This document shows, piece by piece, positions 1 to 41,972 of a stretch of 41,972 nt of DNA; within the stretch, counting starts at the first letter, position 1; the number at the start of each line of letters is the position of its first letter. A program made the translations under genes and the position numbers. Below the pieces are notes generated by a model that saw only the letters and a program-made list of their open reading frames with translations, was not told where the DNA came from and did not search any database. This stretch comes from Pseudomonadota bacterium (GTDB lineage: Bacteria; Bdellovibrionota_B; Oligoflexia; Oligoflexales; CAIYRB01): positions 1 to 41,972 of the forward strand of contig JAPLFX010000026.1 of the NCBI GenBank assembly GCA_026390445.1, given 5' to 3'.

Positions 1-1394
1 TGGCATGGTGGCTGCTGTACCTGAATGGTATGGACTAGTTCGGCCATCCGCTCCTTTTGGCCAACGACAGGAAACGCCCAGTCACTATCCGCCAAGTTTT
101 CTGCCACGACAAAGACAAGCGCCGCAAATGCTAAAGCCTGACCCCAAGGTCGCCGCCAGCGCGATAACATGGTGAGGACGACAGCAAGGCAGCTCAATTT
201 GGCGATGAGGCTGATATGAACGATACGGCCAACCGCCCGAATCCCTTTGGCGCCGGGGATAAGATACGTGGGGAAAATCCATAGCGAATTGTTCCCGGGG
301 AAGCGCAGGCTAAGCAGGGTTAGTCCAAACCATAGCGCTAGCAGCAGGCTAATCGTTCGCCCATTGATTCCGGGCAGCGAGTGGAAGGTTGCCGGTCGCC
401 AGCGGCGCAGTCCTAACAAAATAAAGGGCGCAAGCAAAGCGATGACACCGACAAACTCGACCTTCTCGGTATAAAATTGGACGCCTCCCTGGAGTAGCGG
501 AAAGTACCTCCCGTAGAGAAGGCCGTCTGGGATAGGTGTGATTAAACTTCGCCATTCCGGCAGGTATGGCATCATATCACCAGGCCAGACGCGAACCCCA
601 GACTGCCGCGCAATCTTTAAGTACTGGAAGGCAAGGGGTGCCACCAGTAGTACGCACACACAGGTCGCGGTGGCGATGACCGCCCACCTTTGACGGATAA
701 AGGCGGCAAGTTCCTTTCGCCTCACCTTGCTTGTACTCCACGCGATGACACCGACTACCAAGGCTAAAACGGTGAACCAACCCAGGTAAAAGCTGGCCCA
801 AAGCTGCAGTGCCAGCAGAACGGCAGCCAGGATTGCCAGAATCTTTTGACGCTGCGGCAAGACCTCGCGGACAAAAGCGTCAACGCAAAGGACAAACAAA
901 GGGGTATAGAAGCTAGCGGTCAACTGTGGGTGACTATCAAATGCGACTCGATATAAGCCGTAGGCATAGACAAACGCGGCAGCTAATCGGCCCGCCAGCC
1001 CCAATTGCCAACGGCGTAGTAACCAATAGAGTGCCAAGAAATTAAAGATCGAGCAGGAGATCAGCCAACTTTGAAACGCGAGATAAGCATCTGCACCGAC
1101 CAGCCGAAAAATCCCGTACAACCAAGCTGTGCCTGTCATAACGTCGGAGGTAGCAAGGCCGTCGGCTAGGGGATAGAAAATCCAGGTTGGACTCCAGAAT
1201 GAGAGAGTCTCTGATGTGAAAAAATAGCGGTAGTTGTGCTCGAGAAATAAATGAACAAATCTAGCGTCGCCGAGATCACCTGGGATTTTGCCAAATCCAG
1301 TCTTGACGATTGGACCGTAAAGTGACCAAGTACCAATAGCGATGACCAGACAGCAGAGTACCGGTTCCAAGATAGTTTTTAAGCGGTGCGTCAT
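1..1394 (-). CDS. Polytopic membrane protein, GT-C glycosyltransferase-like (3' end outside window)
   Basis: An uninterrupted frame of 464 codons runs from an ATG at 1394 to the left edge, so the C-terminus is missing. The product starts with one hydrophobic helix (about residues 8-25). An extracytoplasmic loop follows with the acidic motif GDLGDARF near residue 40, the place where GT-C glycosyltransferases carry their catalytic acidic residues, and then FLEHNYRYF. Many further hydrophobic segments follow, about ten in the visible part, and the segment PGAKGIRAVGR lies near residue 405. This layout fits lipid-linked-sugar glycosyltransferases of the PMT/ArnT/YfhO kind, but I cannot assign a subfamily or substrate. 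A GACGAGG sequence directly before the ATG may be the ribosome site. The gene is divergent from rfbD, a sugar-nucleotide gene, which agrees with a surface-polysaccharide role by inference. Confidence 0.6.
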   Translation of the reverse strand, partial: MTHRLKTILEPVLCCLVIAIGTWSLYGPIVKTGFGKIPGDLGDARFVHLFLEHNYRYFFTSETLSFWSPTWIFYPLADGLATSDVMTGTAWLYGIFRLVGADAYLAFQSWLISCSIFNFLALYWLLRRWQLGLAGRLAAAFVYAYGLYRVAFDSHPQLTASFYTPLFVLCVDAFVREVLPQRQKILAILAAVLLALQLWASFYLGWFTVLALVVGVIAWSTSKVRRKELAAFIRQRWAVIATATCVCVLLVAPLAFQYLKIARQSGVRVWPGDMMPYLPEWRSLITPIPDGLLYGRYFPLLQGGVQFYTEKVEFVGVIALLAPFILLGLRRWRPATFHSLPGINGRTISLLLALWFGLTLLSLRFPGNNSLWIFPTYLIPGAKGIRAVGRIVHISLIAKLSCLAVVLTMLSRWRRPWGQALAFAALVFVVAENLADSDWAFPVVGQKERMAELVHTIQVQQPPC

Positions 1395-1435
1395 CCTCGT
1401 CAGTCTAGTTGGTTATCGCTAAGGATGTCAAAGAG

Positions 1436-1462
1436 ATATCGGCGATTTGAGCGAGCCGATAT
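1436..1462. promoter_or_regulatory. Inverted repeat in the divergent promoter region before rfbD
   Basis: The 151-base gap between the two divergent genes holds an 8-base perfect inverted repeat, ATATCGGC at 1436-1443 and GCCGATAT at 1455-1462, with an 11-base spacer. It could be an operator shared by both genes or an RNA hairpin. I see no clear -35/-10 pair, so the role is a guess. Confidence 0.25.
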
Positions 1463-1545
1463 GCAACCTGGAGGCGCTCTTGCTAGTGCAGAACGAGCAA
1501 CATTCCTCCGGGGCCACCGCTGCAATATTGAGGTTCTTCTAGATC

Positions 1546-2481
1546 ATGACGACTACTGCGAGTCACCAACCTCTGATCTTGATTGTCGGCGCAACCGGAC
1601 AAGTCGGTCGGTCTTTGCTCACGGAAGTCGTCGGACTAGGACGAGTCTTGGGTGCGGCGCGCACTGGAGCGGAGTCAGGCTTTGAGCACGCGGACCTGGC
1701 TGATCCCAGTTCCCTAGTACAGCTGGTGCGTCGCGTTAAGCCTCAAGTCATCATCAATGCCGCCGCTTACACGGCAGTCGACAAAGCCGAGCAAGATGAG
1801 TCTGCCGCCTTGCAGGCTAACGGGGTGGCCCCTGCCGTGCTTGCAGATGAGGCCAAGCGACTTGGGGCTCTTTTCATCCACTACTCGAGCGATTACGTCT
1901 TCGATGGGTCTGGGGCGAACAGGCGCCGCGAAGAGGATGCGGCCGTGCCGATCAACGCCTACGGGCGAAGCAAGCTGGCCGGGGAGCAGGCGATCGCCGC
2001 GGTCGGTGGACGAGCTGTCATTCTTCGGGCCTCATGGGTCTTTAGCGCGTACGGCCATAACTTTGTGAAGACCATGCTACGCTTGGGCGGTGAACGAGAG
2101 CGCATCCAGGTCGTCTGTGACCAGGTCGGGTCACCGACCTCGGCGTCCTATATTGCCAGGAGCACGGCCCATGTGGTGCGTACCATGCTGGGTTGCGAAG
2201 ACCCTCTCCGCTACACCGGGACCTATCATCTGGCGTGTGACGGTGAAACCAGTTGGCATGGCTTTGCCCTGGAGATTTTCTCCGAAGCCCGCCGGCTTGG
2301 TGCGGCCGTGAAGGTTCAAGAAGTCGGACCCATTCACACCATCGACTACCCGCTTCCGGCCTTGCGTCCTCTGAACTCGCGTTTGGACACACGCAAATTC
2401 GCAACGACCTTCGCTTTGCGGCCCGCATCTTGGCAGGACGAGCTGCGGGCGGTCATGAAGCAATTGGTGGCACCGGGTTAA
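1546..2481 (+). CDS. rfbD: dTDP-4-dehydrorhamnose reductase
   Basis: The 311-residue product has the usual length for RmlD/RfbD, which reduces dTDP-4-keto-L-rhamnose to dTDP-L-rhamnose with NAD(P)H in the cytoplasm. The N-terminal Rossmann motif GATGQVG is at about residues 15-21, the segment INAAAYTAVDKAE at 75-87 is characteristic of the family, SSDYVFDG follows, and the short-chain-dehydrogenase Tyr/Lys pair is in YGRSK near 138-142. The C-terminal half has RPLNSRLDT, also typical. The start is the ATG that places GATGQVG at the expected distance; only a weak GAGG lies upstream. The other rhamnose genes (rfbA, rfbB, rfbC) are not in this window. The divergent neighbour is a probable membrane glycosyltransferase, so both may serve a surface polysaccharide. 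Confidence 0.9.
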   Translation: MTTTASHQPLILIVGATGQVGRSLLTEVVGLGRVLGAARTGAESGFEHADLADPSSLVQLVRRVKPQVIINAAAYTAVDKAEQDESAALQANGVAPAVLADEAKRLGALFIHYSSDYVFDGSGANRRREEDAAVPINAYGRSKLAGEQAIAAVGGRAVILRASWVFSAYGHNFVKTMLRLGGERERIQVVCDQVGSPTSASYIARSTAHVVRTMLGCEDPLRYTGTYHLACDGETSWHGFALEIFSEARRLGAAVKVQEVGPIHTIDYPLPALRPLNSRLDTRKFATTFALRPASWQDELRAVMKQLVAPG

Positions 2482-2640
2482 CAGCTGCGCTGGATTTGGT
2501 GTCTAAAGGCAGCACGGTCTCGAAGGCTCCATCTGGTGCATTCATTCCCTTGTCGCTGTTTAAAAAAGGGGCTATGAAGGCTCGATTGGGGCCTTCGGTG
2601 CGTGTGTCCTTTATGGGCCTTTGAATGGGAGCTTGTCCTT

Positions 2641-2985
2641 ATGGTGCATTTTTTACTCGTGTGGCTGATTTCGGCTCTGGCCTTTGTAGTGACAGCCTAT
2701 TTAGTCCCTGGTTTGTCGCTCACGGGTTTTTTGCCCGCCATGGCCGCAGCCGCGGTCCTCGGCTTTGTGAATGCTTTGGTCCGGCCGATTCTCGTGCTGT
2801 TGACGCTGCCGATCACCGTGGTGACGCTAGGCTTGTTTCTCTTCGTCATCAACGCACTGTGCCTCATGCTGGCAAGTGCGCTAACTCCTGGTTTTGAAGT
2901 AAAGAGCTTTGGGTGGGCGCTGGTTGGCGCTGTGGTGTTGTCGATTGTATCGTGGGTTTTACACCGAGCCTTGCCGGTCGTGTAA
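2641..2985 (+). CDS. Phage-holin-4-2/YvlD family membrane protein
   Basis: A 114-residue, very hydrophobic protein with about four membrane helices. The pattern with FVNALVRPILVLLTLPITVVTLGLF is characteristic of the small YvlD-like family (Pfam Phage_holin_4_2), found in many bacterial chromosomes outside phages and of unknown function. The open frame extends up to 2602, but the ATG at 2641 is preferred because GGGAG lies nine bases upstream and the first helix then begins immediately. It follows rfbD in the same direction after about 160 bases. That gap holds a weak 6-base hairpin (GAAGGC/GCCTTC at about 2575-2595). I see no link to a prophage. Confidence 0.8.
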   Translation: MVHFLLVWLISALAFVVTAYLVPGLSLTGFLPAMAAAAVLGFVNALVRPILVLLTLPITVVTLGLFLFVINALCLMLASALTPGFEVKSFGWALVGAVVLSIVSWVLHRALPVV

Positions 2986-3016
2986 TCAGTTGTAGACTAA
3001 CACGCGAGTGGGGGGG

Positions 3017-3049
3017 CGGTGCGTCAAGGTCGCTGGCCTTGTCACACCG
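3017..3049. terminator. Hairpin between convergent genes, bidirectional terminator candidate
   Basis: CGGTG (3017-3021) pairs with CACCG (3045-3049), and inside it CAAGGTC (3025-3031) pairs with GGCCTTG (3035-3041) around a three-base loop. The site lies between the stop of the YvlD-like gene and the stop of the rhodanese gene, which converge. There is no T-tract on either strand, so a Rho-independent mechanism is not certain. Confidence 0.4.
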
Positions 3050-3058
3050 TAGCGGAGC

Positions 3059-3472
3059 TTAGGCGCCTTTTTCGAGTTTTTCGCCGGCCTCTTTCCAGCC
3101 TTTGATGCCGCCCTTAAAGTGCTTGACGTTGTTATACCCGAGAGCCTTGACGGCTTTTGCCGCATCTTCCCACGCGGTACACATTGGCCCGCCGCAGTAG
3201 GCGACAATTTCGGCGTTCTTATCAGCTGGTAGGATGGCGGCGAGTTTAGTCCCGTCCTTAGCGTAGCTAACGGCACCTGGGATGTGCCCGTCTTTGTACA
3301 TGTCGATGCCATTTGCGTCGATGATCGTCGCCTTTTTGTTCGTCACGACCTGCTTCAGGTCCTTCAAGCTAATCTGCGGTGCCTGTTCCACATCGGCAGC
3401 AGTGGCAACGGAGGCAAGCATGGTCATAGCCGGCGTAAATGACAGAGCGAACACAAGAGCATATTTGTTCAT
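3059..3472 (-). CDS. Exported single-domain rhodanese-like protein
   Basis: The 137-residue product starts with a Sec signal peptide (charged start, hydrophobic stretch at 6-20, cleavage likely after the ATAA at 23-26). A single rhodanese domain follows. IDANGIDMYKDGHIPGA at 51-67 is the conserved CH2A-like region. The active-site loop is YCGGPMC at 92-98, with Cys93 as the sulfur-carrying residue and a second Cys at 98. The C-terminal KGGIKGWKEAG matches the end of the rhodanese fold. It probably handles sulfane sulfur or works as a redox protein in the periplasm; the substrate is unknown. An AGGAG lies six bases before the ATG. It is preceded on the same strand by the asparaginase gene about 100 bases away. 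Confidence 0.85.
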   Translation of the reverse strand: MNKYALVFALSFTPAMTMLASVATAADVEQAPQISLKDLKQVVTNKKATIIDANGIDMYKDGHIPGAVSYAKDGTKLAAILPADKNAEIVAYCGGPMCTAWEDAAKAVKALGYNNVKHFKGGIKGWKEAGEKLEKGA

Positions 3473-3553
3473 GGGCGACTCCTAAAAGTAAGTTCATGCA
3501 GATTCTAGCATGCCTGGCTGACCGCGCCAGCTCTTGCGGTGATCGGCTCCTGT

Positions 3554-3573
3554 CTTAATAAAAACTTATTAAG
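3554..3573 (-). terminator. AT-rich perfect hairpin just after the asparaginase stop
   Basis: CTTAATAA (3554-3561) and TTATTAAG (3566-3573) form a perfect 8-base stem with a four-base loop, starting two bases after the asparaginase stop codon. It could end or stabilise that transcript, although the stem is AT-only apart from the outer pair. The same AT-rich stretch may belong to the promoter of the downstream rhodanese gene. Confidence 0.3.
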
Positions 3574-3574
3574 A

Positions 3575-4063
3575 TTAGGCTTTTTCTTCAAAGCGGCCAA
3601 GCGAGCGGTTCTTGCGCACTTTGTTCCAATGAAAGTAGCGACCGTTCATAGCCACGTAAGTGCCGGCAGGAAGGGTCTGGACGAAAGCTAGGGCGCATCC
3701 CATATTGAAAAGACCGTCGGAGCTGCCAAAGGTAAATGGAATCATGGCGCCAGTTAGGACGATGGTCTTATCAGCCACCTGCTCGCCGAGAAGTTTCGCT
3801 GTTTCCACCATGGTATCGGTGCCATGGGTGATGACGATGCGCTGTGCTTTGGTCGCCAAGCATTGTTCTAAGATCTGTTGGCGATGATTCGCGGTCATGT
3901 CGAGGCTGTCGACCATCATGAGGGTTTTGATGTCCAGCTGCAGCTGGCACCTGCCGAGCTGAAGCAATTCGGTGATATGGCTCTGACCAAAGGCCAGGGT
4001 GCCGTCGATCTCGTTGTATTTTTTGTCGAAGGTGCCACCGGTCACGAAGATCTGCAGGCTCAT
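3575..4063 (-). CDS. Short, one-domain asparaginase-family protein
   Basis: The 162-residue product matches only the N-terminal domain of bacterial L-asparaginases, which are normally about 320-350 residues in two domains. Visible catalytic elements are TGGTF at 8-12 (nucleophile Thr11), HGTDTM at 80-85 (Thr82, Asp83) and Lys99 before VLTGAMIP. All parts of the Thr-Thr-Asp-Lys catalytic set are thus present. Free-standing one-domain asparaginase proteins of this size are known in proteobacteria, so this is probably a natural short form and not a truncation; the C-terminus NRSLGRFEEKA looks like a proper end. Whether it hydrolyses asparagine cannot be told from the sequence. It has no signal peptide and is likely cytoplasmic. 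Confidence 0.8.
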   Translation of the reverse strand: MSLQIFVTGGTFDKKYNEIDGTLAFGQSHITELLQLGRCQLQLDIKTLMMVDSLDMTANHRQQILEQCLATKAQRIVITHGTDTMVETAKLLGEQVADKTIVLTGAMIPFTFGSSDGLFNMGCALAFVQTLPAGTYVAMNGRYFHWNKVRKNRSLGRFEEKA

Positions 4064-4206
4064 CGGATCCCCTAGGCTTAGTGCTGCTAGGTGCCGAGGT
4101 TATGCACCTCTAAAGCCAGCGTCAAGCCAGGATGTTACATGATTACCGTTGCATAGCTGGGGCAAATCCACTACGACTCGCGTCCGATAAGCTCTAGGAG
4201 TCTACC

Positions 4207-5043
4207 ATGTCTCGTCCCCGCCAAGGCAGCACACAGGTCAAAACCACAAAGACCAGAGAGCTGGAAACGCAGTCTAAAATCAAACGGCTTCGCGCGAGGC
4301 TAGATGAGATTGCGGAGTATAAGAAGGTCTTGGCAACCGACGGTAGCAAACCGGACATCGATGATAAGAGGCTCGAAAGCGAGCTGATCGTCCGTCTCCT
4401 ATATCTTGAGAAGGAGCTGAAAAACATGGCTCCCGAAGCCCTTGCCCTAAAGGCCCGGATGCGGGAGGAGGAGGCCGCCCGAGGGACCCCGGTCGATGCT
4501 CCGGCCACGTTAAAGCGCCGAGCTAAAGCCAACACAGGTCGCCGCCAGATCAGCCCCAAGCCATCGGTCGTGGACCTTGGAGGCAGCACGCGTTCCCCAC
4601 GCGCCGAGGGTGCAGCGGTAAAAAAAGCGGCTCCTCGTGGCGAGCCTTGGCGCAGCCCTTATGGGGAGAAGAAGGGTGGAGACCGGGCTTCGAGTCGCCG
4701 CAAGGAGGGCCCGGCCAGTGTTGCTCGCCAGCCACGAGCGGCAAAAGGCCCAAAGGCCGATGATTTATCCCGCGCGGCGGCTAGCGGCCCAGCCCGTCAC
4801 GGCGGCAAGAAGCGTCCGAGCCCTTATGCTGCTCGCCCAGGCGCCAAGAAGGAGGCCGGGCCTCGCGGCGCTAAGCGCCCCACTCCGGCAAGTACTCGGA
4901 CATCGAAGCCGGCAAAGGACCAGCCCCGTGATGAGGGTGGCGCACCAAAGTCGACCAGCGAGAAGAAAAAAGGCTATTGGTCGCGCGATGATCGGCGGGT
5001 CAGGCCAGCTAAGTCGGGGCGCGCACCAGCTCCGCGGCCTTAA
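4207..5043 (+). CDS. Coiled-coil protein with long basic, histone-H1-like tail
   Basis: I do not recognise a family. The 278-residue product has a helical, heptad-rich N-terminal part (about 15-95), with charged stretches such as ELETQSKIKRLRARLDEI and LLYLEKELKNMAPEAL. From about residue 100 it becomes a low-complexity tail rich in Lys, Arg, Ala, Pro, Gly and Ser. The tail has imperfect repeats around SPYGEKKGG and SPYAARPGAKK, and ends in APAPRP. AGGAG lies four bases before the ATG, which supports translation. Such tails usually bind nucleic acid, as in H1-like or ribosome-associated proteins; this is inference from composition. It stands alone between the asparaginase gene (opposite strand) and recN, and may be co-transcribed with recN, 91 bases downstream. 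Confidence 0.65.
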   Translation: MSRPRQGSTQVKTTKTRELETQSKIKRLRARLDEIAEYKKVLATDGSKPDIDDKRLESELIVRLLYLEKELKNMAPEALALKARMREEEAARGTPVDAPATLKRRAKANTGRRQISPKPSVVDLGGSTRSPRAEGAAVKKAAPRGEPWRSPYGEKKGGDRASSRRKEGPASVARQPRAAKGPKADDLSRAAASGPARHGGKKRPSPYAARPGAKKEAGPRGAKRPTPASTRTSKPAKDQPRDEGGAPKSTSEKKKGYWSRDDRRVRPAKSGRAPAPRP

Positions 5044-5134
5044 TGTTCTGGTATGTCTCTTGCGAGAGCTGCTGCGACCTGCGATCTTCAGGACTCAGCC
5101 CGGTTGCGGGCCGTTTCCCTAGGAGATATGAACC

Positions 5135-6919
5135 GTGCTAACGCAGCTGCATATCCAAGGCCTGGCCATCATTGATAGCCTGACGATTCATTTCGTTCCT
5201 GGCTTTAATGTCATCACAGGCGAAACCGGTGCTGGGAAGTCGATTCTTATCAAGGCCTTGGGCTTACTCCTGGGTGCCAAGGCCAGCGCTGAGACCGTGC
5301 GACGAGGGCGAAGCAATGCCACCGTCAGTGGCTTTTTCGATATTCCCGCAGATCACCCTTATGCCGGGGTGCTAGAGCACTACGGCATTGGTGTGGAGTC
5401 CGCGGACGGAGTGATGCAGGTTCTCGTGCGGCGCACGGTTACCGACAAAGGGCGCTCCTTAGCTTGGATCAACGACACGCCTGTGACTGTGACAGTCCTG
5501 CGGGAGCTGGCTCTGTCGCTGATCGATGTATTTGGCCAGCATGACAATCTGCGCTTGCTCGATGCCGTGCAGCATGTGACTTACCTTGATCAATTTCTCA
5601 TTGATAAGGCTTTGCCGCGGCGCTTCTCGGCCGCCTACCAGCTTGTCCTGGAAGAGTTGCATGTCCTAAGCGCCATGGCGGCGGATTTCAGTGCCAAACG
5701 TCGCGACTGCGACTATCTAAACTACCGCTGCGAAGAGCTGGCAGCTTTCGCTCCGAGCCAAGAAGACTTTGACCGCGTTCAAGACCTCTGCCGTCGCGGC
5801 CACCACATGATGGCACTGGTTAAGGGCCTAGAAGAGGCGCAGGGTGCGGTCGATCAGGGTGCAGGTGGTGATAGCCTAGCGCGCCCCGTATGGGACGCAG
5901 GCAAGATTCTGGGACGGCTTGCCACCTTGTCGCCAGTGCTTGGCGAGCTCAGCGACCAAGCCCAATCGGTCGCCGCCCAGATCGAAGAGCTAAGCTTTAG
6001 CATCGGCAAGGCCCTGTCTGAGGTTGAAGTCGATGATCAAGACCTTGAGCAGGCCCAGGAGCGCTTGGCAGGGTACCAAGAGTTGCTGCGCAAGCTGTCG
6101 CTGCAGCAAGTGTCTGAGCTGCTCTCGGAGCAGGAGCGGCTCAGTTCTGAGCTTGGCTTCCTCCAGTCAGCGGCGGCCGAGGTTGGTGCCCGCCTGAAAC
6201 AGCTTAAAGTAGGCGTGGTGGGTCTTGCGGCCGCTGCGGCACAGTTGAGCGAAGCCAGGCGACGGGCGCAGGGCATCGTGAAAATGCGGATTGAAAAGGA
6301 GATGCATGAATTGGCGATGCCCGGCGCCACTATGGAAGTGGAACTGATTCCCCTGCGCCGCACCATCAGTGATTTCGGGTTTGCCGTCTTTGGCACCGAG
6401 GCTGCCGAGGCATGGGCTGAGATTGCGGAGATTTTGACTGGTTTAGGCGAGCAAGGTGCCGAAAAGGCTCAGTTCATGCTCGCCGCCAACGAGGGAGAAG
6501 CCATGCTGCCATTGCATAAAATTGCCTCGGGGGGTGAAATATCTCGAGTCATGCTGGCCCTAAAAAAGGCCCTGGCAGTCGGAGCGGACACCTGTATTTT
6601 GGTCTTTGATGAGATTGATGCGGGGATTTCAGGGCGCGTAGCTGATGTCGTCGGGCGTAAAATGCAGGAGCTTGCGACTGACTTCCAAGTCATTTGCATC
6701 TCCCACCTGGCACAGGTGGCTGCCTATGGCGACGCGCATTTTTTCGTGCATAAGCTGAGCAAAGACCAGCGCACCGAGTCAACCATCACCAAGCTCAGCC
6801 TGAAAGCAAGTGAGGAGGAGATCGCACGACTTCTTTCCGGCGCCGAGGTCACTGCATCAAGTCTGGCAAATGCCCGGGGACTTCTCAAAAAGGCGCGACT
6901 CAAGCAACATGCCCTTTGA
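5135..6919 (+). CDS. recN: DNA repair ATPase RecN
   Basis: The 594-residue product is an SMC-like ATPase that acts on DNA ends in double-strand-break repair. Walker A is GETGAGKS at 29-36, the ABC signature is SGGEISRVMLAL in the C-terminal third, and Walker B is LVFDEIDAGISG, followed by the ISHLAQVAAYGD segment typical of RecN. The middle part is a long coiled coil (about 150-370). Length is slightly above the common 550-560 residues. The start is a GTG, chosen because AGGAG lies nine bases before it and the protein begins with the conserved MLTQLHIQGLAIID. An ATG seven bases upstream is in another frame and reads only a short peptide. The gene ends two bases before the stop of the convergent lipoprotein gene. 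Confidence 0.97.
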   Translation: MLTQLHIQGLAIIDSLTIHFVPGFNVITGETGAGKSILIKALGLLLGAKASAETVRRGRSNATVSGFFDIPADHPYAGVLEHYGIGVESADGVMQVLVRRTVTDKGRSLAWINDTPVTVTVLRELALSLIDVFGQHDNLRLLDAVQHVTYLDQFLIDKALPRRFSAAYQLVLEELHVLSAMAADFSAKRRDCDYLNYRCEELAAFAPSQEDFDRVQDLCRRGHHMMALVKGLEEAQGAVDQGAGGDSLARPVWDAGKILGRLATLSPVLGELSDQAQSVAAQIEELSFSIGKALSEVEVDDQDLEQAQERLAGYQELLRKLSLQQVSELLSEQERLSSELGFLQSAAAEVGARLKQLKVGVVGLAAAAAQLSEARRRAQGIVKMRIEKEMHELAMPGATMEVELIPLRRTISDFGFAVFGTEAAEAWAEIAEILTGLGEQGAEKAQFMLAANEGEAMLPLHKIASGGEISRVMLALKKALAVGADTCILVFDEIDAGISGRVADVVGRKMQELATDFQVICISHLAQVAAYGDAHFFVHKLSKDQRTESTITKLSLKASEEEIARLLSGAEVTASSLANARGLLKKARLKQHAL

Positions 6920-6921
6920 AG

Positions 6922-8523
6922 CTAAAGCATGCGCATCGGCTTGTCGTGCTTGTATACTCCGACATCGCCTGGCTTGCCCTCGCCGCCATGTGGGTGCTTC
7001 TTCTTCATCGTTGAGAATTTTTTCTCGGACCAGGACACGGGGAATTCAATTTCAATCGTTTTGCCAGTCTCGATTGTGAAGCTGCGCGAGGTATTCTGGC
7101 GCGAGCTGTTCTCGCCAGACGTTACCGAGAGAAACTGATCTAGTTTGTAGTTGCCAGCAAAAAGCGGCATGACTGTGTTGCGCTCGAGATTGATGTCCAG
7201 GGTATGGCCTGAAACTGGAGCGCCGGTGCTGTCGACCCGGACTAAATCGGTGATTTGGCCGGGTCGGTGTTGCGCTATAGGAATCATTTTGGCGTAACCA
7301 ACGGCCAGAGTCTTGTCCCGGACCGTGGCTGGTACCTCGTAGACGATATCGCGCGAACCTTCGATCCCAACCAGAACAGGTGTGTCTTCGTCGATGAATA
7401 AAATGGGAATATCGGTGACACTTTCGATGAATGGGTAGGGCTCTTCGGGGGCATAAAGCGACACACCCTTTTCGCCCAAACAAGAGTTGGCATCGCCCGG
7501 GTGGACTTTGGTACATCCGCTGTCAACGGTTACGCTGCGGGCTTGAAGCTCTTTAGTTTCGCCCTCGACTAACTCAATGTCGACGGATTCAGTCGAGCCG
7601 CTGATCGATATCGTCGCTTCTCCCGGTAGCATCGGGTAGGTTTCGTTGAAACTTAGCCAGTGGCCGTTGTTTATTTCTACCAACCATGGACTTCCCTTGA
7701 TGCGTGCAGGCAAGTCGAGGTCAATGTCTTGCGACGTGGCGACCCGCAACAACGCTGGCTTGATAATGCGTTCTTGACCCTCAGGCATGGCGACCTGCAT
7801 CTTGGTGCCATTGACTTCAATCGCGTAGCGGCCTGGTAGGAGAAACTCCCAGCGACCGAATTGCTGATATTTAGTGGCCGCAATCAGCTCGTCCGCCGGT
7901 GAAATAAAGTAGTCTACTTCTTGGCGATTGCCGGGAAAGTCGGCAACCTGCAGTCCGGAAAGCTTGTAGGATAAGACCTTTGGTTGGGGCGGTCCGGTCA
8001 TGGTGGTGAAGTCGACATGCATGGGGACCATGCCGACGAGTAAATCACGTTTGCCGTCGAGGATATTGAGTTCGTAGCAACCAGAGATCAATTGCCTAGA
8101 CTTGGTGTGGTCGGAACGACTGCACTGGATGGAAAAGCCATCCTTAGCGTCGGGCTTGTGCGGCGGGACAAACTCGACGCGGTGGGCGACGAGGGTCGCA
8201 TGCTGGTCGGGATAGATAATGATCGTTTCACTCGAGCAGTCCGCTAGTACCAGGTAGCTGCCTGGCGCTAGGGGGACATCAGCATTGAAGTGGCCTGCCT
8301 CTTCGGAGACAAACTGCAGCGGCGACTCGCTGGCAATACGGTAGATATCAAAGCTGCCTTCCGAGCGCGGTGCCAGCACTTTGAGATAGCCGACGCGAGC
8401 CTTCGTTTCGCAACCCATGCCGCATAGAACCAGCAGCAGGCTGCCGATGAACCTGGCAAGGCGGTAGTCGTGGTGGGCGCCTCTTGGTGCGCGCTTAAGC
8501 TTGAGCATCATGATTTTAGGCAT
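6922..8523 (-). CDS. Large beta-rich envelope protein, possible lipoprotein
   Basis: I do not recognise a family. The 533-residue product has a charged N-terminus, then a hydrophobic stretch SLLLVLCGMGC at about 28-38. Cys38 could be a lipidation site, but the residue at -3 is Gly, so the lipobox is poor. The rest is rich in short beta-strand-like segments separated by turns. Repeated blocks such as LAPGSYLVLAD, LLPGRYAIEV and FAGNYKL suggest several Ig-like or carboxypeptidase-regulatory-like beta domains. The last residues (KKHPHGGEGKPGD) are low complexity. It is the last gene of a leftward operon with two outer-membrane proteins, which points to a role in the cell envelope. Confidence 0.6.
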   Translation of the reverse strand: MPKIMMLKLKRAPRGAHHDYRLARFIGSLLLVLCGMGCETKARVGYLKVLAPRSEGSFDIYRIASESPLQFVSEEAGHFNADVPLAPGSYLVLADCSSETIIIYPDQHATLVAHRVEFVPPHKPDAKDGFSIQCSRSDHTKSRQLISGCYELNILDGKRDLLVGMVPMHVDFTTMTGPPQPKVLSYKLSGLQVADFPGNRQEVDYFISPADELIAATKYQQFGRWEFLLPGRYAIEVNGTKMQVAMPEGQERIIKPALLRVATSQDIDLDLPARIKGSPWLVEINNGHWLSFNETYPMLPGEATISISGSTESVDIELVEGETKELQARSVTVDSGCTKVHPGDANSCLGEKGVSLYAPEEPYPFIESVTDIPILFIDEDTPVLVGIEGSRDIVYEVPATVRDKTLAVGYAKMIPIAQHRPGQITDLVRVDSTGAPVSGHTLDINLERNTVMPLFAGNYKLDQFLSVTSGENSSRQNTSRSFTIETGKTIEIEFPVSWSEKKFSTMKKKHPHGGEGKPGDVGVYKHDKPMRML

Positions 8524-8550
8524 AGCACAATCACGCCGTCGCTGCCGATT

Positions 8551-9291
8551 TCAGAATGACAGGCCGACTGAGACCGCGATTTGCCTGGTCGTTGCAACGC
8601 CGTAAGAACCGCAGAGGCGAGGTCCAACCGCCAGGACACCACCGTCCAGCAGCAGGTAGTCAGCACCGACGCCGAAGGCGGCCACAGCCCCACTACGGGC
8701 CGCCGAGTTCTCGCCCGGTAGACCATCAGTCCGACGCAAGGCGGCATGGAGGTAACCAAGCTCACCGCTGGCGACAAGGCGCACCGAGGTTGCTAGGTTG
8801 GTATCGGCGCGAGCCCCAAGGTAGTGCGTTTCCCAGACTCCCCGGTAGGAATGACCATTGACCTGACCGCTTAAGGCAACCGGCGCGTAGCGATAGGTTG
8901 CGGCGATGTTAAACGCCGACTTAATGGGAAGGACCCGGTACCCGACGGCGAAATCGCTCATGCCACTTGCCTTCCAGCTACCGCCGCCTGGGCGACTGGC
9001 CTTGACCCAGCCAAAGCTCGTGGCCAAATAGAGCCTTTGTGTTAGGGCATTGCTTGGCGGGTTGGCAGGCACTCCGCCAGCTTCACTGGCTTCGGTAGCC
9101 TCGGCTGCATCGCCTTCCTTGTTAGGTCCAAAGGCGGGGTCCTCCTCGCCTTTGGGCGAGTCTTTAGCCTCTTGCTGTTCGGCAGCCTCAGGACTTTTAT
9201 CGGAAAGTGCGTCGAGGCCTTTGGCCCAGACAGGCGCGCTTGGGAGTCCGACCATGAGGTAGACGAGCACTAGACGTGCAGTTAGCTTCAT
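8551..9291 (-). CDS. Small outer-membrane beta-barrel protein
   Basis: The 246-residue product has a signal peptide (MKLTARLVLVYLMVGLPSAPVWA). An acidic, Glu/Ala-rich linker (about 25-75) follows, and then alternating-polarity beta strands ending in VSVGLSF. A terminal Phe is the usual assembly signal for BAM-dependent barrels. The barrel part, about 165 residues, fits eight to ten strands of the OmpA/OmpW-like small-barrel type; no specific family is recognised. The frame reaches a GTG at 9306, but the ATG at 9291 is preferred because GTGGAG lies about nine bases upstream and the signal peptide begins there. It is 16 bases after the PorV/FadL-like gene and 27 bases before the lipoprotein candidate. 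Confidence 0.7.
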   Translation of the reverse strand: MKLTARLVLVYLMVGLPSAPVWAKGLDALSDKSPEAAEQQEAKDSPKGEEDPAFGPNKEGDAAEATEASEAGGVPANPPSNALTQRLYLATSFGWVKASRPGGGSWKASGMSDFAVGYRVLPIKSAFNIAATYRYAPVALSGQVNGHSYRGVWETHYLGARADTNLATSVRLVASGELGYLHAALRRTDGLPGENSAARSGAVAAFGVGADYLLLDGGVLAVGPRLCGSYGVATTRQIAVSVGLSF

Positions 9292-9307
9292 CAATGGAGT
9301 CTCCACT

Positions 9308-10444
9308 TTAGATCAGGAGTTTTACCTGTAAGGCGTAGCGGCGGTCGCCAAGATTGGTGTCCTGGCCTGCGATCGTACCCAATTGCTCGGTATAAGTGGC
9401 GAATCGCACGGTTAGTAAAAAGACGTCGAACTGGAACCCTCCAGTGATTTGTCCCTGATGGAGGCCGGTGTCGAATTTGATGATCGATCCGTAGCCCCAT
9501 TCCGCCCCGACGTTGAATTTATTCGAATAGTGGATCGGCTGATTGATCGAGTGGGCGTCGACGGCGGTGAGAAGGTACATGCCATGTGCTTCCCATGGTC
9601 TAAAGCTAAAGCCGACGTTGACCGAGGGCAGCCTGGTGCGTGGAGCTGCTAGCGCCTGCCCACTGACGTTAGTTTTAGTGAAATGGGTGCCGCCCAGGTC
9701 GGTGACACTGAGGCCTAGGGTCGGCTGCATCCGCCGGGTCGGAGTAAATAGTAGACCCACATCTGTCCCCACCCCGTAGCCGCCTTCGACGTAATCGTCC
9801 AGTTTGGGCCCCGCAGTGGCTCCGGTGGTGTCCGTTTTAGATTTCGATAGTGCGTTGATATCATTGATACTGAACCTATGGTTCACGCCCCCTTCGGCGA
9901 CCGCCTTGACACCCGCGCCGATGCTTAGGCGCTCGTCAAAGAAGTTCCGAGCATAGGCGATCGGTAGAATGGCGCGAGGACCAACATCAACATCGACACT
10001 GATTTCGCGGTGAATCGTCAGGTCAGCGCCGACGTCGACGCCGAGGCCGAAACCAAACCCCGGGAACACCAAGTGAGGCGTTAACCCGATGTCAAAGTAG
10101 TTGTTTTTCCCAGTGTTGCTCTGGAGGAAATCCAGCATCTTGTCGGTGTCGCCAGTCGAGCCAGCGACGAGCTTTTGTACGCCTTGGATGGCCGAAATGG
10201 TATTGGTGGAGATGGCCACCTTGGGGTTGATCAGCTCTCCGGACCAGGATTTTAGACGCGCCAATCCCGCAGGATTGTAAAAGAGCGCATTGTAGTCGTC
10301 GGCGACCGCGACATAGGCGTTGCCCATGGCTAGCGGTCGGACACCAAAATGGGTCCATCGCTGCTCACCGGCCTTGGCCGTGGAGGCGACTCCTGGCAGC
10401 AATGCAAAGCAAAAAATGACTCGAGTCCAAGCGGGTTGACCCAT
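9308..10444 (-). CDS. PorV/FadL-like outer-membrane barrel protein
   Basis: The 378-residue product has a signal peptide (MGQPAWTRVIFCFALLPGVASTAKA) and then the segment RPLAMGNAYVAVADDYNAL with FYNPAGLA. This is the N-terminal signature shared by PorV/PorQ, UPF0164 and FadL-type 14-strand barrels, in which an N-terminal segment plugs the pore. The rest is alternating-polarity strands. Terminal LQVKLLI fits an edge strand, although the last residue is Ile and not Phe. Its cargo is unknown; family members transport hydrophobic compounds or act in type 9 secretion. I see no other type 9 gene here. The ATG at 10444 is preferred over the GTG at 10459 because GGAG lies before it. It is the first gene of the operon 10444 to 6922. 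Confidence 0.75.
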   Translation of the reverse strand: MGQPAWTRVIFCFALLPGVASTAKAGEQRWTHFGVRPLAMGNAYVAVADDYNALFYNPAGLARLKSWSGELINPKVAISTNTISAIQGVQKLVAGSTGDTDKMLDFLQSNTGKNNYFDIGLTPHLVFPGFGFGLGVDVGADLTIHREISVDVDVGPRAILPIAYARNFFDERLSIGAGVKAVAEGGVNHRFSINDINALSKSKTDTTGATAGPKLDDYVEGGYGVGTDVGLLFTPTRRMQPTLGLSVTDLGGTHFTKTNVSGQALAAPRTRLPSVNVGFSFRPWEAHGMYLLTAVDAHSINQPIHYSNKFNVGAEWGYGSIIKFDTGLHQGQITGGFQFDVFLLTVRFATYTEQLGTIAGQDTNLGDRRYALQVKLLI

Positions 10445-10635
10445 GAAAACTCTCCACACAAAGCGGCGAAGCGACCGGGCAATCGAACGATTTTAAAAGG
10501 ATGCAGTTGCAAGCGTACCACAGCCCCCAATCTTCACCAACCGATTGCCCTACTTTAACTCTGGTGCTACGATAAATTTTGCTTTTGGTTACGAGGGCTT
10601 CACTAAGAGCTCGGAATAGTATAGCGGTCGGTTTG

Positions 10636-10646
10636 GTTAGACTAAC
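10636..10646. promoter_or_regulatory. Palindrome over the tetR ribosome site, candidate operator
   Basis: GTTAG-A-CTAAC is a perfect palindrome ending one base before the GGAG of the TetR gene, in the 212-base divergent region shared with the envelope operon. TetR regulators usually bind a palindrome close to their own start, so this is a candidate autoregulatory site. The palindrome is short and could be chance. Confidence 0.25.
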
Positions 10647-10656
10647 GGAGACAGGT

Positions 10657-11253
10657 ATGTCCAAAGCGGACGTAGCGGCAGAGCGCAAAGATCAAATTGT
10701 GCGCGCGACAGTCGATTGTATTACAAAGTACGGGTATCACAACTTTTCGATGCAGGACGTGGCGCGGACGGCTGGAGTCAGCAAGGGCATCATTCATTAT
10801 TATTTTCTAAATAAAGATGAGTTGATGATGTCTGTGCTGGATAGGGTCGCGGGCGACATTGAGCGCGTGTTGGCCTCAGAAATGAGCTCGATTACCGACG
10901 CTCGGCGCAAGCTTGAGGTGTTCATCGACGTTTGCTTCGATATCGTCCGAAGTACCAAGGAGTACTATCAGGTTAACATGGACTTCTGGACGCAGATCAA
11001 CCAGAAGGAAGAGGTTCGCAAGGTTATTGCCCGTCATTATACAAAGTTTCGCGAGGCGGCAGCTACCGTCATTCGGGCTGGTATTACCGCTCAGGCTTTT
11101 CGTGCTGTTGATCCCTACGAATATGCGTCTTATGTGATTGCAGTGATCGATGGCCTCAGCTTGCAATGGTTGTTCGATGAATCGACCTTTGACTACGACA
11201 GTATCGTGAAAAAGGCGGGTCAACTTCTCGTCGATGGGCTAGTTCCTAGGTAA
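10657..11253 (+). CDS. TetR-family transcriptional regulator
   Basis: The 198-residue product begins with a TetR DNA-binding domain. The helix-turn-helix is FSMQDVARTAGVSKGIIHYYF, followed by the family-typical NKDELMMSVLDRV. The C-terminal ligand domain, with YYQVNMDFWTQ and EYASYVIAVIDGLSLQWL, resembles the BetI-type C-terminal domain (TetR_C_6). The frame extends up to 10579, but the ATG at 10657 is chosen because GGAG lies six bases before it and the domain starts within ten residues. It is 39 bases upstream of the TPR gene in the same direction, so it probably heads the operon with the FadI/FadJ-like proteins. TetR proteins often control fatty-acid genes (FadR, PsrA), which fits these neighbours, but the ligand is not known. 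Confidence 0.9.
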   Translation: MSKADVAAERKDQIVRATVDCITKYGYHNFSMQDVARTAGVSKGIIHYYFLNKDELMMSVLDRVAGDIERVLASEMSSITDARRKLEVFIDVCFDIVRSTKEYYQVNMDFWTQINQKEEVRKVIARHYTKFREAAATVIRAGITAQAFRAVDPYEYASYVIAVIDGLSLQWLFDESTFDYDSIVKKAGQLLVDGLVPR

Positions 11254-11292
11254 TTAGGTAATAACGTAAAGCGCAACAGAGCAGGCTACGGT

Positions 11293-12399
11293 ATGGCTTT
11301 TCCGCTCCCCTGGGATGTCGACAACGTCCGTAGCATTGTCGCTCAAGTCGACAGTGGTGCAGCGATCAGCAATCAGCTCGCCGCTGATATGCTTGACCTG
11401 TTGGAGCAGCACGAGTGCTGGGGCCCGTTCTTTCGTCTGCTCAAACGAGGACTGGAAGACGGCGCACCAGAGCGTGAACGCAATTACGTGCGCTTGGCCA
11501 GAGTGCAAAATATCTATCTTGAAGATACCTTTGCGGCAGCCGAAACCTGCGCTTCATTGGTGTCCCACCTGCGGCCAGGGTATCTTAAGTTTAGTGAGCA
11601 AATGCTGCCGCATATTATTGAGTTCGAAGACTTTACGGCAGAGGCGACACTGCTATCTGCAATCTGTGATCACTTGGAGATACAGGATGATCATATCGCC
11701 TGTCTCGAGCGATTATGCATGCTCTTCGAAAAGAAGACTCATAACGAAGCCCAGCTCAGCCAGACGTACGAGCGTCTTCTCGAAGTTGACCCGAGAAACG
11801 TTAAGGCGCTGCGCTATTTTAAACTGCTGTTCACTCAAAATAATGAATGGGATCAGGTAGTTGACGCACTGACCAAGCTGCTCTCTGCGGTGCGCCACCC
11901 GCAAGAACTCTACCGTGTGGCGCAGGAGCTAGCCGGGATTTATCTTTACCAATTAGATATGCCTGAAGCCGCTATTGCGGTCTTGGCGGCTCATTGCGAA
12001 GGTAGTCCACTCGACACATCGACCATACTTTATGATGCGCATGAGCGCTTGAATGACTGGCAAGGATGCCTGCAAGTACTTAGGCAATGCCTCTTGAGTG
12101 TTGAGTCCGAAGCTGGGCGAGCCACCTTGCATTTCAAGATGGGTGGCTTGCACATGCTGCTCAGCGACTTCGATCAAGCGCATGAAAATTTCCAAAAGGC
12201 GGCAAAACAACCAGCCTTTCAGCTCGATGCGATCGAAGGCCTCATCAATATTGGTGTCGCCTTGCAGGACTGGGCGATGATTGAGAAGGAGCTAATCCGC
12301 CTGCAGGAGATCATCCTCGATGAGCGCCTGCGTGGTCAGGTGAAGCAGGCCCAAAGCCGACTTCATGATGGGCTAGCACATGCTGCTAAGCGGTCCTGA
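11293..12399 (+). CDS. TPR-like helical repeat protein in the pseudo-FadIJ operon
   Basis: The 368-residue product is almost wholly alpha-helical with degenerate tetratricopeptide repeats. The clearest are around YERLLEVDPRNVKALRYFKLL (about 155-178), AGIYLYQLDMPEAAIAVLA (about 215-233) and FKMGGLHMLLSDFDQAHENFQKAAK (about 280-305). No signal peptide or membrane segment is seen, so it is likely a cytoplasmic scaffold for protein contacts. The gene overlaps the next one by 20 bases, which implies coupled translation and suggests that it works with the thiolase-like and FadJ-like proteins. I cannot name a more specific family. Confidence 0.7.
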   Translation: MAFPLPWDVDNVRSIVAQVDSGAAISNQLAADMLDLLEQHECWGPFFRLLKRGLEDGAPERERNYVRLARVQNIYLEDTFAAAETCASLVSHLRPGYLKFSEQMLPHIIEFEDFTAEATLLSAICDHLEIQDDHIACLERLCMLFEKKTHNEAQLSQTYERLLEVDPRNVKALRYFKLLFTQNNEWDQVVDALTKLLSAVRHPQELYRVAQELAGIYLYQLDMPEAAIAVLAAHCEGSPLDTSTILYDAHERLNDWQGCLQVLRQCLLSVESEAGRATLHFKMGGLHMLLSDFDQAHENFQKAAKQPAFQLDAIEGLINIGVALQDWAMIEKELIRLQEIILDERLRGQVKQAQSRLHDGLAHAAKRS

Positions 12400-13450
12400 C
12401 TATATCCTGCTGCGTCAGGATGGTCCGACGCGTTTCTCTATTGAAAGCCGCAACAGCGTCCTACATCGTGGATTAAACGAATTGCGGCCACATCGTTTCA
12501 GTATGCCCAAACTTGTTGCGAGTGTGGCTCGCCAGCTGGCCTATCGCAGCGCCGAGCCGGTTACTGGTGTATCGGTTCTCATGCCACTTTCCAACCAGGT
12601 TGATGCCGAGGAGATGGCGAGTGCCTTAATTGGGCTGCCCAACGTGGATATCTTTCCGGCACTTATCCCAAATCTTTTTCAGCAGCTAGGTCAAGTCAAG
12701 GGGCGTCGCGTGGTCGTCGTCGTTGGCGATGGCGACCTGCCGCCTGCAGCGCCATTTCTTCGCCTTTCGCATTCGCTAGCGCTGCAGAGCCCTCAGCTGG
12801 AACAACGATTTTGTCAGGAGCTGGTCGCAACCCTTGGCAAGGCACATGGTGAATTGGTGCCCATTGGATTCGAGCGTAGTCGCCTGATCGTCGAGGAACG
12901 GCCTGGTAAAGCTGTACCTCTCCACGTAGCCGAGCCAACGCTAAAGGCACTCGCAAAGTCTTGGCAGTCACTGGCACAACGGCACAGTGGCGAGGTGGCC
13001 CCGCAGCCCCTGTCGGCTCCTTCTGGCTGGGGAATTGGCGGCGCTTTGCTAATTGAAGATCAGGGCCAGAGCAAGCCGCAGACGCCGCTTAGAGCGGCCG
13101 AGTCGTTTGCTTCGCTAAGCGTTCGCATGGCGAACCATGAAGTACAGCTCGATACCGGTCGCATCCTACGTGAGCTGGCGGCAGCCTGGCTTGCGCAGAC
13201 GGCAGACTTTGACGTCTCAAAGTTGCGACGCTTGATCATCAGCGTGCCTTGGATGGCGGCGGCAGCTACGATTGGGAGTGGCTTTGCCATGAAAGGTAGT
13301 CCATTCCCAGCTCTATGCTATCCTGATTTTTTGCATGGGTGGCAGCCGCCGCTGTCGGCGTTTGAACTGCTCTCGCCGTGCGACGGGCCCGCCCTTTTGC
13401 TGCACCTGGGTCGCTACCCAGAAGTGCATATGGCGGCGAAATGGATCTAG
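12380..13450 (+). CDS. Degenerate thiolase-like (FadI-like) protein, probably not catalytic
   Basis: The 356-residue product has no obvious family, but by eye it follows the thiolase fold in order. ILLRQDGPTRF at 10-19 sits where thiolases have the VxGxRTPF start. MASALIGLPNVDIFPAL at 79-95 resembles the segment before the nucleophile. VEERPGKAVPL at 171-181 and SGWGIGGALLIEDQ at 215-228 correspond to the thiolase DE..R and TDGAAALLLMSE regions. LIISVPWMAAAATIG at 285-299 matches the place of the HEAFA motif. The nucleophilic Cys, the HEAFA His and the C-terminal GHPxGxxG are not found. The gene overlaps its FadJ-like neighbour by 10 bases. The alignment is my own reading; if wrong, this is simply an unknown cytoplasmic protein. 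The ATG at 12380 lies within the previous gene. Confidence 0.55.
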   Translation: MLLSGPDYILLRQDGPTRFSIESRNSVLHRGLNELRPHRFSMPKLVASVARQLAYRSAEPVTGVSVLMPLSNQVDAEEMASALIGLPNVDIFPALIPNLFQQLGQVKGRRVVVVVGDGDLPPAAPFLRLSHSLALQSPQLEQRFCQELVATLGKAHGELVPIGFERSRLIVEERPGKAVPLHVAEPTLKALAKSWQSLAQRHSGEVAPQPLSAPSGWGIGGALLIEDQGQSKPQTPLRAAESFASLSVRMANHEVQLDTGRILRELAAAWLAQTADFDVSKLRRLIISVPWMAAAATIGSGFAMKGSPFPALCYPDFLHGWQPPLSAFELLSPCDGPALLLHLGRYPEVHMAAKWI

Positions 13451-15384
13451 CAGTGCAGCGCCATGGTGACTGTGTCGTCATTAGCTTGCGGCCAACGGCG
13501 TGCTTTTATGAAAGTAGGGCCGAGGCTGTGATAGAGGATTTGGGTAAGGTCGCTGAAGAACTGCATCGCCAAACTCGGCTGACGACTAAGGGTGTCATGA
13601 TCCTCCAGCAAGGCGCCGCAGACGATCGGCATATGTCTTGGGCTCAGGAACTAGCATCCACTTGTTTATTCAATGACTTGGTACATCGTATCGATACTTG
13701 GCGCTGGCTATTATCTTTGATTCGTAATTCGCCGGTGCCTTGGGTTTACGCTGCGGCTGGTTCTTGCCAGGGCAGTGCTTGGGAGCTAGCTCTCTCTTGT
13801 CAACGGCGCTATTGGTATAGCTGTCAGGCCAGGGTTGGCTTTCCTGAGATCGACGCAGGTGCATTTCCACCTGGAGGAGTTCTGGAGTCCCTCAACAAGC
13901 GCACGGGTAGAACCCGGGAACGTTGGCAGGCTCAGCCGGTTTTTCGAGCGCCAGAGGCTCTTGCTGACGGTTTGCTTGATTTCTGCTCGGACGCCCAAGA
14001 CTGGATGATACGAGCGTCAAACATGTTCGGCGACATGTTGCGGGTTAGTCCTAGCTCTGGAGTGCGCGAGCTGCGGCGGCAGCGTGGTAGAGATGACCAT
14101 GGCAAGGTCGATCAGCAGTCGAGTCGGATGGCTTTCGAGCAAATTGAAAGCGTCTGGCGTCATGAGCGGGTGGGATCGGCGACAGTGCCCCTCGCTTGGG
14201 ATTACTGCTGGCAGCTGATTAGCGAGCGCGGCAGGCTCAAACAGGCCGGTGATCTTGGTAGGCTGATCTGCCTCATTGCATCACAACATCTTTTGTCTTC
14301 GGGTTACGCAGTTTGGCTGCGGGCCTCGCTAGTCACAACTCGGGGCTCAGAGCCCCTTGCTGATTCCATGCAGGCCCTGCCGCCGGTGGTCATCGACCTC
14401 AATACGGTGGCTCCGCCGACTGCGGTGATGATGCGTTTGCTGCGCGCCTCCGTACCGTTGATTTTTTCGGCCAACGACAGCCGAGACTTGATGATTGCGC
14501 TGAACCTTCTATTTAGCCGCCTGGAGCGTTCGATCGGACTGGCCAAAGCCTATGACCTTTGGGAACATCACGTGACTTGGTATATTGGGCCTTCAGTCCC
14601 CGCTATACATCCTGTCCTGCGCTGGACTATTGACGATGCTTTCCATGTTCTCGTTGGACAGGATGAATGGCGCTTCTTACGTATTGATGGCAATGCCGGA
14701 TCGGCTGCCGCCGGCGCCATGGAGTGGGCGGAGCCGTCCGACCAAAACCTACCAACTCTGGTGCAAAGCATCCTCTCCCTGACGAGCGACGCGGTCATCC
14801 ATGTTAAGTATAGACCCAAATCATTACCGGCATCGGTCCATATCAGGTCATTGTTTTTTGAAGAAATGCTTCATATCAGTCGCCATGCCGACGGCGACCT
14901 TAGTTTGATTGTGAGTCAGCTGAAAGCGGCCGGTTGGGGTTTTGCCGGCGATGAAGATGGCTGGGACCGTTTCTTGCGCATGCGGCTTGACGCCTACCGC
15001 TATGATGCCGAGGCGACCCGCCTTGGAGAACGATCGATTGCTCGTGGCCACTGGGAGATGGGTGGATGGAAGCAAGCCAAGGCTGCCGCGAAGCGAGCCG
15101 CGGCGATGGATACAAGGTGGAACACGACGGCGCTTAGCCAGCATATGGCGTTGTTTCTCGGGCTTCTTGCCGAACTTTTAGCGAGAAGTCAGCGGGTAGC
15201 TCAGCCCGAGGCTGCCGATTATCTTTGCAAACTAGCGCTCGGTATGCCGATCACTTTGGGCAGCCCGTTGACCTTTCTGCGCCAGCGAGGCAGAAGGCGG
15301 GTAGAGCATTATGCTGCGGTCCATTGGCCGAGGTTGCCTTTTACTGAAAGTATCACTGGAAGAATCGATGGAACTTCAGTCTAG
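13441..15384 (+). CDS. Degenerate FadJ/FadB-like multifunctional beta-oxidation protein
   Basis: The 647-residue product has the length and order of FadJ (about 700). The N-terminal crotonase fold is visible: GSCQGSAWELALSC at 107-120 and VGFPEIDAGAFPPGG at 132-146 match the GGGxEL and PEIxLGxxPGxGG motifs. Both hydratase glutamates are kept (Glu115, Glu136), although one base of spacing differs and an oxyanion Gly appears replaced by Ser112. The GxGxxG nucleotide motif of hydroxyacyl-CoA dehydrogenase is absent, but VIDLNTVAPPTAV lies where FadJ has its ASNTSSLPI segment. The C-terminus LALGMPITLGSPLTFLRQRG at about 598-617 matches the FadJ GxGFPPFLGGPFRYID end. The ATG at 13441 overlaps the preceding stop; a GTG at 13378 is possible. 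It is probably a pseudoenzyme or a hydratase of altered activity. Confidence 0.65.
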   Translation: MDLAVQRHGDCVVISLRPTACFYESRAEAVIEDLGKVAEELHRQTRLTTKGVMILQQGAADDRHMSWAQELASTCLFNDLVHRIDTWRWLLSLIRNSPVPWVYAAAGSCQGSAWELALSCQRRYWYSCQARVGFPEIDAGAFPPGGVLESLNKRTGRTRERWQAQPVFRAPEALADGLLDFCSDAQDWMIRASNMFGDMLRVSPSSGVRELRRQRGRDDHGKVDQQSSRMAFEQIESVWRHERVGSATVPLAWDYCWQLISERGRLKQAGDLGRLICLIASQHLLSSGYAVWLRASLVTTRGSEPLADSMQALPPVVIDLNTVAPPTAVMMRLLRASVPLIFSANDSRDLMIALNLLFSRLERSIGLAKAYDLWEHHVTWYIGPSVPAIHPVLRWTIDDAFHVLVGQDEWRFLRIDGNAGSAAAGAMEWAEPSDQNLPTLVQSILSLTSDAVIHVKYRPKSLPASVHIRSLFFEEMLHISRHADGDLSLIVSQLKAAGWGFAGDEDGWDRFLRMRLDAYRYDAEATRLGERSIARGHWEMGGWKQAKAAAKRAAAMDTRWNTTALSQHMALFLGLLAELLARSQRVAQPEAADYLCKLALGMPITLGSPLTFLRQRGRRRVEHYAAVHWPRLPFTESITGRIDGTSV

Positions 15385-16228
15385 CCCACCCATGCCGGGA
15401 TTTCGCCAGCGACTTAAAGAACACATCGCCACGGTTGGCACCAGCCTGTGCGTTGGGGTCGATCCGCACATGGCCAAGCTACCAAGATTTTTTGCGAGAT
15501 TTCTTGAGACCGAGGGTGCGGCAGCATTTTTGACGCGTTTTTCTCAGTGTCTTATTGAAGCCAGCGTCGGTCAGGTGGCGGCTATCAAATTTCAAAGCGC
15601 ATTTTTTGAGGCACATGGAGCGCCCGGCTTCTCAGCGCTGGAGGCGGCGATAGCACAGGCTAATGCCAGTGGACTCATCACGATCCTGGATGCCAAGCGT
15701 GGCGATATCGCTTCCACCATGACAGCTTATGGGCAAATGGCCTTTGCGGCCCTGGGGGCGGATGCGCTGACTGTCATGCCATATATGGGGATGGATACGA
15801 TTGAGCCTTTGGTCCCTTGGCTGGCTCTTGGCCGAGGGATCTACATTGTCTGGGTAAGTTCCAATCCCAGCGGAGGTTTAATTCAAGATGCGGCGGCTGA
15901 GCCGCTCCTTGAGGCACTGGTTCAATATTGCTCTGATGCGTCAGTCATGGATGGACTTGGACTTGTGCTTGGAGCGACCAAGGTCGAACAACTCCCAAGC
16001 CTACTGCTCGAACGCATCCAGTGTACTTGTCTACTCATGCCTGGGCTTGGAGCTCAGGGCGGGACTTTGACGCCCAGAATACAGCGTCTTATCCGCACTG
16101 AGGGGACGGCGTTGTTGCCACAGTCGCGCTCGATCAGCACTTTTGAAGGTATTACGGGCAGCTGGTCGCAGTATCAAGATCTTGTCGCGCAACGCGTTCG
16201 CTCGGCAGCTCTGCAGTTGCGCTTGTAG
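15368..16228 (+). CDS. pyrF: Orotidine 5'-phosphate decarboxylase (class 2)
   Basis: The 286-residue product catalyses decarboxylation of OMP to UMP, the last step of pyrimidine nucleotide synthesis. The family signature is LCVGVDPH near residue 27-34 and the catalytic LDAKRGDIAST at about 106-116, with the Lys and the two Asp of the D-x-K-x-x-D motif. The length and PYMGMDTIEP segment fit the longer class 2 enzymes, as in mycobacteria and myxobacteria, and not the 230-residue E. coli type. The frame extends to 15311, but the ATG at 15368 places the start 16 bases inside the FadJ-like gene with GGAAG before it. It ends the operon that begins with the TetR gene and is seven bases from the stop of the convergent TPR gene. 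Confidence 0.93.
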   Translation: MELQSSPPMPGFRQRLKEHIATVGTSLCVGVDPHMAKLPRFFARFLETEGAAAFLTRFSQCLIEASVGQVAAIKFQSAFFEAHGAPGFSALEAAIAQANASGLITILDAKRGDIASTMTAYGQMAFAALGADALTVMPYMGMDTIEPLVPWLALGRGIYIVWVSSNPSGGLIQDAAAEPLLEALVQYCSDASVMDGLGLVLGATKVEQLPSLLLERIQCTCLLMPGLGAQGGTLTPRIQRLIRTEGTALLPQSRSISTFEGITGSWSQYQDLVAQRVRSAALQLRL

Positions 16229-16234
16229 AGTCCG

Positions 16235-17218
16235 CTAACCGGCGAGCTTTTGCGGCATCATGGCATTCAGTAAATTCGCCGCCAGATCCATCCATCCCGT
16301 TGTGTTTAAGGCTCGAAGAACTGGCGGCAGTTGCCGCACACTCTCGGTCCCGCGCATATTATTTTGCCAGGCGATGGCGTTGATGACCTGTTCGGCCTGT
16401 TCTTTATCACCGTGCCGACATGCTAACCTAACTAGGGTGAAAACGATGACAGGATGGTCAGCAAAACGAGCCATGAGCGGTTTTAAGGCCGTTAATGCCT
16501 CGCCGGTATAGCTGGGCGATGCGTTCGGGTCCAATGCGACCAGGCCCATATACAAGCAGACTTCATCGCTATGTGGCGAAAGCGCGCGGCAGCGCCGAAG
16601 TGCGTCAAAAGCCTGGTCATATTCATCGATCAGGTGGTGGGCCTTAGCAGCTTGGAACCAGGCGAGTACCTCTTGCGGCGCAAGTTTCACGGCAATGGCG
16701 AGCACCTCGAGGGCATCGCGTGGTTTCCCAAGCTCTAGTAGCGCTTGTCCTTGCACAGTAAAAATGGCAGCAAACGGCTCGTCGACTTTTTCACATTCGG
16801 CGATGCATTGCTCAAGGCGGCCGATGTTTAGCGCTGCCCAAGCGGCAAGGAAGCGAAGCACGACAAGTCCGGTGGCATCGGCTAAGGACTGCATGGCTTG
16901 TAGGAAGCTATCCGCGTATTCGCTGCGCACGGCTGCTTCGCCAAGTCCGCCGATAAGCTCTAGGAGTTTTGCGTCGCATCCGTGGCAGACATCTTCTGCT
17001 TGCAGGAAGTCCTGCAGTGGTGCGGAAGACGTGGTCATGAAGACCCGCAAACCATCGACTAAACGTCGTACCGACGACGTTGGCCCGGTACACATGGCTT
17101 CACAAAGCCTCCAGACCAAGAGTTGGGCTGGCTGATCGACACCTGGCGGGGTTGCGCTGTGGGCGCGGTACCAGGTCGCTAATCCAGGGTGATCCTGGAG
17201 GGTCAAACCATCAGGCAT
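16235..17218 (-). CDS. TPR repeat protein of unknown role
   Basis: The 327-residue product has an N-terminal part without known motifs, including a CHGC at about 78-81. From about 135 it has tetratricopeptide repeats: QGQALLELGKPRDALEVLAIAVKLAP and AAKAHHLIDEYDQAFDALRRCRALSP are clear TPRs, and a third follows near LVALDPNASPS. No signal peptide or membrane helix is seen. It is a single leftward gene, convergent with pyrF and divergent from comEC, so its neighbours give no hint of its partner. Confidence 0.7.
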   Translation of the reverse strand: MPDGLTLQDHPGLATWYRAHSATPPGVDQPAQLLVWRLCEAMCTGPTSSVRRLVDGLRVFMTTSSAPLQDFLQAEDVCHGCDAKLLELIGGLGEAAVRSEYADSFLQAMQSLADATGLVVLRFLAAWAALNIGRLEQCIAECEKVDEPFAAIFTVQGQALLELGKPRDALEVLAIAVKLAPQEVLAWFQAAKAHHLIDEYDQAFDALRRCRALSPHSDEVCLYMGLVALDPNASPSYTGEALTALKPLMARFADHPVIVFTLVRLACRHGDKEQAEQVINAIAWQNNMRGTESVRQLPPVLRALNTTGWMDLAANLLNAMMPQKLAG

Positions 17219-17335
17219 GAGCTAGAGCCTTTTGCGGAGGAGGGAAGGAAGTGAGGGACGCAGACCCTTGCTATTTTATCATGTCTTGCCAGGTCGTTGG
17301 TGCGAGTCCGTACCTGTGCTGTAGAAGCTGTTGTT

Positions 17336-18727
17336 ATGTTGAAGCTGTGGGTCGCTTTATTTATTTTGGGCAACTTGTTTGGCCGGGCACTTAGCTCATG
17401 GGAGCTTATCTACTGGATGGAGCATCCGGCGGCTCGCCGCCTCTGTGTTGGCCTGGCGCTGGTTCTTAGTCGGGTTTGGCAGGTGTCCTGGTTGAGACCT
17501 TGGTGCGGTATCTTTCTAGGGATTTTCGCCTTCATTTGGGGGTTTGCGCATGCAGGGCCAGCGCTTTCTTTGAGTCTGTCCGAAGCGCAGATCGTCATGG
17601 TGTCGGTTAATGACGGCAGTCCAGGGCCGGTATTGCTGCGCTCTGGGGGCCTGGTTTTCGAAAGCTATGGTCGGCGCGTCCAAGGTGCCGTCGGCCGTGG
17701 CGTCTTGGCCGCGCCCGATGCACCTCGACTCTTTTCGCGGCTGAGCTCACATTTTAGTTTAGTGAGCGGGCAGCTTTCGGAGCTTGGCCCGGCGCTGGCT
17801 CTGGCCGCTAAGGGGCGGGAGACTTTGCGCGAGGTCCGAAAATGGCGCGAGGCGGTGCCCAGAGGTTGGCTCGGGGCGATTTTGTTAGGTGATAAGCGGG
17901 ATTTGTCGCCGGCAATTAAAGCAGCGTTTAAATTGATTGGCGTTTATCATTTGCTAATTGTCAGCGGACTTCACGTGACATTGATGGTGTCTCTTTGGTC
18001 CTTGCTGTTCCGCATCCCGCTGCATGTGGCCTATGCTATCAGACTGATTCCCAATTCAGTGTGGCCCGAGGTCACGGCCCTTGCCCGCATTGTGGCGGCA
18101 GTTGTCAGCTTGATCTACCTGGTGATGGCCGGCATGCCTGTTCCTGCCCAGCGCGCGACTTTTTTGTTTGTCTGGTATCAGTGCGGCTGCGTGTTTATCG
18201 GTGCCATGCCTTTGCCGACCCGCATGCTCCTCGGAGCCGCCCTGCAAACCCTGATCTTCCCAATTGGCTTTGTCAGCGAGGCGACGTTGGTGACTTGGGG
18301 AGCCTATTTGCTGGTGGTCCACGTCGGTCACGCGGAGTGGAAGCGGGGATTTGGACGTGGCCTGAGGCTGACACTGGGCCTGCAGCTTAGGCTGATGCTT
18401 TTGGTCTTTGGGGTCTTTGGTCAGGTCAGTTTTATCGGGTTGGTCGCTAACCTCTGTTTGGTACCGCTCCTTGGATTGCTCCTCGCGACTGGCTTATTGG
18501 TCGTCTTTTTACCAGGCCTACCTGGACGTGCGTTGCTCTTGGCATTTCATGCAACTTTCTCCGAATGCGTTCGTCATGTAGCAGGCCTGACCGTGCGCTT
18601 CCCCTGGCTGGCGCCTGAAGCCGCAGCCCTTCCCGAGTGGCTTCGCCCACTCGCCTTGTTGATTAGCGCAATGTTGCTACTCAACGCCTGTCGAGATTTG
18701 TCGATAAGGCGTTATGATCTGCAATGA
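17336..18727 (+). CDS. comEC: ComEC/Rec2-family competence membrane protein, short form
   Basis: The 463-residue product has the ComEC competence domain, a polytopic core that in known systems forms the inner-membrane channel for single-stranded DNA uptake. GVYHLLIVSGLHVTLMVSL is the hallmark motif of the Competence domain (about 205-225), and LGDKRDLSP lies before it. About ten membrane helices are visible. The protein stops after the last helices, so the C-terminal metallo-beta-lactamase-like domain found in long ComEC proteins is missing. The N-terminal OB-fold segment (SEAQIVMVSVND, then VFESYGRRVQG) seems present but short. The frame extends to a TTG at 17297; the ATG at 17336 is preferred. 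A receiver gene follows 18 bases downstream and is likely co-transcribed. Confidence 0.8.
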   Translation: MLKLWVALFILGNLFGRALSSWELIYWMEHPAARRLCVGLALVLSRVWQVSWLRPWCGIFLGIFAFIWGFAHAGPALSLSLSEAQIVMVSVNDGSPGPVLLRSGGLVFESYGRRVQGAVGRGVLAAPDAPRLFSRLSSHFSLVSGQLSELGPALALAAKGRETLREVRKWREAVPRGWLGAILLGDKRDLSPAIKAAFKLIGVYHLLIVSGLHVTLMVSLWSLLFRIPLHVAYAIRLIPNSVWPEVTALARIVAAVVSLIYLVMAGMPVPAQRATFLFVWYQCGCVFIGAMPLPTRMLLGAALQTLIFPIGFVSEATLVTWGAYLLVVHVGHAEWKRGFGRGLRLTLGLQLRLMLLVFGVFGQVSFIGLVANLCLVPLLGLLLATGLLVVFLPGLPGRALLLAFHATFSECVRHVAGLTVRFPWLAPEAAALPEWLRPLALLISAMLLLNACRDLSIRRYDLQ

Positions 18728-18745
18728 GAGGGGAGGACGATCACC

Positions 18746-19219
18746 ATGACAAATAAACCCTGGGTCGGCAAAAGCGTACTCATCATCGATGACTCAAACG
18801 GGGTGCGCGATGAGTTAACCAAGGTCTTTACCAATGTAGGTCTGGTCGTCAAGGGCTCGGCCGCCAACGGCGTCATCGGTCTGGAGATGCTGCGTACGCT
18901 CAAGCCGGACATTGTCAGTATCGATATCATCATGCCAGAAATGGATGGAATCGAGTGCTATAGAAAGATTCAGCAGTTTTCTCCGGAAACCGTTTGCGTC
19001 ATCATTTCCTGGTTGGCCGGGGACCCGAAGATTTTGGAGAACCTAAAGGCCGTGATTCCGACTCACCTGTTTCAGGTGAAGCCGGTGACTCCGTACACTC
19101 TCGAAGCGAGATTGAAGAAAATCTATTTCCCTGAGCAGCAGGACAAGCCGCCACAGCGTCTCGTCGAGAAAGCAGACGAGGAAGACGCTTTTGACGATTT
19201 AGGAGTCAAAGTATCCTAG
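18746..19219 (+). CDS. CheY-like single-domain response regulator with acidic tail
   Basis: The 157-residue product is one receiver domain. The acidic pair is Asp15/Asp16 (VLIIDDSN), the phospho-acceptor is Asp60 (SIDIIMPEMDG), the Ser/Thr switch is Ser89 (VIISWL) and the conserved Lys is Lys112 (VKPVTP). All key residues are present, so it should accept phosphate. After the receiver is a charged tail of about 30 residues (EEDAFDDLGVKVS) and no output domain. GGAGG lies nine bases before the ATG. It is co-directional with comEC, but the partner kinase is not adjacent. It may serve the CheA encoded at 33.4 kb, which has no cheY of its own, or a non-chemotaxis pathway. Confidence 0.88.
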   Translation: MTNKPWVGKSVLIIDDSNGVRDELTKVFTNVGLVVKGSAANGVIGLEMLRTLKPDIVSIDIIMPEMDGIECYRKIQQFSPETVCVIISWLAGDPKILENLKAVIPTHLFQVKPVTPYTLEARLKKIYFPEQQDKPPQRLVEKADEEDAFDDLGVKVS

Positions 19220-19237
19220 TGTCGGGCGAGTGATCAA

Positions 19238-20335
19238 TTATGCCTGCGCTGTACGCTCAACCACCGGTGCTTGTTCGTTGGCCTCCGCTGCGCGGGTCAA
19301 GGCGACATATGCGCTTGCTGCGGTAACAACGGCTCCGAACAAGGCGACCACAAAGAAGGCGCTGTGCCAGGCCAGGCCGAGAAGAAACAGGATGACAGAT
19401 GCGGCGCCGCAGATCAGTGCGTTGACCCATAACTTGTCTTTATGCCTGATCGGAAGTTCTCCGGCGAGGACTCCATTGTTGTAGCCCTCGAGGATCACGT
19501 TTTTCTCTTTGGGTCGATAGAAGTGGCGCAGAATGGTACGCGGTCGATAAACGTAGGTTGCATACCAAAACGGTAAGTGGACCAGTTGAACCCCGGCAAC
19601 CTCGACCTCGGTACGGAAGTCAGTGAGGTAGTCAACATTTAGCTTTGATAGCTCCAGATGGTACTGTTCGACATGAAGTTTGGCTCGCCTTAGTGCTTCG
19701 TCTTCATCAACTTGAACACCGATAATGGCTAGGCCATTGCTAAATTTGAATTCGAAGAATTCGCGCGAATCGTAGGCACTCTTTTCCGTTTTTGGCTCTT
19801 GCAGCTGGCCGCGAGAAAAGGTCGAGTCGAGGGGGAAGCCGTCCCAAGCCACCTCTATCGGCTCCTTTGGCTCGTGCAGGCGTGTCATGCCCCACGATTC
19901 ACAGATGTTGTTCCGACCTGAGATGGCCCAACGATAGTTGCGCTTGAATTGACCGTGTTCAATCAGATAGTCGGTGCCGGGGTAGGAATCTAGTCGGACT
20001 CGGTGCTGACGTTGCACGAGTCCTTTCCAGACTGTGTAAACCTCCAGGGAGACCACCCAATAGGGGCGGCTTAGGCCACTGATATTTGTAATAAAGTATT
20101 CTTTTGCCGTAGCGTTCGGTTTGTGGTTGAGGCGGGTCAACCATTCCAGTACAAGCGACTTGACCTGGACCGGATTAGACGTGTTGGCAATGATGTAGTG
20201 GTCGTTAAAGATCTCCTTCTGGCCCGACTCTTTGTCGAGGCGGAAGGTCGCCGAGCAAAACGGGCACATCAGAAGGTAGTCGCTGATGTCGTACTGAGAT
20301 GGCGAGTTACATGCTGGACACGCTAATTCGTACAT
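19238..20335 (-). CDS. Zinc-ribbon membrane protein of unknown function
   Basis: The 365-residue product begins with a zinc ribbon: CPAC at 6-9 and CPFC at 24-27, two CxxC pairs. A long soluble part without a known motif follows, ending in two hydrophobic helices (about 310-330 and 333-352) and a hydrophilic tail. The start at 20335 is supported by GGAGG eight bases upstream and puts the ribbon right at the N-terminus; an open frame continues upstream to 20524, overlapping the dnaK start, and is unlikely to be used. The gene is divergent from dnaK, and its stop is 18 bases from the receiver gene's stop. I do not recognise a named family. Confidence 0.72.
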   Translation of the reverse strand: MYELACPACNSPSQYDISDYLLMCPFCSATFRLDKESGQKEIFNDHYIIANTSNPVQVKSLVLEWLTRLNHKPNATAKEYFITNISGLSRPYWVVSLEVYTVWKGLVQRQHRVRLDSYPGTDYLIEHGQFKRNYRWAISGRNNICESWGMTRLHEPKEPIEVAWDGFPLDSTFSRGQLQEPKTEKSAYDSREFFEFKFSNGLAIIGVQVDEDEALRRAKLHVEQYHLELSKLNVDYLTDFRTEVEVAGVQLVHLPFWYATYVYRPRTILRHFYRPKEKNVILEGYNNGVLAGELPIRHKDKLWVNALICGAASVILFLLGLAWHSAFFVVALFGAVVTAASAYVALTRAAEANEQAPVVERTAQA

Positions 20336-20373
20336 CGGTGGGACCTCCAGCAAATATGGTACCACGATAGCCC

Positions 20374-20401
20374 TTGACAGTCGGCGTAGCGGCATTAGGT
20401 T
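20374..20401 (+). promoter_or_regulatory. Candidate sigma-70-type promoter for dnaK
   Basis: TTGACA at 20374-20379 is a perfect -35 hexamer. Sixteen bases later, TAGGTT at 20396-20401 is a weak -10. The dnaK start is 67 bases downstream. I see no CIRCE inverted repeat and no clear heat-shock sigma consensus in this interval. Confidence 0.4.
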
Positions 20402-20468
20402 TATGAGAGACTGATGGGCTGGGCACTTTAAATTCAAAGTCAAATATATCGGCAAGATAGGAGATAGC

Positions 20469-22381
<1,913 letters not shown>

Positions 22382-22385
<4 letters not shown>

Positions 22386-23713
22386 TCAGTCAGAGTTTCT
22401 GATGGTAGACCCGACTCCCTGCTGGCGCCCTCGAGGCCCAGCGGGGAGTTTCCACTTTCTGAGGCAGGTGCGTGATCCTCGACCTTTTTGAGCTTGCGGC
22501 TGATGACACGGGTTCTGGTCTGCGCGGCGCCGATGGATTTGCCGGCCTCATCGAGCTTCTTTTGGACCTTGTCGAGTGTGTCCGCAAACGTACTGAACTC
22601 CGCCTTCACCGCTCCGAGGATTCCCCACACCTGGCTGGAGCGTTGCTGGATGGCCAGGGTGCGAAAGCCCATCTGTAGACTGTTGAGCAGGGCTGCGAGT
22701 GTGGTTGGGCCGGCGATGATCACCCGGTGGTCACGCTGGATCACTTCGACCAATGCTGGTCGGCGCGCGACCTCGGCAAACAGTCCTTCAGTGGGCAAGT
22801 ACATAATCGCAAAGTCGGTCGTTTCAGGCGGACCGACGTACTTTTCAGAGATGTCTTTGGCCGATTGCTTGATAAACGACTCAAGCTGGCGAAAGGCTTG
22901 CTCGCAGGCCTCGCCGTCAGCACGGTCCTGAGCGTCCACCAGGCGGTGGTAGGTGTCCATAGGGAATTTCGCATCGATCGGCAGCCAGATAAAGCCACTT
23001 TCCTGGCCGTCACGCCCAGGCATTTTAATGGCAAACTCGACTCGGCCGGTTCCGTCCTTTTTGGTGAGGACGTTGGTACTGAATTGTTCGGGCGATAAGA
23101 TCTGCTCAAGGAGGGCTCCAAGCTGGATCTCGCCCCAGATCCCTCTGGTCTTAACATTAGCCATCACTCGCTTGAGGTCACCGACGCCGACCGCCAGGGT
23201 CTGCATCTCACCTAGCCCCCTATGGACTTCCTCAAGGCGGTCGCTAACGTGTTTGAACGAGGCGCCAAGGCGGCGTTCCAGGGTGCCCTCGAGTTTTTCT
23301 TCGACGGTTTGGCGCATCTTCTCTAGTTTTTGGCTGTTGTCGTTTTGCATCGCTGCGAGCTGGCGCTCTACCGTGAGGCGGAGCTCGCCCATTCGGGTGC
23401 TGCTTTCTTGCCTTGAGTTTTGTGCGTCACCCGCGACTTGAATGCGAATGGCGTCAAGCTGGGACCTAAGTTCCCCTAAGGTTGCGCTTGTTTCACGCCG
23501 AGATAGGGCAGCATCGCCGGCAATTTGCGCGCGGATGGCGTCGAGCCTCAGAGCAAGCTCCTGACGGCTGTCGCGGGCCGCCTCAAGCCCCTCACGGCGG
23601 GCGGTGGCCAGATCTTCGCGTAGGGGGTTGTTTCGCGAGCGAAGCAACAAGTAGATGAGGATACCCAAAGAGGCAAAGGCCAGGACTAGCTGCGAAACCA
23701 ACAATACTTCCAT
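22382..23713 (-). CDS. rmuC: DNA recombination protein RmuC
   Basis: The 443-residue product has an N-terminal membrane helix (about 4-24). A coiled coil (about 30-165) follows with two near-repeated units, [20 protein letters not shown] and [20 protein letters not shown], both ending in GELR. The RmuC nuclease-like domain then starts with [24 protein letters not shown], the family signature, and includes WLPIDAKFP and [12 protein letters not shown]. RmuC limits inversions and other rearrangements in E. coli; its substrate is unclear. GAGATGG lies before the ATG. It follows the uracil-glycosylase-like gene by 18 bases, so the two probably share a transcript. The extra repeat makes the coiled coil slightly longer than in the basic form. 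Confidence 0.93.
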
Positions 23714-23731
23714 GAGTCGACCATCTCGTGA

Positions 23732-24229
23732 TTAAGAGTGATGCGGGACAAGTCCGAGGCAACGCATTCCCAGCTGCAGATCGACCCAGGCCTGTCGCTT
23801 ATCCGTGGGCTGGCGAATCAAGGTACTTGGGTGGGAGATTGGTAAAAGGCCGAGGCTGACCTTAGGATGCGCGATGATCGTACCCCTGGAGTTGACCCAT
23901 GCCGCGGGGTCCAAGCCCATAGCCTGCCCGGCTCCAGCACCAAGGACGAGGACTAGCTCGGTGGCGACCTTCTCCCACGTCGCCGCAGCAAGCTGTCCTT
24001 CGGCAATGAGACATTGCTCCTGGGCTAGTCCCATGGCGGCGAGCATTTTGTCCAAAAGGCCGCGTTCTTCAATGGCTAGTACGGTATCACTGACGGCTAA
24101 GAGGCGCACCGGGCTTGTCGGCTGGCGTGTTTGGTCGTCAGGAGTGACCGACGAACTTGGCCACGGATAAGCGAAACCTCGCTCCTCCAGCCAGATGAAA
24201 TAGCTTTGCCAAGATTCATGGTTCTGCAT
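23732..24229 (-). CDS. Degenerate uracil-DNA-glycosylase-like protein
   Basis: The 165-residue product resembles the C-terminal half of family 4 uracil-DNA glycosylases. RGLLDKMLAAMGL at 56-68 corresponds to the family's GxxLDxML helix, LVLVLGAGAGQAMGL at about 91-105 to the VxLGxxAxxxLL strand, and SHPSTLIRQPTDKRQAWVDL at 132-151 to the family's HPxxLLRxPxxKRxAWxDL segment. The N-terminal iron-sulfur cysteines and the GEAPG catalytic loop are not visible; the corresponding place reads LLAVSDTVLAIEE. I therefore expect no normal glycosylase activity. It precedes rmuC by 18 bases, and the pair suggests a DNA-related function. An AAAGG lies before the ATG. The assignment depends on three short motifs. 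Confidence 0.55.
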   Translation of the reverse strand: MQNHESWQSYFIWLEERGFAYPWPSSSVTPDDQTRQPTSPVRLLAVSDTVLAIEERGLLDKMLAAMGLAQEQCLIAEGQLAAATWEKVATELVLVLGAGAGQAMGLDPAAWVNSRGTIIAHPKVSLGLLPISHPSTLIRQPTDKRQAWVDLQLGMRCLGLVPHHS

Positions 24230-24304
24230 CTCTACCTTTGCACCGCTAGGTTGCCTTCTAGCTTGTATAGCAAAAGGAACGCGGAGCGGCGATAGAGGAC
24301 GACC

Positions 24305-25840
24305 TTATGATGCCAGGCGTGGGCGGTGCCTACGGTTCATGACTTCCTGCGTGCAGTGGTGCGCCTCGGTGGCACACTTTTCAGCTGGTGCACCTAGTTG
24401 ACCAGCGCGCCGGTAGAGGAGAGCGGCCTTGACCCACTGGTTGGATTTTGCATAGGCCTGGGCTAGGAGCAGGATCGATTGGGCATTCGTGCCATCATGG
24501 GACAGGGCCTTGCCTAGGGCCTGAATCGCTTCGGCAATTTGTCCCAGGGCAATGAAGGTTTCGCCAATATTATTAAAAGCTTCAACTGTGGGTGCGACGA
24601 TCGAAATGCGCTCGAGGACGGCGAGCGCGCCGGTCATATCCTTGCGCTTAACCATGATTGAGGCGCGAATGCGCAAGGCATGAAGAAGGTTAGGGTCTTC
24701 AGCAAGAAGCTCGTCTGCTACGGCAAGGGCCTCATCATCCCGAGCCTGTTTGACATAAAAAATTGCCAGCAGGATCACCGCGTCAAGACGATCCGGATGG
24801 GCCGTGCGTTCATCTTTGAGCAGTAGTTCGATTTTACGGGCTTCGTTTGCTGCGAGGGCATAGCGCATCGCTGACTCGAGGGCTTTGGTCGCCGTCGGAT
24901 GATAGCGCCTGACACGCTTGAAATAGTACAACGCCTTGTCGAGGTTGCCCGCCAAAGCATAGGCGTGGCCCATGCCCATCAAGGCTTCCAGGTGTTTGGC
25001 GTTTTCTTGCAGCGCCACCCGGTAGTGGGCCACGGCTTCCATCGGCTGGCCTTCCTTGAGCAAGAGTTTAGCAATGTGGATCTGCCGATTTGGCTGCTTT
25101 GGGTTGATCTCTAACTCATGTTGCATGGCATCGATCGCCTCGACCGGACGGTTATGCTTGATGAAGATGTCCGCGATGGCGCCATAGCTCTTATGATAGC
25201 TGCTGTTATTTTTAATCGACTCGCTAAGGGTCGCTATCGCCTCTTCGTGACGATTTAACTTGTCGAGGCTGAGGGATTTACCATGAATAGCCCGAGCACT
25301 CAGGGCATCCAAGGCCAAGGCCGCGTCAAAACCTTTTAGCGCCTCGCCATAGTTATTCTCAAGGTAAAGGCGTTCAGCTTTGCGCAGGGTTTTTAGCAGC
25401 GGCGTGGGCGAGTAGTATTTGTTCAGCGTCTTAATGACTTTCTTTTCTAAGTCATTGGCTTGAAAGGGCTTTAATAGGTAGTCCTCAGCACCCATATCAG
25501 CAGCCTTAACGATCTCTTCTTTACTCGCTTCTCCGGTGACGACAATCACGGGAATGTCAGCCGCAATGGCTCGATTGCGGATATGCTCGAGTACATCAAA
25601 TCCCGAGTAATGACGCATATATAGGTCTAGGATCATCAGGTCTATGGGGCGCTTGTTCAGAATCTTAAGGGCCTCTTCACCATCGAAACACTCGATGATT
25701 TCCGTAAAACCCATGGCGGCAACGACCCGCTTGATCCCCTTACGGATCGGGTCATGGTCATCGACGATCATGATCGTCAGACTGGCAGGATTAAAAAGAA
25801 ACTCGTTGCTCACGAATAGGTTACCCCCAGCCATTGGCAT
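24305..25840 (-). CDS. Response regulator with TPR output domain
   Basis: The 511-residue product has a receiver at about 22-140: Asp27/Asp28 (IVDDHD), phospho-acceptor Asp72 (LDLYM), Thr102 (VVTGEAS) and Lys124 (LLKPFQ) are all present. The rest, about residues 150-500, is a series of TPR units, for example FDAALALDALSARAIHGKSL, AIDAMQHELEINPKQPNRQI and NIGETFIALGQIAEAIQALG. There is no DNA-binding or enzyme domain, so phosphorylation probably controls protein contacts. Receiver-TPR proteins are common in delta-proteobacteria-like lineages. The true start is unclear among ATG 25840, ATG 25834 and GTG 25813; the last has a G-rich stretch before it. It is third in the operon after rny and the TPR gene, 25 bases from the TPR stop. 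Confidence 0.85.
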   Translation of the reverse strand: MPMAGGNLFVSNEFLFNPASLTIMIVDDHDPIRKGIKRVVAAMGFTEIIECFDGEEALKILNKRPIDLMILDLYMRHYSGFDVLEHIRNRAIAADIPVIVVTGEASKEEIVKAADMGAEDYLLKPFQANDLEKKVIKTLNKYYSPTPLLKTLRKAERLYLENNYGEALKGFDAALALDALSARAIHGKSLSLDKLNRHEEAIATLSESIKNNSSYHKSYGAIADIFIKHNRPVEAIDAMQHELEINPKQPNRQIHIAKLLLKEGQPMEAVAHYRVALQENAKHLEALMGMGHAYALAGNLDKALYYFKRVRRYHPTATKALESAMRYALAANEARKIELLLKDERTAHPDRLDAVILLAIFYVKQARDDEALAVADELLAEDPNLLHALRIRASIMVKRKDMTGALAVLERISIVAPTVEAFNNIGETFIALGQIAEAIQALGKALSHDGTNAQSILLLAQAYAKSNQWVKAALLYRRAGQLGAPAEKCATEAHHCTQEVMNRRHRPRLAS

Positions 25841-25865
25841 CGGCAGATGCGGCCATGGAGTTTAG

Positions 25866-26618
25866 CTATTGTGATTTTTCGTGGCCGGACCGGACTGCTT
25901 CCGCCGGCGGCCAAGCCCGGGCAAGCTTCAAGTAGGCCCGAGATGCCAGGTCATCCGGCGATAATTGCTGGGCTTTTTCCCAATGTTTGCGAGCGAGCTC
26001 GCGGCGCCCTAACTTGTAGTAAAGGATCCCCAGCCACGTGTGGCCGCTGGCCAAGTCCGGGCAAATCTTGACGATTTCTTCGCACTCCTGCTTGGCTTTA
26101 TCGGTTTGACCGGTGCGGACGTAGAGCTTCACCAAGGCGAGTTTGACGTCGGGCATGCGTTCGAACAGCGATAACGCCTTGCGGTACTCAAGAATAGCCT
26201 CACTGAGCATGCCACTTTCTTCGTAGGACTGGCCGCTTTGGGCGTGATGATTGGCGAGGCGACCGAGGACCAAGCCGGGTTGCTTTTTCTTGCCACCGAC
26301 CTGTTGGTCGAGCTTGGTAAAGATGGCTTGGGCTTCCTCGTAGCGGCTGAGGTCACACAAAGTCGCGGCTAAGTTGAGTGCTGCCTCGACATACTCCCCG
26401 TTGAGGCTGAGTGCTTTGTGGAACTCTTTGAGGGCTTCAACAAACTTCGACTGTTGGTGGAAGGTCACGCCAAGCAGGTTGTGTATATTCGCCAGCGGGC
26501 CATGATCGGCGAGCGTGGCGCGCAACAGCTTTTCGGCGGCATCGTAGCGATGCACACTGAGGTAGAGGTCGACCTTTTTACGAATCTCGTTAAGTTCGGC
26601 GCGGTTGGGTTGACTCAT
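25866..26618 (-). CDS. TPR protein co-transcribed with RNase Y
   Basis: The 250-residue product consists of TPR units: HNLLGVTFHQQSKFVEALKEFHKALSLN (about 46-73), NLAATLCDLSRYEEAQAIFTKL, AILEYRKALSLFERMPDVKLALVKLYV and LGILYYKLGRRELARKHWEKAQQLSP. No signal peptide is seen, so it is likely cytoplasmic. Its start overlaps the stop of rny by four bases (ATGA), so translation is coupled, and the receiver/TPR gene follows 25 bases later. This suggests a scaffold for the RNase Y complex or for the response regulator; that is inferred from position only. Confidence 0.8.
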   Translation of the reverse strand: MSQPNRAELNEIRKKVDLYLSVHRYDAAEKLLRATLADHGPLANIHNLLGVTFHQQSKFVEALKEFHKALSLNGEYVEAALNLAATLCDLSRYEEAQAIFTKLDQQVGGKKKQPGLVLGRLANHHAQSGQSYEESGMLSEAILEYRKALSLFERMPDVKLALVKLYVRTGQTDKAKQECEEIVKICPDLASGHTWLGILYYKLGRRELARKHWEKAQQLSPDDLASRAYLKLARAWPPAEAVRSGHEKSQ

Positions 26619-28177
26619 GCGACGGCTGTAGCCTCAAAGCGCCGTGAGACAAGGATCTTAATCTCGCCAGGAAAAGCGACCTCTTCCTGGATTTTTTTGG
26701 CGATGCTTTGCGATAAAAGCTCCATATCGTTCTCTTGCACCCTTTTGTGACTGACTTCGACGTGGACCTCGCGGGCGCCGTTCATGATGGAAAGACTGAC
26801 GATTCCAGGAAAACTGCGGACGCAATGTTCGATTCCTGACATCCGAGTTTGATAACCCTCCTCTAGATTCACCCGAGCCCCCGGGCGGGCCCCTGAAAGG
26901 GTGTCTGCCGAGCGCAGCACATAGGCCAAGGGGGTTTCAACGAGCAGATCGCTATGGTGAGACATGACCGTGTCGCAAATCATGCGCCGCTCGCCAAAGC
27001 GATCAGCATAGTCGCCGCTGATGACGGCATGACTGCCTTCAATCCGGTAGTCGATGGCCTTGCCGATATCGTGAAGTAGTCCGACGCGCTTGGCCGCATC
27101 CGCATCGACGCCGAGCTCACTGGCGATGATGCCGGCTAGCTTGGCAACTTCGACGGTATGGTACCACTGGTTTTGCCGGTAGCTGGTCCGCCAGTTGAGG
27201 TAACCGACGAGGCGTTGAATTTCCGGATGGATACCTTCTAGTTGAACTTCCCGAACCGCTTGACGGCCCAATGTTACCGCTTGCTGTTCCAGCAAAGCAC
27301 GATGTTTATCGTAAGTTATCGCGGCCTTGCCCCACCCACCAGGCCCCTTGGGCAGTAAGTCATTAAATGCAAGGCGCACCGCTTCGCGATTGATACCGGC
27401 TCCTCCGGCCAGTTTTACGATGGCCATCTGCATCGACGGATCGTTCAACACTTCGATTTCGATCTCTGCCTTTTCCTTCAGGTCGGCGATAAGCCCGACG
27501 CCTTCTTCAAGCAGCTTCTCGGCCATCTGCCGGTCGGCGAGTTCGACAAAGTTGATGGACTTTGGCCAGTAGAACTCTGGTGCGTACCTTGCCATCACCC
27601 GAGTCATCGTGCGTTGAGCCAGGCGTTTGTGCGATGAAGCCAGCTCATCGTCGAGATTTTTCAGCTGCTTTTGGCACTCGCGTTGCCGCGATTCGATCAA
27701 GTTCGTTTGGATGCTCTTACTAACAGCGACGGCGTCGACGTTGGCCAGACTTTCTAACTTTTGCTTCAACTGGGAGCGTAGATCCTGGACCTCAGCTAGT
27801 TTTGCTTCGTGAGCCTGACGCAGTTGGCTGACTTTTTGCTCGTGGACCTCCATCTCTTTAGTCAGTTTTTGCAGGTGGTTTTCTTCGAGCGCTAGCGAGC
27901 GTTCCTGAGCGATATGGTCTTCTTCAGTGATCTTCATGTCTTCTTGCCGCTCTTTGATGTCGGCGTCGAGCTGTTCGATCATTAGCTGATGCTCGTCCTC
28001 CAGCCTTTCCGCTTCATTCTTGCGTCGCTCAACCGCCTGGCTGCGTGCGTCGGCTAGAATGTCATCGTGCTGGCGCTGGTGATCGGCGCGAAGGCGCTTT
28101 GGCAGTGCGTGGTAGACGACGAAAAACAGTAGGTAACCAACACCGATAGCGGCGATTGCTAGCAACAAATAGGGCAT
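26615..28177 (-). CDS. rny: Ribonuclease Y
   Basis: The 520-residue product has the full RNase Y architecture. A membrane helix lies at about 4-22, and a long coiled coil at about 30-200. A KH RNA-binding domain follows near 225-285, including the KH-like GGAGINREAVRLAF (about 260-273). An HD domain with VGLLHDIGKAIDYRIEGSHAVI at about 356-377 carries the metal-binding His-Asp pair. The family acts as an endonuclease starting mRNA decay, tethered to the membrane. AAGGAG lies about nine bases before the ATG. It heads a leftward operon with two TPR proteins. RNase Y is frequent in Firmicutes and in some delta-proteobacteria and Bdellovibrio relatives, and absent from E. coli. Confidence 0.95.
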   Translation of the reverse strand: MPYLLLAIAAIGVGYLLFFVVYHALPKRLRADHQRQHDDILADARSQAVERRKNEAERLEDEHQLMIEQLDADIKERQEDMKITEEDHIAQERSLALEENHLQKLTKEMEVHEQKVSQLRQAHEAKLAEVQDLRSQLKQKLESLANVDAVAVSKSIQTNLIESRQRECQKQLKNLDDELASSHKRLAQRTMTRVMARYAPEFYWPKSINFVELADRQMAEKLLEEGVGLIADLKEKAEIEIEVLNDPSMQMAIVKLAGGAGINREAVRLAFNDLLPKGPGGWGKAAITYDKHRALLEQQAVTLGRQAVREVQLEGIHPEIQRLVGYLNWRTSYRQNQWYHTVEVAKLAGIIASELGVDADAAKRVGLLHDIGKAIDYRIEGSHAVISGDYADRFGERRMICDTVMSHHSDLLVETPLAYVLRSADTLSGARPGARVNLEEGYQTRMSGIEHCVRSFPGIVSLSIMNGAREVHVEVSHKRVQENDMELLSQSIAKKIQEEVAFPGEIKILVSRRFEATAVA

Positions 28178-28329
28178 AGGCGGAAACTCCTTGAAGGCTA
28201 ATCGAGCTGGTGTCCCGAGCGTCGTGTGCTCTGGGTGGCAGCCCGTATCGTACCGTAATACAATATACTGCGGTTACTTGTCCTGGGGATGTCATTTGAC
28301 GCCCCGCTTTCAGCTTTTGTGGGGACCTC

Positions 28330-29151
28330 ATGGTACTTGATAAGAGGATCAGCTCCGAAATCTACCATTTCTTATCCGAGACGATGGTACTTGCGGCCAA
28401 GGAGCTCGAATCGCGGCGGGGTAGCACCCTGCAGATCTCCCTCAAGCCTGACACCAGCTTGGTCACGGCTGCCGACCTGGCCAGTGAAAAGGTGATTATC
28501 GACCGCATCAAGCGGCAGTTCCCTGGCGATGACATCTATTCCGAGGAGGCAGGGCGCTCGTCGGCCGCGGCTAGGCCGGGTACCTTCGTTTGGGTGATCG
28601 ACCCGCTCGATGGCACCACCAACTACGCCAATGGCTATCCATTTTATTGCATTTCGATTGGCCGGGGGCGATTTCGCGCTGATAGCTCGATCGAAATGCT
28701 GCATGGCGCGGTGTTTGACGCTCCCCGGCAGCGCTTCTATTATGCTGGTCTAGGCGAAGGCGCCTATGTGGATGGACGGCCGATCCGAGTCGCCGCCAGC
28801 CGCCCCTTTAGCCAATGTTTTCTGGTCGCCGGCTTCTACTATATGCAGGGGAAGTCATTGCAGACCGAGATTGAACGCTTTGCCAAGGTGTCCACCCACT
28901 GTCAAAGCATCCGTCGCGATGGGGCTGCCGCACTCGACCTGGCCATGGTCGCTGAGGGGGTCTACGATGCTTTTTGGGAAGCTGGTCTGCAGCCCTGGGA
29001 CGTTGCCGCCGGTTCGCTTTTAGTGACCGAGGCGGGGGGTGCCGTTGGCAACTATGTGCCGCCCGACGGGAGGACTTACGATATCCAGGGCGCTGGCATC
29101 ATCGCTGGGTCGCCTTCGGCCACCCAAGCGATCATCCAGCTTCTATGGTAA
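28330..29151 (+). CDS. Inositol-monophosphatase family phosphatase
   Basis: The 273-residue product is a metal-dependent phosphatase of the IMPase fold. Metal ligands are visible in YSEEAG (about 72-77), in the family signature WVIDPLDGTTNYANG (about 88-102), and in LQPWDVAAGSLLVTEAGG (about 217-234), the C-terminal signature. This family covers SuhB, inositol monophosphatase and histidinol-phosphatase; motifs cannot separate these. A GGGG stretch lies nine bases before the ATG. It is divergent from rny. The IMPase/SuhB form also affects ribosomal RNA transcription in E. coli, but nothing here shows that role. Confidence 0.9.
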   Translation: MVLDKRISSEIYHFLSETMVLAAKELESRRGSTLQISLKPDTSLVTAADLASEKVIIDRIKRQFPGDDIYSEEAGRSSAAARPGTFVWVIDPLDGTTNYANGYPFYCISIGRGRFRADSSIEMLHGAVFDAPRQRFYYAGLGEGAYVDGRPIRVAASRPFSQCFLVAGFYYMQGKSLQTEIERFAKVSTHCQSIRRDGAAALDLAMVAEGVYDAFWEAGLQPWDVAAGSLLVTEAGGAVGNYVPPDGRTYDIQGAGIIAGSPSATQAIIQLLW

Positions 29152-29220
29152 GATGAAGGCTCCCACTCCATGCTCCGAAGTTTGCCCTACAGATGCGAAT
29201 GAGTCAGTGAGGAGGAGCCT

Positions 29221-29997
29221 ATGCGCCGTTTCGCTCAGGCGTGGTTAGTCGCCTGCTATATAGTCCTCGGGTTCGCTCCAGCTGCGTCGTCTGCCCCTTT
29301 GGTTGAGGTGGACGACCGCCTTGAGGTCAACTGGAGCACGCTGCGCTTACGGTTTTTCGGCCAAGCGGCTGTCGGGTCCGGGGCCGAGGGATTTAAACAG
29401 GCGGAGAAAGATGCCTGGCATGACGGCATGGCCTACGCAACTGAGGCAGTGCGGAGTCTCAATATGACTCTGGTTGCTGCTACCGTTTCAGGTGTCGATG
29501 AATCGTCCGAAGATGCGGCCAAGTCCCTTAAGCAGATAGCTAGTTCGACTCATTCCTATAATACGACCTATGTTGCTGACGGCACGGTACGCGTGCATTT
29601 GGAGAGCGCTTTGCCTAAGGCGCTGTCTGTGTCTGGCCTGCATTTTCGCCAGCGTGAAGCGGCCGAGCTCGTTCCTGCCCAGTATACTGGGGTGGTGCTG
29701 AACGCCAATGCCTCGACCAAGCCCAGAGCATTGTATTCCATCGTCGATGAGCATGGTGACGTGGTCTTTGACGTCCGCGACATGGCCCAGGAGTCCTACA
29801 AAAAGAACCTGATGGGGCGCTGGTTTAGGCACCCAACCGGAGACGAGTTGGAAGGGGCGGTCGGGAAAAATCCGTTGGCCATTGCCGTCGTCCCCAAGGA
29901 TGGCCGCTTTGTCGTCAAGCGTCAGGAATGGGACGAGGCCATTCATGGCCACAAGTCACTCTTGATCAATGGCACGATTGCCGTTGCCTTGCCCTAA
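29221..29997 (+). CDS. Exported LPP20/FlgT-like protein of unknown function
   Basis: The 258-residue product has a signal peptide (about 1-25, MRRFAQAWLVACYIVLGFAPAASSA). It begins its mature part with VEVDDRLEVNWSTLRLRFFGQAAVGSG and then AEKDAWHDGMAYATEAVRSL. The pattern of a strand followed by a long helix with an Ala-rich face resembles the N-terminal SHS2-like domain of LPP20/FlgT proteins, but it is not a firm match. There is no lipobox. AGGAGG lies a few bases before the ATG. It follows the phosphatase gene by 69 bases on the same strand and precedes rpmI. It may be periplasmic; a flagellar role is conceivable since chemotaxis genes lie 4 kb away. Confidence 0.55.
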   Translation: MRRFAQAWLVACYIVLGFAPAASSAPLVEVDDRLEVNWSTLRLRFFGQAAVGSGAEGFKQAEKDAWHDGMAYATEAVRSLNMTLVAATVSGVDESSEDAAKSLKQIASSTHSYNTTYVADGTVRVHLESALPKALSVSGLHFRQREAAELVPAQYTGVVLNANASTKPRALYSIVDEHGDVVFDVRDMAQESYKKNLMGRWFRHPTGDELEGAVGKNPLAIAVVPKDGRFVVKRQEWDEAIHGHKSLLINGTIAVALP

Positions 29998-30016
29998 AAG
30001 CTTGTGCTACATCCTT

Positions 30017-30057
30017 CGATTCTTGGTTGGGCCGCCGCAGTAAGGCGGTGTGAATCG
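30017..30057 (+). promoter_or_regulatory. Structured 5' leader before rpmI-rplT
   Basis: The 86-base gap before rpmI holds a two-stem hairpin. CGATTC (30017-30022) pairs with GAATCG (30052-30057), and inside it CCGCC (30032-30036) pairs with GGCGG (30044-30048) around a seven-base loop. A run of six T follows about 12 bases downstream. It may be a ribosomal-protein leader used for L20 feedback control, as known in other bacteria, or a terminator of the upstream gene. The sequence does not decide between these. Confidence 0.4.
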
Positions 30058-30086
30058 TAGGTCTGCTGTTTTTTGAGGCAGTTGCA

Positions 30087-30287
30087 ATGGCATACAAAGT
30101 TAAGACGAGGAAAGCGGCCGCTAAGCGCTTCAAGATCAAGCCATCTGGCAAGATTAAGCGTGCTCAAGCCGGTAAGCGCCACATTCTGACAAAGAAGGCG
30201 CGCAATCGCAAAAATAAACTGAAAAAAGGGGCATACGTTCACCCGTCTAATATTAGTCGTGTGCTCCCCTGTCTGCCGAACGGTTAA
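30087..30287 (+). CDS. rpmI: 50S ribosomal protein L35
   Basis: The 66-residue, strongly basic product has the full L35 pattern, with KVKTRKAAAKRFK at 4-16, GKIKRAQAGKRHILTKK at 21-37 and the K-rich middle. It is a component of the large ribosomal subunit. It lies 22 bases upstream of rplT, the usual pair. infC, which normally stands before rpmI, is not upstream here: a secreted-protein gene is found instead. Confidence 0.96.
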   Translation: MAYKVKTRKAAAKRFKIKPSGKIKRAQAGKRHILTKKARNRKNKLKKGAYVHPSNISRVLPCLPNG

Positions 30288-30309
30288 GTTGGAAGGATAC
30301 TCGTAAGCT

Positions 30310-30669
30310 ATGACCCGCGCCAAACGGGGCTTTAAAGCCCGCCGCAGAAGAAAAAAGATCCTTGCCCTAGCCAGCGGCTTCCGTGGCTCGCGCAAAAACC
30401 GCTACCGTACAGCCATTCATGTGGTTCGCCGGGCGCTAAAATTCTCGTACCGCGACCGTAGGACCCGTAAGCGGGACTTCCGTAAGCTGTGGATCGTCCG
30501 CATCAATGCGGCAGCTCGTGCTGGCGGCCTGCGCTACTCCGAGTTTATCCATGGTCTGAAGATCAAAGGCATCAGCTTGGACCGCAGTGTCCTTGCCGAG
30601 CTAGCGCTTCATGATCAGCCAGCCTTTAGCCAACTCGTTGGCCAGGCTAAGTCGGCACTAGCGCAATAA
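30310..30669 (+). CDS. rplT: 50S ribosomal protein L20
   Basis: The 119-residue product is a complete L20, an early assembly protein of the large subunit that binds 23S rRNA. The basic N-terminal extension [30 protein letters not shown] and the globular part with [22 protein letters not shown] are typical. It follows rpmI by 22 bases. L20 represses its own operon in several bacteria by binding a leader RNA; the hairpin at 30017-30057 could be that site. Confidence 0.97.
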
Positions 30670-30687
30670 GCCAAAAAAGCTTCTTTG

Positions 30688-30729
30688 ACAAAGAAGGACT
30701 GGGCCTCGCTGGCCACGGTCTTTCTTTGT
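30688..30729 (+). terminator. Hairpin terminator after rplT
   Basis: A 12-base stem is formed by ACAAAGAAGGAC (30688-30699) and GTCTTTCTTTGT (30718-30729), with one G-T pair, topped by a small GGCC/GGCC hairpin. It starts 18 bases after the rplT stop. A short poly-A precedes it, but there is no long T-tract after it. A competing stem TTCTTT (30681-30686)/AAAGAA (30690-30695) overlaps the 5' arm. Confidence 0.6.
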
Positions 30730-30865
30730 CTTGTGCTGTGTTCGCACAGAGGGAAGGTTCATCGCCTGCATGCGTTTAGCATGTGCGGGCCATTGGACCA
30801 TACATGGTTAGAACGCTGCTGCTTGCCGCCGAGATAGGCGCGGAGCGTGCGCCATTTGTATTTTA

Positions 30866-30884
30866 GTGCAAATTCTAGATGCAC
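30866..30884. promoter_or_regulatory. Inverted repeat in the promoter region of the TonB receptor
   Basis: The 296-base gap before the receptor gene contains GTGCA (30866-30870) and TGCAC (30880-30884) with a nine-base AT-rich spacer, about 80 bases before the start. Genes for such receptors are often under Fur, Zur or other metal control, but this repeat does not match a known box. A TATTCT -10-like hexamer is at about 30920-30925. The remaining part of the gap shows nothing else clear. Confidence 0.2.
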
Positions 30885-30965
30885 ATTTTTTGCATTAGAT
30901 TTAGCATCCGCAAACTTTGGTATTCTGGACACCCTAAACGAGTCGCGGACTTAAAAGGACAAGCC

Positions 30966-33107
30966 ATGAAATGGCCGGTAATGATCGGGCTTGGCATAGC
31001 TCTTCCTGCGCTAGGGGCGAGCGAGCCATCGCCGAGTGCTGAAGAGGTGGTGGTAATTGGCAAGCGTCATATCAACTCAGCACCAGCTAGCGTCAAACAG
31101 ATAAATAAAGAGGCGATCGAAAGCATGCCCCAAGGCGGCGATATTACGCTGCCAAAGCTGCTTGCTACGACGACGCCTGGAATCGTCGAAGGGCCTTTTG
31201 GTCAGACTTTTGTGCGAGGCAATCACGCGAATATCCAGTACCAGATTGACGGGGTGCAGCTACCCGACTCGCCATCGAATACCTTTGGCCAGTCCTTCAG
31301 TCCGCGCAACATCGACCACATGGAAGTGATCACGGGCGGTATTCCCGCCGAGTATGGTGAACGCCTTTCCGCTGTGATCAATGTGGTTAGCAAAAGCGGG
31401 GCCGAGGAACCAGGGGCGACGGTTGGATTGTCATACGGCTCCTTTCGCACCTTTACTCCGAGCCTTGAAGCCAGCGGTTCGACCAAGGACGGAGTATTCA
31501 AGTATTACCTGTCTGGCAGCTACACTAAGACCGACCGCGGCCTAGACACGCCGCAGCCTGAAAGCCCGACACGGCAGGTACAAGGAGGCCGCCAGGCGGT
31601 CCATGATGCAGCGAATTCGGACAATGAGTTTGCAAAATTCGATCTGATTCAGGCTAACGATACGCTGTCGCTCATTGCCTTCAACTCCCGCAGTCACTAC
31701 CAGATCCCGAATTATCCCAGTTCGTTTAGTCCAACGAGCCCATTTTTTGCTGGTGACTTCGTGGATCATTGGGGCAATGAAGGGGGCTTCAAATATGCCC
31801 CAGCCACGACCGCGGATCATCAGTCGGAACGCAATCGGTACACTCAGCTGGTCTGGAAGCATAGCTTTGCGGCGGATACTTATGTTCAAGTTGCGCCATA
31901 CTGGAAAGGCTCCGACATTGTCATTGGTAACGATTTAGCTGCTGATTTGACCGCTGCCTCGGTAATCCCGGGCGCGACGGCATCGTCCTTTGCGGAAGAT
32001 CGCACGACCAATAATTACGGCCTAAAAACGGACTTCAGTACTCATCTTGGCCAATCGAACCGTATTAAAGCTGGCTTTCAGGGGCAACGTTCACGGACCA
32101 CCGGAACGATCGACGTGTATACTGCGACGGCTCCTGCGGCAGGAGGCGTGGCGCCAACGGTGATTGAGAGCAAGGACGATGGTACTGATAAAGGGGAATT
32201 CGGCGCGGTTTACCTCCAAGATGAGATCGCTGCGAGCCATTGGCTAACGCTAAATATTGGTCTGCGCTACGACTACACAAAATTTGAATTCGAAGATGAG
32301 AAGCCCCAGGATCAGGCATTGCAGCCGCGGCTCGGTGCCACCTTCCTTGTCAGCGAGACCACTCGGCTGCACCTGTTCTACGGCAAATTATTCCAGCCGG
32401 CGGCTGTCGAGAACCTGCGGAAAACCTTTGCGGCAGTCGGTGGGGGGCAGCTGCTTCCCTACGATATTAAAGCGGAAAAGGACGACTACTACGAAGCGGG
32501 ATTGGCGCAAGTGTTAGGAGACCAGACCTTGGTGGTGAACACCTGGTATAAGAAAGCCAAAAACATGATCGACGATGCGCAGCTACTCAACACCTCAGTC
32601 GCTCAGCCGTACAATTTCAAAGAGGGCTATGCTTATGGCACTGAGGTCTCGCTAGCCGGGCAGTTAACCAACCATTGGTCGGACTTTTTTAACTACTCCT
32701 ATGAAATCGCCCAAGGGCGCGGCCTTTCTGGTGGCTTATTCATCTTTCCATCAGGCGATGGACCCGGTGATTCCTACACCTATCTCGATCATCTACAGAT
32801 GAATACCGCGAATGCAGGCGTCACCTACAAACACAGCGGCTTTTGGTGGACGACTCAGGCGCTTTACGGCGGTGGTTTAAGGACTGGAGCCAATAATAGA
32901 AGGTCCTTGCCACCCCACACGACTGCCGATACGACGGTGGGGTATGCCTTCGCCAAGTCCGAGGAGTTGACCTCCGGTCTAAAAGTGTCCGCCGATATTC
33001 TAAACATTTCCGACGATCGCTATCCCATTACGGTGGCCAACGGCTTCAACGGGTCGCACTATGCGGCAGGTCGAGAGTATTTTGTTCATCTGAGTAAGGA
33101 GTTTTAG
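30966..33107 (+). CDS. TonB-dependent outer-membrane receptor
   Basis: The 713-residue product has a signal peptide (MKWPVMIGLGIALPALGA), a TonB-box-like EEVVVIGKR at about 26-34, and a plug domain with LLATTTPGIVEGPFGQTFVRGN, YQIDGVQLPD and VITGGIPAEYGERLSAVINVVSKSG. The remaining 500 residues are the 22-strand barrel, ending in EYFVHLSKEF with a terminal Phe. Such receptors take up siderophores, cobalamin or other large nutrients using TonB energy. The substrate cannot be deduced, and no TonB/ExbBD or periplasmic binding protein is adjacent. The frame extends to 30879; the ATG at 30966 is chosen for its AAGGA and signal peptide. The strong structural hairpin at 33151-33207 follows 43 bases downstream. 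Confidence 0.9.
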   Translation: MKWPVMIGLGIALPALGASEPSPSAEEVVVIGKRHINSAPASVKQINKEAIESMPQGGDITLPKLLATTTPGIVEGPFGQTFVRGNHANIQYQIDGVQLPDSPSNTFGQSFSPRNIDHMEVITGGIPAEYGERLSAVINVVSKSGAEEPGATVGLSYGSFRTFTPSLEASGSTKDGVFKYYLSGSYTKTDRGLDTPQPESPTRQVQGGRQAVHDAANSDNEFAKFDLIQANDTLSLIAFNSRSHYQIPNYPSSFSPTSPFFAGDFVDHWGNEGGFKYAPATTADHQSERNRYTQLVWKHSFAADTYVQVAPYWKGSDIVIGNDLAADLTAASVIPGATASSFAEDRTTNNYGLKTDFSTHLGQSNRIKAGFQGQRSRTTGTIDVYTATAPAAGGVAPTVIESKDDGTDKGEFGAVYLQDEIAASHWLTLNIGLRYDYTKFEFEDEKPQDQALQPRLGATFLVSETTRLHLFYGKLFQPAAVENLRKTFAAVGGGQLLPYDIKAEKDDYYEAGLAQVLGDQTLVVNTWYKKAKNMIDDAQLLNTSVAQPYNFKEGYAYGTEVSLAGQLTNHWSDFFNYSYEIAQGRGLSGGLFIFPSGDGPGDSYTYLDHLQMNTANAGVTYKHSGFWWTTQALYGGGLRTGANNRRSLPPHTTADTTVGYAFAKSEELTSGLKVSADILNISDDRYPITVANGFNGSHYAAGREYFVHLSKEF

Positions 33108-33150
33108 CGCTTTACCTCGCCTCGATGAGCAAAACGGCGGCTTGGCTGCT

Positions 33151-33207
33151 AACTCTAACTATTTCAGGGCCACCGACATAGTCGATGGTCGCGAAATAAT
33201 TAGAGTT
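33151..33207. repeat. Long imperfect inverted repeat, terminator or RNA element
   Basis: AACTCTAA (33151-33158) pairs with TTAGAGTT (33200-33207). After one mismatch TATTTC (33160-33165) pairs with GAAATA (33193-33198). After a small internal loop the nine-base arm 33169-33177 pairs with 33181-33189 with one mismatch around a three-base loop. There is no T-tract next to it, so it may be a protected 3' end of the receptor mRNA or a protein-binding palindrome. Confidence 0.5.
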
Positions 33208-33363
33208 TGTAGGTTCGATCACACTTCCAGTGAGGACCTAGAGTCGATCACCCAGGCCAATTGCTCGTGCGCCGATGGACCAAGTTAGGCGCCGCAGGTA
33301 AAGACACTCGGCTAAAATGACAAGGTAATTGCGACCAAAGAGACCCTCTCGCGCATTTTTACC

Positions 33364-33390
33364 TAAATAAATTTTGGATTTGACCGATGG
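33364..33390 (+). promoter_or_regulatory. Sigma-28 (FliA)-like promoter before cheA
   Basis: TAAA at 33364-33367, 15 bases of spacer, then ACCGATGG at 33383-33390. The known flagellar sigma-28 consensus is TAAA-N15-GCCGATAA, so the spacing is exact and five of eight -10 bases agree. The cheA GTG is 35 bases downstream. Chemotaxis operons are classical sigma-28 targets. Confidence 0.5.
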
Positions 33391-33424
33391 CCCTTTGTGA
33401 ACCTGGTTTAAAGGTTGAGGGGAC

Positions 33425-35179
33425 GTGGACGAATTACAACAACAGCTTAGGGCTACCTTCCTCGAAGAAGCGGTCGATACGCTTGAGACGCTGGAACGTG
33501 CGTTTTTGGCTTGGGAAAACGATCGAACGAATACCCAGCTCATCGATCAAATTTTTCGTTCAGCCCACAACCTAAAGGGCAGTTCGAAGGCTGTGGGATA
33601 TGCAGAGATTGGTGCGTTTACTCATGATCTCGAGTCCTTGATGCTGAAGATTAAAAATCAGGATATTCCTGTCTCTCAACAGGTCTTTGACTTGCTCTTA
33701 CTATGCAATGACGAACTTGGGCGTATGGTACTCGGTCAGCGCGGCGGTGACGAAGTTGCCACCGATCTAGATCTTGCTGAACGACTAAAGGCGGCGATCA
33801 ACGGCCAGCTAGCAAACCCAAGCAGTGTTGCTGAGGTTGGCTATGAGATATTTGCAGATTCCGTGGCACCTGTAGGAACAGAGCACGCTGCTGCGGCCCC
33901 CATGCTTCACCCACCTGTTGATCAAACCCTACCACCCCCAACAGCTAACCTTGTCAAGGTGCAGGTTGAAGTCGCTGCAGCTAAGAAAGCCGTGTCTTCC
34001 GTTGTAGACGACAGTATCCGCGTCAGTCTTGAGCGGGTTGACAGCCTAGTTACCATGATCGGTGAGCTGGTCATTTTGCAGACTGTTTTAAGTCAGCAGC
34101 GGCATCAGATCGAATCACCCTTGCTGCAAAAGACCGTGGTTCAACTGGCTAAAATCACGAAGGAAATCCAGGACAATTCAATGAGTCTGCGGATGATGCC
34201 GCTGCGCCAGACCTTTCAAAAAATGCAGCGCATCGTCCGCGACACGGCAAAAAGCCTGGATAAGGATATCGAGCTAGAACTCAATGGTGAAGATACTGAA
34301 TTGGACAAGACGGTCGTGGACCTACTTGGCGATCCATTGGTGCACCTCATACGCAATGCCTCTGATCACGGTATTGAAACACCTAGTGAACGCGCGGCGG
34401 CTGGTAAGTCTCCCAAAGGTCGCATCCGCCTTTCTGCGGGGCATGAGGGTGGAAAAATCATGCTGGAGATATCCGACGACGGGAAGGGACTAAACTCGAC
34501 TGTTTTGCGGCAGAAGGCCGTCGAGAAAGGTCTAATCCGAGCCGACCAGTCTTTGACCCAAGAGGAGTGCCAAAACCTAATTTTCGTCGCAGGGTTTTCC
34601 ACCAAGGCATCCGCATCAGATATCTCCGGGCGTGGGGTTGGCATGGATGTGGTGAAGACCAATGTCGAATCGGTGCTTAAAGGCGAGATCCAAATGGTGA
34701 CGGAGCTAGGAAAGGGCACGACTTTTCGCATCTATCTTCCGTTGACCCTAGCAATTATCGATGGCCTCGTGGTGCGGTCGGGTAGTGAGCGCTACGTGAT
34801 TCCTTTGACGCAAGTGCATGAGTCCATTCGAGCGCGCCGTGAGGATGTTCATAACGTTGTCGGGCTGGGCGCCATTTTGAGCCTGCGGGGAGAGCAGATT
34901 CCGATGCATTCACTCGCCACACAGTTAGGTCAGCGCGGACTGAAGAATCAGACGCCCGACGAGACCGCGATGATTATTCGCGATAAAGGTCAACCCTTTG
35001 CCATTACCGTTGATGAAATATTGTCGAGGCAACAGGTGGTGATCAAACGACTCGGCAGTGAAGTCAGGCAATCACGTGGAGTGACCGGAGGAGCCGTACT
35101 TGGCGATGGCACTGCGGCGTTGATTCTTGATCTCAAGGAGCTAGTTAAAAGGGAAAAAAGATCGAAAGGTGCCGCATGA
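33425..35179 (+). CDS. cheA: Chemotaxis sensor histidine kinase CheA, without P2 domain
   Basis: The 584-residue product has CheA modules in order. The P1 phosphotransfer domain (1-105) carries His48 in FRSAHNLKGSS. A Pro/Ala-rich linker (about 110-190) takes the place of the P2 CheY/CheB-docking domain. The P3 dimerisation helices (about 195-250) contain LVTMIGELVILQTVL. The P4 ATPase (about 250-440) has the N box HLIRNASDHGIE, G1 ISDDGKGL and G2 SGRGVGMDVVK, and P5 (about 445-580) is the CheW-like domain. Missing P2 makes the kinase shorter than the E. coli type (654). It starts with GTG; GAGG precedes it. It overlaps cheW by four bases, and phosphate is passed presumably to the receivers of the CheR-REC-REC-CheB protein. 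Confidence 0.95.
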   Translation: MDELQQQLRATFLEEAVDTLETLERAFLAWENDRTNTQLIDQIFRSAHNLKGSSKAVGYAEIGAFTHDLESLMLKIKNQDIPVSQQVFDLLLLCNDELGRMVLGQRGGDEVATDLDLAERLKAAINGQLANPSSVAEVGYEIFADSVAPVGTEHAAAAPMLHPPVDQTLPPPTANLVKVQVEVAAAKKAVSSVVDDSIRVSLERVDSLVTMIGELVILQTVLSQQRHQIESPLLQKTVVQLAKITKEIQDNSMSLRMMPLRQTFQKMQRIVRDTAKSLDKDIELELNGEDTELDKTVVDLLGDPLVHLIRNASDHGIETPSERAAAGKSPKGRIRLSAGHEGGKIMLEISDDGKGLNSTVLRQKAVEKGLIRADQSLTQEECQNLIFVAGFSTKASASDISGRGVGMDVVKTNVESVLKGEIQMVTELGKGTTFRIYLPLTLAIIDGLVVRSGSERYVIPLTQVHESIRARREDVHNVVGLGAILSLRGEQIPMHSLATQLGQRGLKNQTPDETAMIIRDKGQPFAITVDEILSRQQVVIKRLGSEVRQSRGVTGGAVLGDGTAALILDLKELVKREKRSKGAA

Positions 35180-35685
35180 ATGAAAGACCTCATCAGGGAC
35201 TAGCACTAGTTACAGGTGCTGCTTCTAGTCATCACAGTCGCTACCTTCGCTTCCGGCTTGCCGAGGAAGATTTCGCAATTCCGCTTCTTTCGATTCGGGA
35301 AGTTGTTGCCATGCCCGAGACAACGCGAGTCCCACACACTCCCGCACACTTTCTCGGTATCATGAACCTGCGTGGTCAAATCATTTCCATCTTTGATTTG
35401 CGATCTAAACTTGGTTTTAAGTCGGAGAGGAGCAGTGAAACCGCAGTGGTCATCTGTGATTTTGAACCACTCAGGTTTGGTGTTGTCGTTGATTCCGTGG
35501 AGGCCGTGATGACCTTGGATGATGCGGATATTGCTCCGCGTCCAGACGTCGAAACTCGAGTTAATTCTGAATATATCCAGGGTGTGGCTAAGCGGGATCA
35601 ACGCTTAGTGCTCTTGCTTGACCTGCCAAAGGCTCTTTCGCTTGAGGATTTAATCGCGATGAAAAAGGTGGCCGCAGCATCGTAA
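35176..35685 (+). CDS. cheW: Chemotaxis coupling protein CheW
   Basis: The 169-residue product is a CheW-domain protein linking receptors to CheA. The conserved [31 protein letters not shown] at about 26-56 and the segment [23 protein letters not shown] match the family, as does [14 protein letters not shown] later. Its ATG overlaps the cheA stop (ATGA), so translation is coupled. The MCP gene begins 43 bases after its stop. Confidence 0.95.
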
Positions 35686-35728
35686 GGCCTTTTTGCAAAG
35701 AAATTCAACGAACAACATAGGGGTATAT

Positions 35729-37903
35729 ATGCAGCATCGTTCACTCAAATTTCGCCTCCTGGCACTGACTCTGGTTCTTGGGATCATCGGCGTTTCATCG
35801 ACGCTCATCAATATTTGGAGCGAGATTCGAACTATTGACAGAGGTCGAGGTATTGTGTCTGAGACGGCGGCAAAGACCATTGCTGATATTCTCGACCGTA
35901 ACTTGTTTGAGCGCTACGGCGATGTTCAAGCATTTGCTTCGTCTGAAGCGGCAATAAGCGGGGATGTGCAGAAAATTCGCGACTTCATGGATGTCATGAT
36001 CAAGATCTATGCGCCGATCTACGATCTTATGACGGTCTACGATGCAAAGGGAGTACTTGTCGCTGTGAACAGCGGATCAAAGACTGGTCAACCGTTACAA
36101 ATGCAAAGATTTATCGGCCAATCCGCGGCCGACGCGGAATGGTTTAAAGCGAACACCAGCGGTGCCGTTAAGCCTGGAACCTCCTTTATTGAAGACCTGT
36201 ATTTCGATGCTATGAGTGGCCAAACATTCTCCAACGATGGTGCATCCATGGCGTTTTCAGCGCCGATTCATGGAAAAAACGGTGAACTTATCGGAGTGTG
36301 GCGAAATGTCGTATCATGGAAGGATGTTGTTCAAGCGGTCCTAGCCGAGTCCGCAAACACAGCGAAAAGCGAGTCGGTGCTGCAGGTTGAGACGATTTTA
36401 ATGCGCCAAGACGGAACCACGCTTTCGGATTCGAGCAAAGAGACTGCGGTGCTGAAGGAAAAATTCCTAAGCTCGGAGGCCGCAGCAGCGACCACGACAC
36501 CGCGCAATTTTGTCAGGGACACGCGGGTTGCTGGGTTGTCTGGGTCTGCCCATATCGGGGTTGCCCCGTCCAAGGGCTATTCCTCTTATCCAGGCCTAAA
36601 TTGGCGCATTGGTGTCATGATATCCAAGCATGATCCAGCCGAGGGCGATGTATTGGTGATGGCTGTGGTTTCGATTTTGCTTATTTTTGCGACCTTGGTG
36701 GTTGTCTACGTCGCGATAAATCGCACCACCGCCAATCTTACCAGGGTAAATGCAGCTCTAGTCCAAGCGACTGACGAAACCAGGCAGGCTGCCGATGCCA
36801 TTTCAACGACCTCAAATGAACTAGCTTCAGCCGTCACCGAACAGGCTGCTGCGGTGCAAGAAACCGCGGCCTCGGTCGAAGAAATGAATGCGATGGTGCG
36901 CAAAAGTGCTGAGAATGCCGAGCAGTCTCGGCGAGTAGCCGCATCGAGCCAAGATGCCGCTGGGCGTAGTCGTAGCGCCGTACAGAGCATGATTGGTGCT
37001 ATGGACGAAATCAATGCGAGCAACTCTGAGGTCGCCCACCAGGTTGAGGAATCGAATCGTCAACTGGTCGAGATTACGCGAGTGATCAATGAAATTGGCG
37101 GCAAAACCAAAGTCATCAACGAGATTGTCTTCCAAACCAAACTACTGTCGTTCAACGCCTCGGTAGAGGCGGCCCGTGCCGGAGAGCATGGCAAGGGATT
37201 CGCCGTCGTTGCCGAAGAGGTTGGAAATTTGGCGCAGATGAGCGGTAAAGCTGCGAGGGAAATTTCTGACATGCTCGACGGTTCGATTCGGCGAGTCGAG
37301 CAGATCGTGAGTGATACGAAAACGAGGGTGGAGCAAGCTGTACGCAGTGGCCGCGCCCGGGTTGAAACCGGCGTCGGTCTGGCCCGTCAATGTGATGTAG
37401 CTCTTGAGGAAGTAGTGCAAAACGTGACCAGTGTTGGCGCCATGGTCGGTGAAATATCGAATGCAACGGCCGAGACATCGACCGGACTTGCAGAAATCAC
37501 CAAGGCAATTAATCAGATCGATCAGGTCACTCATGCTAACTCTAGTGCGTCAAGGTCTACTGCGGAAGAGGCTGAACGGATTGCAGAGCGCGTTGCGACG
37601 CTGGCCCTCAACACCCAGGAGTTGCGGCAGATCGTTCAAGGTAGTGCGGACTCTCCTGCGTCCCGCACTCCACAGCAGGCGCATCCGTTGGTATCAAGCG
37701 CTAAAACCAAGTCTTCTTCGCATCGCTCGACTGAATCCGGTCGTTCCGCTCAGGTACACGAACTAAGGCGGCCCAGTCCATCACTTGCTGTGGCTAATGA
37801 CCGTGCAGTAAGTACGGCGGCTGGGGGCCGCCCACGCGCAGCTAAAGCCGTCGGTGGTGACAGCGTGCCGATGGCCGACGATCCCCGCTTTGAGGATCTT
37901 TAG
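35729..37903 (+). CDS. Methyl-accepting chemotaxis protein with large periplasmic sensor
   Basis: The 724-residue product has a first membrane helix (about 8-30), a periplasmic ligand domain of about 275 residues that looks like a Cache-type fold, a second helix (about 308-330) and a cytoplasmic coiled coil. The conserved hairpin tip, from [21 protein letters not shown] to [14 protein letters not shown], lies near 463-500. The tail beyond 630 is low complexity and ends in DDPRFEDL; I see no canonical NWETF pentapeptide, though an aromatic near the C-terminus might anchor the adaptation enzymes. The frame extends to 35693 through a TTG, but the ATG at 35729 with AGGGG before it is preferred. 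The next gene begins directly after its stop. Confidence 0.93.
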
Positions 37904-40483
37904 ATGTCCACAGTTGCGCCATTGCTCCCAGCAGCTGAGCTTGGCCAGCGCTTGATTGACCGAGTCTCGGGTTTGGTTCACGAAATTACCGGCGTCCAGC
38001 TTGGCGAGCGCCAGCGTTCGATGGTCGAAGCGCGCATTTCCCGGCGTATGATTGACCTAGGATTGTCTGATCCACGTGCTTATGCGCGCTACCTTGAGGC
38101 ACATCTGACCGATGAAACCGCTGTTTTGGTTTCTCTACTGACGACGCATCATACCTTTTTCTTTCGTGAATTCGAGCATTTTGAGTTTCTAAGGGAGCAG
38201 GGCCTTGGTCGCATTGCGGCAGCTCTCAAGGCCTTAGGTAAAAGGCATCTGCGAGTTTGGACTATGGCATGTAGTCGTGGTCAAGAAACCTACTCACTTG
38301 CGATGTTTTTATTGCACCATTGGCCACAACATATGCCTGGGGGTACCTTCGAAATCTATGCCACCGATGTTGACCCTGAATCGGTGGCGATAGCCAAGAA
38401 TGGCGTCTATCGGATTGATGAGATCAAGTCTGCCCCAGCAGTCTATACCAGTCGTTGCTGGGCGCGCGGGACTGGTGATATCGCGAACTTTGTGCGCGCT
38501 AAGGATGTTCTGCGTCAGGTTTGTCGCTTTGATGCCGGTAACTTGATGGCCATTTCAGCGCCCAAGCCGGGAGAGTCCTACGATCTGGTCTTCTGTCGGA
38601 ACGTTTTTATTTATTTCACGCCGGTACAGATACGCGAAGTTACTGCGCGTATTATGGCCTTTCTGGCCTCTCATGCGTACTTTATTATTGGCACGACAGA
38701 AAGCCTCAGTGGTTTAAAGCTGCCTATTGCTAATCTTGGTACCTCTGTCTACCAGCTTGCTCCCAAGCCAGATGTGTTATCCAGCCCAATGACAAGTCAA
38801 GTCCCAGGAAGTGGCGCTGGGGTGACCAAGTCTACTGTAAGCACGGTACCGACGAAGACGCTATCACAGTCGCTCATTCGTGTTTTGGCAGTCGATGATT
38901 CGCCGACGATACTGGCAATTCTTAAGAGTATTCTGACGAAGGACGCGGGTTTTGACATCGTTGGTACCGCAGCCAATGGCGAGGAAGCCTTACAGCTGGC
39001 GTCGCGCCTGAGCTTTGACGTTATGGCGTTAGACATACATATGCCGGTGAAAAGCGGGGTTGACTACCTGCAGCAGCGACGAGTCCTTGGCCATCCGCCG
39101 ATCGTCATGCTCAGTTCAATTGCTCGTGAAGAAACGACGCTAGGCGTGAAAGCGCTCGAGCTAGGCGCCGTCGACTACGTGGAGAAACCCTCTTTGGGCA
39201 ACATGGCAGAACGCGGTGATGAACTGAAGATGAAGCTTAGGTGTGCGGTAGCAACCCATGCGGCCGGTACCGCAGCTGCATCGACGCAGGGCGCCTTGGA
39301 GACTCAATCTCAAGTGCACGCGAGTAAACCCTTGGCGGCTTCAAAAGGGATGCCACCTGGTGAATCCCACGCTTCTAAGAATCCAAATGGTGGTCTGCTG
39401 CCTATTGAGCGACACCTACCCGCTTCTGCTGAGAAGACTCGGGTATTGATTGTCGACGACTCCAAGACAATCCGACAGGTGTTGCGCAGTATCTTTGCTC
39501 GGGACCCGGACATTGAAGTGGTCGGAGAATGCGAAAATCCCTTGGATGTGGAAAAGCAGATCGCGCGGCTCAGACCAACGGTCCTGTCCTTGGATGTCAA
39601 TATGCCTCAGATGGACGGTGTGACCTTGGTACGCCTTCTTGTGCCAAAATTGCGCTTGCCGATCGTGATGGTCACGTCCCTGCGTATGGAGCAGGGTGAT
39701 CAAGTGATGCAAGCCTTAGCGGCGGGTGCCGTCGACTACATTCAGAAACCGTCACTAAGTGAAATCGATGCGTCTTCGACCGAGATTTGCCAGCGCTTTA
39801 GGAATGCTAGTCGCGCTAAGGTGCGCGTCGAGCTAGCTAGAGTCACGCCGATTCGGCGTCGGATCCAGGCGAGTGGGATTCGCCCGATTATATTGATTGG
39901 ATCATCGACCGGAGGAGTTGAAGCTGTGCGCGAGATTCTTCGGGAAATGCCAGCAAATATTCCGCCAATCGTCATCGTGCAGCATATTCCCGCTCAATTC
40001 TCCAAAGCCTTCGCCGCGAGCCTTGCCGCGACGATGCCGTTTGAAGTTAAAGAGGCGGCTGACGGCGACGATGTTAAAGATGGTCGGGTATTGATAGCAC
40101 CTGGTGGCTATCAAATGGATCTCAAGCAAACGACGTCTGCACTTAAGGTGCGCGTCTCTGCTGGATCAACGGTGAGTGGGCACATGCCTTCGGTCGACGT
40201 GCTGTTTCGCTCGGGGGCCCAGGTTTTGGGTGCGGGCGCCGTGGGTGTCATTCTCACCGGGATGGGGAAAGATGGGGCGGATGGGCTGCTCCGCATGCGG
40301 GAGTCTGGGGCGTACACATTGGGCCAGAACGAGGCGACCTGCGTTGTCTATGGCATGCCTGGTGCGGCAATGCGGATTGGTGCTGTTGAAGTAGAACTGC
40401 CGATCCAAGAAATAGCGCAAAAATTAATCGACCTTACCGATCAGTGGTCGACGCGGCGCACGAAGAGTTTGCGCAAAGGCTAG
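37904..40483 (+). CDS. CheR-REC-REC-CheB fusion: receptor methyltransferase and methylesterase in one chain
   Basis: The 859-residue product joins four modules. CheR methyltransferase (about 1-290): TTHHTFFFRE is the N-terminal motif and WTMACSRGQETYS the S-adenosylmethionine site, with FCRNVFIYF following. Receiver 1 (about 325-440): VLAVDDSPT, ALDIHMP, LSS and EKPS. Receiver 2 (about 511-630): VLIVDDSKT, SLDVNMPQMDG, TSL and QKPS. CheB methylesterase (about 660-855): GSSTGG with the nucleophilic Ser, IVQHIP with the catalytic His, and MGKDGADG with the Asp. All catalytic residues of CheB and both phospho-acceptor Asp are present. CheR differs from the canonical TxNxTxFFR (HH for NE) and GEEPYS (GQETYS). 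It is directly after the MCP and likely sets adaptation for it. No separate cheR, cheB, cheD or cheY is in the operon. Confidence 0.92.
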   Translation: MSTVAPLLPAAELGQRLIDRVSGLVHEITGVQLGERQRSMVEARISRRMIDLGLSDPRAYARYLEAHLTDETAVLVSLLTTHHTFFFREFEHFEFLREQGLGRIAAALKALGKRHLRVWTMACSRGQETYSLAMFLLHHWPQHMPGGTFEIYATDVDPESVAIAKNGVYRIDEIKSAPAVYTSRCWARGTGDIANFVRAKDVLRQVCRFDAGNLMAISAPKPGESYDLVFCRNVFIYFTPVQIREVTARIMAFLASHAYFIIGTTESLSGLKLPIANLGTSVYQLAPKPDVLSSPMTSQVPGSGAGVTKSTVSTVPTKTLSQSLIRVLAVDDSPTILAILKSILTKDAGFDIVGTAANGEEALQLASRLSFDVMALDIHMPVKSGVDYLQQRRVLGHPPIVMLSSIAREETTLGVKALELGAVDYVEKPSLGNMAERGDELKMKLRCAVATHAAGTAAASTQGALETQSQVHASKPLAASKGMPPGESHASKNPNGGLLPIERHLPASAEKTRVLIVDDSKTIRQVLRSIFARDPDIEVVGECENPLDVEKQIARLRPTVLSLDVNMPQMDGVTLVRLLVPKLRLPIVMVTSLRMEQGDQVMQALAAGAVDYIQKPSLSEIDASSTEICQRFRNASRAKVRVELARVTPIRRRIQASGIRPIILIGSSTGGVEAVREILREMPANIPPIVIVQHIPAQFSKAFAASLAATMPFEVKEAADGDDVKDGRVLIAPGGYQMDLKQTTSALKVRVSAGSTVSGHMPSVDVLFRSGAQVLGAGAVGVILTGMGKDGADGLLRMRESGAYTLGQNEATCVVYGMPGAAMRIGAVEVELPIQEIAQKLIDLTDQWSTRRTKSLRKG

Positions 40484-40484
40484 T

Positions 40485-40523
40485 TAGTCGCTGGTGCGAA
40501 ATAGAATTTCGCGCCAGCGACTA
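40485..40523. terminator. Strong bidirectional hairpin after the chemotaxis operon
   Basis: Seventeen paired bases, 40485-40501 with 40507-40523 (one G-T pair), and a five-base loop, starting two bases after the cheRB-type gene's stop and 30 bases before the stop of the convergent gene. No T-run follows on either strand, yet the stem is very stable and between two convergent genes. Confidence 0.6.
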
Positions 40524-40552
40524 GTTATGGCTATGGCACCTGCCCGGACAAT

Positions 40553-41972
40553 TTATTTGAGGCGTTTCACCCAAAGCGCGCGTCCAGCCGAGCCGACACA
40601 GTAGTTGTATTCAGCATTGCAGCGCGGACCGTCATTTTGTATGACCTGAAAGGTGTCGCCGACTGCGGCGTTGGCTTTGAATCCACTGAAACTGTGTCCG
40701 GCCATGGTCTTATCGCTGTGGTAGTAGAGTCCGCCATCGTCCTTGCCAGAGGCATCCTTAACCCCGTAGTTTGTATAAAAAGTGTAGGTGCCGTCTGACT
40801 GCTTTTCAAAGACTCGTCCCAAGGCGCCGATAAACATGTTTTGGCTTTCGGCGAGGGACGTGGTCCGAGACAGCAGAGGTTTACCAGTTGAATCGTAGGC
40901 GAGCGTGAGGATAAGCGTCTTTTTAAAACCGCCTGCATTGGTGGGTGACCAGAAGCTATCGAAGTTCTGGTCGAGTGAAAAGGCAAACACACCGAAAGTC
41001 GCCTTGCCGACATTTGCGAAGCCAAACATCGGAATATAGTTGCCGACGCCAAATGCCGGTTTACCCTCCGGATAAAAGTCAAGCTGGGTGAGTCCAACAT
41101 CATGGCGGCGGCCATCCGCAGGGATATTGTCCATGGGGAAGGGAAAGACAGGCGGTGGGACTTTGCCGTCACCGCGGACCAAGGATGTGGCGCTTGAGGT
41201 TCCAAACCGCCCATCCCACACTTTGATCAGGTACGTGGTGTCAACGACCAGTGATAGCGAAAGGCTGAATGGCGGCACCGTGCTAGCCGCTACCTTCTCT
41301 CCTGCTGCTGCCTTTGCGTCGACATCCGTGGTGGGGATGGTGACTGGCTGATCGAATACTGTGAGGGTGCTCGAGGTCTTCGTTGACGCCGTCAGGCTAT
41401 CTGCTGTCAACGCGTTGATATAGCCATAAACATAGTAATCATAATCACTTGGCATGGCGGCAGGATCAAGAACGCTAGCCACCTTAGTGACGCGGGTTGC
41501 CGTTGTGTAAATCGTGGCGTCAATCGTTCCATCGTTATTCGTGTCTAGGTAGGCGTAGGCCTTTATCGCCATCTTATCGAGCATGGAGACAGACATTTGG
41601 TTGTAGTCGCCAGGCTTTATGTAGGTCTTAATCGTCTCGTTAAAGGTTCCTGCATATCCCTTGGCGATCTGCAGTTCCTTTGGTGAAGAAGACCAGTCGG
41701 CTATTGACGCCGTGCGATTGTTGGTGTTGCTCGAGTTCGAGTCGACCTGGTTATTTAATGCGAGCCCCGTGACCCAGATTTTTAAACCATCGACAATCGT
41801 TTCCCCGGAATTTACGCCGATCCCAGGATACGGGTCAGTAGTAGTCAATCCGAAGCTCTCATTAGAACTGAGGCGTAACGAACTGCTGGTCGAGTCGACG
41901 CCTTTAGCATCGATCTTGAGCGCCACGTTGCTGACCCCTACCGAACCTGTCCCGGTTCCCGCCGATCCAGAG
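40553..41972 (-). CDS. Exported protein of unknown function, 5' part beyond window
   Basis: The frame is open to the right edge, so the N-terminus is cut off and at least 472 codons are present. I do not recognise a family. The visible start is a Gly/Ser/Thr-rich segment (SGSAGTGTGSVGVSN), which often follows a signal sequence or lipidated cysteine. The rest is rich in Thr, Asn, Asp and aromatic residues, with DTNNDGTIDA near 105-120 of the readable part resembling a dockerin-type or EF-hand-like calcium loop. Beta-rich strands and two cysteines near the end (RCNAEYNYCVG) suggest an extracytoplasmic protein with a disulfide. Because the GTG at 41926 is internal to this longer frame, it is probably not the start. 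Confidence 0.55.
   Translation of the reverse strand, partial: SGSAGTGTGSVGVSNVALKIDAKGVDSTSSSLRLSSNESFGLTTTDPYPGIGVNSGETIVDGLKIWVTGLALNNQVDSNSSNTNNRTASIADWSSSPKELQIAKGYAGTFNETIKTYIKPGDYNQMSVSMLDKMAIKAYAYLDTNNDGTIDATIYTTATRVTKVASVLDPAAMPSDYDYYVYGYINALTADSLTASTKTSSTLTVFDQPVTIPTTDVDAKAAAGEKVAASTVPPFSLSLSLVVDTTYLIKVWDGRFGTSSATSLVRGDGKVPPPVFPFPMDNIPADGRRHDVGLTQLDFYPEGKPAFGVGNYIPMFGFANVGKATFGVFAFSLDQNFDSFWSPTNAGGFKKTLILTLAYDSTGKPLLSRTTSLAESQNMFIGALGRVFEKQSDGTYTFYTNYGVKDASGKDDGGLYYHSDKTMAGHSFSGFKANAAVGDTFQVIQNDGPRCNAEYNYCVGSAGRALWVKRLK

Follow-up and report, generated by a model that had tools for sequence, protein, structure and literature searches.

Two overlapping genes in the window (the whole stretch of 41,972 nucleotides that was analysed) raise the question of whether a fadI-fadJ-like pair can be kept by a bacterium for something other than β-oxidation. 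A sequence-only reading had taken the first gene, here called mid, for a FadI-like thiolase and the second, here called C0, for a FadJ-like multifunctional enzyme, both stripped of key catalytic residues. The locus contains the following features:

6922..8523, minus strand: C4, 533 aa, in the divergent operon, without family in profile searches
8551..9306, minus strand: C5, 251 aa, in the divergent operon, without family in profile searches
9308..10459, minus strand: FadL/PorV-like outer membrane protein, opening the divergent operon (above cut-off: DUF5723, 1.1e-6; below cut-off: Toluene_X, 2.5e-4, and PorV_fam, 6.7e-8)
10657..11253, plus strand: TetR-family regulator (TetR_N, 1.4e-13; TetR_C_6, 1.5e-14)
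11293..12399, plus strand: TPR-repeat protein, overlaps mid (TPR_2, E = 1.1e-4, below cut-off)
12380..13450, plus strand: mid, 356 aa, no assigned fold, in the FadI position
13337..13348, plus strand: conserved GWQP motif of mid (G320 invariant in 20/20 rows of the main mid alignment)
13441..15384, plus strand: C0, 647 aa, divergent full-length homologue of FadJ (trifunctional enzyme α-subunit), as judged by hhalign against 44 FadJ
13783..13785, plus strand: codon of hydratase Glu1 (E115), from the columns of C0 homologues and FadJ
13846..13848, plus strand: codon of hydratase Glu2 (E136), from the same columns
14413..14418, plus strand: Pro-Pro at the site of the FadJ GxGxxG nucleotide loop (register from the hhalign alignment)
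15368..16228, plus strand: pyrF, orotidine 5'-phosphate decarboxylase (OMPdecase, E = 4.7e-19; start chosen in the analysis)

The positions of the two overlapping genes were borne out, as was their setting: the TPR and TetR genes lie upstream of mid on the same strand, and pyrF follows downstream, overlapping C0. The TPR gene (stop at 12399) and mid share 20 nt. C0 likely starts at ATG 13441 (the first start given by the ORF lister was GTG 13378) and overlaps mid by 10 nt; pyrF, read from its likely ATG at 15368, overlaps C0 by 17 nt. The FadL/PorV-like gene is a conserved neighbour of the locus in genomes of the order. No RNA families or tRNAs were found in the window, and there was no match to defence families among 7 proteins searched or to phage families among 3.

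By profile comparison, C0 is a divergent homologue of FadJ, collinear over its full length with the ECH plus HCDH architecture. The C0 alignment comprised 26 of 28 sequences (L051 and L039 are truncated at contig ends and were not used). Against 44 FadJ, hhalign returned E = 3.5e-24 over 608 columns in global mode and a probability of 98.6 (E = 9.2e-16, 582 columns) in local mode, and an independent profile aligner gave Z = 8.5. For the C-terminal half alone the hhalign probability was 1.7%; its score of 25.9 exceeded all 100 shuffles (maximum 21.75), with 276 columns aligned versus at most 75. The ECH_1 match (E = 1e-4) lay below the Pfam cut-off, and C0 also fell under the curated cut-offs of the NCBIfam FadJ equivalogs TIGR02440 (18.0 versus 968.45 bits) and NF008363 (21.8 versus 869). 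The TIGR02440 shortfall is weak evidence, since the genuine FadJ proteins of the phylum miss the same cut-off (0 of 58 genomes above it). C0 resembles FadJ/FadB, HADHA and the MtTFE α-subunit in being collinear over nearly the whole length and in having a crotonase block with a Glu pair and an HCDH_C-like end LGMPITLGSPLTFLRQRG, but it is shorter (647 versus about 720 aa) and scores far under curated cut-offs.

The thiolase nature of mid, the other half of the proposed FadI/FadJ pair, did not emerge in the same way. Pfam yielded no family for mid of the window, and the weak Pfam matches obtained with the 20 members of the main alignment included no thiolase; NCBIfam, PHROGs and PADLOC gave no match, PDB searches found no thiolase, and hhalign probabilities did not exceed 0.63% for FadI/thiolase sets or 2.3% for FabH. 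Profiles of subfamilies (genus, family, long, f8 and f6), separate N- and C-terminal parts, local and global hhalign and low-threshold realignment likewise revealed no thiolase homology. The main profile comprised 20 of 26 rows (L046, L051, L054, L055, L056 and L059 were left out for poor alignment), and a profile of all 26 did not improve the result. Two Cys and one His are invariant in 32/32 thiolases; in mid the best Cys column reached 6/20 and the best His column 9/20. Hence mid has neither a conserved Cys nor a conserved His column. AlphaFold with a two-row input (window and L035, 95% and 94% identical) gave a mean pLDDT of 33.3 for mid and 33.7 for C0.

Weaker signals were seen with other tools. 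In HMMER --max searches (both directions), the top non-thiolase, non-FabH match of the FadI model was mid of L039 (E = 0.25). When a genus-level mid profile was run in our own aligner with shuffles, FabH came first of 27 unrelated families (Z = 4.0, 3.15 and 3.15 with three parameter sets), and FadI scored Z = 2.76, 2.35 and 0.83, or 3.51 with 60 shuffles. The best FabH and FadI matches were short local alignments (40 and 56 columns) without one common register, and for this reason the scores are taken as no more than suggestive. With broader mid profiles the FadI and FabH signals dropped to Z = -0.8 to 1.8. The single thiolase set scored about 0 (-0.3 to 0.6), and TetR, a control, reached 3.0. 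Like FadI, mid lies directly 5' of a FadJ-type gene and overlaps it, in the gene order of the genuine pair at C217; unlike FadI, it measures 284-358 aa (26 ORFs) versus about 440. Its C-terminal GW[QH]P and hairpin resemble the GHP and hairpin at the thiolase end by eye. A thiolase origin of mid would rest on gene order, size, the lack of a better match and weak profile signals, and is for that reason not established. The chances fall a little short of even that mid is instead an unrelated protein joined to a degenerate FadJ, with no pseudo-trifunctional complex in existence: the empty database searches and the fading aligner signals accord with this, but the FabH and FadI scores of the genus-level profile, the fadI-fadJ-like position and overlap, and the thiolase-like C-terminal end speak against it.

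For C0 the question is what its catalytic residues still permit. All 28 C0 homologues lack the His motif of the dehydrogenase, the nucleotide loop and the Gly of the hydratase oxyanion hole, whereas FadJ proteins from this phylum retain these motifs. The catalytic His in H[FY]FxP occurs in 0/28 C0 versus 44/44 FadJ. GxGxMG is retained by 44/44 FadJ, and the C0 homologues have Pro-Pro at this loop (P in 24/28 and 27/28); a strict GxGxxG string was found in four of the 28, always as GWGFAG and in the C-terminal region. The loss of the dinucleotide site, originally noted for this one protein, is family-wide, and the check for the same residues missing in all homologues came out positive for the dehydrogenase site. 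The oxyanion-hole GGG before Glu1 is absent as well (Gly at E-3 in 0/28 C0 versus 43/44 FadJ, the remaining one being a gap). Both hydratase Glu are kept in the window, at residues 115 and 136. Their spacing of 21, which had been considered unusual compared with 20, turned out to be ordinary: this genome's reference FadJ and the M. tuberculosis enzyme (Glu119/Glu141; PMC11301753) both have 22. Among homologues the Glu1 column holds E in 21/28 and D in 7/28, and the Glu2 column E in 23/28 and D in 2/28, with neither in 3/28 (one an alignment gap); both columns are E in 44/44 FadJ.

The alignments support family-wide loss of the C0 dehydrogenase site, and hydratase activity has probably been lost as well. 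As the Glu pair is kept in most C0 homologues, some crotonase-type chemistry is possible. C0 could still be an enzyme. Its crotonase domain would then have an altered activity, as isomerase, hydrolase or lyase acting on a CoA or other thioester, while the HCDH half would serve as scaffold and mid would be a newly added subunit. We regard this as unlikely, though at roughly one chance in four it carries some weight: the acidic residues at the Glu columns and the strongly conserved block CxGxxWELAL.C favour it, but the missing E-3 Gly, the Asp at Glu1 in seven homologues and the three departures at Glu2 count against it.

C0 was detected in 36 of the order's 43 genomes but in none of the other 15 of the class; in a scan of named genomes L035 was the sole match, and the occurrence counts are within the phylum. 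Exact peptide patterns retrieved no C0 relative from viral contigs. An ORF occupies the mid position in 33 of the 36 C0-bearing genomes, and three have C0 without it. Profiles did not recognise mid in the seven genomes without C0, a provisional result because divergent mids would slip past them. In four genomes (G009, G010, G028 and G040) C0 and mid are jointly missing between conserved flanks, and TetR or TPR is directly followed by pyrF or an lpxC-type gene. Among the first 28 loci, the TPR gene was clustered at 24; it is split in two at one of them, giving 25 ORFs. C0 and mid are an order-specific pair in a fixed gene neighbourhood, usually together.

Relative to G002, the one close pair measured, dN/dS was 0.104 for mid and 0.110 for C0, and 0.047 and 0.036 for the genuine FadI and FadJ. 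From the values of 0.10-0.11 it follows that both genes are maintained. It is very improbable that the pair is a relic, as had been suggested, decaying without selection: quick divergence (39.8% identity to G001 for mid, 54.3% for C0) and a C0 that is shortened or alone in family f11 (G037, G019 and G031) fit such decay, but purifying selection, open frames and synteny kept in most of the 36 genomes, across the order, contradict it. Mirror-tree partial correlations were 0.47 for mid-C0, 0.59 for mid-TPR, 0.53 for mid-FadL-like and 0.60 for C0-FadL-like; they give no specific sign of contact, since the mid-C0 value is not above those of the other pairs.

The TetR regulator is not dedicated to the pair. 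It has an ortholog in 54 of 58 genomes of the phylum at E = 1e-50, is much more conserved than mid and C0, and occurs without them in the outgroup, where at the two loci tested it lies beside flagellin, chemoreceptor-like and MshEN genes. It shares TetR_N and TetR_C_6 with BetI- and FadR-type regulators, but its NCBIfam scores (BetI 93 bits, FadR 81 bits) are under the curated cut-offs, and it is very conserved in the class. Upstream regions were gathered for 52 TetR genes; inspection of 16 of them by eye showed a promoter-like element but no convincing operator palindrome. A regulatory acyl-CoA binder under TetR control is possible.

The reading we prefer, to which we give an even chance, is that of a maintained pair, with C0 as a degenerate FadJ, that would work without β-oxidation catalysis, as a complex binding acyl-CoA or partners. 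C0 descends from FadJ but no longer has the dehydrogenase site and is probably inactive as a hydratase, and mid occupies the place of FadI beside it. The two, perhaps with the TPR protein, may assemble into a complex whose remaining CoA cleft or old subunit interfaces would bind acyl-CoA or partner proteins, and which may serve the divergently transcribed FadL-like operon of the outer membrane. Absence of all catalysis in the pair and its regulation by TetR are both presumed here. A stronger version appears doubtful, at about a quarter: mid would be a thiolase-fold β-subunit without active site, forming with C0 in about 19 genera a pseudo-trifunctional complex that serves, with no catalysis of its own, as an acyl-CoA sensor or scaffold and links lipid uptake, through the FadL-like operon, to the class-wide TetR.

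No such pair was described in the titles and abstract openings returned by a full-text literature search, which leaves its absence from print unproven. The exact residues and the set of genomes named here allow the C0-mid pair to be tested. That selection preserves a highly altered FadJ copy suggests that an old enzyme has taken on a new function. If the preferred reading is true, the pair would offer a natural example of how an enzyme complex can be converted to binding or regulation, with intact copies elsewhere in the same genome (one genuine FadI-FadJ pair lies at G000:C217, another pair at C47).

The cassette lies on contig C89 (the window) of a 4.17-Mb host assembly of 269 contigs, and its genes are arranged as follows:

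10657-11253, + strand, TetR regulator
11293-12399, + strand, TPR protein
12380-13450, + strand, mid (356-aa protein in the place of FadI)
13441-15384, + strand, C0 (647-aa FadJ-like protein)
15368-16228, + strand, pyrF

With the starts chosen in this analysis, the TPR gene overlaps mid by 20 nt, mid overlaps C0 by 10 nt and C0 overlaps pyrF by 17 nt, which suggests that these four genes form a single operon. The opposite strand carries a gene for an outer-membrane protein like FadL/PorV, together with C4 (6922-8523) and C5 (8551-9306); the products of these last two genes of the divergent FadL-like operon had no match in Pfam or NCBIfam and recur in much of the order. The downstream region 16235-22385 is conserved in part of the order and encodes a TPR protein, a ComEC-like protein, a response regulator, a 428-aa protein of unknown function and DnaK. 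In loci L042, L043, L046, L047, L050, L054 and others, C0 is followed, either directly or after pyrF, by a gene of the lpxC type (cluster C7, with 15 ORFs among the 28 loci found first), which may tie the cassette to lipid A.

Single-sequence searches with C0 detected only its crotonase part (ECH_1, E 1e-4, below the cut-off; PDB crotonases, E 1.6e-4). When a profile of 28 C0 proteins was aligned with 44 FadJ proteins of the same phylum, hhalign gave a probability of 98.6% (E 9.2e-16, 582 columns), and E 3.5e-24 over 608 columns in global mode; control C0 profiles (one reversed, five shuffled) reached at most 0.33% against 20 FadJ proteins. The C-terminal half alone had a low probability (1.7%, E 0.029); its score of 25.9 was above that of every one of 100 column shuffles (at most 21.75), and 276 collinear columns were aligned versus at most 75 in the shuffles. 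The in-house profile aligner gave Z 8.5 for FadJ, 3.4 for single-domain HCDH (the dehydrogenase half), -0.4 for DnaK and -0.7 for FadI. In addition, the C0 end LGMPITLGSPLTFLRQRG aligns with the FadJ motif LGFPPF.GGP. By these profile comparisons C0 is a FadJ homologue along its entire length, as the sequence-only reading had proposed.

Position 3 before the first hydratase Glu is Gly in none of the 28 C0 proteins versus 43 of 44 FadJ proteins (the remaining one has a gap). The suspected loss of the dinucleotide site was confirmed, a conserved Pro-Pro (P in 24/28 and 27/28) replacing the nucleotide loop. The HCDH His motif is absent from all 28 C0 proteins, and its His is present in 44/44 FadJ. 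Both hydratase Glu had been described as kept, which is true of the window protein (E115, E136) and only partly of the family: the first is E in 21/28 and D in 7/28, the second E in 23/28 and D in 2/28. The main alternative for C0 is a changed crotonase-type activity. PMC11301753 names the Glu pair and the His as catalytic, the Glu pair of its enzyme being spaced by 22; the spacing is also 22 in the reference FadJ of this genome and 21 in C0, so that the supposed deviation of C0 from a usual 20 does not hold.

Between the host genome and its nearest relative G002 (one pair), dN/dS was 0.104 for mid and 0.110 for C0, compared to 0.000 for TetR, 0.033 for TPR, 0.264 for pyrF, 0.047 for genuine FadI and 0.036 for genuine FadJ. 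Hence mid and C0 are maintained genes, not the relic once considered, and their rate of evolution is two to three times that of genuine FadI/FadJ. A genuine FadI-FadJ pair is encoded on contig C217 and another on C47, so that beta-oxidation need not rely on the degenerate pair. The C47 pair (L172) is of the thiolase-FadJ type, and a further 709-aa FadJ-like protein is encoded on contig C8 (L064).

C0 was found in 36 of 43 examined genomes of the order, spanning about 19 genera (18 plus that of G008): 28 in the first round, six with a profile of the C-terminal part (E 6e-10 to 8e-4), all of them adjoining known cassette neighbours, and two by inspection of TetR loci (G008, E 2e-5; G029, E 1e-9; E values from a small set). 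In 15 genomes of the class outside the order, the C-terminal profile detected none. C0 is accompanied by an ORF at the place of mid in 33/36 genomes (26/28 first, 7/8 later), 20 of these ORFs being joined by profile and most others counted by position; G031, G019 and G037 have none. In G019, C0 is short (about 529 aa; L058, contig C1) and has neither TPR nor mid, its TetR locus lying far off (L252, contig C2). Seven genomes of the order lack C0, and mid was not recognised in them; as several are incomplete, these absences are provisional. Four have closed flanks, with the order TetR-TPR-pyrF-lpxC (G010), TPR-lpxC (G009) or TetR-lpxC (G028, G040), where lpxC-type rests on a Pfam match of a single representative (L246, E 7.8e-95), the others being assigned by a family profile. 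TPR is present in G017 and G034 without the further flank, and the locus was not found in G012.

The proposed thiolase nature of mid found no such support. Nothing in Pfam, NCBIfam, PHROGs or PADLOC matched it, its PDB matches included no thiolase, and hhalign gave at most 0.63% against FadI/thiolase profiles and 2.3% against FabH. With a genus-level mid profile, the in-house aligner placed FabH first of 27 unrelated families in all three parameter sets (Z 4.0, 3.15, 3.15) and FadI third twice and ninth once (Z 2.76, 2.35, 0.83); a TetR control reached Z 3.03 and 2.67 in two sets, and two broader mid profiles gave only -0.8 to 1.8 for FabH and FadI. This signal is a hint of thiolase kinship, not proof. 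By eye, the last 40 residues, with GW[QH]P and a final strand-turn-strand, look like the end of a thiolase from which the catalytic residues are absent. In an alignment of 20 mid proteins, Cys or His is shared by at most 9 rows in any column. The main alternative for mid is a fold unrelated to thiolase.

A TetR ortholog is present in 54/58 genomes of the phylum, with 58-88% identity to the window copy in 22 other aligned proteins and 46% at the remotest locus of the order. It also occurs in the outgroup family, whose genomes would fit Bdellovibrionaceae in size and gene content, in some of them with a TPR gene, which still adjoins it in L257, L259, L261 and L263. At L253 and L259, the outgroup loci tested, it lies beside genes for flagellin, chemoreceptor-like (MCP-signal-domain) and MshEN-domain proteins. 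From this context, TetR-TPR predates mid-C0 or is independent of it, and the ligand of TetR is not necessarily a fatty acid. The FadJ origin of C0, its residue losses, the selection on the two genes and their linkage are shown by these data; on the working model, C0 and mid would most likely form a complex, putatively under regulation, that no longer performs beta-oxidation and would instead bind acyl-CoA or partners.
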